The notes below the pieces were generated by a model, which worked only from the letters and a program-made list of their open reading frames with translations, made no database searches and was not told where the DNA came from. A stretch of 64,000 nt of DNA from Pseudolabrys sp. (GTDB lineage Bacteria > Pseudomonadota > Alphaproteobacteria > Rhizobiales > Xanthobacteraceae): NCBI GenBank assembly GCA_030655215.1, contig JAURVZ010000029.1, forward strand, positions 1 through 64,000, written 5' to 3'. Within the stretch, counting starts at the first letter, position 1, and each line of letters opens with the position of its first letter. Made by a program: the position numbers and the translations under genes. Shown here piece by piece: positions 1-64,000 of the stretch.

Positions 1-686
1 TAGTTGATGACCGGCGTGCGGTTCTGCGTCACCGGCAGTCCATCCGGCAGAACGCCGGTGGCATAACGCTCGAACGAGTCGCCATCTTCGTGATTGGTCG
101 CCTGCGTCTGCTCGTCGAAGTGTTCCGAGAACGACGCTTCGAAGTGATTGACGGTCGGCATGTCGAGTACGTCGAGCCACATCACCGGATTATTGCCGGG
201 GTTGCCGTGATCATGCGGCGCCCAGTTGGCGGTGATGATGAAATCGCCATGACGCATCTGCGACTTCTCGCCTTCAACAGCTGTGTAGGCGCCGTCGCCT
301 TCCAGCATGAAGCGAATGGCCGAGGCCGAGTGACGATGCACTTCGGCGATTTCGCCCGGCATGATCAGCTGCACGCCGGCGAAGAGCGAATTGGTGATGC
401 GCGATTTGCCCGGCATGCCGGGGTTTTCGAGCACGAGCACGCGGCGCTCGGCTTCCTCAGCGCTGATGACGCCGCCTGCTTCCAGGATCAGGCGCTTGAC
501 GTCGGCGAACTTCCACACCGCCGCCAGATACTTGGTCTTCGGCTCGGGCGTCACGAGGCCCTTGAGCACTTCCCAAAGCGGCGCCATGTGAAACTTGGCG
601 ATCTTGTCGTAATAGGCCTGCCGCGAGCCTTCGATGTTGTGCTTTGAACCTGGTGTGGCTTGTTCAGCCGCGGTTGCAACCGCCAT
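1..686 (-). CDS. gentisate 1,2-dioxygenase, cupin family (C-terminal part truncated by window edge)
   Basis: Manual reverse translation from ATG at 686: MAVATAAEQATPGSKHNIEGSRQAYYDKIAKFHMAPLWEVLKGLVTPEPKTKYLAAVWKF...GEIAEVHRHSASAIRFMLEG...NWAPHDHGNPGNNPVMWLDVLDMP; cupin motifs typical of gentisate dioxygenase. Open through position 1. Confidence 0.85.
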   Translation of the reverse strand, partial: MAVATAAEQATPGSKHNIEGSRQAYYDKIAKFHMAPLWEVLKGLVTPEPKTKYLAAVWKFADVKRLILEAGGVISAEEAERRVLVLENPGMPGKSRITNSLFAGVQLIMPGEIAEVHRHSASAIRFMLEGDGAYTAVEGEKSQMRHGDFIITANWAPHDHGNPGNNPVMWLDVLDMPTVNHFEASFSEHFDEQTQATNHEDGDSFERYATGVLPDGLPVTQNRTPVIN

Positions 687-793
687 GAAATGCTCCTTGG
701 ACCCGATGGTTTAATTTGTAACTTCATAGCGCATATCGGCGGCCAGCGGAACAGGCCCGCCATCCGGGCCGCTTTGCAGCCGAGGAATAGCTA

Positions 794-1825
794 CTAATCG
801 CCGAGCGGCTTTTGCTTCCGTTTCGGCCGGGCGCCTTTGCTGAGTTCCAGCGGCATCACGTCGAAAGCGATGCAGATGCGCTCCTGCTCGACGCCGAGCG
901 GTTCGGTGCCATGGTAAAAATAGCCCGGCATCAAGACGAGATGGCCCGGCTCCGGTTCGACCAGCCGCTGCTGCCAGCCGCTTTGCGCCGCATCGAGCCT
1001 TTCAGGCGGACCGACGCGCAGCCAGCCCTTGTTGCTGTGCGTCTCACGCGAAATCTCCGGACGCACGACGTAATAGACGCCGCTCAACCACGCCTTTGGA
1101 TGGATATGCGCGACATGATGTCCCTCGCTGCCCGACACGACGGCCCAGGCGCCGATCTTGTACGCGGCCGGACATGAAGCGATGAACGGGTGATCGTCGC
1201 TGGCCGGCAGCGCGGCAATATAGCGCGCGACCTGCCGATGTATCTCGGCGGCAAAAGCGCGGCACGCCGGCAGCGGCGATTCCATGATGCGGTTGTTGCG
1301 CCAGGCCTGACGAATGGCGCGCTCACCGGGCGAGTCATAAAATTTCAGGCCGTCTTTTACTTCCCTGCCCAGTTGGCCAAAAAAATCCACACCGGCGAAA
1401 TCGTGCGGCACGGCATTTGTGACCACGCGGAAGAAGCGATCGTAATCGGTCAGCGATGACACAGCCGCTTTGTCGCCTAGCACGCCGTTGGCGAAAGCAT
1501 TGGCCGCCAGCACCGGCGCGTAACGAACACCGCGCGCGATCAGCGCCGCTGTCGCATCGCGCAGCGCAATTGCCTCATCCACCGTCCGGACATCAGCGAT
1601 GCCCGGTTGCATCGATGGCCAGCGCAAATAGGCCTGACGAAACACACGGGCATATTCGTCATGGTCGCCACGCGCCGCCAAAGCCTCGGCCAGCGCAAAC
1701 AACAATTCCGGCGAATCCGGCTGCGCCGCGACGGCCTGACGCGCCAGCGCGTAGCGGGCTTCTGCGAGCGAGCCGAACGTGTCGCGCATGGACTGGTTTC
1801 CCGCGGCGGACCTGACCGCAAGCAA
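794..1825 (-). CDS. putative 2OG-Fe(II) oxygenase with N-terminal TPR-like region
   Basis: ORF 343 aa; HVAHIHPKAWLSGVYYV...PGHLVLMPGYFYHGTEPL motif of the putative 2OG-Fe(II) oxygenase family. Confidence 0.7.
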   Translation of the reverse strand: MLAVRSAAGNQSMRDTFGSLAEARYALARQAVAAQPDSPELLFALAEALAARGDHDEYARVFRQAYLRWPSMQPGIADVRTVDEAIALRDATAALIARGVRYAPVLAANAFANGVLGDKAAVSSLTDYDRFFRVVTNAVPHDFAGVDFFGQLGREVKDGLKFYDSPGERAIRQAWRNNRIMESPLPACRAFAAEIHRQVARYIAALPASDDHPFIASCPAAYKIGAWAVVSGSEGHHVAHIHPKAWLSGVYYVVRPEISRETHSNKGWLRVGPPERLDAAQSGWQQRLVEPEPGHLVLMPGYFYHGTEPLGVEQERICIAFDVMPLELSKGARPKRKQKPLGD

Positions 1826-1858
1826 TTTTAGCAGGCAACCGGACCTTTTGAAACGACC

Positions 1859-2641
1859 CTAATTATTGGCCGAACCGCCGTCGACCACCAGCGACTGGCC
1901 GGTGACGAAGTCGCTGTCGCTGGAACACAGGAAAATCAGCGCGCCGAGCAGGTCCTCCGGATAGGCATCGCGCTTGAAGGCGCGGCTGTTGCGCACCGGA
2001 ATGCGTTCTTCCTCGACATGCTGCGAATTCTCGAGGCCCGTATCGGACAGGATGAATCCCGGCGTCAGCGTATTCACCGCAATGCCGTGGGCGCCGAGCT
2101 CGCGCGACAATGAGCGGGTGAAGGCCAGCATCGCGCCCTTGGAGAGCACATAAGGCAGCATGCGCGGCACACCCTTGTAAACCGTGCCGGAACCGATGTT
2201 GATGATCTTCCCGCTACCGGCCTTGACCATATGCGGCGCGACATGCCGCACCATCAGATACGGCCCGCGCACATTCACCGCCATCACCTTGTCCCAGGTC
2301 TCGATGTCCCACTCATTGTAAGCGCGCGGCTTCAACGTTGAATACACCGCAGCGTTGTTGATCAGGATATCGATCTTGCCGAACCGGGCCATGGTCTCGG
2401 CCGTAAGCGCCTTGACCGAATCTTCATCCGAGACGTCGGACACAAAACTTGTTGCCGCGTCTGCGCCATGCTGCGCGGCGATCTCGGCAGCCACGTCTTT
2501 GCCGTCAGCGATGTCGGCGATCATCACGCGCGCGCCTGCGGCTGCCAGCGCCAGTGAATAATGTTTGCCAATGCCCTTGGCGCCGCCGGTGACGATGGCG
2601 GTTTTTCCGGCCAGCCGGGCGCCCGTTGAATGGGTCATCAT
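1859..2641 (-). CDS. SDR family NAD(P)-dependent oxidoreductase
   Basis: TGGAKGIG nucleotide-binding motif, NNAA, YxxxK (YVLSKGA), C-terminal TGQSLVVDGG. Confidence 0.9.
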   Translation of the reverse strand: MMTHSTGARLAGKTAIVTGGAKGIGKHYSLALAAAGARVMIADIADGKDVAAEIAAQHGADAATSFVSDVSDEDSVKALTAETMARFGKIDILINNAAVYSTLKPRAYNEWDIETWDKVMAVNVRGPYLMVRHVAPHMVKAGSGKIINIGSGTVYKGVPRMLPYVLSKGAMLAFTRSLSRELGAHGIAVNTLTPGFILSDTGLENSQHVEEERIPVRNSRAFKRDAYPEDLLGALIFLCSSDSDFVTGQSLVVDGGSANN

Positions 2642-2712
2642 ATCCTCCTTGATCGTCTCTTATGACGTGTGTGTATAAAGGCGTGGATGCCCGGCACAAG
2701 GCGGAGAATACA

Positions 2713-3309
2713 ATGAGCGACATCAAGGACCGGTCGGAAATCCGCGACCTGATCGAGAATTGGGTGCTGTGGCGCGATGGCCGGATGTGGGACCGCTTCC
2801 GCACAGTCTGGCACGCCGACGGGCACATGTGGGCGACCTGGTTTCAGGGCTCATTCGAGGACTTCATAAAAGTCAGCCAAGAGGGCTTCGCCAAGGGCGT
2901 GCGCATCAATCACATGCTGGGCGGCACCACGATCGAGATCAAAGGCAAGCGCGCCATTGCCCAGACCAAACTGTCGATTGCGCAGCGCGCCAAGGTCGAG
3001 GGCGTCCTGTGCGACGTCACCTGCTGGGGCCGCGCCTATGATTTCGTCGAAAAACGCAAAGGCCAATGGGGCATCGTGCTGCGGCGGCACACCTATGAAA
3101 AAGACCGCATTGATCCGGTTGAGCCCGGCGCCAAGGTCAAACTCGACGCCAAATTGCTTGCCCAGTTCCCTGAAGGGTACCGTCACCTCGCCTATTTACA
3201 GACGCGCATCGGCTACACCATCAAGGACGAGCTGCCCGGCATCGAAGGCCCCGCGCTGGACGAACTCTATGCCCAGGGCGCGGCGTGGCTGAAGGGCAAG
3301 AAGCTGTAG
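2713..3309 (+). CDS. nuclear transport factor 2 / SnoaL-like family protein
   Basis: MSDIKDRSEIRDLIENWVLWRDGRMWDRFRTVWHADGHMWATWF...; start at internal ATG 2713. Confidence 0.75.
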   Translation: MSDIKDRSEIRDLIENWVLWRDGRMWDRFRTVWHADGHMWATWFQGSFEDFIKVSQEGFAKGVRINHMLGGTTIEIKGKRAIAQTKLSIAQRAKVEGVLCDVTCWGRAYDFVEKRKGQWGIVLRRHTYEKDRIDPVEPGAKVKLDAKLLAQFPEGYRHLAYLQTRIGYTIKDELPGIEGPALDELYAQGAAWLKGKKL

Positions 3310-3310
3310 C

Positions 3311-3434
3311 TCGTCATGGCCGGGCATAGCCCGTCGAAGACGGGCGTAAACGCCCTATTGTCCCGGCCATCCACGTCTTGCTTTCACGAGACGAAAAGAC
3401 GTGGATGCCCGGCATTACGCCGGGCATGACGGAG
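3311..3434. repeat. REP/BIME-like palindromic repeat element
   Basis: Nested inverted repeats: CGTCATGGCCGGGCATAGCCCGTCGAAGACGGGC...GGCCATCCACGTCTT...AAGACGTGGATGCCCGGCATTACGCCGGGCATGACGG; a related half-copy (GCGTGGATGCCCGGCACAAGG) lies at about 2682-2702. Confidence 0.7.
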
Positions 3435-3506
3435 ATGGGGTTGGCCTGCATCAATAGACATGCGAATTTGCGCCCAAGCGGCGAACCGACCGCAAGAGGA
3501 AGCGCG

Positions 3507-3893
3507 ATGTCGTTAGCCGACAAATTCAATCTGCTCGATGGATTCAACCTGTTGCGCATCGTCTGCGCGCTGTTCTTCATTCCGCACATCATCGGCAAGT
3601 TTACGGTGCCGCAGACCCTGGAGTTTTACGTCGCCGCCGGCTTCAAGCCGCCGAAATTCTGGATGTATCTCGCCGCCGCGATCGAAACTGTGCTGGCGCT
3701 GATGCTGTTCTTCGGCATCTACACCACCATTGCCGCCTCCCTGTCGTTCATCCATCTCAGCGTCGCGGCGATCGCGACCTATAGAGTGACGAAGTGCTGG
3801 ATCTGGGTGACCGGCGGCATCGAATATTGCGCATTCTGGGCGCTCGTCAGTCTGGCGCTCGCTTTGCACGCTTACAAAACTATCGGACTTTAA
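3507..3893 (+). CDS. DoxX-family membrane protein
   Basis: MSLADKFNLLDGFNLLRIVCALFFIPHIIGKF...; four hydrophobic segments, DoxX-like. Confidence 0.65.
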   Translation: MSLADKFNLLDGFNLLRIVCALFFIPHIIGKFTVPQTLEFYVAAGFKPPKFWMYLAAAIETVLALMLFFGIYTTIAASLSFIHLSVAAIATYRVTKCWIWVTGGIEYCAFWALVSLALALHAYKTIGL

Positions 3894-3915
3894 AATAACT
3901 CTGGAAGGAATACCG

Positions 3916-5025
3916 ATGACGAGCGCGTTGTTTTCACCCATCACGCTGCGCGGACTGACGCTGCCAAACCGCGTCGTGGTCTCGCCAATGTGCCAGTACA
4001 ATTCAACCGACGGCACCGCCAATGACTGGCACCTGATGCATTACGGCCAGTTCGTGCTGGGCGGTTTCGGATTGATCATCGCCGAGATGACCAACGTCAA
4101 TTCGGAGGGCCGCATCTCGCTGAAATGCGCCGGGCTCTACTCGGACGACAACGAAAAGGCGATCAAGCGCGTCATCGACTTCGCCAAACAGTACGGCCCG
4201 TCAAAGCATGGCGTTCAGATCGGCCATGCCGGCCGCAAGGGTTCGACCAAACCGCCGGCCGTCGGCGGCACGCCGCTGAGCAAGGAAGAAGGCGCCTGGG
4301 AGACACTCGCGCCGTCCGCCATTCCCTACGATCCGACCTGGCATGTGCCGCGCGCCATGACCAAGGACGAGATGAAGTCGACGCTTGAAGACTATGTCGA
4401 CATGGTCAAGCGCTCCGAGCGGGTTGGCTATGACCTGCTCGAACTGCACGCCGCGCACGGCTACCTGCTGCATCAGTTTCTGTCGCCGCTGTCGAACCAG
4501 CGCACCGACGACTATGGCGGCAGTCTGGAAAAGCGCATGCGCTATCCGCTGGAAGTGTTTGCGGCCGTCCGCGCCGCCTGGCCGAAGGACAAGCCGCTCG
4601 GCATCCGCGTCTCGGCGGTCGATTGGGTTGAGGGCGGCACGACGATCGAGGACACGATCCAGTTCGCGCACGCGCTTAAAGCGCTTGGCTGCGATTATAT
4701 GGACGTGTCGTCGGGACAGCTCGATTCCCGGCAGAAAATTCCATTCGCGCCGAATTTCAATGTGCCGTTCGCCGAGGCGATTAAAAAGGCCACCGGCATG
4801 CCGACAATGTCGGTCGGGCTGATCACCGATGCCCGCGAAGCCGAGAACATGGTCGCTTCCGGCAAGACCGACATGGTCGCGCTGGCCCGCGGTGCAATGT
4901 ACGACCCGCGCTGGCCCATTCACGCGGCGATGGAAGTCGGCGCTGAGCCACCGGTCGCGCCGCGCATGACTCCGGCGCATCCCAAACTGCGGCTGATGCT
5001 GTTTCCGGATTACAAACCGGCTTAG
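3916..5025 (+). CDS. NADH:flavin oxidoreductase / old yellow enzyme family
   Basis: LFSPITLRGLTLPNRVVVSPMCQY...HLMHYGQFVLGG...QIGHAGRKGS...LELHAAHGYLLHQFLSPLSNQRTDDYGGSLEKRMRYP; YqjM-like OYE. Confidence 0.92.
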   Translation: MTSALFSPITLRGLTLPNRVVVSPMCQYNSTDGTANDWHLMHYGQFVLGGFGLIIAEMTNVNSEGRISLKCAGLYSDDNEKAIKRVIDFAKQYGPSKHGVQIGHAGRKGSTKPPAVGGTPLSKEEGAWETLAPSAIPYDPTWHVPRAMTKDEMKSTLEDYVDMVKRSERVGYDLLELHAAHGYLLHQFLSPLSNQRTDDYGGSLEKRMRYPLEVFAAVRAAWPKDKPLGIRVSAVDWVEGGTTIEDTIQFAHALKALGCDYMDVSSGQLDSRQKIPFAPNFNVPFAEAIKKATGMPTMSVGLITDAREAENMVASGKTDMVALARGAMYDPRWPIHAAMEVGAEPPVAPRMTPAHPKLRLMLFPDYKPA

Positions 5026-5075
5026 GCGACGCGCTCCGGGCGCAGCACGCGCTGCGCCCGGAAAACGCGGAGGCT

Positions 5076-5636
5076 TTAAGCCTTCACCCGCTCGATGAAC
5101 TTGGCGAAAGACGCAAGCTGCGTCTTGATGATGTCCTTGGTCGGCTGGTCGGCCAGTTCGAGCGTTTCCTTGTCGAACTTGTTCTGCGCCATGCCGACGA
5201 AAATCTCGGGCGTGCCGAACACGAAGCTGTTCATGTAGGTCATCGCCATGCGCAGGTGATACTGCATACGCGCGCCGCCGACCGGGCCCATGCTGGCCGA
5301 CTGGATCGCCACCGGCTTCTCCTTGAACGGCTGATCCTTCAGGCGCGACAGCCAGTCGAGCGCATTCTTGAGCGCGCCCGGAATGGTCCAGTTATATTCC
5401 GGCGTGACGATGATGACGCCATCGGCCGCGCGCACGGCGTCGGCGAAGGCGGTGACTTCGGCGGGAAAGCCGGCATCCTGGATATCGGAATTGTAGAACG
5501 GAAAGCCATCGAAAGCCGGCGCGGTGATGAACGTTATCTCAGGCGCCAGTGCCGGCAATGCACGCGCCAGCGCCGCGTTGTACGACTTCGCGCGCAGCGA
5601 GCCGCAAATCACCAGGATTTTGAGTTTGTCAGCCAT
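5076..5636 (-). CDS. NAD(P)H-dependent FMN reductase
   Basis: LKILVICGSLRAKSYNAALARALPALAP...IIVTPEYNWTIPGALKNALDWLSR; flavodoxin-like FMN reductase. Confidence 0.9.
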   Translation of the reverse strand: MADKLKILVICGSLRAKSYNAALARALPALAPEITFITAPAFDGFPFYNSDIQDAGFPAEVTAFADAVRAADGVIIVTPEYNWTIPGALKNALDWLSRLKDQPFKEKPVAIQSASMGPVGGARMQYHLRMAMTYMNSFVFGTPEIFVGMAQNKFDKETLELADQPTKDIIKTQLASFAKFIERVKA

Positions 5637-5744
5637 GTCGCCCTCTTTGAATGCAAAGGTACCAGGCTAACGCCTGGTACCTGCTGTTGTTCGACGAGGC
5701 TTGTGGCGCATCGGGAGGCGATGCGCAACGAGATCAAGGAATAC

Positions 5745-6617
5745 CTACTTCTCGTCTTCAATCGTATTGCTGAGAAGTCCGACGCCCTCGACTTCCACTT
5801 CAGCGGTATCGCCGGCCTTCATCCAGATTGGATCCGGCTTACGCGCATGGCCGACGCCCGACGGCGTGCCGGTGAACAGAATGTCGCCCGGCTCCAGGGT
5901 GATGCCTTCGGTCAGATAGACCAGCGACTCGGCAACCGGGAACATGAACAGGTCGGTGTTCGACGATTGCAGTTCGCGGCCGTTAAGCCGGGTCTGGATC
6001 TTCAGGCCCTTACCACCCTTCGGCAGTTCGTCGGCGGTGACCATCCACGGGCCAATGCTGCCGGACTGGTCGAAGTTCTTGCCCATGCCCCACTGCGTGG
6101 TGTGGCGCTGATATTCGCGGATCGAGCCTTCCATGCCGACGGAGTAGCCGGCGATGCAATCGGTGGCGTTCTCCAGCGTCAGGTGCTTGGCGCGCTTGCC
6201 AATGATGACGACGAGCTCACCTTCATAGTCGAACTGGATCGACTTCTTCGGCCGCAGCAGCGGTTCATTGTGGCCGGTCAGCGACGACAGCATGCGGAAG
6301 AAGATCGACTGGAATTTCGGGATGTTGTCTTTCTGCGGGCCTTCCTTGACATGGTCGAGGTAGTTGAGGCCAAGGCAGATGATCTTGCCCGGATTGGCGA
6401 CCGGCAGCGCGAATTTGAGGCCCTTGAGCGGCACCTTGGCGGAGGCCGGCGCCTTCTTCACGGTCTCGGCTAGTGCCTTCATGTCGCCACCGGCGCGCAG
6501 GAAGGCGCCCAGTTCGCTCGGCAGCTTGGCGTCGGCCGCCTGCACGTCGACAACATTGTCGCCGTCGACGATACCCATGCGGATGCCGTTATTGGAATGG
6601 AAATTGACGATCTTCAT
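5745..6617 (-). CDS. fumarylacetoacetate hydrolase family protein (possible fumarylpyruvate hydrolase)
   Basis: GKIICLGLNYLDHVKE...FDYEGELVVIIGKRAKH...LFTGTPSGVGHARKPDPIWMKAGDTAEVEVEGVG. Confidence 0.88.
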   Translation of the reverse strand: MKIVNFHSNNGIRMGIVDGDNVVDVQAADAKLPSELGAFLRAGGDMKALAETVKKAPASAKVPLKGLKFALPVANPGKIICLGLNYLDHVKEGPQKDNIPKFQSIFFRMLSSLTGHNEPLLRPKKSIQFDYEGELVVIIGKRAKHLTLENATDCIAGYSVGMEGSIREYQRHTTQWGMGKNFDQSGSIGPWMVTADELPKGGKGLKIQTRLNGRELQSSNTDLFMFPVAESLVYLTEGITLEPGDILFTGTPSGVGHARKPDPIWMKAGDTAEVEVEGVGLLSNTIEDEK

Positions 6618-6734
6618 TGCGCTCTTGCCTCACCTGAATATTGGCGGCCCGGCCTGATGCGGCGGGCGCGGGCATGGCTTAGCGCAGACCGGCGCGCACG
6701 GAAAGCGCCCGGCAACGCCTTTCGGACTGCGAAA

Positions 6735-7718
6735 TCAGCCCTTCGGGCCCATCGTGAAGGCCTGCACCGAGAAATACTTCTTGGCGTCGGTCCAGACAGC
6801 GGACGGCTGCCAGCCGACACCGCGCGCCAACGCACCAAGCGACTCGACTGAATACTTGTAGGAGTTCTCGGTGTGGATGGTCTCGCCGGCGCGGAAGTCA
6901 AAGCACTCGCCGGCAACCTTGACCTTTTGCCGCTTCAGGCTGGCCAGATGCATCTCAATGCGATGACGTTCGCGGTTGAAGAAGGCGTGATGCTCAAACG
7001 ACTTGATATCGAAAGTGCCGCCGAGTTCGCGGTTGATGCGTACCAGAAGATTGAGGTTGAACTTGGCGGTGACACCGGCCGCATCATTATAGGCGGCGTT
7101 GAGAATGTCGGTCGGCTTGATCAGGTCGGCGCCGATGATCAGCTTGGAATTCGGCCCGAGGATTTTCGCGGCATTGCGCAGGAAGCTGGATGCTTCATGC
7201 GGCTCGAAATTGCCGATGGTCGAACCCGGGAATAGGCCGACGCGCACGGGCGCGGCTTTGGCTTCCTCAGGCAACTCAAACTCATGCGTGAAGTCGGCGG
7301 CGACCGGCTGAATGTTCAGCCGCGGAAAGTCGAGCTGCAGCGCGTCGGCTTCGCGCTCCAGCATCTCGCCGGAAATATCGACCGGCACATAGGCCGCGAG
7401 CACCGGAGCCGCCGCCAGCAGGATGCGCGCCTTCTTGTTCGAACCGGAGCCGAACTCCACCAGCGCCGCGCCTGCCGGCACCAGCCGCATGATTTCGGCT
7501 GCGTTGTCCTGCAGAATGTGCATCTCGCAGCGCGTCGGATAGTACTCGGCCTGATCGGTGATGCGGTCGAACAGCTGCGAGCCGGCGGCATCGTAGAAAT
7601 ATTTCGGCGGCAAATGCTTGCGCCGCGCACCGAGACCTTTCAGCACATCATGCTTGAACGTCGAAATATCGACGTCGTCGGCTATCGGCAAAGCAGATCG
7701 TGCAAGCGCAACCATCAT
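6735..7718 (-). CDS. egtD: L-histidine N(alpha)-methyltransferase EgtD
   Basis: KYFYDAAGSQLFDRITDQAEYYPTRCEMHILQ...LVEFGSGSNKKARILL...GLFPGSTIGNFEPHEASSFLRN. Confidence 0.92.
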   Translation of the reverse strand: MMVALARSALPIADDVDISTFKHDVLKGLGARRKHLPPKYFYDAAGSQLFDRITDQAEYYPTRCEMHILQDNAAEIMRLVPAGAALVEFGSGSNKKARILLAAAPVLAAYVPVDISGEMLEREADALQLDFPRLNIQPVAADFTHEFELPEEAKAAPVRVGLFPGSTIGNFEPHEASSFLRNAAKILGPNSKLIIGADLIKPTDILNAAYNDAAGVTAKFNLNLLVRINRELGGTFDIKSFEHHAFFNRERHRIEMHLASLKRQKVKVAGECFDFRAGETIHTENSYKYSVESLGALARGVGWQPSAVWTDAKKYFSVQAFTMGPKG

Positions 7719-7759
7719 GGCCTCTTACTTCTACTTCCGAAGAACAAGCAACTTATCGA

Positions 7760-9025
7760 CTAGACAAATTCCGCAAGACGCACGCTGGTAAATTGCCAGC
7801 GCGCCGGCGGAACGAAGAAATTTCGGTAACTCACGCGATCATGGTCTTCGGGGGTCGCCAGTGACGAACCCCGCAACACCATCGTGTTGATCATGAACTT
7901 GCCGTTGTACTCGCCAAGTGCGCCCTCGGCCGCGCGGTAGCCCGGATAGGGCAAATAGGCACTGCGAGTCCATTGCCAAGCCAGACCGAAACCATCGGCG
8001 AGCAATCCGGCGCGCGCCGCGACCTCCCATTCCTGCTCACTTGGCAGGTGTTTGCCGGCAAAACGGGCATAGGCCTCGGCTTCGTAATAGCTGACATGCA
8101 AAACCGGCTGGGCCAAATCCACAGGTTTCAGGCCGCCGAGCGTCATGACGTGCCACTGGCCGTCCTTCTTCTGCCAGTAGCCGGGTGCCTCCCAGCCTTC
8201 CTTCTCCACCGTGCTCCAGCCGTCCGACAGCCAGAGCGAAGGCGTCGTGTATGCACCAGCCTCGATAAACTTAATCCACTCGGCATTGGTGACGAGATGG
8301 CGCGCGATGCGCACATTCGGGATCAATGCGTCGTGGCGCGGCAGCTCATTGTCGAAGCAATAGCCGTCACCGTCATGGCCGACCGCATGAATACCATTCG
8401 GCACAGCCACAAAGTCATCGGCATCCAGGCTACGCGGTCCCTGCCCGGCGCGCGGCAACTGCCATGCTGCGTCATAGACAGGGTTGGTCGGGTTATGCGC
8501 GAAGGCATGCAGGATATCGGTGAGAACCAGCTCCTGATGCTGCTGTTCGTGATGCAGGCCGATCTCGAGAATTTCGAACACCTGGGCTGCGTCGGCTTCC
8601 GGCACGGTCTCGATCAGGCGCACCACGGCGGCATCGACATGCGCACGATAGTTCGTGACGTCCTCGGCGTTCGGCCGGGTGATCAGGCCGCGCTGCGGCC
8701 GCGCATGGCGCGGGCCGGCGGCGACATAATAAGAGTTGAACAGGAACGGAAAGCGCTCGTCGAAAATCCTGTACGACGGGTCATTCGGCACCAGCAGGAA
8801 TTGCTCAAAGAACCAGGTGACGTGCGCGCGGTGCCATTTCACCGGCGAGGCATCCGGCATGGACTGGACGATCTGGTCCTCGACCGACAGATGCGAGGCG
8901 CGGGCTTCGGTCTCGCCGCGGACCCGGCGGAACGCCTCAACCCAGCCGCCGCGTCCTTCCGGGACCTTTCGTGCATCAGAAACGGCCGCGCCGCGCGGAC
9001 CTAACGAAATAGCGGCACGCGCCAT
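7760..9025 (-). CDS. egtB: ergothioneine biosynthesis protein EgtB
   Basis: DinB-like N-terminus with HxxxEx-type motif (GLHHEQQHQELVLTDILHAF) plus FGE-sulfatase-like domain; start assigned to ATG 9025 (MARAAISLGPRG). Confidence 0.9.
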   Translation of the reverse strand: MARAAISLGPRGAAVSDARKVPEGRGGWVEAFRRVRGETEARASHLSVEDQIVQSMPDASPVKWHRAHVTWFFEQFLLVPNDPSYRIFDERFPFLFNSYYVAAGPRHARPQRGLITRPNAEDVTNYRAHVDAAVVRLIETVPEADAAQVFEILEIGLHHEQQHQELVLTDILHAFAHNPTNPVYDAAWQLPRAGQGPRSLDADDFVAVPNGIHAVGHDGDGYCFDNELPRHDALIPNVRIARHLVTNAEWIKFIEAGAYTTPSLWLSDGWSTVEKEGWEAPGYWQKKDGQWHVMTLGGLKPVDLAQPVLHVSYYEAEAYARFAGKHLPSEQEWEVAARAGLLADGFGLAWQWTRSAYLPYPGYRAAEGALGEYNGKFMINTMVLRGSSLATPEDHDRVSYRNFFVPPARWQFTSVRLAEFV

Positions 9026-9285
9026 GAAAGTCTCCGTCACCAAGGGTAATGCCGTCCGGACTACATACAGATACGAACAATGGCGGCAATTGTTCCACCG
9101 GCGGCCTGGCGGGGCAACTATACCTCCGGCCAGCCTCGGCCCGAATGACGTGCGTATTAATGGCGCGAATTCAAGGTTGCCCTTGGCGTCACCGCCGGTT
9201 CTTGCGCTAATGTGACAGGCAATGAACAATGTTCCCGGGGGCGGCTCACAGGGCGCGCGATACCGGGAGTACAGGGGAGACGACC

Positions 9286-10257
9286 ATGGCTCACACCAAT
9301 ACTCTGAGCGGCTTGTGCGCGGCGTTGCTCGTCAGCGCCGCCCTGACCGCCCCGGCAGGCGCGCAGGAATGCCCGCGCGGCCAGCTGGATAAGGCCTATT
9401 GCGACGCCAATGGCGACTTGGTCGCCGACACGCCGGCAGATCAGTCCAAGTGGGTCAATCCGGCGACTTTGGTCTTCGCCTATACCCCGGTCGAGGACCC
9501 TGCCCTCTATTCCAAGGTGTGGGACGGCTTCCTCAAGCATCTCGAAAAAGTGACCGGCAAGAAGGTCGTGTTCTTCCCGGTGCAGTCGAATGCCGCGGAA
9601 ATCGAGACCATGCGCTCCGGCCGCCTGCACATTGCCGGCGTCAGCACCGGCCCGACCCCGATCGCCGTGAATTGCGCCGGCTACGTGCCCTTCGCCATTA
9701 TGGGCACCAATTCCGGCACGTTCGGCTACGAGATGGAAATTATCGTCCCGGCCGACTCAGCCATCAAGGCGCCGGCCGACCTCAAGGGCAAGAAGCTCGC
9801 CTTCACCGCGCCGTCGTCGAACTCCGGCTACAAGGCGCCGTCGGTGCTGCTCGAGTCCGAATTCCAGCTTGTCGCCAAGCGCGACTATGAGCCGGTGTTC
9901 TCCGGCAAGCACGACAACTCGGTGCTCGGCGTCGCCAATAAGGATTACGACGCGGCAGCCATCGCCAACGAAGTCATGGTGCGCATGTTCGAGCGCAAGG
10001 TCGTCGACAAGGCCAAGATCCGCACCATCTACAAGTCGGAGACCTTCCCGACCACCAGTTACGGCATGGCCTACAATCTCGCGCCCGAACTGCAGGCCAA
10101 GATCAAGGAAGCCTTCTTCACCTTCCCGTGGGAAGGCTCTGCCTTGAAGGCCGAGTTCAAGACCGAAGATCGTTTCGTGCCGATCAGCTACCAGAAAGAT
10201 TGGAACGTGGTGCGCAAGATCGATAGCGCGAGCGGCGTCAGCTACGCCTGCAAGTGA
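9286..10257 (+). CDS. phnD: phosphate/phosphite/phosphonate ABC transporter substrate-binding protein (paralog 1)
   Basis: Signal peptide plus PhnD-like core: SKVWDGFLKHLEKVTGKKVVFFPVQSNAAEIETMRSGRLHIAGVSTGP...SSNSGYKAPSVLL. Confidence 0.88.
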   Translation: MAHTNTLSGLCAALLVSAALTAPAGAQECPRGQLDKAYCDANGDLVADTPADQSKWVNPATLVFAYTPVEDPALYSKVWDGFLKHLEKVTGKKVVFFPVQSNAAEIETMRSGRLHIAGVSTGPTPIAVNCAGYVPFAIMGTNSGTFGYEMEIIVPADSAIKAPADLKGKKLAFTAPSSNSGYKAPSVLLESEFQLVAKRDYEPVFSGKHDNSVLGVANKDYDAAAIANEVMVRMFERKVVDKAKIRTIYKSETFPTTSYGMAYNLAPELQAKIKEAFFTFPWEGSALKAEFKTEDRFVPISYQKDWNVVRKIDSASGVSYACK

Positions 10258-10264
10258 GGCGCCG

Positions 10265-11221
10265 ATGAAAAACTTCATCGGAATCCTCGCCGCCACTCTC
10301 GTATTCTCCGGCTCCGCACTGGCTCAGGAAGACTGCCCGCGCGGTCAGCTCGACAAGGCCTATTGCGACCGCAACGGCGATCTCGTCGCCGATGCACCGA
10401 CCGATGTGAAGAAGCTCGTCAATCCGTCGACGCTCGTCTTCTCCTTCACACCGGTTGAAGACCCGGCTGTGTACCAGAAGGCTTGGGACGGCTTCATCAA
10501 GCACATGGAGAAGGTGACCGGTAAGAAGGTCGTGTTCTTCCCGGTGCAGTCGAATGCGGCACAGGTCGAGGCCATGCGCTCTGGCCGTCTGCACGTCGCC
10601 GGCGTCAATGCCGGTGGCAATGCGCTGGCGGTGAACTGCGCCGGCCTTGTGCCGTTCACGATGATGGCGTCGGCTGACAATTCCTTCGGCTACGAGATGG
10701 AAATCATCGTACCGGCAGACTCCGCGATCAGGAAGCCGGAAGACCTGAAGGGTCACAAGATCGGCTTCAGCGATGCCACGTCGAACTCCGGCTACAAGGC
10801 GCCGTCGGCCATCCTGCAGGCCGACTTCAAACTCGAAGCCAAGCGCGATTACGAGCCGCAGTTTTCCGGCAAGCACGACAACACCATCCTCGGCGTCGTC
10901 AATAAAGACTACGAAGCCGGCGCGGTGGCCAACTCGGTGCTCAGCCGCATGATCGAACGCAAGGTCTTCGACCCGGCCAAGATCCGCTCGATCTACAAGT
11001 CACAGACATTCCCGACCACCGGATACGGCTATGCCTACAATCTCGATCCCGTACTGATCGAGAAGATCAAGGAAGCCTTCTTCACCTTCCCGTGGGAAGG
11101 CTCGGGACTCGCCAATGAGTTCAAGAAGGAAGCCAAGTTCATCCCGATCGACTACAAGAAGGACTGGGATGTGTTGCGCAAGATCGACGAAGTCAGCGGC
11201 GTCAAATACACCTGCAAGTAA
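10265..11221 (+). CDS. phnD: phosphate/phosphite/phosphonate ABC transporter substrate-binding protein (paralog 2)
   Basis: Starts 7 bp after paralog 1 stop and aligns with it over nearly the full length. Confidence 0.88.
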   Translation: MKNFIGILAATLVFSGSALAQEDCPRGQLDKAYCDRNGDLVADAPTDVKKLVNPSTLVFSFTPVEDPAVYQKAWDGFIKHMEKVTGKKVVFFPVQSNAAQVEAMRSGRLHVAGVNAGGNALAVNCAGLVPFTMMASADNSFGYEMEIIVPADSAIRKPEDLKGHKIGFSDATSNSGYKAPSAILQADFKLEAKRDYEPQFSGKHDNTILGVVNKDYEAGAVANSVLSRMIERKVFDPAKIRSIYKSQTFPTTGYGYAYNLDPVLIEKIKEAFFTFPWEGSGLANEFKKEAKFIPIDYKKDWDVLRKIDEVSGVKYTCK

Positions 11222-11260
11222 CAAGGCCCTTCTTCAGAGGGGAATGAGGGGCTCAGCTTT

Positions 11261-12106
11261 ATGCTGCGTATCAAGGGACTGACCAAGCGCTATCGCACCG
11301 GCGATCTCGCCCTCAAAGGTATCGATCTCGACGTGCCGGACGGTCAGGTGATGGCGCTGATCGGCCCCTCCGGCGCCGGCAAGTCGACGGTCATCCGCTG
11401 CATCAACCGGCTGGTCGAGCCGACCGCCGGCACGATCGAGCTGAACGACACGGAAATCGTGGCTTTAAGCAGCGGCAATCTGCGCCGCATGCGCCGCCGC
11501 ATGGGCATGATCTTTCAGGAATATGCCTTGGTCGAACGCCTTTCGGTGATGGAGAACGTGCTGTCCGGCCGCCTCGGCTATGTCGGCTTCTGGCAAAGCT
11601 ATTTGCGCAAGTTCCCGCAATCCGACATCGACGAGGCGTTCCGCCTGTTGCAGCGCGTCGGCCTCGATCACATGGCCGACAAGCGCGCTGATGAATTGTC
11701 CGGCGGCCAGCGCCAGCGCGTCGGCATTTGCCGCGCCTTGATCCAGAATCCGGAATTGCTGCTCGTCGATGAACCGACCGCGTCGCTCGACCCGAAGACA
11801 TCGCGGCAAATCATGCGGCTGATCAAGGAGCTGTGCGCCGAACGCAAACTGTCCGCGATCATCAACATTCACGACGTCATGCTGGCGCAGATGTTCGCCG
11901 AGCGCATTGTTGGCCTCAAGCTCGGCGAGATCGTTTATGACGGCCCGCCGGACCAGCTCACGCCGGCGGTGCTGACGCAGATCTACGGGGAGGAAGACTG
12001 GGCCTCGACCATCCGCAAGGCGGATGATGACGAGCCCGAAACTATCGATGAGATCGCACCGGCGACGCCCATCATCGAACGTGATCGCCTCGCAGGCCTG
12101 ACGTGA
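11261..12106 (+). CDS. phnC: phosphonate ABC transporter ATP-binding protein
   Basis: Walker [10 protein letters not shown], signature [12 protein letters not shown], Walker [14 protein letters not shown]; PhnC-like. Confidence 0.92.
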
Positions 12107-12912
12107 GCATCGCCCTCCCCACCGAACGCCGCCGCTGGAAAAAACCGCCGGTCATCAAGCGCGCCTGGCTGCGCTGGACGCTGATCCTCGGCTTCGCCAT
12201 CTATCTGGCGCTTGCCTTCGGCACCATCAGCGTCAACTGGGCCCGCGTCTGGGAAGGCCTGCCACGCGGCATGCAGTTCGTCACCGCGTTCCTGCCGCCG
12301 GACTTCACCAGCCGCTGGGACGAAATCGCGCAAGGCATTGCAGAGAGCCTGTGGATGACGGTCGTCGCCACCGCGGTTGGCATCGCGCTGTCGATCCCGG
12401 TCGGTATTGGCGCTGCGCGCAATATCGCGCCGCTGCCGGTCTATTATTTCTGCCGCTCTATTCTCGCCGTGTCGCGCAGTTTCCAGGAAGTCATCCTGGC
12501 GATCTTCTTCGTCAAGCTGTTCGGCTTCGGTCCCTTTGCCGGCTTCGTCACGCTGGCGTTTGCCACCATCGGCTTTTACGGCAAGCTCCTGGCCGAAGAC
12601 ATCGAGGACATGGATGCCAGCCAGGCGGAAGCCGTGCGCGCCACCGGCTCGAGCTGGCTGCAATGGATCAATTACGGCGTGCAGCCGCAGGTCATGCCGC
12701 GCATGATAGGCCTCGGCCTCTATCGCCTCGACATCAACTTCCGTGAGTCCGCCGTGGTCGGCATTGTCGGCGGCGGCGGCATCGGCGCGACACTGAACAC
12801 CGCCTTCGACCGCTACGAGTTCGACTCGGCCGCCGCGATCATCCTCATCATCATTGCCATCGTCATGTTCACCGAATATTCGTCGGGCTATCTGCGGCGA
12901 TGGGTGCAGTGA
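12103..12912 (+). CDS. phnE: phosphonate ABC transporter permease
   Basis: MetI-like permease, EAA loop ([24 protein letters not shown]), [21 protein letters not shown]. Confidence 0.9.
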
Positions 12913-13727
12913 TGACGGACGCCCTCGCTCTTCCAAAGAAAGCCTGGCAGCGGCGCGACCGCAAGGCGCAGTTCACCGTCTGGCTAGGCTGGCTGATCGG
13001 CACCGCCATCTTTGTCTATTGCTTTCAGAAGATCTCCGAGAACACGATCTGGGCCTTCGTCTGGGACGCACCGACGCAAGCCGCCGATCTCGGCGGCCGT
13101 ATGGTGCCGCCGGCCTGGAGCTACATCAATCAACTATGGCGGCCGATCTGGGATACGCTGAACATCGCCACCATGGGGACGTTGATCTCCATCGTGCTCG
13201 CCGTGCCGATCGCTTATTGCGCCGCACGCAACACGACACCGAGCGTCACCTTCATCCGGCCCATTGCCTTGTTCATCATCGTTGCCTCGCGCTCGATCAA
13301 TTCGTTGATCTGGGCCCTGATGCTGGTGACGATTGTCGGCCCCGGCGTCTTTGCCGGCATTATCGCCATCGGCCTGCGCTCCATCGGCTTCGTCGCAAAA
13401 CTGTTATACGAAGCCATTGAGGAAATCGACGAGTCTCAGGTCGAGGCCATCCGCTCGACCGGCGCCTCCGCCGCGCAAACCACCGCTTATGGCATCGTGC
13501 CGCAGGTTATGCCTGCTTTTGCCGGCATTTCGGTCTTCCGCTGGGACATCAACATCCGCGAGTCCACGGTGCTCGGCCTGGTCGGCGCAGGCGGCATCGG
13601 CCTTGAGCTCAATGCAGCAATTACACAACTGTACTGGACGCAAGTGTCGCTGATGCTATTGGTCATTATCGCGACCGTGATTCTGAGCGAATGGGTCTCG
13701 GCCAAGGTCCGCCACGCGATCATTTGA
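12912..13727 (+). CDS. phnE: phosphonate ABC transporter permease (second)
   Basis: EAIRSTGASAAQTTAYGIVPQVMP...RWDINIRESTVLGLVGAGGIG; start overlaps previous stop. Confidence 0.9.
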   Translation: MTDALALPKKAWQRRDRKAQFTVWLGWLIGTAIFVYCFQKISENTIWAFVWDAPTQAADLGGRMVPPAWSYINQLWRPIWDTLNIATMGTLISIVLAVPIAYCAARNTTPSVTFIRPIALFIIVASRSINSLIWALMLVTIVGPGVFAGIIAIGLRSIGFVAKLLYEAIEEIDESQVEAIRSTGASAAQTTAYGIVPQVMPAFAGISVFRWDINIRESTVLGLVGAGGIGLELNAAITQLYWTQVSLMLLVIIATVILSEWVSAKVRHAII

Positions 13728-13770
13728 ACGACTGTCCGCGTTGTTCGCCGCCTGATTTGCCGAGATTAAT

Positions 13771-14673
13771 TTGGCTACGTATCAAGAAAACAAGCGCGGC
13801 ATCATTGCCCTGACAGCGGCCTGCGCCCTGTTCACGGTCAATGACACGCTGACCAAAGTGGCGGCGCTTGCCTACCCGACCGGCGAAGTCTTGCTGGTGC
13901 GCGGCCTGATGAGCCTCGTCTGCCTCGGCGTCGTTATCGCATGGTCGCACCAGTTTTCATGGATACGCCATCTGGCCAATCCTTATGTGCTGTTGCGCGC
14001 GTTGCTCGACGTGTCTGCCAATGTCGCCTTCGTCCTTGCTTTAAGCCGCATGCGGCTGGCTGACCTCTTGGCGGTCAATCTGGTATCGCCTTTGTTGCTG
14101 ACATTGCTGCTTGTCGTCTTCTTCGGCGAGCGCATCGGCTGGCGGCGTTGGACCGCCATTATGGTCGGCTTCTCCGGCACGTTGCTGATCGTCAAGCCGA
14201 GCACCGAGTCGCTGAACCTTTGGGCATTGGTCGCACTGTTGTCGGCGGCGTCGTCAGCAACGCGCGATGTCGTGACGCGCAAGATCGATCCTTCGGTGCC
14301 GACTCTGGCGATCTCGTTCATCTGCGTGCTCGCGGTGACTTTGTCGTCACCGCTGCTGGCCTGGGCCTTCGATGAGAAATGGCACATGCCGAACGCCGAA
14401 TATATGAGCTTCCTGCTGGCGGCAGCGCTGGTGCTCAGCATCGGCTCGACCATGGCGGTGTCGGCCTTCCGCAATGTCGATATTTCGGTGGTCGCGCCGT
14501 TCCGCTATTCGCTGCTGATCTGGGGCGGCATCGCCGGCTATGTTGTCTTCGGCGAAGTGTCCGATCTGCAGTCGCTATCCGGCGCCGCGCTGATCGTCGG
14601 CAGCGGCCTGTACAGCCTGCACCGCGAACGCGTGCGCCACCGCGAACTGTCGGCGAAGTCGGGGATACATTAA
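13771..14673 (+). CDS. DMT family transporter (EamA)
   Basis: Ten hydrophobic segments, two EamA repeats; TTG start. Confidence 0.85.
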   Translation: MATYQENKRGIIALTAACALFTVNDTLTKVAALAYPTGEVLLVRGLMSLVCLGVVIAWSHQFSWIRHLANPYVLLRALLDVSANVAFVLALSRMRLADLLAVNLVSPLLLTLLLVVFFGERIGWRRWTAIMVGFSGTLLIVKPSTESLNLWALVALLSAASSATRDVVTRKIDPSVPTLAISFICVLAVTLSSPLLAWAFDEKWHMPNAEYMSFLLAAALVLSIGSTMAVSAFRNVDISVVAPFRYSLLIWGGIAGYVVFGEVSDLQSLSGAALIVGSGLYSLHRERVRHRELSAKSGIH

Positions 14674-14755
14674 GCGCGCGCCGATGCCCGGTCTGGAATC
14701 TCGACAAGCGCCTGAAGAACGTGCCCGCTGCCTACCTGTGGTGTAAGATGGCAGC

Positions 14756-15259
14756 ATGCGCAGAATCGTCCCGAACGTCCTAGCCCTGACCGTCCGCTCC
14801 GTACCGATTGATGCGGCATCCTTCGCTTCATTCGGCGACGTTGTCGCGCAACCGCCCGGCTCGCCGCGACAGGAGTGGGCGAAGGCCTTGGCCCATCCAG
14901 CGCCGAACGCGTCGATGTCTTTTTCAACGCTCAACATCGCCCCGGCAAGATTGCCGGCGACGCTGAACGTGATGGAACGTCACGTGCATTCGTTTCAGAC
15001 CTTCATCCCGCTGGACGCCAGTGGCTATCTGGTCTGCGTCGCGCCCGGCGGCGCTGACGATCTACCGGCGATCGAACAGATGCGCGCGTTCATCGTGCCC
15101 GCCGGCATCGCCATCACCTATTACGCCGGCACGTGGCATCACCCAATGATGGGGCTAGACCGGCCTGCGCAATTCGCCACCATGATGTGGCGCAGCGGCG
15201 GCGAGGATGACGACGAGTTTGTTGACCTGAGCCATCCCGTTCACGTGCGGGGCAGCTAG
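14756..15259 (+). CDS. ureidoglycolate lyase family protein
   Basis: PIDAASFASFGDVV...MERHVHSFQTFIPLDASGYLVCVAPGG...FIVPAGIAITYYAGTWHHPMM. Confidence 0.85.
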   Translation: MRRIVPNVLALTVRSVPIDAASFASFGDVVAQPPGSPRQEWAKALAHPAPNASMSFSTLNIAPARLPATLNVMERHVHSFQTFIPLDASGYLVCVAPGGADDLPAIEQMRAFIVPAGIAITYYAGTWHHPMMGLDRPAQFATMMWRSGGEDDDEFVDLSHPVHVRGS

Positions 15260-15304
15260 AGCGAGGTTTTGAGGGCAAATAAGGAGCTAAGCTCCTGAAA
15301 GTAA

Positions 15305-15349
15305 TGGTAGCGAGGAGTGGACTCGAACCACCGACCTACGGATTATGAT
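15305..15349. repeat. attL: 45-bp duplicate of tRNA-Met 3' end
   Basis: Identical to 26589-26633 by direct comparison; the 5' part of the tRNA is absent here. Confidence 0.92.
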
Positions 15350-15463
15350 CTCGCTTATCAGCCTTGATATATAACCAGAATTTCCAGTTATGTTGCATTC
15401 TTGTTGCAGGCGGCCCCCATTCCCGATATTCCCACATGCTGACAATGTGTTCCGGGGCAGCCT

Positions 15464-16678
15464 GTGGCGATCAGAAAACGTGCGTGGACTACGAAGAAGG
15501 GCAAGCACGAGGCTTGGATCGTCGACTACGCGGATCAAGGCGGCAATAGACGTCACAAGACTTTCCCGCGAAAGCGGGATGCCGAGGAGTATGCCGCCGC
15601 AACCCGGGTCCAGATCGGCGAAGGCACACACGTTGCCGACTCAGCGAGCAGATACGTCAAGGATGCGGGCGACCTGTGGCTGGCCAGCGCGAGAGCGGCG
15701 AAGCTAGAGCAAAGCACCCTCGATCAATACGAACAGCACCTCCGGCTTCATATCCTTCCCTTCATCGGCCGTGAGAAGCTGTCTCAATTGACGGTCCCGC
15801 TCGTTAGGGCCTTTCAGGATCGGCTAGACAGCGAGGGGCGATCGTCCGCCATGATCCGGGCCATCATTGGTTCGCTCGGCGCGATGCTTGGGGATGCCCA
15901 AGAGCGCGGGCTGGTCGTCCGGAATGCGGTGAGAGAACTGCGAGGACGCCGCCGCCGGGGAAGCTCTACACAAGACCGGCACAAGAAGCGGCTCAAAGTC
16001 GGCGTCGATATCCCGACGCCCGAGGAGATACGCGCCATCATTGCGCATGCCACACCGAGATGGCGGCTCGTTTTAATGGGAGCGGTTTTCACAGGCCTTC
16101 GCGCCTCCGAGTTGCGAGGCCTCCGCTGGGACGATGTGGACCTGCGAAAGTGCGAGCTTCATGTCAGACAGCGCGCGGACAGGTACAATCGCATCGGCCC
16201 GCCGAAATCGGCCGCCGGGGACCGCGTCATTCCGCTGCCCCCGACCGTCGTTAAAGAACTGAGCGAGTGGAAACTCATCTGCCCAAAGTCTGACGGCAAG
16301 ATCGCGTTGGTCTTTCCGAATGGCGCGGGCAACGTCGAAAGCCACGTCAATATCGTTCAACGCGGGCTTGTCCCTGCCATGCTGGCGGCCGGAATTATCA
16401 AACCGGTTCTGGATGAGAAAGGCGTCGCGATGCGCGATGAGGACGGCAAACCTCTTGTCGGACCGAAATACGGCGGCCTCCATGTGCTAAGGCACTTCTT
16501 CGCCTCGTGGTGCATCAACCGCAAAGAGGATGGAGGGCAAGGCTTGCCGCCGAAGGTCGTGCAGGAACGCCTTGGCCATTCGTCCATCACCATGACGATG
16601 GACACCTATGGCCATCTGTTCCCCCGAGGGGATGACGGATCGGAGTTGGCTGCTGCTGAGAAGCTGTTGCTTGGGTAG
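15464..16678 (+). CDS. int: tyrosine-type site-specific integrase
   Basis: RxxE...(GLRASELRGLRWDDVD), HxLRH (LHVLRHFFASW), LGHSSITMTMDTYGHL; GTG start. Confidence 0.93.
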   Translation: MAIRKRAWTTKKGKHEAWIVDYADQGGNRRHKTFPRKRDAEEYAAATRVQIGEGTHVADSASRYVKDAGDLWLASARAAKLEQSTLDQYEQHLRLHILPFIGREKLSQLTVPLVRAFQDRLDSEGRSSAMIRAIIGSLGAMLGDAQERGLVVRNAVRELRGRRRRGSSTQDRHKKRLKVGVDIPTPEEIRAIIAHATPRWRLVLMGAVFTGLRASELRGLRWDDVDLRKCELHVRQRADRYNRIGPPKSAAGDRVIPLPPTVVKELSEWKLICPKSDGKIALVFPNGAGNVESHVNIVQRGLVPAMLAAGIIKPVLDEKGVAMRDEDGKPLVGPKYGGLHVLRHFFASWCINRKEDGGQGLPPKVVQERLGHSSITMTMDTYGHLFPRGDDGSELAAAEKLLLG

Positions 16679-16733
16679 CGAGTAAGAAAGACCCCGCGTA
16701 AAGAACGGGGCCAATCGAAGCTGAAGTTGCCGA

Positions 16734-16991
16734 TTAAGCGGCTATCGCGGCAGCCCTCGCTTTCTTTGCAGGGCTTGCCTTCGCGGCTGCCCCTGCCCCG
16801 CGCCAATTGGCGAACCAAGTGCGCAGCGTTCCTTGTTTGAGCCCGAGCCGCAGCCCCAATGTCCAGGCCGCATCCGATCCCTGCTCGTCGTAGAGCTTGT
16901 GGACCTTGCCCTTCCTCGATCCCTCCATATGGTTTTCGTAGGCTTCGGCTGGCGCGGGCTTCGCCTTTACTTTCACCTTTGTAGTATTCAT
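16734..16991 (-). CDS. small basic putative DNA-binding protein
   Basis: MNTTKVKVKAKPAPAEAYENHMEGSRKGKVHKLYDEQGSDAAWTLGLRLGLKQGTLRTWFANWRGAG; HTH-like centre with basic tails. Confidence 0.5.
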   Translation of the reverse strand: MNTTKVKVKAKPAPAEAYENHMEGSRKGKVHKLYDEQGSDAAWTLGLRLGLKQGTLRTWFANWRGAGAAAKASPAKKARAAAIAA

Positions 16992-17293
16992 CTCAATCTC
17001 CATGTTTAAGCTCACATCATTTCGAGGATAAGAGTATTTAAAACTATGGATACAAGTAATAATAGTTCTTACTACTCACATAGCTAAAATAATCGCACAC
17101 TCGAATACTCAATTAGATGGCCATGGGGTGGCCTTTATCGCGGCAGCACGGGGCACATAGCCGCCGGGCCGGAAAATCGCTCTGGGACGGCTTAAACAGG
17201 CAGCGCGAGCATCCGGAAAGGGCTTCCGACCGTGATCGGAGCCAAGAATGTCTCTTTTGCAGCAATTCGAGGCCTGTTTGGCAATTCGCAGCC

Positions 17294-17485
17294 CTAAGCT
17301 GACAGGGCTCGCAATCGGCCCGCTGCCGAAGGGGCAGGCTCGAGGTCCGCCAGCCTCAGCCATTCGGCAGCCTGTTCGCGCTTCCTCATCCGGTCACTCC
17401 GAACCGTCAGGGTGCGGGCAACTTCCAAGCATCTTTCAGCTGCCTGCACATACTCGTCACGTCTGCTTCGCTTGGTTGTTGCCAT
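17294..17485 (-). CDS. small conserved-type hypothetical protein
   Basis: MATTKRSRRDEYVQAAERCLEVARTLTVRSDRMRKREQAAEWLRLADLE; resembles short A-rich helical Rhizobiales proteins (xxAxxCLxLA...AWLxLAD). Confidence 0.45.
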   Translation of the reverse strand: MATTKRSRRDEYVQAAERCLEVARTLTVRSDRMRKREQAAEWLRLADLEPAPSAAGRLRALSA

Positions 17486-17674
17486 CGTTGAACCCTTAAG
17501 GCCGCGACGAACGCACTTATATCGCGGACGGAACCTAGGCGAAAGTTACAACTGGTCAAAATTGCTCACTTTGCTATGAACCTCGGAGCAGCTGATGAAT
17601 TGACGTGCATCATTGACCTCCAATGGCACCGGGACTGAGAGCCAATGATCCGGCCTCAAGCCGGTGTGAGTATA

Positions 17675-17836
17675 ATGTGCGAACAGTGTGACCGACTGAA
17701 AGTCCAGATCGCGCGCGGACGCAGGTTTCTTTCTGCGGGCTTGGATGCTGAGGCTCGGGCACGCATCGAACAAGCGATAAAAGAAGCCGAGGCAGAGTTA
17801 GTCAGGTTGGAAGCAACCTGTACCCCGGCATCGTGA
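17675..17836 (+). CDS. microprotein with CxxC motif
   Basis: MCEQCDRLKVQIARGRRFLSAGLDAEARARIEQAIKEAEAELVRLEATCTPAS; start chosen at internal ATG. Confidence 0.45.
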   Translation: MCEQCDRLKVQIARGRRFLSAGLDAEARARIEQAIKEAEAELVRLEATCTPAS

Positions 17837-17955
17837 TGGCTTCGACACGCGATGAAGCCGATCGTTTGATGATGGGTTTGGCGAGCATGCCCGATGAATT
17901 GAATGAACGTATAGGCATCGTTTTGCGCACACTCGATGACGATGACCTCAAGTAA
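17836..17955 (+). CDS. microprotein, translationally coupled to the preceding CxxC ORF
   Basis: Read manually: MASTRDEADRLMMGLASMPDELNERIGIVLRTLDDDDLK*, overlapping the preceding stop (TGATG). Confidence 0.35.
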   Translation: MASTRDEADRLMMGLASMPDELNERIGIVLRTLDDDDLK

Positions 17956-17995
17956 TAGAGCGCGTCATCTTCATAAGTTTTCGTAAACCGATGCC

Positions 17996-18853
17996 ATGTC
18001 ACATCGCCCCCGCATTGATGCGTTTCGTAAAGATATAATCAAGCAACTGCCGAGGGCTCCGGCCACGCGAGCCTCGCTCGCCGCCTTGCACGCAATGCCA
18101 ACGCATCTGCTAATTTTGGCTTTTGTGACGTGGCGCATGCGGTTCATACCGGCAAAACCTCGCACAATTAAGATCTGGTCAGGTGGCGTTGCACCCCCCG
18201 AATTTCAAATAGCCAAGCCAAGACTTCGGCCACTGCTGGAAAAGGTTGAGGCGGGAAAAGACCTGACGCCGCATCTCTCAACTCTGGTGCATAAAAAAGG
18301 TATTATTCTCGAAGGTTCCCGCCGGACTGAACGGCGGCAAGATATCGACATGGTGCTGACGCGACACGGTCTGCATCATTTCCATGTAGGCAAAAACAGC
18401 CCGAATAATCCCAAAGGCCGTAGCGACAGTTTAGTGTTCGCCGAAGTGCTTGAGAAGGAGTTTTTGATTGTCGCGGTGGCCGATCATCGCGCGTTCGAAT
18501 ACGGCTCGCCCGAGCATCTTAAGTTTTTCAGCATTTGCAGCGCTTATACAGCGAAAGACGTTCCACCCGGGCAGGCGTTCATTGCTAACCCTGTCATGGC
18601 ATCGGGCCATTCGATGGTCGTGAAGCTATTTTCCGACCGGTGCGACGATGAAATATCGAGGCTTGATCCGCAATTGGATGACCCGGACTTCATTGACAAG
18701 CTCTACAATGAACAACCAATCCTGCGAGACGGATGCCAAATCATCAGGCCCGCGCAGCCGTCGATGGCTTGGTACTTCAATGATCTACAGTTTGGCATCC
18801 TCGACAGGCGAACGATGGTATTCTTTTGCATCTTTCCATTCTTTGCCCGTTAG
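17996..18853 (+). CDS. uncharacterised 285-aa cargo protein of the integrated element
   Basis: Long ORF; HHFHVG...RSDSLVFAEVLEKEFLIVAVADHRAFEYG region with conserved-looking His residues; no confident family. Confidence 0.65.
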   Translation: MSHRPRIDAFRKDIIKQLPRAPATRASLAALHAMPTHLLILAFVTWRMRFIPAKPRTIKIWSGGVAPPEFQIAKPRLRPLLEKVEAGKDLTPHLSTLVHKKGIILEGSRRTERRQDIDMVLTRHGLHHFHVGKNSPNNPKGRSDSLVFAEVLEKEFLIVAVADHRAFEYGSPEHLKFFSICSAYTAKDVPPGQAFIANPVMASGHSMVVKLFSDRCDDEISRLDPQLDDPDFIDKLYNEQPILRDGCQIIRPAQPSMAWYFNDLQFGILDRRTMVFFCIFPFFAR

Positions 18854-18858
18854 ATCGC

Positions 18859-19668
18859 TCACGCTTGCCCCGGCAGCCAGCCGCCAGTCTGATACTCGTT
18901 GCGTTTAATCGACCCATCCTCTTTCACGACATGGACACGCCGAATGCAAATCGTTTCGATATCGGCGATGGCACCATGATCGACTGGCTCGGGCTGATCG
19001 CGCCGTGGCCCAGCGACAATGAACCCGACCGGGAACCAGCGGTGTAACCCGTTGCGCTCGCCGTGCATCAATGCGGGGCCGCCGCTACAGCCGCTTATAT
19101 TGAGCCCGAGAGGTGGTTTCGGCGTGCCACCGAATGCGTTGTCGCGCTGCGGATCATACGTCGTCCAGATATCTTGCTCGGTGAAATCCTCGACCATAGG
19201 CAAGGCGCCATATGCTTGAAAGACAGCAGACTTATCTACGCTCGTGGTACGCCCCAAGTTTGGCAAGCCAGCCCAACTAAGCGCACGGTTTTTCTGCGGC
19301 TCTGGTGGGGGCCAATCGCCCCGGCAGTCAATGGCGAGCCCATCGATCTTTTTCAATTCATCCTCAGAAAGACCGAACGTAGCAATATCGAGATGGTCGT
19401 CACAATCGATAATCGCTTCGTGAAGCCGAAATTCCATCATTCGCAATTGGCAAACGAAGTTCGGGATCGTTTGACGCGCTTCGTCATAGGCCGCAACCAC
19501 ATGCGCTGCAGTGATGCCAACCAGCCTGTCGGGAAATCGCAAAACAAAACAGGATGCGCCGTTGACCGGCTTCGGAAATAAAGCTTTACGATCATGCCAG
19601 CAGAGCGGCGTACACACTTTGAGCGTGAACTGAGCGATCTCGTTGATGAAATCTGGCGGCATCGACAT
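18859..19668 (-). CDS. trypsin-like (S1-fold) serine protease, no evident signal peptide
   Basis: Candidate triad: His in GITAAHVV, Asp in DDHLDIATFGL, Ser in SGCSGGPAL; spacing fits a chymotrypsin fold. Confidence 0.72.
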   Translation of the reverse strand: MSMPPDFINEIAQFTLKVCTPLCWHDRKALFPKPVNGASCFVLRFPDRLVGITAAHVVAAYDEARQTIPNFVCQLRMMEFRLHEAIIDCDDHLDIATFGLSEDELKKIDGLAIDCRGDWPPPEPQKNRALSWAGLPNLGRTTSVDKSAVFQAYGALPMVEDFTEQDIWTTYDPQRDNAFGGTPKPPLGLNISGCSGGPALMHGERNGLHRWFPVGFIVAGPRRDQPEPVDHGAIADIETICIRRVHVVKEDGSIKRNEYQTGGWLPGQA

Positions 19669-20122
19669 GCTGCTATCTTACGCGCCACATTCAGCAAATG
19701 CACGTCGCCAACGGGCTGCGGATGATCCTTTAAGACAGACGCTTAGGGCGGGCTGGACGGCGATAGCTGCTAACCCCTGATCCTGTTGCGGGCGGCGGCG
19801 GCCTTGGTCAAAGTTAAGGTTGGTAGCCGCCGCGCCGCTGATCCAGCGCTAGCAGGACCACAACTGAAAATGTGAAGGCAATCAATATCGTCATAGCAAC
19901 TCTCCGCTGATTGAAGAACTGACCGGCGAGGCGCTTGCGGATGCTGCCCGTCATCCGTTCGGCAGTGCGTCTCGCCGGTCCCTTGCGCACCCGCCACGTC
20001 GCTTGGAAACGGCCGCGGGCTGTCGGTGATACTTGCTGTCGCGGCTCTTGCCGACTTGCCGCGCCCGGGAGAACGCCTAAAGGCCCGGGGATCAACGTCC
20101 GTCCTTGATGGCCGGAACGGAA

Positions 20123-20953
20123 CTACGCTGCCTCTGCTTTCTTTGCCTTGACGACGACGCCAAGCACGGCCGCCGGGCTGGCATTCGAACGCCGGATCAC
20201 ATCAAGGCCTTGCGATAGAGCAACCTCGATCAACGCTTCCTCAGTTCGCTCCAGCTTGTCGAGTTGGGCCGTTAGCTCACCGGCGCGCTTTTCCTTCTCG
20301 TTCGCTGACAGGGCCAGCTTGGGTTCAGGAAGTGCCTCGATCTCCGCCTCAAGACGCTTGGCCATCGCCTCCGGATGCAGCCACGCCAAGATTGCGACGG
20401 TTCGCGCTGTCGACGTTCCGAACGATTGAGGATCAGCGAACTCGAACTTCACTTCGCCGTTTCGTTCGATGGACACTATTGGCTTACCCTGTCGCTCAAG
20501 CTCGCGCGCATGCGCGCGGGCCTTGGCTTTGAGATCGCCTTTCGGGAGCGGTGCGGTCATCACCGCTCTCAAATGCTGCTGCGCGGCCGTGATCTCATCG
20601 CGCGTGCGTGAGATTGCGCCCGCGAGCGTTTCGTTCTTGAGCGGTTCAGCAATGACGGCCTTTGCCATTACCAGCGAAACATTGCGCGATAGGGATTGCA
20701 GCCAGCGGTCGATCTGAGCACCTAGCGCCGCGAACTCGACCTGGCGCTGGTTCTGCCGCTCTTTCACGGCTTGAAGCCGAGCAATTTCGTGCTCGATGTT
20801 CGGAGCGTCCTGCGGTGTCTTGCCCTCGTATTCCAGCGACTTGCGCAGGTCGATCAGGCGGCGCTGTGCGGATGCACTGGCATCGCGCGCATCCGATGCG
20901 CCCCCTTTGACGGCGTTGAGCTTGGCGCTAGCTTCTGCTGGTAGGAAACTCAT
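20123..20953 (-). CDS. uncharacterised coiled-coil-rich protein in terminase operon
   Basis: MSFLPAEASAKLNAVKGGASDARDASASAQRRLIDLRKSLEYEGK...; E/K/R/A-rich helices; start ATG 20953 overlaps upstream gene end. Confidence 0.65.
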   Translation of the reverse strand: MSFLPAEASAKLNAVKGGASDARDASASAQRRLIDLRKSLEYEGKTPQDAPNIEHEIARLQAVKERQNQRQVEFAALGAQIDRWLQSLSRNVSLVMAKAVIAEPLKNETLAGAISRTRDEITAAQQHLRAVMTAPLPKGDLKAKARAHARELERQGKPIVSIERNGEVKFEFADPQSFGTSTARTVAILAWLHPEAMAKRLEAEIEALPEPKLALSANEKEKRAGELTAQLDKLERTEEALIEVALSQGLDVIRRSNASPAAVLGVVVKAKKAEAA

Positions 20954-21294
20954 GCCGCCCTCCATCGCTCGCTCATACGCTTATCGTAGGAGCCATAGGC
21001 CGCATCCGTGGTGGCGGCCGTTCTTTGCGGGGGCTTGCCGTCTGCCGCGATAACGATCGCTGAAGCATTTTTCCAGCGAGCCGAGATGGCCGCGTCGGCT
21101 TTGTCGTACAGCGCGCCGCGCTGCTCTCGCTGTTCGTCGGTTTGAGGTAGCGGGCCGGGGCGATGGCCTGCCATATCGAATACCGGCGCCGCGTTGGCAG
21201 CAATCGCCCGTTGCGCGTCGGTCATGAAATGCATCGCCACTCTGACCACCTCGCCATCCTTGGCGATCATGTCGTCATCAATTTGAGTTCTCAT
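20950..21294 (-). CDS. uncharacterised ~114-aa protein in terminase operon
   Basis: MRTQIDDDMIAKDGEVVRVAMHFMTDAQRAIAANAAPVFD...; strong RBS GGAGG upstream of tandem ATGs (21294/21297). Confidence 0.65.
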   Translation of the reverse strand: MRTQIDDDMIAKDGEVVRVAMHFMTDAQRAIAANAAPVFDMAGHRPGPLPQTDEQREQRGALYDKADAAISARWKNASAIVIAADGKPPQRTAATTDAAYGSYDKRMSERWRAA

Positions 21295-21326
21295 CATATC
21301 CTCCGTGTGGTGTTGAAAAGGGCTGC

Positions 21327-22823
21327 TCATCCGCTGAAGCCTCCCGAGCGGATGTGCCGTTGCAGGCGGCCGGAATGCCAATTGGCTTGGTCGCCAACAA
21401 AGAAGTTGCGAACGTCGTATGCGCTCTTGTGCCCGACAATCGACGTCATGACGCCCGCGACTACGTTGGCGAGATCATCATGGGCACCGGGCGCATGATC
21501 GATTGAGTCTTTGCCGCCCCTCGCTGTGCGGCGCTCCAACCCGATGAGCTGGGTTCGGATGCGCTCGATATCGAGCAGTTCGACCTTGCGAGAATTGATA
21601 GCAGGCAGGAGATCGCGGTAGAGATCGCTCTTAGGCTTAGCTGCAGGTTCATAGGTGATGCCGTGAACCTTGAAACGCTCTCGGGGCCATTCACCAGCGT
21701 AGCGATCCCCGCAAACCTTGTTGATGCGGTAGCTCTTGAGCAGCAGCGCGAACTCGGCGACCACAGCCTCCGGCGAGAATGGTGGTTTGCGCTCTCGAAC
21801 CGCGTCTAGGATCGCCACGTCTTTCTCGGCGTGAGCGATGGCGAGTGTCATCGAGTCCGCGCTGCCGCCGCTTGGATCGACAAAGGCAACATACTTGACG
21901 CCTGCCATGCGAGGCCGCTCAAGCATGCCGGGCGTGACGCAAGCCTCGACTGCCTCTCGCGCGATCAGGGCTTCAATGTCGCTGCGGAACTGTGCCCCGT
22001 ACTCTGCGGCGGCGCTAGATGGATCGCGTTCGAACGCCTCATCAATCACAGACTGCGGCACGCTCGGGTTCATGTCGCGAGTGCTCGCCTGCCAGACTAA
22101 GACCGGATCGTGGTCTTTACCGTAGTGTTTGCGGTGTGCAGTCCACAAGGCGCCACGTCTCGCATATGGACTTGAGGCGCAAAGCAGCATCGCGTTTGGA
22201 ATTGTCGCCATGCCCGGTCTGATTGCGGCGAGAACTTCCGCATCCGGCTCGGACGAGTCTTCATCTGCCCAAAAGGCCAACTCATCGCAGAGCGCGGCCA
22301 CGATCGTGTAGCCTCGGGTGGAGCGGAAGGATGCGGTGCCGACTTCGATGGTGACATGGTTGGATAGATCGAACGCCTCGGCAGTCTCACGCCTCACCAT
22401 GCTGGCTAGCATCGGAACTTGAGTTAGCAAGGCGCGGATATATCGCAGGATCACACGCGCCTGCTTTCGATCTGTCGCGATCACCAAGACTGTGCCGCGC
22501 TCGCCGGGAGCCAGGTACTGGCGGAAATCATGGAAGCAGGCGAGGAAGACTGCCACGAGTGCGAGGATGAAAGACTTACCCGCTCGCCTGCCACACACCA
22601 GCCAAGCTTCGCTGGCCACGGATGAAGGCGGTTCACTTCGGCCTGTGCAGCGCTGATAGATTTCCCGCTCTTGAGCGGACATGGGCACTGCGAACAAGGC
22701 TGCGAGGAATGCAAACCACGCCGCCCATGTGGTTCGATCTTTGAACCATGGTCCGAATAAGTGCGGGTCTCTGATAGCATCAAGGATGCTGGCGCTTGGT
22801 TCGCTGATGCGAACGCGCTTCAT
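21327..22823 (-). CDS. phage terminase large subunit (TerL)
   Basis: Walker A-like CGRRAGKS, Walker B TIVAALCDELAFW, nuclease acidic motifs FVDPSGG, VCGDRYAGEW, HDDLANVVAG. Confidence 0.9.
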   Translation of the reverse strand: MKRVRISEPSASILDAIRDPHLFGPWFKDRTTWAAWFAFLAALFAVPMSAQEREIYQRCTGRSEPPSSVASEAWLVCGRRAGKSFILALVAVFLACFHDFRQYLAPGERGTVLVIATDRKQARVILRYIRALLTQVPMLASMVRRETAEAFDLSNHVTIEVGTASFRSTRGYTIVAALCDELAFWADEDSSEPDAEVLAAIRPGMATIPNAMLLCASSPYARRGALWTAHRKHYGKDHDPVLVWQASTRDMNPSVPQSVIDEAFERDPSSAAAEYGAQFRSDIEALIAREAVEACVTPGMLERPRMAGVKYVAFVDPSGGSADSMTLAIAHAEKDVAILDAVRERKPPFSPEAVVAEFALLLKSYRINKVCGDRYAGEWPRERFKVHGITYEPAAKPKSDLYRDLLPAINSRKVELLDIERIRTQLIGLERRTARGGKDSIDHAPGAHDDLANVVAGVMTSIVGHKSAYDVRNFFVGDQANWHSGRLQRHIRSGGFSG

Positions 22824-23224
22824 CCATCGGCCTCCGTATGGCGGCTATCTGATTTTCTGCGCAGGTAGTCGGCAAGCGGTGTTATGTCGCGCGCCACCCG
22901 CTTCAAACCCAGCGTGACAAGTACCCGGCGCTGCGCATTGACCGCGACCATGTATTCATCGACAGCGATGCCCTCGCCTTTTAGCCATCGCGTCTCAAAA
23001 TCTTCTACGAATGCGCCGAGAACCGCGGCGCGCTGGACCAATTGCCTGCAAGCAACACTGACCTCGGTCGGGCCGCCAAGGTCTTCGATCAAACCGCTTA
23101 CGAGATCGCGGGTGCGCCTAGCGGCAGCAGTGCGGCCATCAAGATCATCTAGGGTACGAAGTCTTGCCTTACCGCGATCCCGAGGCAATTTTGTCGGCGC
23201 ATCTATGGCTATTCGCTCTCGCAT
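22820..23224 (-). CDS. putative terminase small subunit
   Basis: Immediately upstream of and overlapping terL by 4 bp; ~134-aa helical protein. Start at ATG 23224 preferred over 23296 because a perfect palindrome occupies 23275-23289. Confidence 0.55.
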   Translation of the reverse strand: MRERIAIDAPTKLPRDRGKARLRTLDDLDGRTAAARRTRDLVSGLIEDLGGPTEVSVACRQLVQRAAVLGAFVEDFETRWLKGEGIAVDEYMVAVNAQRRVLVTLGLKRVARDITPLADYLRRKSDSRHTEADG

Positions 23225-23457
23225 TGCGGCTCTACCTGCCAGCGATCTGCGGATTAACACAGCAAGTAGTGCAGTGCAACATTGTTGCAGCATCAATCAC
23301 TAAACGTCAGTATTATCAGGCATATTTTAATGAAAAGCGGATAATCAATCCGGCAATCCGACGGGAAAAGCTTTTTATTTTCAATGGTGGTTGAATGCGA
23401 GGTGGGGCTCAGAGAACTCCTTATGAAACGGCTATACCGATACAAACCGGAGCATCC

Positions 23458-23799
23458 ATGACCGAAAGACCCAATAGGGCAAAGACGCCACCTGCCGTAA
23501 AGCTGCGACGCGCTCTTCGCATCAGGCTTCTTTCGCTCATTTCTCTTATGCTTTTATTTGTCGGCTCGGCGTTGGTGATCGATCATTACGGTGTGTTTCG
23601 ACATACAGCCGCCCAAGTGATTTTCGCTGCCGTCTTCGCTGGGAGCATCCTTGCGTTAGGCCTGTGGAAGTCACGGGCTCCCTGTCCGAACTGTGGTTGG
23701 AATATTCGCTTCAGGAAGACAAGTTTTCCAATGGTTGCCGCGCAGGTACCCTCGGTCTGCCCGAACTGCGGCCTCGATCTGGAAAAATACCGACCGTAA
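23458..23799 (+). CDS. membrane protein with double CPNCG zinc-ribbon motif
   Basis: Two hydrophobic helices then SRAPCPNCGWN...VPSVCPNCGLDLEKYRP. Confidence 0.6.
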   Translation: MTERPNRAKTPPAVKLRRALRIRLLSLISLMLLFVGSALVIDHYGVFRHTAAQVIFAAVFAGSILALGLWKSRAPCPNCGWNIRFRKTSFPMVAAQVPSVCPNCGLDLEKYRP

Positions 23800-23836
23800 C
23801 AACGTGCAGTTCGAAGTCTTTGTTTAATTTCAGCCG

Positions 23837-24175
23837 CTAGCCACCATGCCTTGCCAAATGCTTCGCTAGGAGCGCCCAAGTGTGTCGTTCGAACTGTCGA
23901 GCAAGAGCGATATCGGCAAACAGTTTGGACACTATTTCATCCGCGCCAATTGCAGCGTCTGGCTTGATGCCTAGTTTGAATTTCTTGCGCGCATCCCGTC
24001 GCCTTTGTCGCTTACCTGGAGGCAAGCAGGAAAACGACTCTCTTGTTCGGTTCGCGGACTTTGGTTTCTTAACGGTGCTAGTCGCTACAATCTTTGCAGC
24101 CAGCAAATTAGGGTCGCGAGAGCGATACTCGGTTTTGCGCTTCCTTCTTTCCGGCTCTAGTCTAATTCGGTCCAT
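23837..24175 (-). CDS. hypothetical basic protein
   Basis: 112-aa ORF, K/R-rich; no family recognised. Confidence 0.4.
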   Translation of the reverse strand: MDRIRLEPERRKRKTEYRSRDPNLLAAKIVATSTVKKPKSANRTRESFSCLPPGKRQRRRDARKKFKLGIKPDAAIGADEIVSKLFADIALARQFERHTWALLAKHLARHGG

Positions 24176-24295
24176 TTCTTTCTCTCCAACTGCCTAAAGA
24201 ACCGAAGGTTCAAAATACGGGCTTTGCCCGTAATCATAAGCTTCGCTTTCTTTTTTCGCTTCTATCCTCATTCTTATATCATGTAGCCAACATGT

Positions 24296-24389
24296 CCCCT
24301 GTCTTGCATCGTTAGCTCCCCCGTCGTGCATTGGTGGGTGCCCAGTCCTGCATCATCGCGAACAATCCAACTCCCCAGTGCTGCATCGT
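24296..24389. repeat. iteron-like direct repeats, candidate replication origin
   Basis: CCCCTGTCTTGCATCGT (24296), CCCCCGTCGTGCATTGG (24318), GCCCAGTCCTGCATCAT (24340), CCCCAGTGCTGCATCGT (24373); starts 22, 22 and 33 bp apart; directly downstream of rep-like stop. Confidence 0.7.
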
Positions 24390-24391
24390 GG

Positions 24392-25585
24392 CTATTCGCC
24401 TGCCTCTGCGAGTGATTTGCGGACACCCATCACTGATCCATGCCAGCGACGCCAGTTTTGAAAAGCCATCTCAGCGTCCTCGGTATTCTGAAATTCAGTT
24501 CCTCTCGCTGCCATCATCTCCACGAACCTGCGCTCCTCTAGCAGTTCACGAAGCTCTTCCCGGCGGTTTTCGCGATCGTCAGGCGAGAAGAGTCTTTTGG
24601 CTAACCTCTCATGATGCTGACCAACATCATCGCGACTAGAGGCCTCAGCATGGTCGTTTAATTCTATTCGAACGCGGCGCAACGAGCGCTTCGCCTTCGG
24701 CTTGCTGACCTTCATGTTTTTGAGGACAGCGAGGTTTATTTTATTGTCGCCTCGGGGCCAGTGCCACAAAAACTGGCCGCCATGCTCGTCGAACCAATCG
24801 GAGACGGCATCTAGTGCAAGCCGCAATCTGGCCGCTCGATTATGATGGTTCAGACCGATCTTGCGACACAGCGGCCGTATCTGCCGATGCCATACGTCCC
24901 CGCCATCTCTTTCCGAGTAGGTAGTGAGAACGGCAAGAGCCAGGTTTTGTGCGACGGCGTCCCGAGGTAGAGGCAAGGGAGCTTGTGCAAAATATCGCTG
25001 TCCAAACTCTCGCCATTCATCTGTTATTGAAATTCGGATACGGCCTTCGCCGGTATCAAGTGTTTCAATTGGTGGCGACAGGAGTTTTTTCTCCCGTTTT
25101 CCAATCTGATTTATGCTGTAGTCTTTTCGTCGACCCTTGCGGTAGTCGCTAAACACTTCGCCGGTATCGTTGTCGATATAGCGAGACTTGACAGGCACAT
25201 ACCATTTTTCGAACCAGATCATCAGCATCGACCAGAGGTGCAGCGAGTTCTTTAGCTTTTGCCGGTGACGCGGTGTGACGCTGTAGTCGAGCATCTTGAG
25301 TGCTGCCGCGTAGGATGGAAATTGAATTTCATTACTGTCTCTCCGCTTCGCTTCACTTAGGAGCAGGACGAGCACGTTGACATCAAATGCCGTGGGCCAT
25401 CGCAGCAGTCTTTTTGGGGTGTGTTCGGGCAATCGATATTGCAGGCTGCGATCACCCGGCAGATCAAGAAGCCAAACTCCGGTCTTCTCAGACCTGCGCC
25501 AATCGATTTCCAGCCTCGCATCTCGCGCCATCGGAAAATTGCAAAAATTTCTATTGATGGGGGCAAACCGGCCTTTATCAGTCAT
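24392..25585 (-). CDS. Rep-like replication initiation protein
   Basis: Plasmid RepA-like: LEIDWRRSEKTGVWLLDLPGDRSLQYRLPEHTPKRLLRWPTAFDVNVLVLLLSEAKRR...YRKGRRKDYSINQIGKREKKLLSPPIETLDTGEGRIRISITDEWREFG. Confidence 0.7.
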   Translation of the reverse strand: MTDKGRFAPINRNFCNFPMARDARLEIDWRRSEKTGVWLLDLPGDRSLQYRLPEHTPKRLLRWPTAFDVNVLVLLLSEAKRRDSNEIQFPSYAAALKMLDYSVTPRHRQKLKNSLHLWSMLMIWFEKWYVPVKSRYIDNDTGEVFSDYRKGRRKDYSINQIGKREKKLLSPPIETLDTGEGRIRISITDEWREFGQRYFAQAPLPLPRDAVAQNLALAVLTTYSERDGGDVWHRQIRPLCRKIGLNHHNRAARLRLALDAVSDWFDEHGGQFLWHWPRGDNKINLAVLKNMKVSKPKAKRSLRRVRIELNDHAEASSRDDVGQHHERLAKRLFSPDDRENRREELRELLEERRFVEMMAARGTEFQNTEDAEMAFQNWRRWHGSVMGVRKSLAEAGE

Positions 25586-25760
25586 CGGTCCGCCACCACG
25601 GACGGAACGGGCGGGCGGGGGCCGATGGAAGCGAACGGGCGCGCTTCTTTTGCTTTTTCGGTTTCGAGGCCCGGACTACCAAACGATCGCTCTTGGCCTT
25701 AGGCGGAGGCGACGCAGCAAAGAAGTGTCCGGGTGGCGGATTGTCATGCCTATTGGGCAT
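25578..25760 (-). CDS. small hypothetical protein between HTH gene and rep
   Basis: MPNRHDNPPPGHFFAASPPPKAKSDRLVVRASKPKKQKKRARSLPSAPARPFRPWWRTDD; overlaps both neighbours by a few bp, consistent with translational coupling. Confidence 0.45.
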   Translation of the reverse strand: MPNRHDNPPPGHFFAASPPPKAKSDRLVVRASKPKKQKKRARSLPSAPARPFRPWWRTDD

Positions 25761-25950
25761 TCGCTGCCCCCAACGCACGATCAAGTTCGCTCTTGCGCGC
25801 AACGATGGTTTTCGCGCCGAGCTTCTTTGCCGGAATGCCGCCGGTCGCTATCAAGTAATACGTTTGCCGCTGGCTGCGTTGAATGTACGAGGATATTGCC
25901 TCGACGCCCCACAGGACGTCATTGGCCAGATTGTCATCTTGTTCGATCAT
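25750..25950 (-). CDS. AlpA/excisionase-like helix-turn-helix protein
   Basis: LWGVEAISSYIQRSQRQTYYLIATGGIPAKKLGAKTIVARKSELDRAL; MerR/excisionase-type wHTH. Confidence 0.75.
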   Translation of the reverse strand: MIEQDDNLANDVLWGVEAISSYIQRSQRQTYYLIATGGIPAKKLGAKTIVARKSELDRALGAANAQ

Positions 25951-26012
25951 GGCGCGCTCCTTTGCACCATGATGGAAATATCGGAATTGTTTGGGACAAT
26001 CCCCGGCAGGAA

Positions 26013-26459
26013 TTATCTAGATTTGCCGGACCCTCTCAGTATCGAAGACTCCATGTGCCGCTTTATGGTGGACTCTTTCCAAGAGACGCCGACAGCTTCA
26101 AGCCAGTCCATGGCTTCTTTGGCCGCTTGGTCTTCCGCGCTCATTTCAGGGCTATCTCTGTTCACCCCAGTCGCCTTCCGCCCGGCTGCAATCAATTCGG
26201 CTTTGCGCTCGCATGCGATGTTGATGGCGGCGTACTTCAATATGTCGTTCACGGCGCTGTTCGGTCGTTTCTTACGTTCGAACAATTTGAGGAGGCTTCT
26301 AGCAATATCGAGCGGCAACTTAACCGATTGCGCCTCTCCCGCCGTCGCGGATGCTACTTCTAAATAGTCGAGGGCTTGAGCGGGTCCGAGCCCCTCAAGA
26401 AAATCCTCAAGCGTCTCGCCCAGCAATTCGACCAGAACTTTGTCGCGTTCATGTTGCAT
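26013..26459 (-). CDS. hypothetical protein, first gene at the tRNA-proximal end of the element
   Basis: MQHERDKVLVELLGETLEDFLEGLGPAQALDYLEVAS...; 5' end uncertain (26459, 26516 or TTG 26522). Confidence 0.5.
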   Translation of the reverse strand: MQHERDKVLVELLGETLEDFLEGLGPAQALDYLEVASATAGEAQSVKLPLDIARSLLKLFERKKRPNSAVNDILKYAAINIACERKAELIAAGRKATGVNRDSPEMSAEDQAAKEAMDWLEAVGVSWKESTIKRHMESSILRGSGKSR

Positions 26460-26588
26460 GGACACAGCGCTACGTTCTGTAAGCCATTGAAAACATGAAG
26501 GATCATATTGCAACATGTGCAACAGAGATAGACGCCAAATCGAAAGGCGATTAACAGAGATTATTCAATGTTATCAGGGAATTAGTGT

Positions 26589-26665
26589 TGGTAGCGAGGA
26601 GTGGACTCGAACCACCGACCTACGGATTATGATTCCGCCGCTCTAACCAGCTGAGCTACCCCGCC
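26589..26665 (-). tRNA. tRNA-Met (CAU), elongator type; integration target, CCA encoded
   Basis: Reverse complement GGCGGGGTAGCTCAGCTGGTTAGAGCGGCGGAATCATAATCCGTAGGTCGGTGGTTCGAGTCCACTCCTCGCTACCA folds as a cloverleaf with CAT anticodon; 7-bp acceptor stem contains two G-U pairs. Confidence 0.92.
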
Positions 26666-26774
26666 ACGATCCCGGTGGTCGACCGGGATGGCGCGATATA
26701 GGGATTTCGGACCAAGGCTGTCAAGCAAGCATCCGGTCCAAATCGCCGGACGATTGCTCGGCACGCTTATCAGC

Positions 26775-27128
26775 CTATTTCGGCTTGACGCTCGGGTCGC
26801 CGCCCGGCGAACCCGGCGGCGGGATGACCGGCATCGCCGCCCCGCCTGATGGCGTCGGCGCATGGATTTCCGGATCAACCTGGCCTGGCGGGCAAATAAC
26901 GCCATCCGAGCGCGCGAGTTGGTCGCTCAAATTGCGCCCAGCCGGCTTGGTGACTTCGATGTCGCCGCCCTGCCCGACAGTCGAGCGCGTGCCGCTCGGT
27001 GCGCAGGCTTTCGGGTCGAGTTGTTCGGTCTTGGGAGCGACCGGCTGAGCTGTCACGGGCGGCGCTTGCGCCAATGTGATCGTTGGCGTTAGCAACACCG
27101 CCGCCGTGCCGAGAATGAGGTTCCGCAT
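26775..27128 (-). CDS. hypothetical secreted protein, Pro-rich
   Basis: Signal peptide MRNLILGTAAVLLTPTITLAQA; Pro-rich remainder. Confidence 0.55.
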   Translation of the reverse strand: MRNLILGTAAVLLTPTITLAQAPPVTAQPVAPKTEQLDPKACAPSGTRSTVGQGGDIEVTKPAGRNLSDQLARSDGVICPPGQVDPEIHAPTPSGGAAMPVIPPPGSPGGDPSVKPK

Positions 27129-27204
27129 TGTACCCTCCTGCGCGAGGACGCGCCGAGGGACAACGGCTGAGGCAGTTCAAGAGTTCCGCGTAACTGGGAA
27201 CCCG

Positions 27205-27876
27205 CTATGCGGCCTTTTGGCCGGATGCGACGCGGGCAAATCGGATCAGCGCAAAGTGGCCGAGCGGCGCCAGCGGCCGCCTTTCGACGATCTGCATGCC
27301 GCCATGCTTGGCCGCCCAATCGGAGAGCCGCGCAAACGGAAATTCCGGCCGCCAGCCGAGCTGCCGCGCGATCGGCGCAAAGCATTTCTCGAACAGCCAG
27401 CGTGCGCCGCTCTCGGCGCCGATGTGATTGACCAGGATGATCTCGCCGCCCGGCTTCAGCACGCGCGCGAATTCGTCGAGCGTTTCCTCCGGATGCGGCA
27501 CTGTCGTGATGACGAACTGCGCGACGACAACGTCGAAGCTCTGGTCAGGCAGCGCCATGCGCTCGGCGTCCATCACCGACAGACCGTCGACATGCGTGAG
27601 GCTGAGGTCGCGCACGCGTTCCTGCGCCTTGCGCAGCATCGGCTCGGACAGGTCGCAACCGACAATGCGGTTGACGCGATTGTAATCGGGAAGGGAAATT
27701 CCGGTGCCGACACCGACTTCAAGAATGCGGCCACCATTCGGTCCGCACAGGCGTTCGGCGGCGACGATGGCTTCGCGGCGGCCGGTGGCGAACACCTTGC
27801 CGAAAACGAGATCATAAATCGGAGCCCAGCGCGCATAAGCGCGCTCTACGCCGCCCTTGTCGATGTCGCCCGCCAT
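27205..27876 (-). CDS. class I SAM-dependent methyltransferase (PmtA-like)
   Basis: YARWAPIYDLVFGKVFATGRREAI...ILEVGVGTGISLPDY...FVITTVPHPEETLDEFARVLKPGGEIILVNH; resembles phospholipid N-methyltransferases of Rhizobiales. Confidence 0.75.
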   Translation of the reverse strand: MAGDIDKGGVERAYARWAPIYDLVFGKVFATGRREAIVAAERLCGPNGGRILEVGVGTGISLPDYNRVNRIVGCDLSEPMLRKAQERVRDLSLTHVDGLSVMDAERMALPDQSFDVVVAQFVITTVPHPEETLDEFARVLKPGGEIILVNHIGAESGARWLFEKCFAPIARQLGWRPEFPFARLSDWAAKHGGMQIVERRPLAPLGHFALIRFARVASGQKAA

Positions 27877-27910
27877 TCGTCACTTACTCTTGCGCGATGA
27901 ATGCCAAACT

Positions 27911-29098
27911 CTAGCCGCGCGCGGCAAGCGCTGCAATCGGTTCGACGTGCGGCACAACAGTCGCCGCGACCGCGCTCTTGATGAAGCCGCCACCGAGAAC
28001 TCGGGCCTGGCCCTCGCCGGCGTCGTAGAACACACAAGCCTGTCCGGGCGACACGCCATGTTCGCCGTCGACCAACTCGACCTCATAGCCATTCGTTCCG
28101 TGCCGCAGCCACGCCGCTTGCGGCGGCCGCGAGGACCGCACTTTGACGAAGACGTCGAGCTTGTCGTCGGCAAGCTTGGCATCGAGATCGCCGCCGCCGA
28201 TCCAGTTGACGTCACGCAGAACGATGCTGCGCGTCGCCAGCGCCTCGCGCGGGCCGACAATGACGCGGCGGCGTTCGGCATCGAGCTTGATGACGTAAAG
28301 CGGATTGGCGCCGGACACTTTGAGGCCGCGCCGCTGGCCGACGGTGAAGTGAATGATGCCGGCGTGCTCGCCTAGCACCTTGCCATCGAGATCGACGATC
28401 TCGCCCGGCTCCGCCGACCCCGGCTTCAAGCGTTCAATGATGTCGGCATAGTGCCCGGTCGGCACGAAGCAGATGTCCTGGCTGTCGTGCTTCTCGGCAA
28501 TGGCGAGGCCGTACTGCCGCGCCAAGTCGCGCGTTTGCGCCTTGGAGAGATCGCCAAGCGGAAAGCGGACGAAGTCGAGCTGCTCGGCCGTGGTGCCGAA
28601 CAGGAAATAGCTCTGGTCGCGCTCGTCCTCGCGCGCGCGGTACAGACCGCGGCCGCCATGCGGCAGCGCCCGCGACGCGACATAGTGGCCGGTGGCCAGC
28701 ACATCGGCGCCGAGTTCGCGCGCGGTGGCCAGCAGATCGGTAAACTTGACCGACATATTGCAGGCGACGCACGGCACCGGCGTCTCGCCGGCAATGTAGC
28801 TGGCGGCGAAGCTGTCGATCACCGCCGCCTTGAAGCGGCTTTCATAGTCGAGGACGTAATGAGGAATGCCGATGCGCTCGGCGACCGTGCGGGCGTCGTG
28901 AATGTCCTGGCCGGCGCAGCAGGCGCCTTTACGGTGTGTCGCCGCGCCGTGGTCGTAAAGCTGCAGAGTGACGCCGACCACGTCATAGCCCTCGGCCTTC
29001 AACAGCGCCGCGGTCACCGAGCTATCGACGCCGCCGGACATGGCGACGACGACACGGGTGTCCTGCGGGCGGGAGGGCAGATCGAGCGAGTTTGACAT
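27911..29098 (-). CDS. mnmA: tRNA 2-thiouridine(34) synthase MnmA
   Basis: [14 protein letters not shown]-loop, [44 protein letters not shown]. Confidence 0.95.
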
Positions 29099-29194
29099 GG
29101 TGCTTCTTACTATAGGTGGCGGCAGAGCCGCGCAATGAAAGCTGCCGTAGCGGCCGTTTGGGACGGCATTGTGCTCTAGAGAGCAGGCAAGCCC

Positions 29195-29207
29195 GGCAAA
29201 ACCTGCC
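29195..29207. promoter_or_regulatory. GGCAA-AAC-CTGCC dyad, candidate FlbD/ftr-like upstream activating site for fliK
   Basis: One mismatch from the GGCAA-N3-TTGCC dyads at fliF and flhA; about 90 bp upstream of the sigma-54 -24 element. Confidence 0.4.
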
Positions 29208-29282
29208 GTAATGGCTGCATGTCGTGCCGGGTCAGAGCTCGCCGAATTCCCTTAAGTTATTGATATTATTAAAAATTAATAC

Positions 29283-29298
29283 TGGCCTGACGCTTGCA
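29283..29298 (+). promoter_or_regulatory. sigma-54 (-24/-12) promoter upstream of fliK
   Basis: TGGCCTGACGCTTGCA: GG-N10-GC spacing, 31-46 bp before the fliK start. Confidence 0.65.
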
Positions 29299-29328
29299 GA
29301 TTAACGGGCAGGAATCCGGAGGTCTGCC

Positions 29329-30705
29329 TTGGCTCACGTTGCGTCCGCTTTGAAGTCTCAATTGCTCAAGGGCATGCTGCCGCAGCCCGGCAAGCAGACC
29401 TATGCGTCTGACGCCAAGGCGCAGAACTCCTTCGACAGCCTGCTCGACAGCAACACGCCGCCGGCCCCAGAACCGCGGCAGCCCCGCGCCGCCGAGGACA
29501 AGGCGCCCCGCACCGAGCGGTCTGAGCGTTCGGAACGGCCGAAAACGGCCGCCCGGCCGGATCGCCCTGTCGATGCTGCCGAACCGGCCCCAAAAGCCGA
29601 AGCTTCTGAGGAGACCACCGACACCAAGCCGGCCGAAACCGCCGTTACCGAAAAGCCGGCCGCTGAGGGCGAAACCAAGACGGCTGAGGCTACCGAACAG
29701 CCCGTCGAAGCCGAAGCCGCCGATGCAACCGCTGTTGCCGTCGCCGCTATCGTTAACCCGACCATCACCCCGGCCAAGACCGAAGCCGTTACCGAGGTGA
29801 AGGCCGAAGTCGCCCCCGTTGCCGCGACCACCACGACCGCTACCCAAGCCGCGCCGGACACTGCCGCCGAAGTCACCGCTGATGCTGAAGCCGCACCGGC
29901 GGCGATGGCCGCGCTGGCCGGCGAAGTTCAGAAAAAGCCCGACGACAAGCCCGCCGCCACTGCTAAAGCCGAAGCAAAGACGGAAGCCAAAGCGCCGGGC
30001 GCTCTGACCGAGAACGCCACGCCGCAGGCAGCGACAGCCGAGCCGCACAAGGATTCGGAAGCGCATGCCAGCGCCCAGGAAACCGCCAATACACATCGCG
30101 GCGTCGCGACCGACAAACCAGCCTCGCCCGCCACTCCGGCCACCGACACCAGCACCACAGCGGCCCCGAAGGCTGACCTCATCCCGCCGCCGACGCTTAA
30201 CGTTGCTGTCCCGGCTCATGCTGTGCAGGCAACCACCGCCGTTGCCGCCGCCAATATCACCGCCGAAGCCTCGAGACCCGACGCCGCCGTACCCGTCGCT
30301 GGTGTCGCCTTTGAAATCACCAGCAAGATCACCTCGGGCAAGAACCAGTTCGACATCCGCCTCGATCCGGCCGAACTCGGCCGCATTCATGTTCGGCTTG
30401 ATGTCGATCGCGACGGCAATGTCGTCACCCATATGATGGCCGACCGTCCCGACACGCTCGATATGTTGCGCAAGGACACCGCCGGGTTAGAGCGCGCGCT
30501 GCAGGATGCCGGATTGAAGACATCCGACAACTCCCTGCAATTTTCGCTGCGCGATCAATCAACCAACCAACACCAGAGCAACGAAAACGGCCGCAGCAAC
30601 ACGGCGCACCTCGTTGTCGAAGACGAGAAGCCCGTCGCTGACACGATCCAGCGTAATTATGCCGCCTATCGTAGCCAGGCCGGCGGCCTCGATATCCGCG
30701 TTTAG
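29329..30705 (+). CDS. fliK: flagellar hook-length control protein FliK
   Basis: Ala/Pro/Glu-rich N-terminus; C-terminal Flg_hook domain GKNQFDIRLDPAELGRIHVRLDVDRDGNVVTHMMADRPDTLDMLRKD. Confidence 0.85.
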   Translation: MAHVASALKSQLLKGMLPQPGKQTYASDAKAQNSFDSLLDSNTPPAPEPRQPRAAEDKAPRTERSERSERPKTAARPDRPVDAAEPAPKAEASEETTDTKPAETAVTEKPAAEGETKTAEATEQPVEAEAADATAVAVAAIVNPTITPAKTEAVTEVKAEVAPVAATTTTATQAAPDTAAEVTADAEAAPAAMAALAGEVQKKPDDKPAATAKAEAKTEAKAPGALTENATPQAATAEPHKDSEAHASAQETANTHRGVATDKPASPATPATDTSTTAAPKADLIPPPTLNVAVPAHAVQATTAVAAANITAEASRPDAAVPVAGVAFEITSKITSGKNQFDIRLDPAELGRIHVRLDVDRDGNVVTHMMADRPDTLDMLRKDTAGLERALQDAGLKTSDNSLQFSLRDQSTNQHQSNENGRSNTAHLVVEDEKPVADTIQRNYAAYRSQAGGLDIRV

Positions 30706-30735
30706 AACCGATCAAGCGATCAGAGGTATCAACCA

Positions 30736-31446
30736 ATGAGCATCATTCCCGCGACCGGATCGACCGGCTCAAGCACGGCGACAGCGAAGACGGCGACGAC
30801 CGACTCCGGAACGCTGGCCGGCAACTTCACCACGTTCCTGACGCTGCTGACGACGCAGCTCAAGAACCAGAACCCGCTGGAACCGCTCGACACCAACCAG
30901 TTTACCGCCCAGCTCGTGCAGTTCGCCTCCGTCGAACAGCAAATGAAGCAGAACGAGCAACTGACCAACCTGGTCGCCCTGTCGAAAGCCGCCGATGCCA
31001 CGACGTCGCTGGCCTTCGTCGGCGCCACCGTGGTGGTCGACGGCTCGACCGCGGCAATGGGCGAAACGGGCGGTGCGAACTGGATGTTCAACGTCTCCAA
31101 GCCGGCCAGCGCGACCATGACCATCAAGGATTCGACCGGCCAGACCGTCTACACCGGCAAGATCGCCGTTAATCCCGGCGACAACAAATTCACCTGGGAT
31201 GGCCGTGGCAATGACGGCAAGGCCTGGCCGGCCGGCAATTATACGCTGACCGCCACGGCCGTCGATGCCAGCAACAACAATGTCGCGATTTCGACCGAAA
31301 TCCAGGCCACCGTCGAGTCGGTCGATCTCACCGCCGACCCGCCGCTCTTGATGATCGCCGGCAAGGAATACACCGCCGACAAGATCAAGCGCGTCATGCG
31401 CTACCAGGCGCCGGCCGAGACGCCGCCGCCGGCTGAAGAAACCTGA
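30736..31446 (+). CDS. flgD: flagellar hook assembly protein FlgD
   Basis: FTTFLTLLTTQLKNQNPLEPLDTNQFTAQLVQFASVEQQMKQNEQL. Confidence 0.95.
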   Translation: MSIIPATGSTGSSTATAKTATTDSGTLAGNFTTFLTLLTTQLKNQNPLEPLDTNQFTAQLVQFASVEQQMKQNEQLTNLVALSKAADATTSLAFVGATVVVDGSTAAMGETGGANWMFNVSKPASATMTIKDSTGQTVYTGKIAVNPGDNKFTWDGRGNDGKAWPAGNYTLTATAVDASNNNVAISTEIQATVESVDLTADPPLLMIAGKEYTADKIKRVMRYQAPAETPPPAEET

Positions 31447-31471
31447 TCGTTACCCCGCCAGGGTCTGAAAT

Positions 31472-34444
31472 CTAAATGGCTTGCCTAAGGCCCGCGCTAC
31501 GCATCTTGTCGAGCGCCTGGCCGATGGCGTCTTCCAGCGCGCTCAGTTCAAACGGCTTGCGCAAGATGTCGAAATGCCCGTCGGCGGCGCGGGCTGCGTC
31601 ATTGTAGCCGCTGACCAGCAAGACCGGCAGCGCCGGGAAGCGCTCGCGGCACAGATAGGCCAGCGCCATGCCGTCCATCGCGCCCGGCATGACGATATCG
31701 GACAGCATCAGGTCGAAGGCGATGCCCTGCTCGAGATGACGCAAGGCCTCGGCCGCATTCTCGGCCCGCACGACGCGGTAGCCGAGTTGCTCCAGCAAGG
31801 CGGTCGTCACCTCGGCGACTTCCCGGCTGTCCTCGACCAGCAGCACCGTGCCTTGCGCCGGCTCGCTAGCTTCCGCTTCAATCTCCGCGGCCGCCTGCTC
31901 GGCTTCGGTCTGTGCGCGCGGCAGATAGATGGTGACGACCGTGCCTTTGCCCGGCTCGCTGTTCACCGTCACTGCGCCACCGCTCTGATTGGCGAAGCCG
32001 TGCACCTGTGAAAGCCCCAAGCCCGTGCCCTTGCCGACCGGCTTGGTGGTGAAGAACGGCTCAAACACCTTGGCCAGCGCATCGGGCGCAATGCCGGTGC
32101 CGGTGTCGATCAAAGCCAGCGCAACGAAGTCGCCGGTCAAAGAGCCAACCGATGAACCCGGCTGCAGCACGACATTGCGCGCCTGCAGCGTCATGCTGCC
32201 CCCATCCGGCATGGCGTCGCGCGCATTGACTGCCAGGTTGACCAGAGCCAGTTCAAGCTCGCCGAGATCCGTTTTCACCGGCCAGACATCCGGCGCAGCA
32301 TCGCAGACGAAATCGATGATGCCGCCGAGCGACGGCGCCAGCATGTCGCGCACCGCCTCGAAGCGCGCCGGCAAATCGATCACCACAGGCATGAGTTGCT
32401 GGCGGCGCGAAAAGGTCAGCAATTGCCGCGTCAATCTCTCGCCACGGCCGGCAGCGGCGCGTATGGCGCTGACCGCATGTGTGTCCTTCTGCTCGCTGAC
32501 GCGCTTTTCCAAAATCTGCGCATAGCCGGACACGATCATCAGCAGATTGTTGAAGTCGTGCGCGATGCCGCCGGTCAACTGGCCAAGCGCTTCCATCTTC
32601 TGCGATTGCGCCAGTTGCTCGCGCGTCTGTTCGAGCGCCAGTTGCGCCTCATGCTGCGCAGTAATGTCGCGCACCAGAATGGCGAAGCCGATCAGGTCGC
32701 CGGCATCATTGCGTGTTGCGTCGATAACGAAGCTGGCGAAGAACCGGCTGCCATCCTTGCGCACCACCCAGCTCTGGCCGTCGAAATGGCCGCGATCGAT
32801 TGCTTTCGCCAGCGCCTGCTCGCCGAGCTTGGCGGCTCTGTCTTCGTCGGTGAGGAATATGTCGAGATGCCGGCCCATGATTTCGCCGGCGCTGTAGCCC
32901 TTGATGCGGGCGGCGCCCTCGTCCCAGCCATTGACGCGGCCTTCGCTGTCCAGCGTGTAGATGGCGTAGTCGCGCACGCCCTTGAGCAGGAAGCGATAGT
33001 TCTGCTCACTGTCGCGCAGCGCATTTTCGGCTTCGTGACGCGCCGTGACATCCAGGCAGACGCCGAGCATGCGCATCGGCGCGCCGTCTTCATCACGCAC
33101 GACTTCACCAACGCTCTGCAAGTAACGCATGACGCCATCGGGCCGGATGATGCGTTCTTCGTGGTGGAAGTCGGTGGTGCGGCCTTCCAGCGCCGTGCCA
33201 ATACTTTTCTGCACGCGCTCGCGGTCATCCTCATGCAGGAAGCCGACGAAGTCCTCGACCTTGCTCGGCGCCGTTTCCGCCGTGACGCCGTAGATCTCCA
33301 TCAACTGTTCGGACCACGACACCTTGTTGACCTTGATGTCCCACGACCAACTGCCGAGATTGGCGAGCCGCTGCGCCTCGATGAGCTGGATATTGGCGTC
33401 AGCCAGAGCTGCCGTGCGTTCGATGACGCGGCGGTCCAGTTCAATCTGGCTGTGGCGCAGGTCGTCTTCGATGGTACGGCGCATGGCGACGGCCGCACTC
33501 AACGCCAACGACGGCACGGTGATGCTGATCATGAAGGTGAGCAGCAGCAGAAATGACTCATTCAAGCCGAGCTGACCGAACGGGCCGGCCTGGCGGATCG
33601 TCGCCCAGATCGCAAAGGCGGTGAGGATCAACGAAACGGTGGCGGTGTCGCGCGGGCCGCGCCTCAAGGCCGCCCAAACCAAAGGCAGGATCGCGAGGAA
33701 GCCGAGCGGGCTGGTATATTCCGACAAAGGCAGCAGTGGGCTGAAGGCCGCAATGCCGACGGCGATGGTCAGGCCGAGCACGGCGACAGCTTCGCGCAAC
33801 TCCCAGCCTTCCGCACGCGCGCCCGAGGCAAGCGAGCGCATCCACAGCACGATCACCGGCGTGACAACCAGGGCACCGGCGACGTCGCCGAGCCACCATG
33901 TGACCCAGACCCGCGTCAGGCTGTCGAATTGTGCCAGCCCGGCCCAATACAAGGTGGCGACGCCGATGCTGGCGCTGATGATTGTGGCGGGCGCGAAGCT
34001 GATGGCGGCGAACTTGGCGATGCCGACCGGGCTGCCGAACGGCTCGCCTGCGGTCCAGCGCGCGATCAGGAAGCCGCCGACGACGGCCTCGAGGGTATTG
34101 CCGAGCGCAATCAGCGCCGACGTCTCAGGCGTCCCGGCGGTCGTGAAATTGGCGGCAAAGGCAGCAATGAAGATCGCCGGCCAGATGCGCACACCACACA
34201 AGAGGACGGCGGCCAGCGCCAGACCGGTCGGCGGCCAGATCGGGCTGGCGCTCGGATTAATGGAGGCGAGCCGCAGGCCGAGCTTGGCCAAAATAAAATA
34301 AGTGATCGCCACCGCAAAAAGCGCCACGGCGTAGAGGCCGCGCGAACGCCAAACGGAAGCTGTTGAAGCAGGGAACTTTTCCAACCGCTTTCCCTCTGAA
34401 AACGCTAATCTAGCTGGTAATTTCGATCTGGAAACCCCGCGCAA
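31472..34444 (-). CDS. MASE1-like/PAS hybrid sensor histidine kinase with C-terminal receiver
   Basis: Multi-TM MASE1-like N-terminus, PAS/PAC repeats, GGIAHDFNNLLMIV H-box, GTGLGLSQVHGF ATPase motifs, REC domain (LLVEDSREVAEVT...LMLSDIVMPG). Confidence 0.9.
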   Translation of the reverse strand: MRGVSRSKLPARLAFSEGKRLEKFPASTASVWRSRGLYAVALFAVAITYFILAKLGLRLASINPSASPIWPPTGLALAAVLLCGVRIWPAIFIAAFAANFTTAGTPETSALIALGNTLEAVVGGFLIARWTAGEPFGSPVGIAKFAAISFAPATIISASIGVATLYWAGLAQFDSLTRVWVTWWLGDVAGALVVTPVIVLWMRSLASGARAEGWELREAVAVLGLTIAVGIAAFSPLLPLSEYTSPLGFLAILPLVWAALRRGPRDTATVSLILTAFAIWATIRQAGPFGQLGLNESFLLLLTFMISITVPSLALSAAVAMRRTIEDDLRHSQIELDRRVIERTAALADANIQLIEAQRLANLGSWSWDIKVNKVSWSEQLMEIYGVTAETAPSKVEDFVGFLHEDDRERVQKSIGTALEGRTTDFHHEERIIRPDGVMRYLQSVGEVVRDEDGAPMRMLGVCLDVTARHEAENALRDSEQNYRFLLKGVRDYAIYTLDSEGRVNGWDEGAARIKGYSAGEIMGRHLDIFLTDEDRAAKLGEQALAKAIDRGHFDGQSWVVRKDGSRFFASFVIDATRNDAGDLIGFAILVRDITAQHEAQLALEQTREQLAQSQKMEALGQLTGGIAHDFNNLLMIVSGYAQILEKRVSEQKDTHAVSAIRAAAGRGERLTRQLLTFSRRQQLMPVVIDLPARFEAVRDMLAPSLGGIIDFVCDAAPDVWPVKTDLGELELALVNLAVNARDAMPDGGSMTLQARNVVLQPGSSVGSLTGDFVALALIDTGTGIAPDALAKVFEPFFTTKPVGKGTGLGLSQVHGFANQSGGAVTVNSEPGKGTVVTIYLPRAQTEAEQAAAEIEAEASEPAQGTVLLVEDSREVAEVTTALLEQLGYRVVRAENAAEALRHLEQGIAFDLMLSDIVMPGAMDGMALAYLCRERFPALPVLLVSGYNDAARAADGHFDILRKPFELSALEDAIGQALDKMRSAGLRQAI

Positions 34445-34621
34445 GTTGTCCTGCAGTAAAGGTTCGAAATCTCATCCGTAACCAAAAGGTTAGCAAAAAC
34501 CGGGCAAACTTTTCCTGTTCCGCTCAGTAAGCTTAGGCAAATTTTAAGTCGCGGGCTGTAGTTTTTCTGAGAGTTGCAGTCGTCAGTTGTAGTCATCAGT
34601 AGAGTCTTTGTGAGTATTCCA

Positions 34622-34897
34622 ATGACCGAACCCCACCGCCCGAGGGTCAAATACGTCATCGGGCCCGATGGCAGTCCGCTTACCATCGCGGATCTGCCGC
34701 CGCCGACAACGAAACGCTGGGTCATCCGCCGCAAGGCCGAGGTGGTTGCAGCCGTCCGTGGCGGATTGCTGTCCCTCGAGGAAGCCTGCGCCCGTTACAC
34801 CCTTACCGTCGAAGAATTCCTGTCCTGGCAGTATTCGATTGACCAGCACGGCCTGGCCGGCCTGCGCACCACGCGCATCCAGCAGTATCGCCAGTAG
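34622..34897 (+). CDS. sciP: DUF1153 protein, CtrA inhibitor SciP
   Basis: MTEPHRPRVKYVIGPDGSPLTIADLPPPTTKRWVIRRKAEVVAAVRGGLLSLEEACARYTLTVEEFLSWQ. Confidence 0.9.
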   Translation: MTEPHRPRVKYVIGPDGSPLTIADLPPPTTKRWVIRRKAEVVAAVRGGLLSLEEACARYTLTVEEFLSWQYSIDQHGLAGLRTTRIQQYRQ

Positions 34898-34920
34898 TTC
34901 TTCAGTTTTCATAAGATTTC

Positions 34921-34957
34921 AAAAACGCCGGCTTATTACAGCCGGCGTTTTTCGTTT
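34921..34957 (+). terminator. intrinsic terminator downstream of sciP
   Basis: AAAAACGCCGGCttattacaGCCGGCGTTTTT hairpin plus T tract. Confidence 0.8.
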
Positions 34958-35000
34958 CTGCTCTCACCGCATGCGGCAGCTATCGTATTTGAGCAGCCCT

Positions 35001-35124
35001 TCCTTCACCTCCCCCCTTGCGGGGGAGGTCGCCGCGCAAAGCGCGGCGGGAGGGGGGGTATCAGCGAGCACTGAATAAGTACCACCCCCTCCCCAACCCT
35101 CCCGCGCAAGGGGGAGGGAGAAGA
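35001..35124. repeat. C/G-rich inverted repeat element (copy 1)
   Basis: CCTTCACCTCCCCCCTTGCGGGGGAGG...CCCCCTCCCCAACCCTCCCGCGCAAGGGGGAGGG; related to 60203-60320. Confidence 0.65.
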
Positions 35125-35191
35125 AAGCAAGTGATTGTCCGACCTGATGAAGAACTCCCGCCGGTTGCAAATCGGTCCGTTAAGGAACCCG

Positions 35192-35229
35192 TTAACCAGA
35201 TGCTAACCATAAACTGGGCAAAACTTGCC
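35192..35229 (+). promoter_or_regulatory. fliF regulatory region: CtrA-like box and GGCAA-N3-TTGCC dyad
   Basis: TTAA-CCAGATG-CTAAC (35192-35207) and GGCAA-AAC-TTGCC (35217-35229), same arrangement as upstream of flhA. Confidence 0.65.
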
Positions 35230-35270
35230 GGGTACCGCGCAACCATGCGCCACTCGGCTAGGACGGATCA

Positions 35271-37016
35271 GTGCAGGGCTTTTTCGACTTTGTGAAATCG
35301 CTGGGTGCGGCTCGAATGGCGGCGATGGCCGCGGTCACGCTGGGCCTGATCGGCTTCTTCGCCTTCTTCATGGTCCAGATGAACGCACCGGTCATGGTGC
35401 CGCTGTTCACGGACCTGACCGTCGAAGACTCCAGCGCCATCATCAAGGACCTCGAGCGCCAGGCGATCGACTATCAGATGAAAAACGACGGCGCGATCAT
35501 CCTGGTCCCCAAGGACAAGGTCGCCCGCCTGCGCATGAAGCTCGCCGAAGGCGGCCTGCCCAAGGGCGGCGGCGTCGGCTACGAGATTTTCGACAAGTCG
35601 GATGCCCTCGGCGCCACCAGTTTCATCCAGAACATCAACCACTTGCGCGCGCTGGAAGGCGAGCTGGCGCGCACCATCCGCTCGATCGACCGCGTCCAGA
35701 CGGCGCGCGTCCATCTTGTCCTGCCGGAACGCCCCCTCTTCTCGCGCGACAAGGTCGAAGCCTCGGCCTCGATCGTGCTCAAAGTGCGCGGCGCGCTCGA
35801 GCCGCAGCAGACTCGCGCCATCCGCCATCTCGTCGCCACCGCGGTCAACGGCATGAAGCCGGAGCGCGTCTCCGTCATTGACGAGACCGGCCGGCTGCTC
35901 GCTGACGGCGCGGCGCAGGACAATGCCATGAGCGGCGTCAGCGCCGACGAGCGCAAAACTGCTTACGAAAACCGCATGCGCGACCAGGTCGAAGCCATCG
36001 TCTCGTCGGTGGTCGGCCCCGGCAAGGCACGCGTCCAGCTCACCGCCGATTTCGACCTCAACCGCGTGACACAGACCTCCGACAAGTTCGATCCGGATGG
36101 CCGCGTTGTCCGCTCCAGCCAGACCCGCGAAGAGCAGTCAAACTCGAATGATGGCAAGGAAGGCGGCCCGGTGTCGGTTGCCGGCGAACTGCCGGGCGCC
36201 AACAAGGACGCCAACACGCCGGGCGGCGGCCAGCGCGACCAGAGCAAGAAGACCGAGGAAATCGTCAATTACGAGATTTCCCGCACCACCAAGACCGAAG
36301 TCATCGAAGCCGGCCGCATCAACCGCATCTCGGCCGCTGTGCTGGTCGATGGCCGTTACGCGCCGGACGCCAAGGGCGAGATGGTCTATCAGCCGCGCGC
36401 CAAGGAAGAGATCGACCGCATTGCCGCTTTGGTCCGCACCGCGATCGGCTTCGACGCCAAGCGCGGCGACCAGATTGAAGTCGTCAATCTGCGCTTTGCC
36501 GATACCTCAGCGCCGTTGTCGGTCGCCGAAAACCTCGGCTGGATGAAGTACTTCCAGTTCACCAAGGACGACATCATGGGCGCCGCCGAGAAGGGCGTCA
36601 TGGCGCTGCTCGGCCTGATCGTGCTGCTGATGGTGGTGCGTCCGCTGGTGCGCCGTATCGTCACGCCGGATCAGTTGGCGCTCGGCAAGGCCGGCGCTGC
36701 CGGTGTGGCCGGCGTTGCCGGCGCGCTCGGCAGCGGCCAAGTGCAGTTTGGTCCGGACGGTCAGCCTTTGCAGGTCGCCGACGGCAGCCAGGGCGGCTCC
36801 GACAGCCTGACCAATACCAGCGGCACCAACATCGCCATCGTCGGCGGCGAAGACACGGTTGCGATTTCAAACCGCACCTCAGCGATGATCGACGTCGCCA
36901 AGGTGCAGGGCCAGGTGCACGCGCAATCGGTGCAGAAGGTCGGCGAACTGGCCGAGAAGAACCCGCACGAGGCGGTCTCGATCATTCGCAGCTGGCTGCA
37001 TGAGGAAGCTGCCTGA
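35271..37016 (+). CDS. fliF: flagellar M-ring protein FliF
   Basis: [28 protein letters not shown]...[28 protein letters not shown]-terminal TM and FliG-binding tail. Confidence 0.96.
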
Positions 37017-38119
37017 TGCCGTCCATTTACGACAAAGACAGAGCCGTGCGCGACGAAGCCCGCAACGACATTGGCGGCCTGATGGCCGAACTCGCCAGCC
37101 GTCCGCAGGTGTCCAAGAGCAAGCGCAAGCTGACCGGTCCGGAACGCGCCGCGGTGCTGATGCTGGCGCTCGGCGATCAATATGGCGGCAAGATCTTCAG
37201 CATGCTCGACGATGACGAGCTGCGCGAAATCTCCATCGTCATGTCCCAGCTCGGCACCATCGAGTCGGAAGAGGTCGAAGCCTTGCTGCTCGAATTCGTC
37301 GGCCGGCTGTCAGCCTCCGGCGCGCTGCTCGGCAATTACGACGCCACCGAACGCCTGCTGCAGCAATATCTGCCGAAGGATCGCGTCGGCGGCATCATGG
37401 ACGAAATTCGCGGGCCCGCCGGCCGCAACATGTGGGAAAAGCTCGCCAACGTTCAGGAAGAGGTTCTGGCGAACTATCTCAAGAACGAATATCCGCAGAC
37501 GGTTGCCGTCGTTCTGTCGAAGCTACGCCCCGAGCACGCCGCGCGCGTGCTGTCGATTTTGCCCGAAGACATGTCGCTCGACTGCGTCAGCCGCATGCTG
37601 AAGATGGAAGCGGTGCAGAAAGACGTCATCGAGCGCGTCGAGCAGACGCTGCGCACCGAATTCATGTCCAACCTGTCGCAGAAGCGCCGCCGCGACGCGC
37701 ATGAGGTGATGGCCGAGATTTTCAACAATTTCGACCGCCAGACGGAAACGCGTTTCCTCACGGCGCTGGAAGAAGAAAACCGCGATGCGGCCGAGCGCAT
37801 CAAGGCGCTGATGTTCACCTTCGACGACCTGATCAAGCTCGACGCCGGTTCGGCGCAGACTTTGATGCGCAATATCGACAAGGACAAGCTGGCGATTGCG
37901 CTGAAGGGCGCGACAGAAAAGGTGCGCGAGTTCTTCTTCAAGAACATGTCGACGCGCGCCGCCAAAATGCTGGTCGACGACATGGGCGCGCTCGGCGCGG
38001 TGCGTCTACGCGATGTCGACGAGGCGCAGACTTTGCTGGTCAATATCGCCAAGGATCTGGCGGCGAAGGGTGAAATCCTGATCGCCAAGAGCCAGGGCGA
38101 CGACGAACTGATTTATTAG
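37016..38119 (+). CDS. fliG: flagellar motor switch protein FliG
   Basis: [35 protein letters not shown]...[11 protein letters not shown]...; FliG domains. Confidence 0.96.
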
Positions 38120-38130
38120 GGCTTTCGATA

Positions 38131-38748
38131 ATGGCTGCTGCTGCGAAATTCACGTTCAACGAAGACTTCACTGGCGGTGACAAGCCGACGATCACGATCG
38201 TCGAGCATGAACGCCGCAGTGCCGACGTTGAAGCGATCGCGCATCGCAATGGTTTCGCTGCCGGCCAGTTGCAGGCGCGCAACGAAGCCGGCGAACGCAT
38301 CGCCATTGCCCTGACGCAGATCGGCGACAGCATGGCGCGGCTGAACAGCGCGCTGGCCGGTATCGAGGCCAAGCTGGAAACGGAAGCCGTGCAGGTTGCT
38401 TTCTCCGTGGCCCGCAAGTTGGCGCCGGAATTGGTCGCGCGCGAACCGCTGACGGAAATGTCGGCGCTGGCCAGCGAAGCTTTTCGCCAGTTGGTGACGA
38501 CGCCGCAGATCTCGGTCGCCATCGGCACAGAGATCTTCGACGCGACAAAGGAAAAGCTCGAAGACATTGCGCGGCTGCGCGGCTTTGACGGCCGCCTTAA
38601 CGTGCTGGCCGATAGCGCCGTTGGCGCCGGCGACTGCCGCATCGAATGGGCCGATGGCGGCATCAAGCGCGACACCGCGGCAACGCTGGCCGCGATCGAC
38701 GAAATGGTCGGCCGCTACGTCGCTGCGCGCACCACGACATTAAACTAA
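38131..38748 (+). CDS. fliH: flagellar assembly protein FliH / FlbE-like
   Basis: Position between fliG and fliN; FliH-like C-terminal region (LASEAFRQLVTTPQISVAIGTEIFDATKEKLEDIARLRGFDGRLNVLADSAVGAGDCRIEWADGGI). Confidence 0.85.
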   Translation: MAAAAKFTFNEDFTGGDKPTITIVEHERRSADVEAIAHRNGFAAGQLQARNEAGERIAIALTQIGDSMARLNSALAGIEAKLETEAVQVAFSVARKLAPELVAREPLTEMSALASEAFRQLVTTPQISVAIGTEIFDATKEKLEDIARLRGFDGRLNVLADSAVGAGDCRIEWADGGIKRDTAATLAAIDEMVGRYVAARTTTLN

Positions 38749-38787
38749 ACAGAATTTGGAACTAAACAGGCTTTCGGAGACGACGCG

Positions 38788-39144
38788 ATGAGTGATCAGG
38801 ACACCAAGGTACCGCTGCCCAACCTCGAAGATGGCGAGGTACAGCAGGTTGTCGATTCGGGCTCGATTGCGCCCGACCGCGACTCGGTGCATCGCGGTGC
38901 TGCCGATCTTGAAGCTTTGTTCGACGTACCGGTGCAGGTATCGGCCGTGCTCGGCCGTGCCCGCATGGATGTCGGCGAATTGTTGAAGCTCGGGCCTGGC
39001 GCCGTGCTCGAACTCGACCGCAAGGTCGGCGAAGCGATCGATATCTACGTCAATAACCGGCTGGTGGCGCGTGGCGAAGTCGTACTCGTCGAGGACAAGC
39101 TCGGCGTGACGATGACGGAAATCATCAAGACTGAAAAGAACTGA
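38788..39144 (+). CDS. fliN: flagellar motor switch protein FliN
   Basis: DVPVQVSAVLGRARMDVGELLKLGPGAVLELDRKVGEAIDIYVNNRLVARGEVVLVEDKLGVTMTEII. Confidence 0.96.
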   Translation: MSDQDTKVPLPNLEDGEVQQVVDSGSIAPDRDSVHRGAADLEALFDVPVQVSAVLGRARMDVGELLKLGPGAVLELDRKVGEAIDIYVNNRLVARGEVVLVEDKLGVTMTEIIKTEKN

Positions 39145-39158
39145 TAAGGAATACAGCT

Positions 39159-40529
39159 ATGCGGCTCCTCATTGTCGGCACTCTCGGCGGACAGCTCACC
39201 ATCGCCAGCAAGATCGCGATGGACAAGGGCGCTTCGGTCACCCACGCCGACTCGAACGAGCAGGCGGTCGCGGTGCTGCGCTCCGGCCGCGGCGCCGACC
39301 TCCTCTTCGTCGACGTCAATCTCGACATTCGCGACTTGGTCGAACGGCTCGATGCCGAGCGCATCCATGTGCCGATCGTCGCCTGCGGCGTCACCAACGA
39401 TGCGCGCGCCGCAGTGCGCGCCATTCATGCCGGCGCCAAAGAATACATCCCGCTGCCGCCCGACCCGGAATTGATTGCCGCCGTACTCGCCGCTGTGACC
39501 GACGATAACCGCGAGATGATCTATCGCGATGACGCAATGGCCTCGGTCGTCAAGCTGGCGCAGCAGATCGCCGGCTCGGATGCCTCGGTGCTGATCACCG
39601 GCGAAAGCGGCACCGGCAAGGAAGTGCTGGCCCGTTATGTCCATGGCCGCTCGCAGCGCGCCAAGAAGCCATTCATCACCGTCAACTGCGCGGCGATCCC
39701 TGAAAACCTGCTCGAGTCCGAATTGTTCGGCCATGAGAAAGGCGCCTTCACCGGTGCGCTCGGCCGCCGCATCGGCAAGTTCGAGGAAGCCAATGGCGGC
39801 ACGCTGCTGCTCGACGAAATTTCCGAGATGGATGTCCGGCTGCAAGCCAAGCTTCTGCGCGCCATTCAGGAACGCGTCATTGATCGCGTTGGCGGCGCCA
39901 AGCCGGTGCCGGTCGACATCCGCATCATCGCGACGTCGAACCGTAACCTGACCGACGCCGTGCGCGCCGGCACGTTCCGCGAAGACTTGATGTTCCGCCT
40001 CAACGTCGTAAACCTGAAGATCCCGCCGCTGCGCGAACGTCCGGCCGATATCGGCGAGCTGGCGACGCACTTCATCAAGAAGTACTCCGAAGCCAACGGC
40101 CTTGCCATTCGCCCGCTATCGGCGGAAGCGCGCCGCGCGCTGAACACGACGCGCTGGCCGGGCAATGTCCGCGAACTGGAGAACACGCTGCACCGCGCCG
40201 TGCTGCTCTCGAGCGGCGCCGAGATCGGCGTCGACGGCATCCTGTCGCCCGATGGCGCCCGCCTCGACCAGGCGCGCGGCACCGGCGTTGCCGAACAGGC
40301 GGCGCTGGCCGCCGAGCAGGTTACGCGCAGCCTCGTCGGCCGTACTGTGGCGGAAGTCGAACGCGACCTCATCCTCGAAACGCTCAAGCACTGCCTCGGC
40401 AACCGGACGCACGCCGCCAATATCCTCGGCATTTCGATCCGCACTTTGCGCAACAAGCTGAACGAATATTCGGCTGACGGTGCGCCGATCCCGCCGCCGC
40501 ATGGTGGCGAGATGCGGAGTGTGGCTTAA
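39159..40529 (+). CDS. flbD: sigma-54-dependent flagellar transcriptional regulator FlbD
   Basis: Degenerate receiver, AAA+ GESGTGKE and GAFTGA motifs, C-terminal Fis-type HTH; last gene of fliF-G-H-N-flbD order. Confidence 0.92.
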   Translation: MRLLIVGTLGGQLTIASKIAMDKGASVTHADSNEQAVAVLRSGRGADLLFVDVNLDIRDLVERLDAERIHVPIVACGVTNDARAAVRAIHAGAKEYIPLPPDPELIAAVLAAVTDDNREMIYRDDAMASVVKLAQQIAGSDASVLITGESGTGKEVLARYVHGRSQRAKKPFITVNCAAIPENLLESELFGHEKGAFTGALGRRIGKFEEANGGTLLLDEISEMDVRLQAKLLRAIQERVIDRVGGAKPVPVDIRIIATSNRNLTDAVRAGTFREDLMFRLNVVNLKIPPLRERPADIGELATHFIKKYSEANGLAIRPLSAEARRALNTTRWPGNVRELENTLHRAVLLSSGAEIGVDGILSPDGARLDQARGTGVAEQAALAAEQVTRSLVGRTVAEVERDLILETLKHCLGNRTHAANILGISIRTLRNKLNEYSADGAPIPPPHGGEMRSVA

Positions 40530-40557
40530 CCTCACTTCCGCAATGCGAAACATACAA

Positions 40558-40590
40558 ATCGCCGGGCACTCCCCGGCGATTTTCTTTTAA
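40558..40590 (+). terminator. intrinsic terminator after flbD
   Basis: ATCGCCGGGcactCCCCGGCGATTTTCTTTT. Confidence 0.8.
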
Positions 40591-40645
40591 TAACAAAGCA
40601 CAAAGAGAAAATGGAACCCTATGCCCCAGCCGCCGTTAGATCGGC

Positions 40646-41563
40646 ATGGTAAGGGCTCTACTCTGTCACAATCCGAATGCTGGCACCGATGGCAAGGACA
40701 AGGACAGCATTATCGCTGCCTTGAAATTGGCCGGCTATGAAACATCCTATGTGTCGGTAAAGGATGATGATTTCAAGAAAACGCTGGCGGGGGATGACGA
40801 CCTGATCGTCGCCGCCGGCGGCGATGGCACGCTGGCGACGGTGTTGCTTGCCTTGCAGGACCGCACCCGTCCGGTGGCCATCTTGCCACTCGGCACGGCC
40901 AACAATTTCGCCCGTTCGCTCGGCATTGCCGGCACGCCGCAGGAATTGGTCGAGACCTGGACCCTGGATCGCTATGTCGATGTCAATATCGGCTCGGTAA
41001 GCGGCTACTGGGGTACCACGCTATTTCTCGAGAGCTACGGCGTTGGTGTCTTCCCCGCTTTCCTCGAAGACGTCTCCAAGCGCAAAAAGCCCAAGGGCGC
41101 CGACAACCTGCTCAAGGGCCGCGAAGCCTTTCAGGACACGATAAAGGAAGCCAAGCCGTTCGACGTTATCGTCAAGATGGACGGCAAGACCTTCGAGAAG
41201 ACGCTGCTCGGCGTCGAAGTCGCCAACATCGCTTTCACGGGTCCTGGCCTGCCGATTGCCGCGAAAGCCGATCTCGGCGACGGGAAACTCGACGTTGTCT
41301 ATTTCGAAACCGCCGACCGCAAGAAGCTGATCAAGTGGATCGATGCGCCGCAGGTCGAGATGCCGCCGGTTACCTTGAAAAAGGCGACCAAGATCTCGTT
41401 GACCTGGACCGGCCAGCCTGCCCGCGTCGATGATGAGTATTTCGAAGCCACCGATAAGGAACAGACGGTCGATATCGTGTGTGAGGACACGCCAGTGCGC
41501 GTCCTGATGCCGGTCAAGCATCCCGTACAAAAGGCGCATGAAAAGAAGGCAGGTGCTGCATGA
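40646..41563 (+). CDS. diacylglycerol/lipid kinase family protein
   Basis: LLCHNPNAGT...DDLIVAAGGDGTLATVLLAL...ILPLGTANNFARSLGI. Confidence 0.9.
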   Translation: MVRALLCHNPNAGTDGKDKDSIIAALKLAGYETSYVSVKDDDFKKTLAGDDDLIVAAGGDGTLATVLLALQDRTRPVAILPLGTANNFARSLGIAGTPQELVETWTLDRYVDVNIGSVSGYWGTTLFLESYGVGVFPAFLEDVSKRKKPKGADNLLKGREAFQDTIKEAKPFDVIVKMDGKTFEKTLLGVEVANIAFTGPGLPIAAKADLGDGKLDVVYFETADRKKLIKWIDAPQVEMPPVTLKKATKISLTWTGQPARVDDEYFEATDKEQTVDIVCEDTPVRVLMPVKHPVQKAHEKKAGAA

Positions 41564-42513
41564 GCACCACGGCCAAGGCCAAGAAGCCTGAAGCGAAGTC
41601 TGAGACAAAGTCGGACGCTGGGGTCGAGGCGCCGAAGACGATCGCTCTTAAAGATGTCGAAAAGCTGCCGGCGCCGAATGAGGACGTCGGTCTTTCACGT
41701 GAGACACTGCGTGAAATCGAATCCGCGGCGATTGAGCTTGCCGGCATTGCTGGCGCCGAGATCACCCGCGCTGTCGGTGGCCTGTTGGCGGTTCGTTATA
41801 AAACCTCGGCCAAGGCCGACGAATTCAAGGATCCGGTCTCCGAAGTCGATCAGAACGTCGAGATCATGATCCGCAAGAAGCTCTCCGAGAGCTTCCCCAA
41901 GCACGACATCATTGGCGAAGAGAGCAAAGAACGGCCGGCGAAGAATGATTTCATCTGGGCTGTCGATCCGATCGACGGCACGGCGAATTTCGTCAACGGC
42001 CTGCCCCTATTCGCGGCCTCCATCGGCATTCTTTACAAGGGCGTGCCGGTTGTCGGCGCGGTGTGGACTTCGGTCAGCCACGCACTGCGCGCGGGTGTCT
42101 ATCACTGCACCGCCGGCGGCAAGCTGCGCTTTGACGGCGCCGACGTGACGCCGAAGGTTAACCCCGACGTCAAGCGCCGCTTGATCGGCGTGCCTGTCGC
42201 CACTGTCAGCGATGGTTTGTGGGAAACACGCAAGACCGGCTCGGCGGCGCTGGAATGTGCCATGGTTGCTGCGGGTCTGTTGCAGGCCGCACGCTTCGCG
42301 ACGCCGAACATCTGGGACATTGCCGGCGGCCTCGCCTTGGTCTTCGCCGGCGGCGGCGTTGCTTGGCGCCGCGTCGACAAGGAATGGGTCGAGATGACCA
42401 TCTTCGAGCCGAGCAAGGAAAATCCTGACCTGCGCTATTGGCGCGGCGAAATCATCATTGGCGAACGCAGCGCCGCCGAGAAGATGGTCGAGATGCAGTC
42501 CTCGACCAGCTAA
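41560..42513 (+). CDS. inositol monophosphatase family protein
   Basis: DIIGEESKE, WAVDPIDGTANFVNGLPLFAASIG, WDIAGGLALVFAGGG; start overlaps previous stop. Confidence 0.9.
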   Translation: MSTTAKAKKPEAKSETKSDAGVEAPKTIALKDVEKLPAPNEDVGLSRETLREIESAAIELAGIAGAEITRAVGGLLAVRYKTSAKADEFKDPVSEVDQNVEIMIRKKLSESFPKHDIIGEESKERPAKNDFIWAVDPIDGTANFVNGLPLFAASIGILYKGVPVVGAVWTSVSHALRAGVYHCTAGGKLRFDGADVTPKVNPDVKRRLIGVPVATVSDGLWETRKTGSAALECAMVAAGLLQAARFATPNIWDIAGGLALVFAGGGVAWRRVDKEWVEMTIFEPSKENPDLRYWRGEIIIGERSAAEKMVEMQSSTS

Positions 42514-42535
42514 TCGGCAACGATCACGCTTAAAG

Positions 42536-42569
42536 AAAAAGCCCGGCACAATGGCCGGGCTTTTAGTTT
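42536..42569 (+). terminator. intrinsic terminator
   Basis: AAAAAGCCCGGCacaatGGCCGGGCTTTTAGTTT. Confidence 0.8.
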
Positions 42570-42585
42570 GTGTCGTCAGGCACGT

Positions 42586-42777
42586 TTACTTGCGTGCCGT
42601 CTTGCGCGCGCGTTGCGGCTGGTTCTCATCACGCTGGCGGCTGGTATCGAGTTCGACAGCCTTGGCCATCAGGTTGTTGCTCATCGCCTCAAGCTGCGCC
42701 GCCATTTCACGGCCGGCACGTGCGAGCTTGACGCACTGGTCGGCCGTGTCGATTAGGTACTCTTCAGTTTTGCTCAT
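42586..42777 (-). CDS. small hypothetical protein
   Basis: MSKTEEYLIDTADQCVKLARAGREMAAQLEAMSNNLMAKAVELDTSRQRDENQPQRARKTARK. Confidence 0.55.
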   Translation of the reverse strand: MSKTEEYLIDTADQCVKLARAGREMAAQLEAMSNNLMAKAVELDTSRQRDENQPQRARKTARK

Positions 42778-42870
42778 AATAGCCCTGTATGCTTCGGCAT
42801 CGCATATGCGTAAGTGCCGCGTGCAGACAAGGGGTTGTACAATCAAATTACATGTAGTTTACGCAATATA

Positions 42871-43230
42871 ATGACCCACGTCTCCGCTCCCCGCTTCATC
42901 TACAAAATCTGCCCGGCGCCTTTGTGGCGCGAAGCCGAATCGGCCGGCGTTTTCAAAGGTGCGCCGGTCGATATTCTAGACGGATACATCCACTTCTCCA
43001 CCGCAGCGCAGGCTGTCGAGACGGCGGCTAAGCATTTTACCGGCCAGGACAATCTGTTGCTGATTCAAATCGATAGCCAGAAACTCGGCGAGAGCTTGAA
43101 ATGGGAGCCGTCGCGCGGCGGCGCCCTCTTCCCGCATCTTTATAGCGTTCTCGATCTTAAGGCCGTGGCGAAGATCGACCCTTTGCCGCTCGGTCCCGAT
43201 GGAAAGCATCTCTTTCCGCCTCTGGATTGA
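42871..43230 (+). CDS. DUF952 domain-containing protein
   Basis: FIYKICPAPLWREAESAGVFKGAPVDILDGYIHFSTAAQAVETAAKHFTGQDNLLLIQID. Confidence 0.88.
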   Translation: MTHVSAPRFIYKICPAPLWREAESAGVFKGAPVDILDGYIHFSTAAQAVETAAKHFTGQDNLLLIQIDSQKLGESLKWEPSRGGALFPHLYSVLDLKAVAKIDPLPLGPDGKHLFPPLD

Positions 43231-43314
43231 GCATATTCACAGCCCGCCAGTTTTATAGGCGGAACCAAGCACCGCTTCGGCGATTATATCGCAGCGCAAC
43301 AAACGCGGTGTCAG

Positions 43315-43641
43315 ATGTCCCTTTCCCAGTTCTGGACCAGCATTCATCCCTCGGTGTTTCACAACACCGCCGGGCCGATGCGTGAGGCCGTGGCCGAACT
43401 GCGGCCGAGCGGCGCGATGCGCTATCGCTGCCCGGTCAATGGCAGTCTGGTGCTGGTAACGGATGACGTGACGCTGGCTGAGCTCGACAAGCCGCGCGCC
43501 CGCTTGCGCTGTATCGACTGCGGCGAGATGCATTTGCTGACGCAGGAAAGCGACCAGGACATCGACGCTTCCAGCGACGTCACGGAAGACCTGATCATCC
43601 CGTCACGCGCGGCGATTGTCGACGCTCAATCCAAGCTCTAG
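43315..43641 (+). CDS. hypothetical protein
   Basis: 108-aa ORF; RCPVNGSLVLVTDD...RLRCIDCGEMHLLT. Confidence 0.6.
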   Translation: MSLSQFWTSIHPSVFHNTAGPMREAVAELRPSGAMRYRCPVNGSLVLVTDDVTLAELDKPRARLRCIDCGEMHLLTQESDQDIDASSDVTEDLIIPSRAAIVDAQSKL

Positions 43642-43689
43642 TCTTGTCTCCCGGAGCCGGCCGATCCCGCGCCGGCGGGGGGATTTGCT

Positions 43690-44043
43690 ATGCGCCGTTT
43701 CCTTGTCACGTCCGCTGCTCTGCTGTGGAGCGCCGGCGTTGCACTCGCTGCCGATCCGGTCGGCACCTATAGGGCCGAAGGGTCCAATCCCGGCGGACAA
43801 GGCAAATACTCAGGCACTGTGATGGTGACGAAAACCGGAGAGACCTATTCGGTCGTCTGGGTTGTCGGCAACACGCGCTACGTTGGCACCGGCATCGGCA
43901 ACAAGGATTTCCTCGCCGTGTCGTACAAGTCCGGTGACGGCACCGGCCTGGCGCTCTATGCCGCCGATGGCGGCAACTGGACCGGCCTGTGGACTTATGC
44001 CGGCGGCAAGGAGCTCGCGCCGGAAGTCTGGAAGCGCAACTGA
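43690..44043 (+). CDS. hypothetical secreted protein
   Basis: Signal peptide MRRFLVTSAALLWSAGVALAA then β-rich GTYRAEGSNPGGQGKYSGTVMVTKTGETYSVVW. Confidence 0.65.
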   Translation: MRRFLVTSAALLWSAGVALAADPVGTYRAEGSNPGGQGKYSGTVMVTKTGETYSVVWVVGNTRYVGTGIGNKDFLAVSYKSGDGTGLALYAADGGNWTGLWTYAGGKELAPEVWKRN

Positions 44044-44207
44044 ATTCGATAAAGTACGCAGCACTCAATTACCTTCGTGAGCACTCCGCACACGAAGGCG
44101 TCACGCTTACGTGACCTGGCGCACACATCTGCCGCGCACTCTCCTCCGTATTACCTGTTGTCTCCGCCACACGGAATGGAGACCAACAACCAAGGACGGA
44201 GCACATC

Positions 44208-44765
44208 ATGAATCTCTTCAGCAAGACTGCCCTCACCGGGGCAGCGTTGGCGCTCGCGCTCAGCACATCCGCCTTCGCACAAAGCAAGATGGTTGGCGGC
44301 GCCGAAATGTTGCCGACAAAGAACATCGTCGAAAATGCGATGAACTCGAAAGATCACACGACGCTCGTTGCCGCCGTAAAGGCCGCAGGTCTCGTCGAGA
44401 CCTTGTCAGGAAAAGGTCCGTTCACAGTTTTCGCGCCGACCAATGCCGCATTCGCCAAGCTGCCGGCCGGCACTGTCGATAATCTCGTGAAGCCCGAGAA
44501 CAAGGCGACGCTCACCAAGATCCTGACCTGTCACGTCGTTCCCGTCGCTGCGATGTCGACCGCGATCGCCAAGATGATCAAGGACGATGGTGGCATGCAC
44601 AAGGTGAAGACCGTTGGCGGCTGCACGCTCACCGTCAAGATGATGGGCGACAAGATCCAGATCGTCGATGAGAAGGGTTCGACCGCGACCGTGACCATCG
44701 CCGACGTCAAGCAGTCGAACGGCGTCATCCACGTCATCGATACCGTTTTGTTGCCGGCCAGCTAA
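44208..44765 (+). CDS. fasciclin domain-containing protein
   Basis: Signal peptide; TLVAAVKAAGLVETLSGKGPFTVFAPTNAAFAKLPAGTVDNLVKPENKATLTKILTCHVV. Confidence 0.95.
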   Translation: MNLFSKTALTGAALALALSTSAFAQSKMVGGAEMLPTKNIVENAMNSKDHTTLVAAVKAAGLVETLSGKGPFTVFAPTNAAFAKLPAGTVDNLVKPENKATLTKILTCHVVPVAAMSTAIAKMIKDDGGMHKVKTVGGCTLTVKMMGDKIQIVDEKGSTATVTIADVKQSNGVIHVIDTVLLPAS

Positions 44766-44790
44766 GTTCAGCTTCATCGGCAATAGAAAG

Positions 44791-44828
44791 AGCCCGCCGC
44801 AGTCCCCCGCGGCGGGCTCACTTTGTTT
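44791..44828 (+). terminator. intrinsic terminator
   Basis: AGCCCGCCGCagtcccccGCGGCGGGCT followed by T-rich tract. Confidence 0.75.
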
Positions 44829-44840
44829 GAGCGTGATCTG

Positions 44841-45272
44841 TTACGAGTGCGCGGTTGCGAGACGCGCATTGCCACCGAACACGCGGCTCAGAGCGTAAGC
44901 GCCATCACCGAGCAGCGCCTGCACGCCGGAGGCGACGATCAGGAAGGCGGGATATTCCCAGCCGCCGTTCGGGTAGGAGAACACGAAGCCATTCGGCAGA
45001 TGCACCTTCAAGGCGCCGAGCAGGATCGGCAGCATCAGAAGCGAGATGGCGCGGGTCTGTACGCCGAGGATCAACAGCACGCCGCCGCCGATCTCACCGG
45101 CAACAACCAGGTAAGCGGTCCAGCCGGGAAAGCCGACCGATTCAAAGAAGCCGACCGTGACCGGCAGGCCGAGCGTCAGCACCTTCCACAATCCGTGCGC
45201 AAGAAAGATGGAGCCGAGGGTGACGCGCAAAAGCGTCGCGGCGTAGTCGCTGTTCTGGGTATTCGTGTTCAT
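44841..45272 (-). CDS. DoxX family protein
   Basis: MNTNTQNSDYAATLLRVTLGSIFLAHGLWKVLTLGLPVTVGFFESVGFPGWTAYLVVAGEIGGGVLLILG. Confidence 0.9.
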   Translation of the reverse strand: MNTNTQNSDYAATLLRVTLGSIFLAHGLWKVLTLGLPVTVGFFESVGFPGWTAYLVVAGEIGGGVLLILGVQTRAISLLMLPILLGALKVHLPNGFVFSYPNGGWEYPAFLIVASGVQALLGDGAYALSRVFGGNARLATAHS

Positions 45273-45381
45273 GGTGGTTCTCCGTTGCGGACTAATCTCT
45301 GCCGACAGAACTAGACCTTGCGGCGATGCAATGCGATAAGCGTCCTCGCCAACCATGCTTGCATTTTTGCAAGGGCTGCTG

Positions 45382-46275
45382 ATGTTCGCCTGGGATGACC
45401 TTCGCCTCGTGCTCGCCATCGCCCGCCAGGGCGACCTGCGCAAAGCCGCCAGCGCCATGGGTGTCAATCACTCGACCGTGTTCCGGCGGCTCAATGCGCT
45501 GGAGGAGGCGCTCGGCTCCAAGCTGTTCGAGCGGCTGGCGTCGGGCTACCGCGCGACCGATAGCGGCCAGCGCCTGCTCGAGGCGGCCGAGCGCATGGAG
45601 ACCGAGGCCTTGGCGCTCGACCGGGATCTGACGGGCCGCGATACGCGCCTGACCGGCACGGTGCGGGTCACCGCATCCGAGACTTTGGCTTTCGGCGTGC
45701 TGTCCGGCGAAATCGCCCGCTTCCGCGCGCAACATCCTGGCATCCAGGTCGAGTTGATGGTCGACAACAGGATGCTCGATTTGTCTCGGCGTGAGGCCGA
45801 CGTCGCCTTCCGCGCCGCCCGGCCTGCCGAGGGTGACCTGTTCGGCCGCAAGATCGCCGATGTCGCCTGGCGCTTCTATGCTGCCCCCCGCTATCTCGCC
45901 GCCCACGGCACGCCGCGCGGCCTGCCCGACCTCGACAAGCACCAGATCATCCTCTGGGGCGAAGCGTCGCAACCGACAAAGGCCGCAGCCTGGCTGAGCA
46001 AGAACCTGACGGCCGGCGAGAGCGGCTACCGCACCGGCAGCCTGGTCAACCAGATGCTGGCCGCCAAGGCCGGCATGGGTCTCGCCCTTCTGCCGACCTA
46101 TCTCGGCGGCGCCGAGCCCGCATTGACGGCGGTTTTGCCGCTGCTGACCGACCTGAAGACCGAAAATTGGCTGGTCACCCACCGCTCGCTCAAGGACACG
46201 GCCCGCGTCCGCGCCTTCATGGAGATCGTCGGCGACGGTGTGAAGAAGCGGCTGGCGGCGGCAGGCCGGGGATAG
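45382..46275 (+). CDS. LysR family transcriptional regulator
   Basis: MFAWDDLRLVLAIARQGDLRKAASAMGVNHSTVFRRLNALEEALGSKLFERLASGYRATDSG; start could also be 45355. Confidence 0.9.
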   Translation: MFAWDDLRLVLAIARQGDLRKAASAMGVNHSTVFRRLNALEEALGSKLFERLASGYRATDSGQRLLEAAERMETEALALDRDLTGRDTRLTGTVRVTASETLAFGVLSGEIARFRAQHPGIQVELMVDNRMLDLSRREADVAFRAARPAEGDLFGRKIADVAWRFYAAPRYLAAHGTPRGLPDLDKHQIILWGEASQPTKAAAWLSKNLTAGESGYRTGSLVNQMLAAKAGMGLALLPTYLGGAEPALTAVLPLLTDLKTENWLVTHRSLKDTARVRAFMEIVGDGVKKRLAAAGRG

Positions 46276-46300
46276 CGCGCGCCCCATCGGGACACCGGCG

Positions 46301-46338
46301 TTAACCACCCGCTAACCATAAACTGGGCAAAGTTTGCC
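46301..46338 (+). promoter_or_regulatory. flhA regulatory region: CtrA-like box and GGCAA-N3-TTGCC dyad
   Basis: TTAA-CCACCCG-CTAAC (46301-46316) and GGCAA-AGT-TTGCC (46326-46338); same 25-bp phasing as at fliF. Confidence 0.65.
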
Positions 46339-46378
46339 GGGTTCTCCTGCCCGCCGCTCCTATTGTGCCCGGACATCA

Positions 46379-48502
46379 ATGACCGACATTTCAGCCGCTT
46401 CGGCCCCCGCGACCAGCGGCTTCAAGATTCCCAGCCTCAGCAGCATGGGCGAGGCCATTCGCAAAGGCGACATGGGCCTCGCGGTCGGCGTCCTGGTCAT
46501 TCTCGTCATTCTCATCCTGCCTTTGCCGCCGGTCCTGTTGGACATGGCGCTGGCCGTGTCGATCATCCTGTCGATCCTGATCCTGATGACAGCTTTGTTC
46601 ATCCAGACACCGCTGGAATTCTCCGCCTTCCCGACCGTGCTGCTGGTCGCGACCATGTTGCGCCTGGCGCTCAACCTCGCCTCGACCCGCCTCATCCTGT
46701 CCCACGGTCATGAAGGCCCGAGCGCCGCCGGCCACGTCATTGAAGCCTTTGGCAATTTCGTCATGGGCGGAAACTTCGTCATCGGCATCATCGTCTTCAC
46801 GATCCTGGTCATCGTGAACTTTGTCGTCATCACCAAGGGTTCGGGCCGTATCGCCGAAGTCGCGGCCCGTTTCCACCTCGACGCCATGCCGGGCAAGCAA
46901 ATGGCGATCGACGCCGATCTGTCGGCCGGCCTGATCAACGAAGATGAAGCCCGCAGCCGCCGCAAGACGCTGGAAGCCGAAGGCGGCTTCTTCGGCGCCA
47001 TGGACGGCGCTTCCAAATTTGTGCGCGGCGACGCCATTGCCGGCTTGCTGGTCGTGTTCATCAACGTCATTGGCGGCATGATCATCGGCATGGCGCAGCA
47101 GGGCCTGCCCTTCGCCGAAGCCGCGCGCACCTACACGCTGCTGACCGTCGGCGACGGCCTGGTGACGCAGGTGCCGGCTTTGATCGTCTCGACCGCGGCG
47201 GGCCTGCTCGTCTCCAAGGCCGGCATCACCGGTTCCGCCGACAAGGCGATGATGAAGCAGCTGTCCGGCTATCCGAAGGCGCTGGGCATGTCTGGCGGCG
47301 TGATGTTGGTCATGTCGCTCCTGCCCGGCATCCCGTTCCTGCCCTTCGTTTTCCTCGGCGGCGGCGCCTCGGCGCTGGCCTTCTATGCCCACAAGCGCGC
47401 CAAAGCCGTCATCACCACCGCAGCGACCAAAGTGGCCGTCGAGACCAAGGCAGCGGAAGCCGTCGAAGAACCGATTTCGACGGCGCTGAAGATCGACGAC
47501 CTCAAGGTCGAGCTCGGCTACGCGCTGCTGCCGCTGGTCAATTCGCCGGACGGCGCCGATCGTTTGACCGAGCAAATCAAGGCGCTGCGCCGTTCGCTCG
47601 CCGGCGAAATGGGCTTTGTCATGCCGGCCGTGCGCATCCTCGACAACGTCAATCTCGACTCGAACACATACGTCATCAAGATCAAGGAAGTCGAAGCCGG
47701 CACCGGCAAGATCTGGGCGAACCAGTACATGGTCATGGATCCGACCGGCGGCCAGGTGAACCTGCCCGGCACGCACACGACCGAGCCGACCTTCGGCCTG
47801 CCGGCGACATGGGTCGACGCCAGCATCAAGGAAGAAGCAGCGATGCGCGGCCTGACCGTGGTCGATGCTGCTACCGTGCTGTCGACGCATCTGACGGAAA
47901 TTCTCAAGAACAATGTTTCGGATCTGTTGTCCTACGGTGAAGTGACGAAGCTGCTTAAGGATCTGCCGAAGGAACAGGCCGAACTGCTCAAGGACCTGGT
48001 GCCGACACTCATCACCACGTCGGGCATCCAGCGCGTGCTGCAGATCCTGCTCGGCGAACGCGTCTCGATTCGCGATCTGTCGACCATCCTCGAAGGCATC
48101 GCCGACGGCGCCGGCTTCTCGCGCAACCCGACCACCTTGGCCGAACATGTGCGTGCCCGCATCTCGCGGCAGATCTGCGCGCAGTACACCAGTCACAATG
48201 GCTACCTGCCGCTCATCGCGCTGTCGGCGAAGTGGGAACAGGCTTTCGCCGAATCCATCGTCGGCCAGGGCGACGACCGTCATCTGGCGATGCAGCCGTC
48301 GAAGCTGTCTGAGTTCATCACGCTCGTGCGCGAGAAATTCGAGAACGCGGCGCGTGAAGGCGAAGCGCCGGTGCTCGTTACCTCGGCCGGCATCCGCCCC
48401 TTCGTGCGCGGCATCGTCGAACGCTTCCGCGCGCAAACGCCGGTAATCTCGCAGAGCGAGATTCATCCACGGGCGCGATTGAAGACGGTGGGAAGCGTCT
48501 AG
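46379..48502 (+). CDS. flhA: flagellar biosynthesis protein FlhA
   Basis: GGNFVIGIIVFTILVIVNFVVITKGSGRIAEVAARFHLDAMPGKQMAIDADLSAGLI; ATG at 46379. Confidence 0.97.
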   Translation: MTDISAASAPATSGFKIPSLSSMGEAIRKGDMGLAVGVLVILVILILPLPPVLLDMALAVSIILSILILMTALFIQTPLEFSAFPTVLLVATMLRLALNLASTRLILSHGHEGPSAAGHVIEAFGNFVMGGNFVIGIIVFTILVIVNFVVITKGSGRIAEVAARFHLDAMPGKQMAIDADLSAGLINEDEARSRRKTLEAEGGFFGAMDGASKFVRGDAIAGLLVVFINVIGGMIIGMAQQGLPFAEAARTYTLLTVGDGLVTQVPALIVSTAAGLLVSKAGITGSADKAMMKQLSGYPKALGMSGGVMLVMSLLPGIPFLPFVFLGGGASALAFYAHKRAKAVITTAATKVAVETKAAEAVEEPISTALKIDDLKVELGYALLPLVNSPDGADRLTEQIKALRRSLAGEMGFVMPAVRILDNVNLDSNTYVIKIKEVEAGTGKIWANQYMVMDPTGGQVNLPGTHTTEPTFGLPATWVDASIKEEAAMRGLTVVDAATVLSTHLTEILKNNVSDLLSYGEVTKLLKDLPKEQAELLKDLVPTLITTSGIQRVLQILLGERVSIRDLSTILEGIADGAGFSRNPTTLAEHVRARISRQICAQYTSHNGYLPLIALSAKWEQAFAESIVGQGDDRHLAMQPSKLSEFITLVREKFENAAREGEAPVLVTSAGIRPFVRGIVERFRAQTPVISQSEIHPRARLKTVGSV

Positions 48503-48508
48503 CTCCGC

Positions 48509-48904
48509 TTAACTGCCGTACTGCTCGTCGCTCACCTGCTCCAGCCAGTCGACGGCCTTGCCATCGAGCGTCTCGGCGATGGCAATATGCGTCATGCCGA
48601 TCGTGGCCGATGCGCCGTGCCAATGCTTCTCGCCTGGCGGAAACCAGACCACATCGCCGGGGCGGATTTCCTCGCGCGCGCCGCCTTCGGTCTGCGCCCA
48701 GCCAAAACCGGCCGTAACAATAATCGTCTGGCCGAGCGGATGCGTGTGCCACGCAGTGCGGGCGCCCGGCTCGAAGGTAACGGTTGCGCCACTGACGTGT
48801 GCGGGCTCAGTTCCCTGAAACGGCGCATCGATACGCACCGCGCCGGTGAAGTATTCCGCCGGTCCCTTGCGCGACGCCTGCGCATTGCTGCGTGTGACTT
48901 TCAT
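48509..48904 (-). CDS. cupin domain-containing protein
   Basis: [67 protein letters not shown]. Confidence 0.9.
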
Positions 48905-49341
48905 CATTGAATTCCTTGTTGCAGTCGTGCGTCGCATATCGCCCGGAACACGTCACTCCGTCGGCCACCGCACCCTACAGCGTTCTTGATGTCATATTCA
49001 AATACCGCACCCCGCGTCGGCTGGCCGACTCCGGACAAGCTTGCGCTTATTTCTAGGAGCCTGCGGTCTGGCTCCGTGCTGCGGCTTGCAGCGGTCGCGG
49101 TTAACGGACCCCTGCGCACAATTCTATATCCCAATACCCCGGCATGCGCGGTCACCCACCATGACACCGCGCAACGTGCATTCCGACCGATCCGAACGAT
49201 TTGACGCGCATTTTTGTAACCACGTTCTTACAGGCCGCCTTTATTTTTTAAGCGTCTGACTGGACGGCGGAATTGACCAGCAAAGGCCAATCACAAGCAG
49301 CCCGCGCGTCATCCGTGATGCGTTAAACGAATGTCGGATCA

Positions 49342-52146
49342 ATGAGTTTACGTACGCGTCTATTGCTGCTCGTCGCCCTCGCCACTCTGGTGCCAGCGAT
49401 CTTGTTGGGCGTCCGCTTCTTCCAGAATCGCGCCGCCGAAATAGAGGCAGCGCTGACAAAACTATCGATGCAGGCCGGCAATATAGCCGGTGATCTGCAC
49501 GAGAAAATCCAAGGCACCGCACAATTGCAGTTTGGCCTGTCGCGCGCCGTCAATCTCGACAGCGCCGACCGCGCTGAATGCTCAGCCCTGCTGTCAGGTG
49601 TCCGCGAGAAGTACGAGCAGTACACCGGGATCCTGACAATCACACCACAAGGCCGGCTGTTCTGCGACTCGCTGCAAACCAGCCGGGAGCTCGACCTCCG
49701 CGACCGCGACTATTTCAAGCGAGCGTTACAGACGACCGAAGCGGTGACGTTGCAACCCGCTGTCGGCCGGCTGACCGGCGCATCGGTTCTGCAAATCGCC
49801 TATCCGGCGCGCGCCGCGGATGGAGAATTGAAATTCGTCCTGCTGGCGTCGTTCAATCTGCAGAAGTTCGTCGACTTCCACAGCCAGCGGCTGTCCGGCG
49901 TTGATATCCTGCTTGTTGAAAAGAACGGCAATCTGCTCGCTGCGCCGTCCGCCTCGCGCTGGCATCGGCAGACCGGGATTTCCGTATCCGACACCGAGAT
50001 GTTCCGCCTTGTCGCCGAGCCGGCGGCCATGCGCGCGAAGGAAGTCACCGCCACCGACGGCAGTCAGCAGGTCTGGGCATCGCGCACAATGCCGGACGCC
50101 GGGCTTTACATCATGGTCGGCGCATCGAAGGACGGATTGGTCGCCGCCGCCAACAAGCGTCTGTTTCAAGAGTCCATTGTCCTTGGCATCGTGTCGGCGG
50201 TGCTGTTTGCCGGCGTCTGGGGATTGGCGGCCACCGGCATGCGTCAAATTCGCAAGATCGCCGCCGCGGCCAAGCAATTCGGCAATGGCGATCTCAACTC
50301 GCGCATCGGGCCGCCCTATCCGCGCGGTGAACTTGGCGGGCTGATGGTCGAACTGAATGCAGCGGCTGACGCGCTGCAGCGCCAGCATGCCAACATCGAT
50401 GAGCTGAATCGAAAGTTGCGCAAGTCAAAAGAGGTAGAGGCGCGCACCAAGGCCTTCCTCGACACCGTCATCGACCACATTCCAAATCCGATTTCGGTAA
50501 AAGCGCCGCCGGCGAAGGGCGAAGATCACTGGCAGTTCACCTTGGTCAACAAAGCCTACGAGGCAATGAACAGGCTGCCGCGCGAGCAGATCGTCGGAAA
50601 AACCGCGCACCAGTTGTACCGGCGCGAAGCCGCCGACTTCATGACCGCCTCCGATGCAGAAACGCTTGGCGCCGACTCAGGCGTGGTGACCGGCGAATTG
50701 CCGTTCAGCTCGCTGTCGGACGATCCGCGCATTGTCTCGTCGAAACGCGTTGCCATTCGTGACGGCCACGGCAAGCCACAATACATCCTCACCGTGCTTG
50801 AGGACGTGACGGAAAGTCGCCTGTCCGAAGAGAAGATCGCTCATATGGCGCATCACGACGCGTTGACCGACCTGCCGAACCGGGCCGCGTTTAATATCTG
50901 CGTTGCCACGACGCTGGAGAAGGCGAAGCGCGAGGACAAGACGTTCAGCATCCTCAGCATGGATCTGGCGCGTTTCAAGGAAACCAATGACGTCTATGGC
51001 CATGCCACGGGCGATGCCTTGCTGCAGGAAGTCGCCCGCCGCTTGCTGGCTGTCGCCGGCGATAATTTCGCCGCGCGCATCGGTGGCGACGAATTCATCC
51101 TGATCGTCACTGGCGAACCGCAACCGGAAACGGCCATGACTCTGGCAAAGCGTCTGCTGGTCGCTTTCGACGAGGATTTTGAGGTGGACGGCAAGACCAT
51201 CCATATCGGCCTTGGCATTGGCGGCGCCGTCTATCCGCAGGACGGCACCGACGCCAAGACCTTGATCATTCATGCCGACGCCGCGCTCTATCGCGCAAAG
51301 GCCGCGACGCATACGTCGTTGCTGTTCTTCGAGCCGGAAATGGGCCTGGCGCTGCAGGAGCGGCATAACCTGCAGCACGATCTGCGCCACGCCATCGGCA
51401 ACAATGACTTGCTGCTGCACTACCAGCCGCAATTCCGCATCACCGGCGAGGTCATCGGCTTCGAAGCGCTGGCGCGCTGGCAAAGCCCTGCGCGCGGCAT
51501 GGTACCGCCAGCCACTTTCATCCCGATCGCCGAGGAATACAGCCTGATCATTCCGCTCGGCGAATGGGCGCTTCGCGAAGCCTGCCGCGAGGCATCGTCC
51601 TGGCCGGAGCCGCTCACCATCGCAGTCAATGTGTCGCCGATTCAGTTTCACCACGGCGATCTGCCGGGGCTGGTTCATTCAATCCTGCTTGAAACGGGGC
51701 TGAAGCCGGCGCGGCTTTGCCTGGAAATCACCGAAGGCGTTCTGATCAACGACTTTTCCCGTGCGGTTTCGATCCTGCGCCGGCTGAAGTCGCTCGGCGT
51801 GCAGATTGCGCTCGACGATTTCGGCAAGGGCTATTCATCGCTTTCCTATCTGCACGCCTTCGCCTTCGACAAGATCAAGATCGACCGTGCCTTCATCTCC
51901 GATCTCGAGAACAACCATCATTCAATGGCGATCGTCCGCGCCGTCATCGGCCTCGGCCAAAGCCTCAAGGTGCCGATCCTGGCAGAGGGCGTTGAAACCG
52001 AATGCCAGCGTCAGTTTCTGTTTGCCGAAGGTTGTGACGAGATGCAGGGCTATCTGGCCGGTCGCCCCTACCCAATTGCGCATTACACCGAGCTGGTCGG
52101 GCGTCCGCCGCGTGACGTTAAGGGTGTGTGGGAGATTGCCAGTTGA
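49342..52146 (+). CDS. membrane GGDEF/EAL protein (putative bifunctional diguanylate cyclase/phosphodiesterase)
   Basis: Periplasmic Cache-like sensor, HAMP, PAS, intact GGDEF (ARIGGDEFIL) and EAL (GFEALARWQ) motifs. Confidence 0.93.
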   Translation: MSLRTRLLLLVALATLVPAILLGVRFFQNRAAEIEAALTKLSMQAGNIAGDLHEKIQGTAQLQFGLSRAVNLDSADRAECSALLSGVREKYEQYTGILTITPQGRLFCDSLQTSRELDLRDRDYFKRALQTTEAVTLQPAVGRLTGASVLQIAYPARAADGELKFVLLASFNLQKFVDFHSQRLSGVDILLVEKNGNLLAAPSASRWHRQTGISVSDTEMFRLVAEPAAMRAKEVTATDGSQQVWASRTMPDAGLYIMVGASKDGLVAAANKRLFQESIVLGIVSAVLFAGVWGLAATGMRQIRKIAAAAKQFGNGDLNSRIGPPYPRGELGGLMVELNAAADALQRQHANIDELNRKLRKSKEVEARTKAFLDTVIDHIPNPISVKAPPAKGEDHWQFTLVNKAYEAMNRLPREQIVGKTAHQLYRREAADFMTASDAETLGADSGVVTGELPFSSLSDDPRIVSSKRVAIRDGHGKPQYILTVLEDVTESRLSEEKIAHMAHHDALTDLPNRAAFNICVATTLEKAKREDKTFSILSMDLARFKETNDVYGHATGDALLQEVARRLLAVAGDNFAARIGGDEFILIVTGEPQPETAMTLAKRLLVAFDEDFEVDGKTIHIGLGIGGAVYPQDGTDAKTLIIHADAALYRAKAATHTSLLFFEPEMGLALQERHNLQHDLRHAIGNNDLLLHYQPQFRITGEVIGFEALARWQSPARGMVPPATFIPIAEEYSLIIPLGEWALREACREASSWPEPLTIAVNVSPIQFHHGDLPGLVHSILLETGLKPARLCLEITEGVLINDFSRAVSILRRLKSLGVQIALDDFGKGYSSLSYLHAFAFDKIKIDRAFISDLENNHHSMAIVRAVIGLGQSLKVPILAEGVETECQRQFLFAEGCDEMQGYLAGRPYPIAHYTELVGRPPRDVKGVWEIAS

Positions 52147-52300
52147 TACCGGTCTGGCTGATCTGCGTGCACGGCGATGGCGTCTCACGTCATGATCGCG
52201 TAATCATAATGGCGATCTGCCCCTGTAAAGCCACGAATTTCGGCCTATATAGAGGCAACCCCATTATTCCTCCGGTTGCCCGGCGTTTTGGAGATTTACT

Positions 52301-52573
52301 GTGAAAAAATTCGATTTTAACGCTCCGGCCGAGCTCTTTCCGTCGCGAAATCGCAAGATTGCCAACAAGGTCCGTTATCGCCGTTTCGATACTGCTGCCG
52401 ACGCCATCCGCTATGCGGTCGAGGAATTGCCGGAGCCGCTGCTGCTCGGCGCCTATATCGAGATCAACGAATCCCGGCTCGGCCACAAGGACATCCGCGC
52501 GCTGTACGATAGCGAGAGCTATCCGCTGCCGAAGGCCGCCGTCGTCAATGCGCCGGAAGAATCCGCCGCCTGA
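52301..52573 (+). CDS. small conserved-type hypothetical protein
   Basis: MKKFDFNAPAELFPSRNRKIANKVRYRRFDTAADAIRYAVEELPEPLLLGAYIEINESRLGHKDIRALYDS. Confidence 0.75.
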   Translation: MKKFDFNAPAELFPSRNRKIANKVRYRRFDTAADAIRYAVEELPEPLLLGAYIEINESRLGHKDIRALYDSESYPLPKAAVVNAPEESAA

Positions 52574-52792
52574 TCTCGCAGCAAGGCGCTGTTTTGCGGA
52601 TCGTTTGACGGTTTTCGCCGTTTCGTATACCTTAACGGCGTTGAAACTTTAGTTTTCGGTTATGCCTTGCTGATCTGCCCCACCGGGCCGTTGACAATGC
52701 ACCCCTAAAACTCGGTGTTTCGATCGCTTGTCGGCGTTTACCGCCACAAGCGCATCACAACGCAAGCAGCGCATAACGCAAAAGGTGCCACG

Positions 52793-52996
52793 ATGGCGAC
52801 AGGTACGGTCAAGTTCTTCAATACCCAAAAGGGTTTCGGTTTCATCACCCCGAGCGACGGCTCCAAGGACGTGTTCGTGCACATCAGCGCGGTCGAACGC
52901 GCCGGCATGAGCACGCTCAACGAAGGCCAGCGCCTGTCGTATGAAATCGTGACCGAGCGCGGCAAACAGGCCGCCGCCAACCTGCAGAACGCCTAA
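52793..52996 (+). CDS. cspA: cold-shock protein
   Basis: [55 protein letters not shown] motifs. Confidence 0.95.
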
Positions 52997-53030
52997 TCAG
53001 CGCCTCCAGTTTCGTTTGAGTTAAGCGAGA

Positions 53031-53063
53031 CGCCCGGCCCCTGCGCCGGGCGTTTTCGTTTTT
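53031..53063 (+). terminator. intrinsic terminator after cold-shock gene
   Basis: CGCCCGGCccctGCGCCGGGCGTTTTCGTTTTT. Confidence 0.75.
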
Positions 53064-53101
53064 GAGCTTCACGATCAAAGACCAAGGATTCGAGCACGCA
53101 C

Positions 53102-53296
53102 ATGACGCACAAATTCGCCACCGGACAGGACGTGTTCTACGAGCCGACATTCGGAAATCCGGCGGTTGGCGGCCAGTACAAGGTCGTTCGCCCTTTGCCG
53201 GTGGAGCGCGACAACCGGTTGTCCTATCGCATCAAGAGCGTTGCCGAGAATTTCGAGCGCATCGCCGAAGAACATCAACTCAGCGACAGCGAATAG
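53102..53296 (+). CDS. small hypothetical protein
   Basis: MTHKFATGQDVFYEPTFGNPAVGGQYKVVRPLPVERDNRLSYRIKSVAENFERIAEEHQLSDSE. Confidence 0.7.
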   Translation: MTHKFATGQDVFYEPTFGNPAVGGQYKVVRPLPVERDNRLSYRIKSVAENFERIAEEHQLSDSE

Positions 53297-53363
53297 TTGC
53301 ACGGGAACCTGCTTGGGGGTGCACCCGTTATACGCGCGGGCGGGCTGGCAACCGGAGCCGGCG

Positions 53364-53741
53364 ATGACAACGCGTGAAGATCTCCTCGCACTTGAGCAAA
53401 AGTTCTGGACTGGCGACGCCGATTTTTACCGCCAGAACCTCGACGACACATGTCTCGTCGCCTTTACCGAAATGAGCGGCGCTTTCACGCGCAACGAAAT
53501 TGCCGCGACGATCAAGGGTGGCGACCGCTGGCGTGACGTCAAACTCAGCCCCGAAGCCGTGGTCGAGCCGATCGCGGGCATGGCGTTCATCACCTACCGG
53601 GCACATGCCGAGCGCGCCAATGGCGAACCATATAATGCTTTGGTGAGCAGCGGTTATGTGCGCCGCGGCAAGGACTGGAAGATGGCGTTTCACCAGCAGA
53701 CGCCGCTGGAAGCGGAATCGAAAGCCGCAGCAACGGGATAG
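53364..53741 (+). CDS. NTF2-like / DUF4440 family protein
   Basis: MTTREDLLALEQKFWTGDADFYRQNLDDTCLVAFTEMSGAFTRNEIAATIKGGDRWRDVKL. Confidence 0.75.
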   Translation: MTTREDLLALEQKFWTGDADFYRQNLDDTCLVAFTEMSGAFTRNEIAATIKGGDRWRDVKLSPEAVVEPIAGMAFITYRAHAERANGEPYNALVSSGYVRRGKDWKMAFHQQTPLEAESKAAATG

Positions 53742-53893
53742 CGGCGCCGGCGTATTGGTTACAAATTTAAGCGTCCATCGTTGCGCTGCGGAAAGCCACC
53801 GTGCCGCCACGAAGCCTGCAAACACGCGGCTTTTCACAATCTTTCACCGTTCCGTGATGACCCCTGTGGAACTGAGGCAGGGTCACCACGTTA

Positions 53894-54169
53894 ATGAAGC
53901 ACGAACGTTTGAACTTTTCTCAAGGCCGGAGCGACAGATCCGTGACCTTGGAGGATGACATGAATTGGTCGATGTACACCGCGGACCGCACCACCCACCT
54001 CAAGATCGTGGTGGTCGGACTTTGCGCTGCGCTGCTGATCGCTGTGATCGGTATTTCGGCGCGTGAACTCAACCTCGGCGTCGACATCATGTCGGCGCAA
54101 GGCCCGACTGTTTACAAAGCCGGCGCGCCGGTTGCGTACACCGTCAACGAGGGCACGACTATTCGTTAG
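53894..54169 (+). CDS. small membrane hypothetical protein
   Basis: One TM helix (LKIVVVGLCAALLIAVIGI); start could be internal ATG (MNWSMYTADRTTHLK). Confidence 0.6.
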   Translation: MKHERLNFSQGRSDRSVTLEDDMNWSMYTADRTTHLKIVVVGLCAALLIAVIGISARELNLGVDIMSAQGPTVYKAGAPVAYTVNEGTTIR

Positions 54170-54233
54170 TGCACGTTGAGCGCCCACGGTTCCCCCGACC
54201 GCGGTCGCGATTTCTGAACCTCCCCCAAACTAG

Positions 54234-54264
54234 ACGCGCCGGTTTTTCCGGCGCGTTTTTTTGT
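54234..54264 (+). terminator. intrinsic terminator
   Basis: ACGCGCCGGtttttCCGGCGCGTTTTTTTGT. Confidence 0.8.
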
Positions 54265-54369
54265 AGCCGTGGACCTGCGGCAATAAAGGCCTGGCTCACG
54301 CCCTTGCATCGCCATGCCAATGAAGCAGGGTGAACGGAAGCCCGAATCACCTGACGAGCCAGACCCGCC

Positions 54370-55500
54370 ATGCGACGCTCTTTCCTGATCAGCGCCCTGC
54401 TGCCGCCGCTCGCCATCGTGCAGATGTGCGGCACGCCAGCGACGGCCCAAAGCGGCGACTACCAAGCCAAACTCGCCGCCTACCTTCAGGTTCGCGAGCC
54501 CTACGAGGAACAGGCCACCGCCTATTGGGACGCGGTCGCCGCCAAAAGGCGCATCCGCAACGAAAAACGCCGCACCCGGCAGACCGTGCTGCTTGAGGAC
54601 TATGTGCTTGAGCACCCGCCGGTCTATTCCGGCCCGCCGCGCCCGGTCGATTCCAATGCCCCGCCCGGCCCCACCCCGGGCGAGTTGCCGCCGATTCCGC
54701 TGATCGCCGAGTTCCTGCGCCACGCCGAGACCCATTTCGGTTTCGTGCCGGACCGTGCCAGCGAGACCGATTTCAAACGTGCTTACGCCCGCGCCGCCAG
54801 CGCCGCCGGGCTGACCCGCGACCAGATTGTCGGCGTCTATATCTTCGAGACCGGCGGCAACGGCACCTATGACATGCAGGCCGGCGTTACGCCGACGCGG
54901 CCGAAGGCGATTTCGCCGGCGGTCGGTTACAACCAGTTGCTGTCGACCAACACCATTTCGATCTTCGCCGAGCACGGCGCCGAGATCCTCACTTTGCTGC
55001 GCAACAAGGCCAAGGCGCTGAACGGCCCGGCCAAGCTGGCGATGGAGCGCAAGATCGAGGCGGTGAAGCGTATGATCGCGCATAGCCGCACCGGGCCGCA
55101 GCGCTGGGGCGACTGGGACAAGATGGCCAAGACCACCACCCCCGGCATGGGCATCCACGCGGCCATTCTCGACCGCGACATCGGGCCGATGCTCCAGGTG
55201 CAGAAACTGGCCACCTCGCTGCACTTCGCCCGGATGAAGGGCTACACCGCGCCGCTCAGCGCCTCCGACCTGGAGCTGATGAACCTGACCGGCGATTCCA
55301 CCGGGCTCGATATGATCATGATGCCGGACGAGTACCGCGCCCGCGTGCCGACCGCCAATTTCTTCCAGCAACGCGGTTATGACCGAAACCCAGTTGCCCG
55401 GCGCACCGGCGTCGTCGCCAAGCTCATCGCCGATATGGAAAACCAAATGGCCAAAGGCGCGCAGAACCCCGGCGCCAAGGAGTTGGCAGCGGCGTTCTAG
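54370..55500 (+). CDS. secreted hypothetical protein with lysozyme/lytic-transglycosylase-like core
   Basis: Signal peptide; GLTRDQIVGVYIFETGGNGTYDMQAG...AISPAVGYNQLLSTNTISIFAEHG resembles Glu-dependent muramidase-like domains. Confidence 0.55.
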   Translation: MRRSFLISALLPPLAIVQMCGTPATAQSGDYQAKLAAYLQVREPYEEQATAYWDAVAAKRRIRNEKRRTRQTVLLEDYVLEHPPVYSGPPRPVDSNAPPGPTPGELPPIPLIAEFLRHAETHFGFVPDRASETDFKRAYARAASAAGLTRDQIVGVYIFETGGNGTYDMQAGVTPTRPKAISPAVGYNQLLSTNTISIFAEHGAEILTLLRNKAKALNGPAKLAMERKIEAVKRMIAHSRTGPQRWGDWDKMAKTTTPGMGIHAAILDRDIGPMLQVQKLATSLHFARMKGYTAPLSASDLELMNLTGDSTGLDMIMMPDEYRARVPTANFFQQRGYDRNPVARRTGVVAKLIADMENQMAKGAQNPGAKELAAAF

Positions 55501-55522
55501 GCCTGTCCGAGTAAGACGCGCA

Positions 55523-55564
55523 CAAAAAAATGGCCGGGGTTTCCCCCGGCCATTTTCGTTTTCT
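55523..55564. terminator. bidirectional intrinsic terminator
   Basis: AAAAAAATGGCCGGGgtttCCCCCGGCCATTTTCGTTTT between converging genes. Confidence 0.75.
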
Positions 55565-55579
55565 TGAAGTCACCCGGGC

Positions 55580-56863
55580 TCAGTAACCCAAAGTTCTCGG
55601 CAGCCAGAGTGTCAGCGCCGGGATGTAGGTAACCAGCAGCAGCACGATGATCATCGGAATGTAGAAGATCAGAATACTGCGCGCGACCGCTTCCATCGTC
55701 ACCTTGCCGATCGCACAGCCCACGACCATCGTTGGACCCACCGGCGGCGTCAGCAGACCGATGCCGAGGTTGAGGATCATGATGATGCCGAAGTGCACCG
55801 GGTCGATACCGAAGGTAGTAATGACCGGCAGGAAGATCGGCGTACAGATCAACAGCATCGGCGCCAGATCCATGAACGTGCCGAGGAGCAACAGCAGAAT
55901 GTTGATCCAGAGCAGGAACATGTATTTGTTGGCGGATATCTCGATGAAGAACTGCGTGGCGATCGCCGGCACGCGCAGGATCGCCATCATGTAGCCGAAC
56001 GAGATCGAGAAGCCGATCATGATCATGACCATGCCGACCGTGCGCACGACGCGCCCGACCAGCGCTGGCAACTCGCTCCACTTGACGTCCCGGTAAACGA
56101 ACATCGTCACCAGGAAGGCGTAGACGCAGGCAACCGCGCCTGACTCCGTCGGCGTGAACACGCCCGAGATGATACCACCGAGGATGATGATGACGGTGAC
56201 CAGACCCCAGATCGAGTCGAGTGCGATCTTGAACGCCTGCTTCAGCGGGATCGCCTCGCCTTTCGGAAAATTGTCGCGCTTGGCGATATACAGCACCAGG
56301 ATCAACAGCGACGAGCCGAGCAAAAGCACCGGGATGATGCCGGCCATGAACATGGCGCCGATCGACACCGTGCCGCCGGCGGCGATCGAGTAGATCACCA
56401 TGTTATGCGACGGCGGCACCAGCAGCGGCTGCAACGAACCGGAGATGGTGACGTTCACGGCAAAAAGCCGCGGGTAACCGGCCTTGATCATTTGCGGGAT
56501 CATGACCGAGCCGACCGCCGCCGTATCGGCGACGGACGAGCCGGACAGACAGCCGAACATGGTCGAGGCAAGAATGTTGACCAGAGCCAGACCGCCGCGA
56601 ATGGCGCCGACAAACACCTTCGCCAGATTGACCAGACGCGACGCCATGCCGCCGACCGCCATGATGGCGCCGGCGAGAATGAAGAACGGAATCGCCAGAA
56701 GCGAGAACCCGCTCATGCCGCCGGCGACCTTCAACATCACCGCTTCGAGCGGAATGCTTGTGTACAGCGCGCCGAGGATGGAGGCGATGCCAAGCGCATA
56801 GGCGATCGGCATGCCGAGAAGACAGATGACGGTAAAGCTACCGATGAGGACCAGGATTTCCAT
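55580..56863 (-). CDS. dctM: TRAP transporter large permease (DctM)
   Basis: TRAP large permease motifs, e.g. PFFILAGAIMAVGGMASRLVNLA, GCLSGSSVADTAAVGSVMIPQM, PPVGPTMVVGCAIG. Confidence 0.94.
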   Translation of the reverse strand: MEILVLIGSFTVICLLGMPIAYALGIASILGALYTSIPLEAVMLKVAGGMSGFSLLAIPFFILAGAIMAVGGMASRLVNLAKVFVGAIRGGLALVNILASTMFGCLSGSSVADTAAVGSVMIPQMIKAGYPRLFAVNVTISGSLQPLLVPPSHNMVIYSIAAGGTVSIGAMFMAGIIPVLLLGSSLLILVLYIAKRDNFPKGEAIPLKQAFKIALDSIWGLVTVIIILGGIISGVFTPTESGAVACVYAFLVTMFVYRDVKWSELPALVGRVVRTVGMVMIMIGFSISFGYMMAILRVPAIATQFFIEISANKYMFLLWINILLLLLGTFMDLAPMLLICTPIFLPVITTFGIDPVHFGIIMILNLGIGLLTPPVGPTMVVGCAIGKVTMEAVARSILIFYIPMIIVLLLVTYIPALTLWLPRTLGY

Positions 56864-56875
56864 TGTTCTTGGTCC

Positions 56876-57394
56876 TTACTCGGTCGTCAGGCCGCTGACG
56901 GTCTCGGCTTCCGGTTCCTGGAAGAACTTGCGAGTCAGCATGCGTTCGATAATGAAAAGGATGGTCACAGCGCCGCCGATAACGACCGGCGCGTAAGACA
57001 GGCCGACTGACATGATCGGAAATTCCGGGATCCACTGGTTCCAGGTGGTCGAGACCAGCGCAGAACCCCACACCACCATGAACAGATTGGTGGCCAGCAT
57101 GCAGGCTTCGAGAAACCAGCCGAGCATTTCCCGGTAGGGCTCTTTGAGATAGGTCGGCAGCACGCCGACGCCGATGTGCAGATATTCGCGGTAACAGACG
57201 ACCGCGGCGAAGAACGACATGACGATCATCAGCAGCGTGGCGATCGGCTCAGGCCAGGAGGCCGCGCTGTTCAGCACGTAACGCGTAAAAACGCCGTAAG
57301 GAATGATCAGCGTGATGATGATGAGGCAGGTGCTTGCGATGATCAGGCAAGCTCGATGGAGCGCATCCATCGCCTGGATGTAGCGAGCTATCAT
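56876..57394 (-). CDS. dctQ: TRAP transporter small permease (DctQ)
   Basis: Four-TM DctQ-like protein next to dctM; FFAAVVCYREYLHIGVGVL. Confidence 0.88.
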   Translation of the reverse strand: MIARYIQAMDALHRACLIIASTCLIIITLIIPYGVFTRYVLNSAASWPEPIATLLMIVMSFFAAVVCYREYLHIGVGVLPTYLKEPYREMLGWFLEACMLATNLFMVVWGSALVSTTWNQWIPEFPIMSVGLSYAPVVIGGAVTILFIIERMLTRKFFQEPEAETVSGLTTE

Positions 57395-57415
57395 TCATTC
57401 CCCCTTGAAAAGATT

Positions 57416-57457
57416 GGCCGGCCAAGTCCTGAAGGACTTGGCCGGCTCTTGTTGTTT
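57416..57457 (-). promoter_or_regulatory. strong hairpin in dctP-dctQ intergenic region (attenuator or mRNA-stabilising)
   Basis: GGCCGGCCAAGTCCTgaAGGACTTGGCCGGC; weak U tract on either strand. Confidence 0.55.
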
Positions 57458-57466
57458 ATACGGAAG

Positions 57467-58465
57467 TTACTTCACGTCCTGGATGCGCTTGACCAGAGCG
57501 GTGTACTTCGAACCGTACTTGTCCCAGACCGGCTTGACGGCGTCCTGGAAGGGCTTCTTGTCGGCGATGGTGATGACGTTCACGCCGGCGGCCTTGATCT
57601 TGTCCATGGCGACAACGACGCGCGCATCCCACAGCTTGCGCTGCTCGAGTTGCGATTCCTTGCCGAACTTCATGATCAGGGCCTGATCTTCCTTCGACAT
57701 GGCATCGAACGCCTTGCGCGAGAACACCAGGATTTCCGGGATGATCAGATGCTCGGTCAGGGTGTAGTGCTTGGCGACCGGAACGTGACCGAACGAGTCA
57801 TAGCTCGGCGGGTTGTTCTCGGCGCCATCGACCACGCCGGTCTGCATCGCGCTCATCACCTGGTCCATCTGCATCGGCACGCCGTTGCCGCCGAGGGCAT
57901 TCATCGTGTCGACGAACATCGGATTGCCCATCATGCGGATCTTGAGACCCTTGAGATCGGCCAGCGATTTGACGTCACGCACCTTGTTGTAGAAAGAGCG
58001 CGCGCCGCTATCCATCCAGGCCAGGCCGATCATGCCCGACTTCGGATTATCGGTGATTTCCTTGAGCAACTCGTCGCCGATCGGGCCGTCAACAACGGCG
58101 CGCATGTGCGCGATGTCGCGGAACACGAAAGGCAGGTTGAAGACGTTGAGGTTGTCGACAACGGCGCCGACCGGACCGACGCTGACGCGCGCGAACTGCA
58201 ACGCACCAACCTGAGCCTGCTCGATCATTTCCTTTTCGCCGCCGAGCTGCATCGACGGGAACATCTGGATGCTGAGGCGGCCATTGGTGGCGGCTTCAAG
58301 CTTCTTGCCGATCGACACGACGGCATCGACCGTCGGGTAACCCATCGGATGCACGTCGGCTGCTTTGAGAACCTGCTTCGACTGGGCGAAAGCCGGGGCC
58401 GCCCCAAATGCGGTCGCAACCGCCAGCACGCCGGCGGCGGCCATAAGCATTCTGCGTGTCGTCAT
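57467..58465 (-). CDS. dctP: TRAP transporter substrate-binding protein (DctP)
   Basis: Signal peptide MTTRRMLMAAAGVLAVATAFGAAPAFAQ; DctP-family core (MGNPMFVDTMNALGGNGVPMQMDQVMSAMQTGVVDGAENNPPSYDSFG). Confidence 0.94.
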   Translation of the reverse strand: MTTRRMLMAAAGVLAVATAFGAAPAFAQSKQVLKAADVHPMGYPTVDAVVSIGKKLEAATNGRLSIQMFPSMQLGGEKEMIEQAQVGALQFARVSVGPVGAVVDNLNVFNLPFVFRDIAHMRAVVDGPIGDELLKEITDNPKSGMIGLAWMDSGARSFYNKVRDVKSLADLKGLKIRMMGNPMFVDTMNALGGNGVPMQMDQVMSAMQTGVVDGAENNPPSYDSFGHVPVAKHYTLTEHLIIPEILVFSRKAFDAMSKEDQALIMKFGKESQLEQRKLWDARVVVAMDKIKAAGVNVITIADKKPFQDAVKPVWDKYGSKYTALVKRIQDVK

Positions 58466-58554
58466 GTGGTAAATTCCTCCCTGTATGTTATTCGTTTTCA
58501 TCCGAGGCACGCCGACCAGCTTTTGGTTCAACGGATTGATCGCCACGGCACGGC

Positions 58555-59358
58555 ATGCTACTCATCAGGTCATATGATGACAAGGTCGGCGCTCGCCGGT
58601 CAAGTGCGCGGGATCGAAGTTTGACAAAAAATCTTTCTTCGCTGCGGCCTGTCGAGGCGCCGCGCGGATTGTCCGCTGAAATCGTCTCGCGGCTGACTGC
58701 CGATATTATGAGCGGCAAGCTCCTGCCCGGCTCTCGCCTGCCGACTGAACAAGAAATGATCACCGCCACCGGCGTCAGCCGCACCGTTATTCGCGAGGCG
58801 GTTGCAGCTTTGCGCGCCGACAAGCTGGTTGTCAGCCGCCAGGGCATTGGCACTTTCGTCGCAGAACACGTTCGCCGGCCGTTTCGGGTCGATTTCGACG
58901 AAAGCTCTTCGCTGCGCGATGTTCTCAACGTCATGGAGCTGCGCACCGGCGTTGAAGTCGAGGCGGCCGGCCTTGCCGCCGAACGCGCCACGCCCGCCCA
59001 GATCAAGAAAATCACCGAGCGTTTCGACGCCATTCAGGCGGCCATCGATCGCGGCGAGATCGCCGTCGAGCAAGACTTCGCCTTTCACTGCGAGATCGCC
59101 GAAGCCACCAATAATCAGCAGTTCAAAGGCTTTCTCGAATATCTCGGCAGCTTCGTGATCCCGCGCCAGACGGTATGGGGCCGCTCCGCGCCGCTGCTCA
59201 GCCGCACCAATTTGACGACGTTCCAGCGCGAACATGAACAGATCCTGGAGGCCATTCGCAGCGGCTCGGTGCCGAAGGCGCGCGCCGCCATGCGCAGCCA
59301 CCTCGGCAATAGCCGCCTGCGCCACAACAAACTCGCCACCGAAATGGGCATCAAATAG
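58555..59358 (+). CDS. FadR/FCD-family GntR transcriptional regulator
   Basis: GLSAEIVSRLTADIMSGKLLPGSRLPTEQEMITATGVSRTVIREAVAALRADKLVVSRQGIGTFV; start may be TTG at 58621. Confidence 0.9.
   Translation: MLLIRSYDDKVGARRSSARDRSLTKNLSSLRPVEAPRGLSAEIVSRLTADIMSGKLLPGSRLPTEQEMITATGVSRTVIREAVAALRADKLVVSRQGIGTFVAEHVRRPFRVDFDESSSLRDVLNVMELRTGVEVEAAGLAAERATPAQIKKITERFDAIQAAIDRGEIAVEQDFAFHCEIAEATNNQQFKGFLEYLGSFVIPRQTVWGRSAPLLSRTNLTTFQREHEQILEAIRSGSVPKARAAMRSHLGNSRLRHNKLATEMGIK
58569..58581. promoter_or_regulatory. candidate GntR operator palindrome
   Basis: GTCAT-ATG-ATGAC perfect dyad in the dctP / GntR divergent region. Confidence 0.4.
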
Positions 59359-59388
59359 CGCCCTCCCCACCTCAATAGAGAGCACGCC

Positions 59389-60192
59389 ATGAAAATCCTC
59401 GTTACCGGCGCGGCCGGCGGCATCGGCACGCGTTTGCGCCAGCTTTTACCGGCGATCTATCCCGACATCCGCTGGAGCGACTTGCGCAAGCCCGACGATC
59501 TCAAGCCGAATGAAGAATTCATCCAGGCCGACCTCGCCAACCTCGATGAGGTCGAGAAGATCGTCGAGGGCGTCGATGGCATCATCCATCTCGGCGGCTT
59601 TTCGGTCGAAGGCTCATGGGAGACCATTCTCTCCGCCAACATCATCGGCTGCCGAAACATGTATGAGGCGGCCTACCGCGCCGGCGTGAAGCGCGTGGTT
59701 TTCGCCTCGTCGAACCATGCCGTCGGCTTTTACCCGCGCACGCAGAAGATCGGCGTCGATGTCACCGTGCGTCCGGACTCGCGCTACGGCGTCAGCAAGG
59801 CTTTCGGCGAAGCGATGGGCGCGCTCTATGCCGACAAGCATGGCCTGCGCGTGACGTGCTTGCGCATCGGCAATTTCGGCGATGAGCCGATCGATGTGCG
59901 CCGGCTGTCGATCTGGCTCAAGCCGGAAGACCTGGTGCAGCTCTGCCGCATCGGCCTTGAGCATCCCGGCATTCACTTCGAGATCTTCTACGGCGCCTCG
60001 AACAATGCCGCCGCGTGGTGGGACAACAGCAATGCTGTCAAGTTCGGCTATAAGCCGGTTGGCGTCGGCGAGGACTTCCGCGCCTCGGCGGAAGCTGCTC
60101 AGAAAAACATCAAGCCCGATCCAGTTGGCGACAAATTGCAGGGCGGTACCTATCCGAGCGCCGAATACGACGCCGACAAGCGGGCACGGTAA
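59389..60192 (+). CDS. udh: NAD-dependent uronate dehydrogenase-like epimerase/dehydratase family protein
   Basis: VTGAAGGIGTRLRQLLP...HLGGFSVEGSWETILSANIIGCRNMYEAAYRAGVKRVVFASSNHAVGFYPR...RYGVSKAFGEAMG. Confidence 0.8.
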   Translation: MKILVTGAAGGIGTRLRQLLPAIYPDIRWSDLRKPDDLKPNEEFIQADLANLDEVEKIVEGVDGIIHLGGFSVEGSWETILSANIIGCRNMYEAAYRAGVKRVVFASSNHAVGFYPRTQKIGVDVTVRPDSRYGVSKAFGEAMGALYADKHGLRVTCLRIGNFGDEPIDVRRLSIWLKPEDLVQLCRIGLEHPGIHFEIFYGASNNAAAWWDNSNAVKFGYKPVGVGEDFRASAEAAQKNIKPDPVGDKLQGGTYPSAEYDADKRAR

Positions 60193-60202
60193 TTTCCTTT
60201 CT

Positions 60203-60320
60203 TCTCCCCTCCCCCTTGTGGGGAGGGGTTGGGGTGGGGGTAATAAAGAGACGCTACTCTCTTGCCCTCTTGCTATCACCCCCCTCCCCGACCCTCCCCC
60301 ACAAGGGGGGAGGGAAAAGG
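60203..60320. repeat. C/G-rich inverted repeat element (copy 2)
   Basis: CTCCCCTCCCCCTTGTGGGGAGGGGTTGGGG...CCCCTCCCCGACCCTCCCCCACAAGGGGGGAGGG. Confidence 0.65.
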
Positions 60321-60461
60321 AAGAAACCGCCGCGCTTGCAAACCCAAAAGCAAGTCCGCCGTCCCGGCAACGCAGCGGAGCTATATTGTTTTACCCGATG
60401 CGGCCCGCAACTCCGCCGTGCTAGGCTCGGCGTTCCATAAAGAACGCCGGGACCTGACGAT

Positions 60462-62177
60462 TTGCTCTCCTATTCGCGCGACAAGGACGACACTTACACG
60501 CTGCCGGCCGAGATGTTCGGCTACCGGCTGCTGACCGACCCGCGGCTGAACAAGGGCACCGCCTTTACCGAGGAAGAGCGCACCGCCTTCGGCCTGCACG
60601 GCCTGTTACCGCTCACCGTGTTCAACATCGATGAGCAGGTCCGGCGCCGCATCCAGGTGCTGCGCGAATTCCACACCGATCTCGAACGCTACGCCTTCCT
60701 GCGCGAATTGCAGGACACCAACGAGACCTTGTTCTACGCCCTGCTGAGCCAGAACGTCGAAGAGCTGCTGCCGATCGTCTACACGCCGACCGTCGGCGCC
60801 GGCTGCAAATCTTTCAGCCGCCTGTTCCGCAAGCCGCGCGGCATCTTCCTGTCGATTCCGCATCGCGACCGCATCAAGCAGATTCTCGCCAATCCTCTGT
60901 TCGACAAAACCGAGGTTGTGGTCGTCACCGATGGCGAACGCATTCTCGGTCTCGGCGATCAGGGCGCCGGCGGCATGGGCATTCCGATCGGCAAGCTGGC
61001 GCTCTACACCGCCTGCGGCGGCATCGATCCGGCAACCGCCCTGCCGATCTTCCTCGATGTCGGCACCGATAACGAAGAGAACCTCAACGACCCGCTTTAC
61101 ATCGGCTGGCGGCACAAGCGCGTACGCGGCGCGGAATATGACAGCTTCATCGAGGAGTTCGTCTCGGCGCTGTCGGAACGCTGGCCGCATGTCATGTTGC
61201 AGTGGGAAGACTTCGCCAAGCACAATGCCAGCCGCCTGCTTGATCAGTATCGCGATCGTGTCTGCAGCTTCAACGACGACATTCAGGGCACTGCCGCTGT
61301 CGCCACCGGCGCACTACTGGCGGCGATCAATGTCACCGGCGTGCCGATGCACGAACAACGCATCGCCATTCTCGGCGGCGGATCGGCCGGTTGCGGCATT
61401 GCCAGCCTGTTAATGTCGGCCATGGTCGATGCCGGGCTTGATCCGCAGGATGCAGCGCGGCGTTTTTATCTGATCGACAAAGACGGCCTGCTCACCGACG
61501 ACATGATCGGCCTGCATTCGTTCCAACTGCCCTTCGTGCAGCCGCGCGACGCGCTCGCTGGATGGGGCACCGACGACCTGAACCGCATTTCGCTGCTTGA
61601 TGTCATCCACAACGCCAAGCCGACGGCGTTGCTCGGCGTTTCGGCGCAGGGCGGCGCCTTCAGCGAGCCCGTCGTGCGCGCCATGGCCAAGCTGAACAAT
61701 CGGCCGATCATCTTCCCGCTGTCTAATCCGAGTTCATGCGCCGAAGCGATGCCGTCCGATATCGAGCGCTGGAGCGAAGGCCGCGCCATCATCGGCGCCG
61801 GCTCGCCCTTCCCGCCGATCGTCCGCAATGGCCAGCCGTTCAAGGTCGATCAGTCGAACAACTCCTACATCTTTCCCGGTGTCGGCTTGGGTGCGATTGC
61901 TACGCATGCCACCGCCATTACCGACGCAATGTTCATGGCTGCTGCCAAGGCTCTGGCCGACCTGTCACCGGCGCGCGGCAATCCGGAAGCCAATCTGTTG
62001 CCCCGTGTCACCGAATTGCGCGATGTCGCGATTGCTGTCGCCATTGCGGTCGGCAAGCAGGCGCATGCCGAGGGTCTTACCTCCGGCGTTGACGCGGACG
62101 GTATAGAACAAGCCGTGCGCGCCAAGATGTGGACACCGCGTTATTTTCCTTATCGCCGGGCGGGCAGCAACACGTAG
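60462..62177 (+). CDS. NAD-dependent malic enzyme
   Basis: KGTAFTEEERTAFGLHGLLP, YTPTVGAGCKSFSRLFRKPRGIFLSI, ILGLGDQGAGGMGIPIGKLALYTACGGI, CSFNDDIQGTAAVA. Confidence 0.96.
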   Translation: MLSYSRDKDDTYTLPAEMFGYRLLTDPRLNKGTAFTEEERTAFGLHGLLPLTVFNIDEQVRRRIQVLREFHTDLERYAFLRELQDTNETLFYALLSQNVEELLPIVYTPTVGAGCKSFSRLFRKPRGIFLSIPHRDRIKQILANPLFDKTEVVVVTDGERILGLGDQGAGGMGIPIGKLALYTACGGIDPATALPIFLDVGTDNEENLNDPLYIGWRHKRVRGAEYDSFIEEFVSALSERWPHVMLQWEDFAKHNASRLLDQYRDRVCSFNDDIQGTAAVATGALLAAINVTGVPMHEQRIAILGGGSAGCGIASLLMSAMVDAGLDPQDAARRFYLIDKDGLLTDDMIGLHSFQLPFVQPRDALAGWGTDDLNRISLLDVIHNAKPTALLGVSAQGGAFSEPVVRAMAKLNNRPIIFPLSNPSSCAEAMPSDIERWSEGRAIIGAGSPFPPIVRNGQPFKVDQSNNSYIFPGVGLGAIATHATAITDAMFMAAAKALADLSPARGNPEANLLPRVTELRDVAIAVAIAVGKQAHAEGLTSGVDADGIEQAVRAKMWTPRYFPYRRAGSNT

Positions 62178-62183
62178 CAATAT

Positions 62184-62272
62184 CCGTTCGTCCCCGCGAA
62201 AGCGGGGACCCAGTTCTAACTTGTAATTTTGTAAACGTAGCTCTGGGTTCCCGCTTTCGCGGGAACGAACGG
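62184..62272. repeat. inverted repeat element (copy A)
   Basis: CCGTTCGTCCCCGCGAAAGCGGGGACCCAG...CTGGGTTCCCGCTTTCGCGGGAACGAACGG. Confidence 0.75.
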
Positions 62273-62288
62273 AGTGGGGATCGATCCC

Positions 62289-62606
62289 ATGGGACAACCG
62301 CTGATGAAGAAATTTGTTGTTGCGAGCTTGCTCGCCCTCGCCTCCCCCGCCGCGGCGCAGGACATTCGTGGCATGGAGCTTTGCACCGCCGAAAAGACCA
62401 TGGAGCGCCGCACCGGCTGCCTGCAGGCCAACAACGAATTTTTGCAGCAGGCTCTGGCCAAGCAGACCCGTGCCGCCGATGACAAGCTCAAGGCGGCTGA
62501 TGCCAAGCTCTTGGCTCTCGAGGCACGTTTGACGAAGCTGGAAACCGAGCTTGCGGCGCTGAAGGCGAAACCGGCCGAGCCAGTGGCGCCGGCGAAGAAG
62601 CCATAG
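62289..62606 (+). CDS. hypothetical protein, coiled-coil C-terminus
   Basis: MGQPLMKKFVVASLLALASPAAAQDIRGMELCTAEKTMERRTGCLQANNEFLQQALAKQTRAADDKLKAADAKLLALEARLTKLETELAALK. Confidence 0.65.
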   Translation: MGQPLMKKFVVASLLALASPAAAQDIRGMELCTAEKTMERRTGCLQANNEFLQQALAKQTRAADDKLKAADAKLLALEARLTKLETELAALKAKPAEPVAPAKKP

Positions 62607-62611
62607 CCATT

Positions 62612-62702
62612 CTCCGTTTGTCCCCGCGAAAGCGGGAACCCAGTTCTTTCTGATAAAAATGAAATTGCGGCCCTGGGTTCCCGCTTGCGCGGGACGAACG
62701 GA
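62612..62702. repeat. inverted repeat element (copy B)
   Basis: TCCGTTTGTCCCCGCGAAAGCGGGAACCCAG...CTGGGTTCCCGCTTGCGCGGGACGAACGGA; same family as copy A. Confidence 0.75.
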
Positions 62703-62888
62703 GTTTGCGTTACGACCTTCTCTTAAAACGTTTCTCGCGCACCAAAATCGTCGCCGCCATCGCCTCCAGCTCGTCGGCGAGCGAACCCTTCGCCGCATTC
62801 CATCCAGCCCATGACGATAGGAATTGCCATAGAGGAAGGTATCGCCGCGTGGTCGCCAAACGCCCGCCGCAGTTCGCCAGCCGTTGAG

Positions 62889-63497
62889 CTACCAGTGATA
62901 GTTCAACCCGGCGCGCACCAGATCATTGGTGATCGGCACCGATTGCGGCGGCGTGTTCGCCCCGCCCATGAAGGTCGCGGTACCGAGATCGAGCCGCTGA
63001 TACTCGACCTTGGCGCTCCAGTTGCGGCTCAGGCTGTATTCCACGCCAGCGCCCGCGGTCCAGCCGGTGCGTTTCGTTGAACCGGTGCCGGCCGGCTGCA
63101 TAGCATTGACGTCGCCATAGGCGATGCCTCCGGTGACGAACGGCAAGAAACGGCCGACGGCCAGACCGAGCCGCGCCCTCGTCGAGCCGAGCCAGTCCTG
63201 CTGAACGCCGCTCGCTGACGGTTTGAGATTGCCCCAGCCGATGTCGGACTCGATGCCGAGCACGGTATTGCCGGCTTGCCAGTTGTAGCCGACCTGCCCG
63301 CCGCCGAGACCGCCGCCATTGAAACCGATGGCGCCGTTCGCACCGACATAGAATCCCGACCAATCGACCGGCGGGACGCCGGGCGCAGTGTAAACCGGCG
63401 ACGCCTGCGTCGGGCTGGGCGCCACATCGGCGGCAAAGGCCGAACCCGTGGCTACGAGCCCTGCGAAAGCAACCAAGAGGGACAATGTACGCTTCAC
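62889..63497 (-). CDS. outer membrane β-barrel protein (Omp25/porin-like family)
   Basis: GTG start then KRTLSLLVAFAGLVATGSAFAADVAP...PPVDWSGFYVGANGAIGFNGGGLGGGQVGYNWQAGNTVLGIESDIGWG. Confidence 0.85.
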   Translation of the reverse strand: MKRTLSLLVAFAGLVATGSAFAADVAPSPTQASPVYTAPGVPPVDWSGFYVGANGAIGFNGGGLGGGQVGYNWQAGNTVLGIESDIGWGNLKPSASGVQQDWLGSTRARLGLAVGRFLPFVTGGIAYGDVNAMQPAGTGSTKRTGWTAGAGVEYSLSRNWSAKVEYQRLDLGTATFMGGANTPPQSVPITNDLVRAGLNYHW

Positions 63498-63610
63498 CGG
63501 TTCACCCGACTGACTAAACTCGTTACTTGCGAAACCTAATCGCGCCCTGTGGTCGATTTGTGGAACCACAACAATGAAACCGCCACTGAGCCGACACCCC
63601 TTCGCCTCAA

Positions 63611-64000
63611 TCATCTCCGCTTGAGGAAACGCTTGATCATGCCGCGCTTCTCGCGCGGCAGCTTCGCCAGTTCGATGTCGCTAACCAGCTTCGCGCCGCC
63701 GCTGCGACGCTCGAGCACCAGCTTGCGGCTATGGAATTGCTCGAGCTCCGGCCGGTGACCGACGCTGATAATGGTCAGCCCCTCCATCGCGTCCGACAAC
63801 AGCTTCATCAGCTCGTCCTGGCTCTTCGGATCGAGCGCCGCTGTCGCTTCGTCGAGCACTATGATGTCCGGCCGGTGCAGCAGCACGCGCGCCACGGTAA
63901 GGCGCTGCTTCTCGCCGCCGGACAATGTCTGGTCCCACGGCGCCTCTTCCTCAAGACGATCCTTGAGATGGCCGAGGCCGACCTTGTCGAGCACGTCACC
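63611..64000 (-). CDS. ABC transporter ATP-binding protein, SbmA/YddA-like (5' end beyond window)
   Basis: WDQTLSGGEKQRLTVARVLLHRPDIIVLDEATAALDPKSQDELMKLL...IISVGHRPELEQFHSRKLVLE. Confidence 0.8.
   Translation of the reverse strand, partial: GDVLDKVGLGHLKDRLEEEAPWDQTLSGGEKQRLTVARVLLHRPDIIVLDEATAALDPKSQDELMKLLSDAMEGLTIISVGHRPELEQFHSRKLVLERRSGGAKLVSDIELAKLPREKRGMIKRFLKRR

Follow-up and report, generated by a model that had tools for sequence, protein, structure and literature searches.

The phage satellites compared here either borrow the packaging motor of a helper phage or bring motor, portal and shell together. By the definition in PMC13376191, a phage satellite is a discrete integrative element of 7-20 kb with att repeats, an integrase and a regulator, and without virion genes. 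The cf-PICIs encode a major capsid protein, protease, portal, connectors and both terminase subunits (PMC10690885). Gram-negative PICIs have AlpA and sometimes terS, or cos sites that are recognised by the terminase of the helper (PMC6092414). PICMIs are integrated at fis, and a homologue of terS has not been identified in them (PMC10803314). The DNA of P4 is packaged by the P2 terminase, and the MulchRoom/MiniFlayer satellites of Streptomyces encode a small and a large terminase subunit, portal and capsid and lack primases (PMC10690885). VEIMEs and tycheposons are named as marine satellite groups (PMC11389934).

The element analyzed here lies in a stretch of 64,000 nucleotides (the window) from a draft alphaproteobacterial genome (3.64 Mb, 93 contigs, 80% complete). 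Set against the published descriptions, its gene set appears to fit none of the cf-PICIs, the Gram-negative PICIs or the PICMIs. It is like a cf-PICI in being a small integrative satellite with both terminase subunits, but the major capsid protein, protease, portal and connectors of the cf-PICIs are not recognised in it. It shares with classic Gram-negative PICIs an integrase, accessory and anti-phage genes and the lack of capsid genes, and a weak match makes one of its ORFs a candidate AlpA-like regulator; however, those islands use the TerL of the helper through terS or cos, whereas this element has its own intact terL together with TerS. PICMIs are also very small and without capsid genes, but they occupy the fis site and have no terS, while this element is in tRNA-Met and has both terS and terL. 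Dependence on a helper would be common to P4, PLE and this element, which differs from P4 in encoding its own terminase and not using that of P2. PLE is not known to carry terL. MulchRoom/MiniFlayer share both terminase subunits with the element, but their portal and capsid are not recognised in it. An earlier note on this DNA set the element apart from classic PICIs, which have terS alone or cos, and from capsid-forming satellites; this agrees with PMC10690885 and PMC6092414.

The mobile element

The terminase operon (20123-23224) sits inside an 11.3-kb mobile element with perfect 45-bp repeats at both ends (Table 1). The integrase gene is located directly inside the left repeat, and the G+C content of the element is 56% vs 62% in the flanks. 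Size, repeats, integrase, a weakly matching AlpA-like ORF and the lack of recognised structural genes agree with the general gene content of phage satellites. In genomes of the same genus the right flank and tRNA are matched, and there is no clean empty site with both flanks together. The whole element as a query has no near match among plasmids. Pfam, PHROG and NCBIfam scans recognise no conjugation genes in the element, and a repeat search around terS and the element ends gives no convincing packaging site.

Table 1. Features of the element, from its left to its right end
Feature	Position	Strand	Basis
attL-like direct repeat, 45 bp, left end	15305..15349	.	identical to 26589-26633
Tyrosine integrase, 404 aa	15464..16678	+	PF00589 2.4e-16; phrog_1 1.2e-66
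93-aa ORF with only a weak resemblance to a helix-turn-helix	16734..17015	-	PF13518 E 0.099, below cut-off
285-aa ORF, possible cargo	17996..18853	+	no Pfam/NCBIfam match; PHROG only above E 0.1
269-aa ORF, possible cargo	18859..19668	-	unmatched in Pfam, PHROG and NCBIfam
Fourth operon gene, 276 aa (280 aa from upstream ATG at 20965)	20123..20953	-	13-locus family
Third operon gene, 126 aa	20950..21330	-	family HMM vs L083 DUF2213 protein
TerL, 498 aa, ATPase and nuclease residues intact	21327..22823	-	PHROG match, profile match, conservation
TerS (putative), 134 aa, 4-bp overlap with terL	22820..23224	-	position, conservation, fold match
397-aa ORF, putative replication initiator	24392..25585	-	position only; unmatched in family libraries and PDB
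AlpA-like helix-turn-helix regulator or excisionase, 66 aa	25750..25950	-	HTH_17 (PF12728), weak, E 0.0048, below Pfam cut-off
169-aa ORF	26013..26522	-	no significant match
attR-like direct repeat, 45 bp, right end	26589..26633	.	3' part of tRNA-Met gene
tRNA-Met (CAT) gene, integration site	26589..26665	-	ARAGORN

The 397-aa ORF occupies a slot that in many relatives holds a primase, helicase or other replication-type gene. From its position it is probably a replication initiator; there is no similarity to plasmid Rep or to the genes of two relatives. Nine ORFs among the elements of the same clade as the window's match phrog_66 (excisionase and transcriptional regulator).

The earlier note had claimed that capsid and portal genes are missing and had raised the possibility of structural genes elsewhere in the element; none is recognised at the sensitivity of Pfam and PHROG. 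The main ORFs of the element, searched singly against these libraries with E values up to 1 (some ORFs against one of the two only), give no portal, capsid or tail match of weight. A six-frame search of the genome with HK97-type portal and capsid families has matches on contig C93 only and none in the element. The portal, capsid and tail genes of a complete tailed prophage are thus not recognised in the element.

The terminase operon

The operon has four genes on the minus strand, which encode TerS, TerL, a 126-aa protein and a 276-aa protein. All three junctions are 4-bp ATGA overlaps, and a G-rich, ribosome-site-like sequence is found just upstream of each. The operon is where the earlier note had placed a terminase module, and the overlaps at every junction bear out its claim of two more genes tightly coupled after terL. 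The 4-bp overlap that it had seen between the putative TerS and TerL is confirmed and is common to 71 of 102 relatives.

TerL contains the motifs GRRAGKS (residues 78-84), LCDELAFW with D180 and E181, and ASSP (216-219), followed by the nuclease motifs FVDPSGG (D316), GDRYAGEW (D373) and HDDLAN (D449/D450). Among 156 full-length relatives there is no variation at D316, D373 or E181, the Walker B glutamate, and K83, D449 and D450 are each missing in one gapped row only. Position 180 is D in 151 of these relatives and E in 5. PHROG terminase families are matched (phrog_2, 6.9e-21). Used as a profile, TerL also matches T4 gp17 and HK97 TerL in their ATPase domains and chain 5tge in its nuclease domain. 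In a simple Nei-Gojobori count on pairs of relatives, in which some dS values are saturated and the closest relative of the window's TerL is only ~68% identical to it, dN/dS is ~0.02-0.15 for TerL, ~0.07-0.27 for TerS and ~0.11-0.17 for the fourth gene. The near-invariant catalytic residues and the low dN/dS of TerL indicate that terL is kept by selection in the relatives and is not decaying. The earlier claim of an intact ATPase and nuclease therefore holds, as the motifs it quoted are present and the catalytic residues are conserved almost without exception. Annotated phage records contain no TerL relative above ~27% identity. Searched as a single protein against uncultivated viral contigs TerL finds nothing; the TerL alignment as a query finds relatives there, some near portal genes.

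The 134-aa protein is assigned as TerS with good but not complete confidence from its position, its conservation and a modest match of its predicted fold. The start is the ATG at 23224, and a longer ORF that starts with TTG extends to 23296. It has no sequence-family match and no near tblastn match in phages. The family is present in 103 loci, mostly just upstream of TerL. Structure prediction, which the earlier note had proposed as a check, gives a model with a pLDDT of 89. The five best BFVD matches of this model are all named terminase small subunit, with a probability of 0.96-1.00, a TM of 0.46-0.52 by query length and E-values of only 0.1-0.3. In the PDB, the model aligns with small helical proteins whose functions are unrelated (best Z 9.2), so the fold pointer to TerS comes from the BFVD list and not from the PDB.

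The third gene starts at an ATG that overlaps the TerL stop, and has an ATGA overlap at both ends. Its family HMM matches a DUF2213 protein in the same slot of element L083 (1.6e-13); the match covers the C-terminal tail and a segment of the protease domain. The gene product is thus similar to a portion of this head-protease protein, apparently with most of the protease missing. The 276-aa form of the fourth gene starts at the ATG that overlaps the stop of the third. This gene is found solely in the clade of the window's element, where it is conserved. Two unrelated protein families occupy the slot after terL, one or the other depending on the clade; families c16, c172 and c261 in this slot are related to one another and have no detectable kinship to the window's family, c13. 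The model of the fourth protein (pLDDT 87) consists of long helices or a helical hairpin followed by a small mixed domain. It has no BFVD match below an E of 0.001, and the 280-aa protein has no near tblastn match in phages. A function was also sought from the fold; the only matches are to coiled-coil and membrane proteins with middling Z, and none is claimed.

Relatives of the element

The terS-terL element is not a one-off but belongs to a large family. A TerL match occurs in 31 of 296 genomes of the host family, a few of them partial or weak, and in 6 of 385 genomes across the class in a search that scored only four candidates per genome. A GTDB scan gives 176 TerL relatives, and the 80 that were kept are mostly from Alphaproteobacteria, with some from Gammaproteobacteria and from MAGs of other phyla. 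Including the window's, 34 elements were delimited, with sizes of 9.3-18.3 kb (median 12.7 kb). By hand count, 29 of the 34 are bounded by repeats of at least 39 bp, nearly all at tRNA ends, and the tRNA genes used cover at least ten isotypes. The other five (L042, L054, L065, L095, L111) rest on shorter repeats. The earlier note had asked whether the TerL relatives occur only in decayed prophages; they are full-length, catalytically intact and under purifying selection, and lie in compact elements with precise att repeats.

The TerL of the window falls in a clade of 15 rows (support 99) made up of Nitrobacteraceae and Beijerinckiaceae elements. Large viral contigs with a related TerL, some of which have portals, are placed elsewhere in the tree. 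Ten further elements of the clade have a gene set similar to that of the window's element and range with it over 11.3-12.8 kb, nearly all with long exact att repeats. The cargo of the clade includes Thoeris ThsA and ThsB, a CBASS cyclase with a 2TM effector, methyltransferases and restriction enzymes.

The 132 ORFs of these eleven elements were tallied by family. The top 25 of 74 families and the top 25 of 58 in the PHROG and Pfam tallies include a single DUF2213 'head maturation protease' (L083); portal, capsid and tail families are absent from them. Since the tallies give the top 25 families only and could hide weak single hits in the relatives, ten ORFs chosen among the largest were also scanned singly, and all ORFs of the 34 elements were compared with profiles of structural families from this set. 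With these same-family profiles no portal is recognised in any of the 34 elements, and there is none among the tallied families listed. One of the 34, L040, has a capsid gene together with its protease. Tape measure genes occur in L040, L042, L054, L056, L060, L066 and L107 and also in L070, DUF2213 genes in L042, L083 and L107, and tail-fibre-type genes in L111 and L113. About a dozen of the 34 elements have a tail gene or head protease. The earlier description of terS and terL without other structural genes therefore stands for the window's element and has to be modified for the family, in which some members add one or a few structural genes. As many relatives across Proteobacteria share this pattern, there may be a widespread type of phage parasite which supplies its own motor and uses the empty shells of another phage.

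Several of the relatives have features of their own. L040 is a 16-kb element in a branch neighbouring the window's clade and has an HK97-type capsid and a prohead protease, with no recognised portal. L042, L054, L056, L060, L066, L070 and L107 are satellite-sized and contain a tape measure gene, with no recognised portal or capsid. L034 and L035 are plasmid records of Komagataeibacter nataicola with a related TerS-TerL and DUF2213. Each consists of a 15.2-kb unit repeated head to tail (1.7 and 2 copies, >99% identical), and they may be extrachromosomal concatemers or unresolved assemblies. L036, a small 9.7-kb plasmid of Roseomonas, has genes for a serine recombinase and TerS, and its TerL is cut down to 169 aa.

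Proposed packaging and alternative explanations

The element is likely to be a helper-dependent phage satellite which carries a complete two-subunit terminase and packages itself into heads made by its helper. The att repeats and integrase, the conserved catalytic residues and low dN/dS of the terminase, the coupling of the four genes, the TerS fold match, the delimited relatives without a recognised portal and the anti-phage cargo of the clade, a habit of satellites, speak for this reading. Upon infection or induction by a helper phage, the AlpA-like regulator and the integrase would excise the element, and the element would replicate. TerS would bind a packaging site on the satellite DNA. 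The TerS-TerL complex would then dock on the portal of procapsids made by the helper, pump the satellite DNA in and cut it, and the tails of the helper would complete the particle. The products of the third and fourth genes probably adapt the head of the helper, through prohead engagement or head size, because the third is similar to a portion of a DUF2213 protein and two unrelated families alternate between clades in the slot after terL. The unusual packaging strategy proposed in the earlier note is supported as a reading, in which packaging itself is what we infer from the sequence.

TerL genes from the wider family also occur in large viral contigs with portal genes, and incomplete prophages are common in Hyphomicrobiales (PMC11080155), so the element could be what is left of a tailed prophage after the loss of its structural genes, with the terminase genes kept by chance. 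This explanation is very unlikely and is largely refuted by the ten clade elements of similar gene set and narrow size range, nearly all with long exact att repeats, and by terL, terS and the fourth gene being under purifying selection with the ATGA coupling retained. In addition, the incomplete prophages surveyed in PMC11080155 preferentially lose their terminase genes. The terminase may instead be mainly a weapon, in which TerS-TerL competes with or disrupts the packaging of an invading phage and does not package the element. Satellites are known to interfere with the packaging of their helpers (PMC10690885), and the clade elements carry anti-phage systems; however, the ATPase and nuclease centres are both conserved, which fits real packaging, and a mobile element with no recognised conjugation gene needs a way to move. 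The weapon explanation is therefore unlikely.

A further alternative, also highly improbable, is a tiny self-sufficient virus or capsid-forming satellite with very divergent head genes of its own, for example among the ORFs of 269, 285, 397 and 276 aa. Several of the ORFs have no family match, and an element of a neighbouring branch, L040, does have an HK97 capsid and its protease. However, the fourth gene models as long helices and a small mixed domain with no significant BFVD match, and the 269-, 285- and 397-aa ORFs are outside the multi-locus clusters, unlike a core virion gene.

It is possible, though somewhat doubtful, that the family is a separate and long-lived class of satellites, in which a portable complete motor docks on the portals of helpers that do not share the terminase. 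As a similarly tentative part of this class reading, the coupled downstream proteins may serve as adaptors, and some members may add a single tail or head gene which remodels the helper particle. Elements that bring only the motor would, if true, suggest that TerS-TerL works with a foreign portal, which bears on the specificity of the contact between motor and portal. Also, if true, some "incomplete prophages" of Hyphomicrobiales and their kin may be intact satellites that move anti-phage defence genes between bacteria.

At 80% completeness, the resident genome shows a single HK97-type portal and capsid, which lie together in a head cluster on contig C93. The TerL of this cluster is 26% identical to that of the element over part of its length (E 5e-4). 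The two resident TerLs, on contigs C93 (L198) and C76 (L199) of genome G000, are 60% identical to each other. Close to the C93 gene are portal, protease and capsid genes, which may belong to a gene transfer agent or a prophage head cluster, and the C76 gene looks like an orphan. Outside the element, the window also has two adjacent, similar periplasmic-binding-type ORFs, with an ABC ATPase and two permease-like ORFs after them (9229-13727).

Follow-up and report, generated by a model that had tools for sequence, protein, structure and literature searches.

In PICIs, the replication origin lies immediately 3′ of the initiator gene, in a segment that has been experimentally tested as an origin, and in the E. 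coli PICIs two iteron sets flank an AT region (PMC6092414). In iteron plasmids, cooperative binding is lost when the spacing between iterons is shifted by half a helical turn (PMC4980987). We analyzed a stretch of 64,000 nucleotides of Pseudolabrys sp. DNA (contig JAURVZ010000029.1, positions 1 to 64,000; the window), in which a first-pass annotation had proposed an origin composed of a rep gene, iterons, and an AT-rich unwinding element. We estimate a probability of about 80% that the array described here is the Rep-iteron-DUE replication origin of an integrated PICI-like satellite. The kind of module is ordinary, an iteron origin; its setting is unusual, with an orphan initiator and a satellite that has a complete terminase.

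The array consists of four imperfect 17-bp repeats on the plus strand: iteron 1 (24296 to 24312, CCCCTGTCTTGCATCGT), iteron 2 (24318 to 24334, CCCCCGTCGTGCATTGG), iteron 3 (24340 to 24356, GCCCAGTCCTGCATCAT), and iteron 4 (24373 to 24389, CCCCAGTGCTGCATCGT). Their TGCAT cores were found at 24305, 24327, 24349, and 24382, just where the first-pass annotation had placed them, and these four iterons are the only sites in the window with two or fewer mismatches to CCCCNGTCNTGCATCGT. The columns that do not vary across the four copies are the T at position −1, CCC, GT, and TGCAT. The summed pairwise score of the four-copy set was 80, against 68 for the runner-up in the window, and none of 300 dinucleotide-preserving shuffles generated from the 2.4-kb region reached this value (best 63, mean 56.2, standard deviation 2.1). 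Pairwise identity was 65 to 82% among the iteron copies and 0 to 60% among the 5-nt spacers; that the core is kept while the spacers vary suggests selection on the motif rather than recent tandem duplication.

The 17-mers start at 24296, 24318, 24340, and 24373, giving intervals of 22, 22, and 33 bp. These are exact multiples of 11, as had been claimed, but the accompanying claim that a bound protein would sit on the same DNA face did not reach significance for the window array alone. Assuming 10.5 bp per turn, the sites fall out of register by as much as 0.33 turn (R 0.73, p 0.11), and with a drift of a third of a turn, binding to one face is plausible for this array and not significant on its own. 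An iteron origin is expected to contain several phased direct repeats above chance; such repeats are present here, with phasing that is only suggestive in the window by itself, and the phasing was significant in both related arrays described below (p 0.003 and 0.014).

The array abuts the stop codon of the rep-like open reading frame (ORF) on the 3′ side of the gene, as annotated: it ends at 24389, and the minus-strand stop codon occupies 24392 to 24394, 2 bp from iteron 4. The AT-rich tract reported beside the repeats, a candidate unwinding element at 24237 to 24290, was likewise borne out, with 65% AT against an element average of 44%, in line with the AT-rich region that adjoins the repeats of iteron origins. 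It ranks in the top 1.4% of 54-bp windows by AT content, and three more tracts in the element, near 17035, 23300, and 15350, are similarly or more AT-rich. Between this tract and o112, the first gene after the array (23837 to 24175, minus strand), which encodes a small basic protein, lies a GC hairpin (ACGGGC-TTT-GCCCGT, 24217 to 24231). A DnaA box near the repeats is a common, not a universal, feature of iteron origins; none was found near the array, and the closest perfect match falls within rep, at 24984. One iteron set plus the AT tract was seen, and no second set, which in the PICI style would flank the AT region, was found.

The candidate initiator is the 397-aa product of the rep-like ORF (24392 to 25585, minus strand). 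None of the family libraries searched supports the name rep that the ORF had been given: the protein had no family match in Pfam, PHROGs, NCBIfam, or the PDB, and no homologue was found among phages, plasmids, viral contigs, genome contigs, and whole-genome samples. Partial matches in other genomes (E 0.002 to 1) were inspected and dismissed as chance. We rejected an identity as a PICI Pri-Rep protein, since no match to such a domain was obtained in Pfam, PHROG, or NCBIfam at E values up to 10; nor was a primase or helicase domain recognizable. The AlphaFold models (mean pLDDT 36 and 35 in two runs) were too low in confidence to use. The ORF is a candidate for the adjacent initiator through its slot, its size, and its weak similarity to the L071 and L081 proteins considered below.

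The array lies within an integrated 11,284-bp element that is delimited by exact 45-bp copies of the end of a tRNA-Met gene. The left att repeat is at 15305 to 15349 and the right at 26589 to 26633, inside the tRNA-Met gene itself (26589 to 26665). A PICI should have an integrase, precise att boundaries, a size around 15 kb, and an AlpA-type regulator, and should be without phage structural or lytic genes. The element has the boundaries, a size in this range, and a tyrosine integrase (15464 to 16678, plus strand), together with an AlpA/excisionase-like helix-turn-helix protein (25750 to 25950, minus strand) whose matches to HTH_17 and to excisionase-like families are weak (PHROG 18541, E 6.5e-6) and which has kin in at least 10 related elements. 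The minus strand also encodes a terminase large subunit (TerL; 21327 to 22823; PHROG 2, E 6.9e-21) and, upstream of it, a TerS-like protein (22820 to 23296) that is conserved in relatives and has no family match; two conserved genes, o143 (20950 to 21381) and o280 (20123 to 20965), follow TerL on the same strand. No match to portal, capsid, tail, or lytic genes was found among the tested ORFs of the element, a set that covered part of its small ORFs. A PICI-like phage satellite with no recognized capsid gene would best explain this gene content. Two further plus-strand ORFs were observed. A 285-aa cargo ORF (17996 to 18853) is similar to the defence protein PD-T4-7 of PADLOC (E 5.2e-9) and is a candidate for an anti-phage defence gene carried by the satellite, and an ORF at 23395 to 23799 with weak zinc-ribbon matches lies between the TerS-like gene and o112, opposing the direction of the operon.

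With TerL as query we collected 155 related loci, 80 from bacterial genomes and 75 from viral contigs. Six relatives are delimited by exact 45- to 55-bp tRNA-derived repeats and span 11.5 to 12.7 kb, and in three of these six no structural genes were found among the ORFs tested. The recurrence of this compact gene set between exact tRNA repeats disfavors a decayed prophage, and a phage satellite fits better. The elements of 11.3 to 12.7 kb, among them window positions 15305 to 26588 and L068, L069, L107, L119, L121, and L122, occupy tRNA genes of Bradyrhizobium, Afipia, Nitrobacter, and relatives and carry an integrase, a helix-turn-helix protein, a variable replication gene, TerS-like and TerL genes, and an o280-like gene, and no capsid gene was recognized in them. 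Certain more distant TerL loci bear virion genes, such as a tape measure protein in L055. In L056 (12045 to 14312) the TerL frame is split in two by an ORF on the opposite strand, which may represent a transposase insertion.

The content of the replication slot, the interval from the AlpA-like gene to TerS, differs among the related elements. The slot holds primases or helicases in L047, L052, L055, L056, L069, L126, and L159, and proteins of about 310 to 350 aa with no family match in L119, L122, and others. A literature search, which was not exhaustive, found no description of this element family. We incline, by a modest margin, to regard it as an undescribed alphaproteobacterial satellite family of 11 to 13 kb that has TerS-like and TerL genes and no capsid genes and that swaps replication modules, namely primases or helicases, the proteins of about 310 to 350 aa, or, as here, an orphan initiator with its own four-iteron origin.

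In two relatives the slot protein resembles that of the window: a 400-aa protein in L071, from an Afipia MAG, and a 377-aa protein in L081, from Bradyrhizobium viridifuturi SEMIA 690, which are 35% identical to each other over 329 residues. In single comparisons centered on a common PLPLP segment, the window ORF matched the L081 protein with an E value of 2e-5 and the L071 protein with an E value of 5e-4. With a profile built from the L071 and L081 proteins, the window ORF was, of about 20,000 ORFs, the best further match (E 0.036), and a profile search for more Rep relatives recovered only L223 (genome G278), probably the same record as L071. These matches are suggestive of homology between the window ORF and the two proteins, a case strengthened by the identical slot.

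Both L071 and L081 have exactly four direct repeats after the rep gene, AGGTCGGGCAACTGTGA at intervals of 31, 31, and 21 bp in L071 and CTCGTACATCTGGGAGG at intervals of 32, 32, and 22 bp in L081. In both, the repeats are followed by a tract of 67% AT, then a GC-rich hairpin in the equivalent position (judged by eye), and then an o112-like gene; the L081 protein in this place matched o112 with an E value of 2.8e-4 in a direct comparison. On its minus strand the window has the same order of rep, four repeats, AT tract, hairpin, and o112. This recurrence in two relatives, with a weakly homologous protein and phased repeats, supports the origin that the first-pass annotation proposed. The annotation had also staked its reading on conservation of spacing in related elements; copy number and helical phasing are kept, but the intervals themselves are not identical. 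Iteron sequences are similar between L071 and L081, and those of the window showed no detectable relationship to either set (p 0.13 or more), a pattern that would be expected were iterons to diverge along with their initiators.

Array scores were compared over the 5.5 kb that precede TerL. A three-copy repeat scan was dropped as a control because the window's own array escapes it, and the four-copy score was used instead. The best arrays scored 80 in the window and 102 and 83 in the two relatives. Eleven relatives with other replication genes had no comparable array upstream of TerL (scores 58 to 73), and 9 of them scored in the shuffle range of 63 or less, the exceptions being L048 (73) and L069 (67). 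When four-copy arrays with any spacing not divisible by three were counted over the 155 loci, 12 lay on the replication side of TerL and 1 on the other, although a few of these 12 consist of low-complexity sequence. An iteron-like array may form part of the coding sequence in L050, where direct repeats (10878 to 10980, core GTGCGGAAACCACCACTAC) fall within the 3′-terminal part of the 216-aa ORF that occupies the replication slot. Unrelated four-copy arrays near replication genes were also noted in more distant TerL-linked elements (L126:8095, L135:2131, L159:3638, L180:6313, L183:2633, and L049:9561).

Packaging sites can be short phased direct repeats, such as the R sites of lambda cosB, and the TerS-like/TerL pair lies about 1 kb downstream of the array, so the repeats could instead be a pac- or cos-type site recognized by the TerS-like protein. 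The eleven relatives without such an array nevertheless have homologous TerS and TerL, and in all three elements with this type of rep-like ORF, the array directly follows that ORF, not the terminase genes. The repeats therefore track Rep rather than the terminase, and we consider a packaging site improbable. Less probable still is that the repeats are operators through which Rep or the AlpA-like regulator controls o112-terS-terL, with no origin function. Initiators often autoregulate, and o112 and the packaging genes do lie downstream of the array on the same strand; however, AlpA-like proteins occur in many relatives and comparable arrays do not, and operators would leave the neighboring AT tract and the PICI rep-then-ori precedent unexplained. 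Least probable of all are functionless leftovers of a local duplication, which would agree with the imperfect window copies but not with cores conserved where spacers are not, nor with the independent four-copy arrays of different sequence at the corresponding position in L071 and L081.

Taken together, the anatomy of the sequence, the ends of the element, and an arrangement conserved in two relatives argue for a Rep-iteron-DUE origin. Counting against this reading are the orphan ORF, the weak homology, the unrelated iterons, the lack of a nearby DnaA box, the single iteron set, and the non-significant phasing. If the array is such an origin, we infer that the element would excise as a circle before replicating, and that Rep, the product of the adjacent ORF, would bind the four phased iterons on roughly one helix face and help to melt the neighboring AT-rich tract. 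Rep would then recruit replication proteins of the host or of a helper phage; with no primase or helicase domain in Rep, these would have to be borrowed, as discussed for RepA of PLE (PMC7145576). The copies would then be packaged into helper particles by the element's own TerS-like/TerL terminase. Should the module work, it would constitute a new pair of initiator and origin, derived from an alphaproteobacterial satellite, and satellites would appear to swap replication modules yet retain one packaging module. Such initiator/origin pairs could serve as replicons for rhizobia and their relatives, and a TerL of its own in an element without a capsid raises a testable question, namely, which helper packaging step do satellites redirect?

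Among known systems, iteron plasmid origins (Rep_3-type, RepE, TrfA, and pi; PMC4980987) likewise combine phased direct repeats of about 17 to 22 bp with an AT-rich region and an adjoining initiator gene; the window differs in that its ORF has no detectable homology to them, no DnaA box lies by the array, and the element is integrated. PLE of Vibrio cholerae is similar in having a satellite initiator, of the RepA_N type, with no predicted primase or helicase, an iteron origin, and other replication proteins that are borrowed (PMC7145576). The rep-like ORF of the window, in contrast, has no RepA_N match, and the iterons of PLE are semi-palindromic and surround a poly-A tract, unlike the direct repeats seen here; PLE is also larger and has a serine recombinase, whereas the window element has a tyrosine integrase. 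Closest are the pri-rep-ori replicons of PICIs and SaPIs, such as EcCICFT073 (PMC6092414), which share with the window element a compact island bounded by a tRNA gene or att sites, an integrase, and no recognized structural genes. Their AlpA-type regulator has its counterpart here in the weakly matched AlpA-like protein, and their initiator gene, followed directly by iterons and an AT-rich region and then by a terminase small subunit gene, in the candidate initiator, the array with its AT tract, and the TerS-like gene. Unlike a PICI, the window element has a candidate initiator in which neither a primase or helicase domain nor membership of a family was recognizable, a single group of four iterons rather than two sets flanking the AT region, and a TerL besides the TerS-like gene. 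We did not file it as a PICI because of the missing Pri-Rep domain and second iteron set, the weak AlpA match, and a helper dependence that is only putative. We nevertheless predict that the element works like a PICI replicon, and its origin would represent a novel version of the known PICI plan of rep followed by ori.
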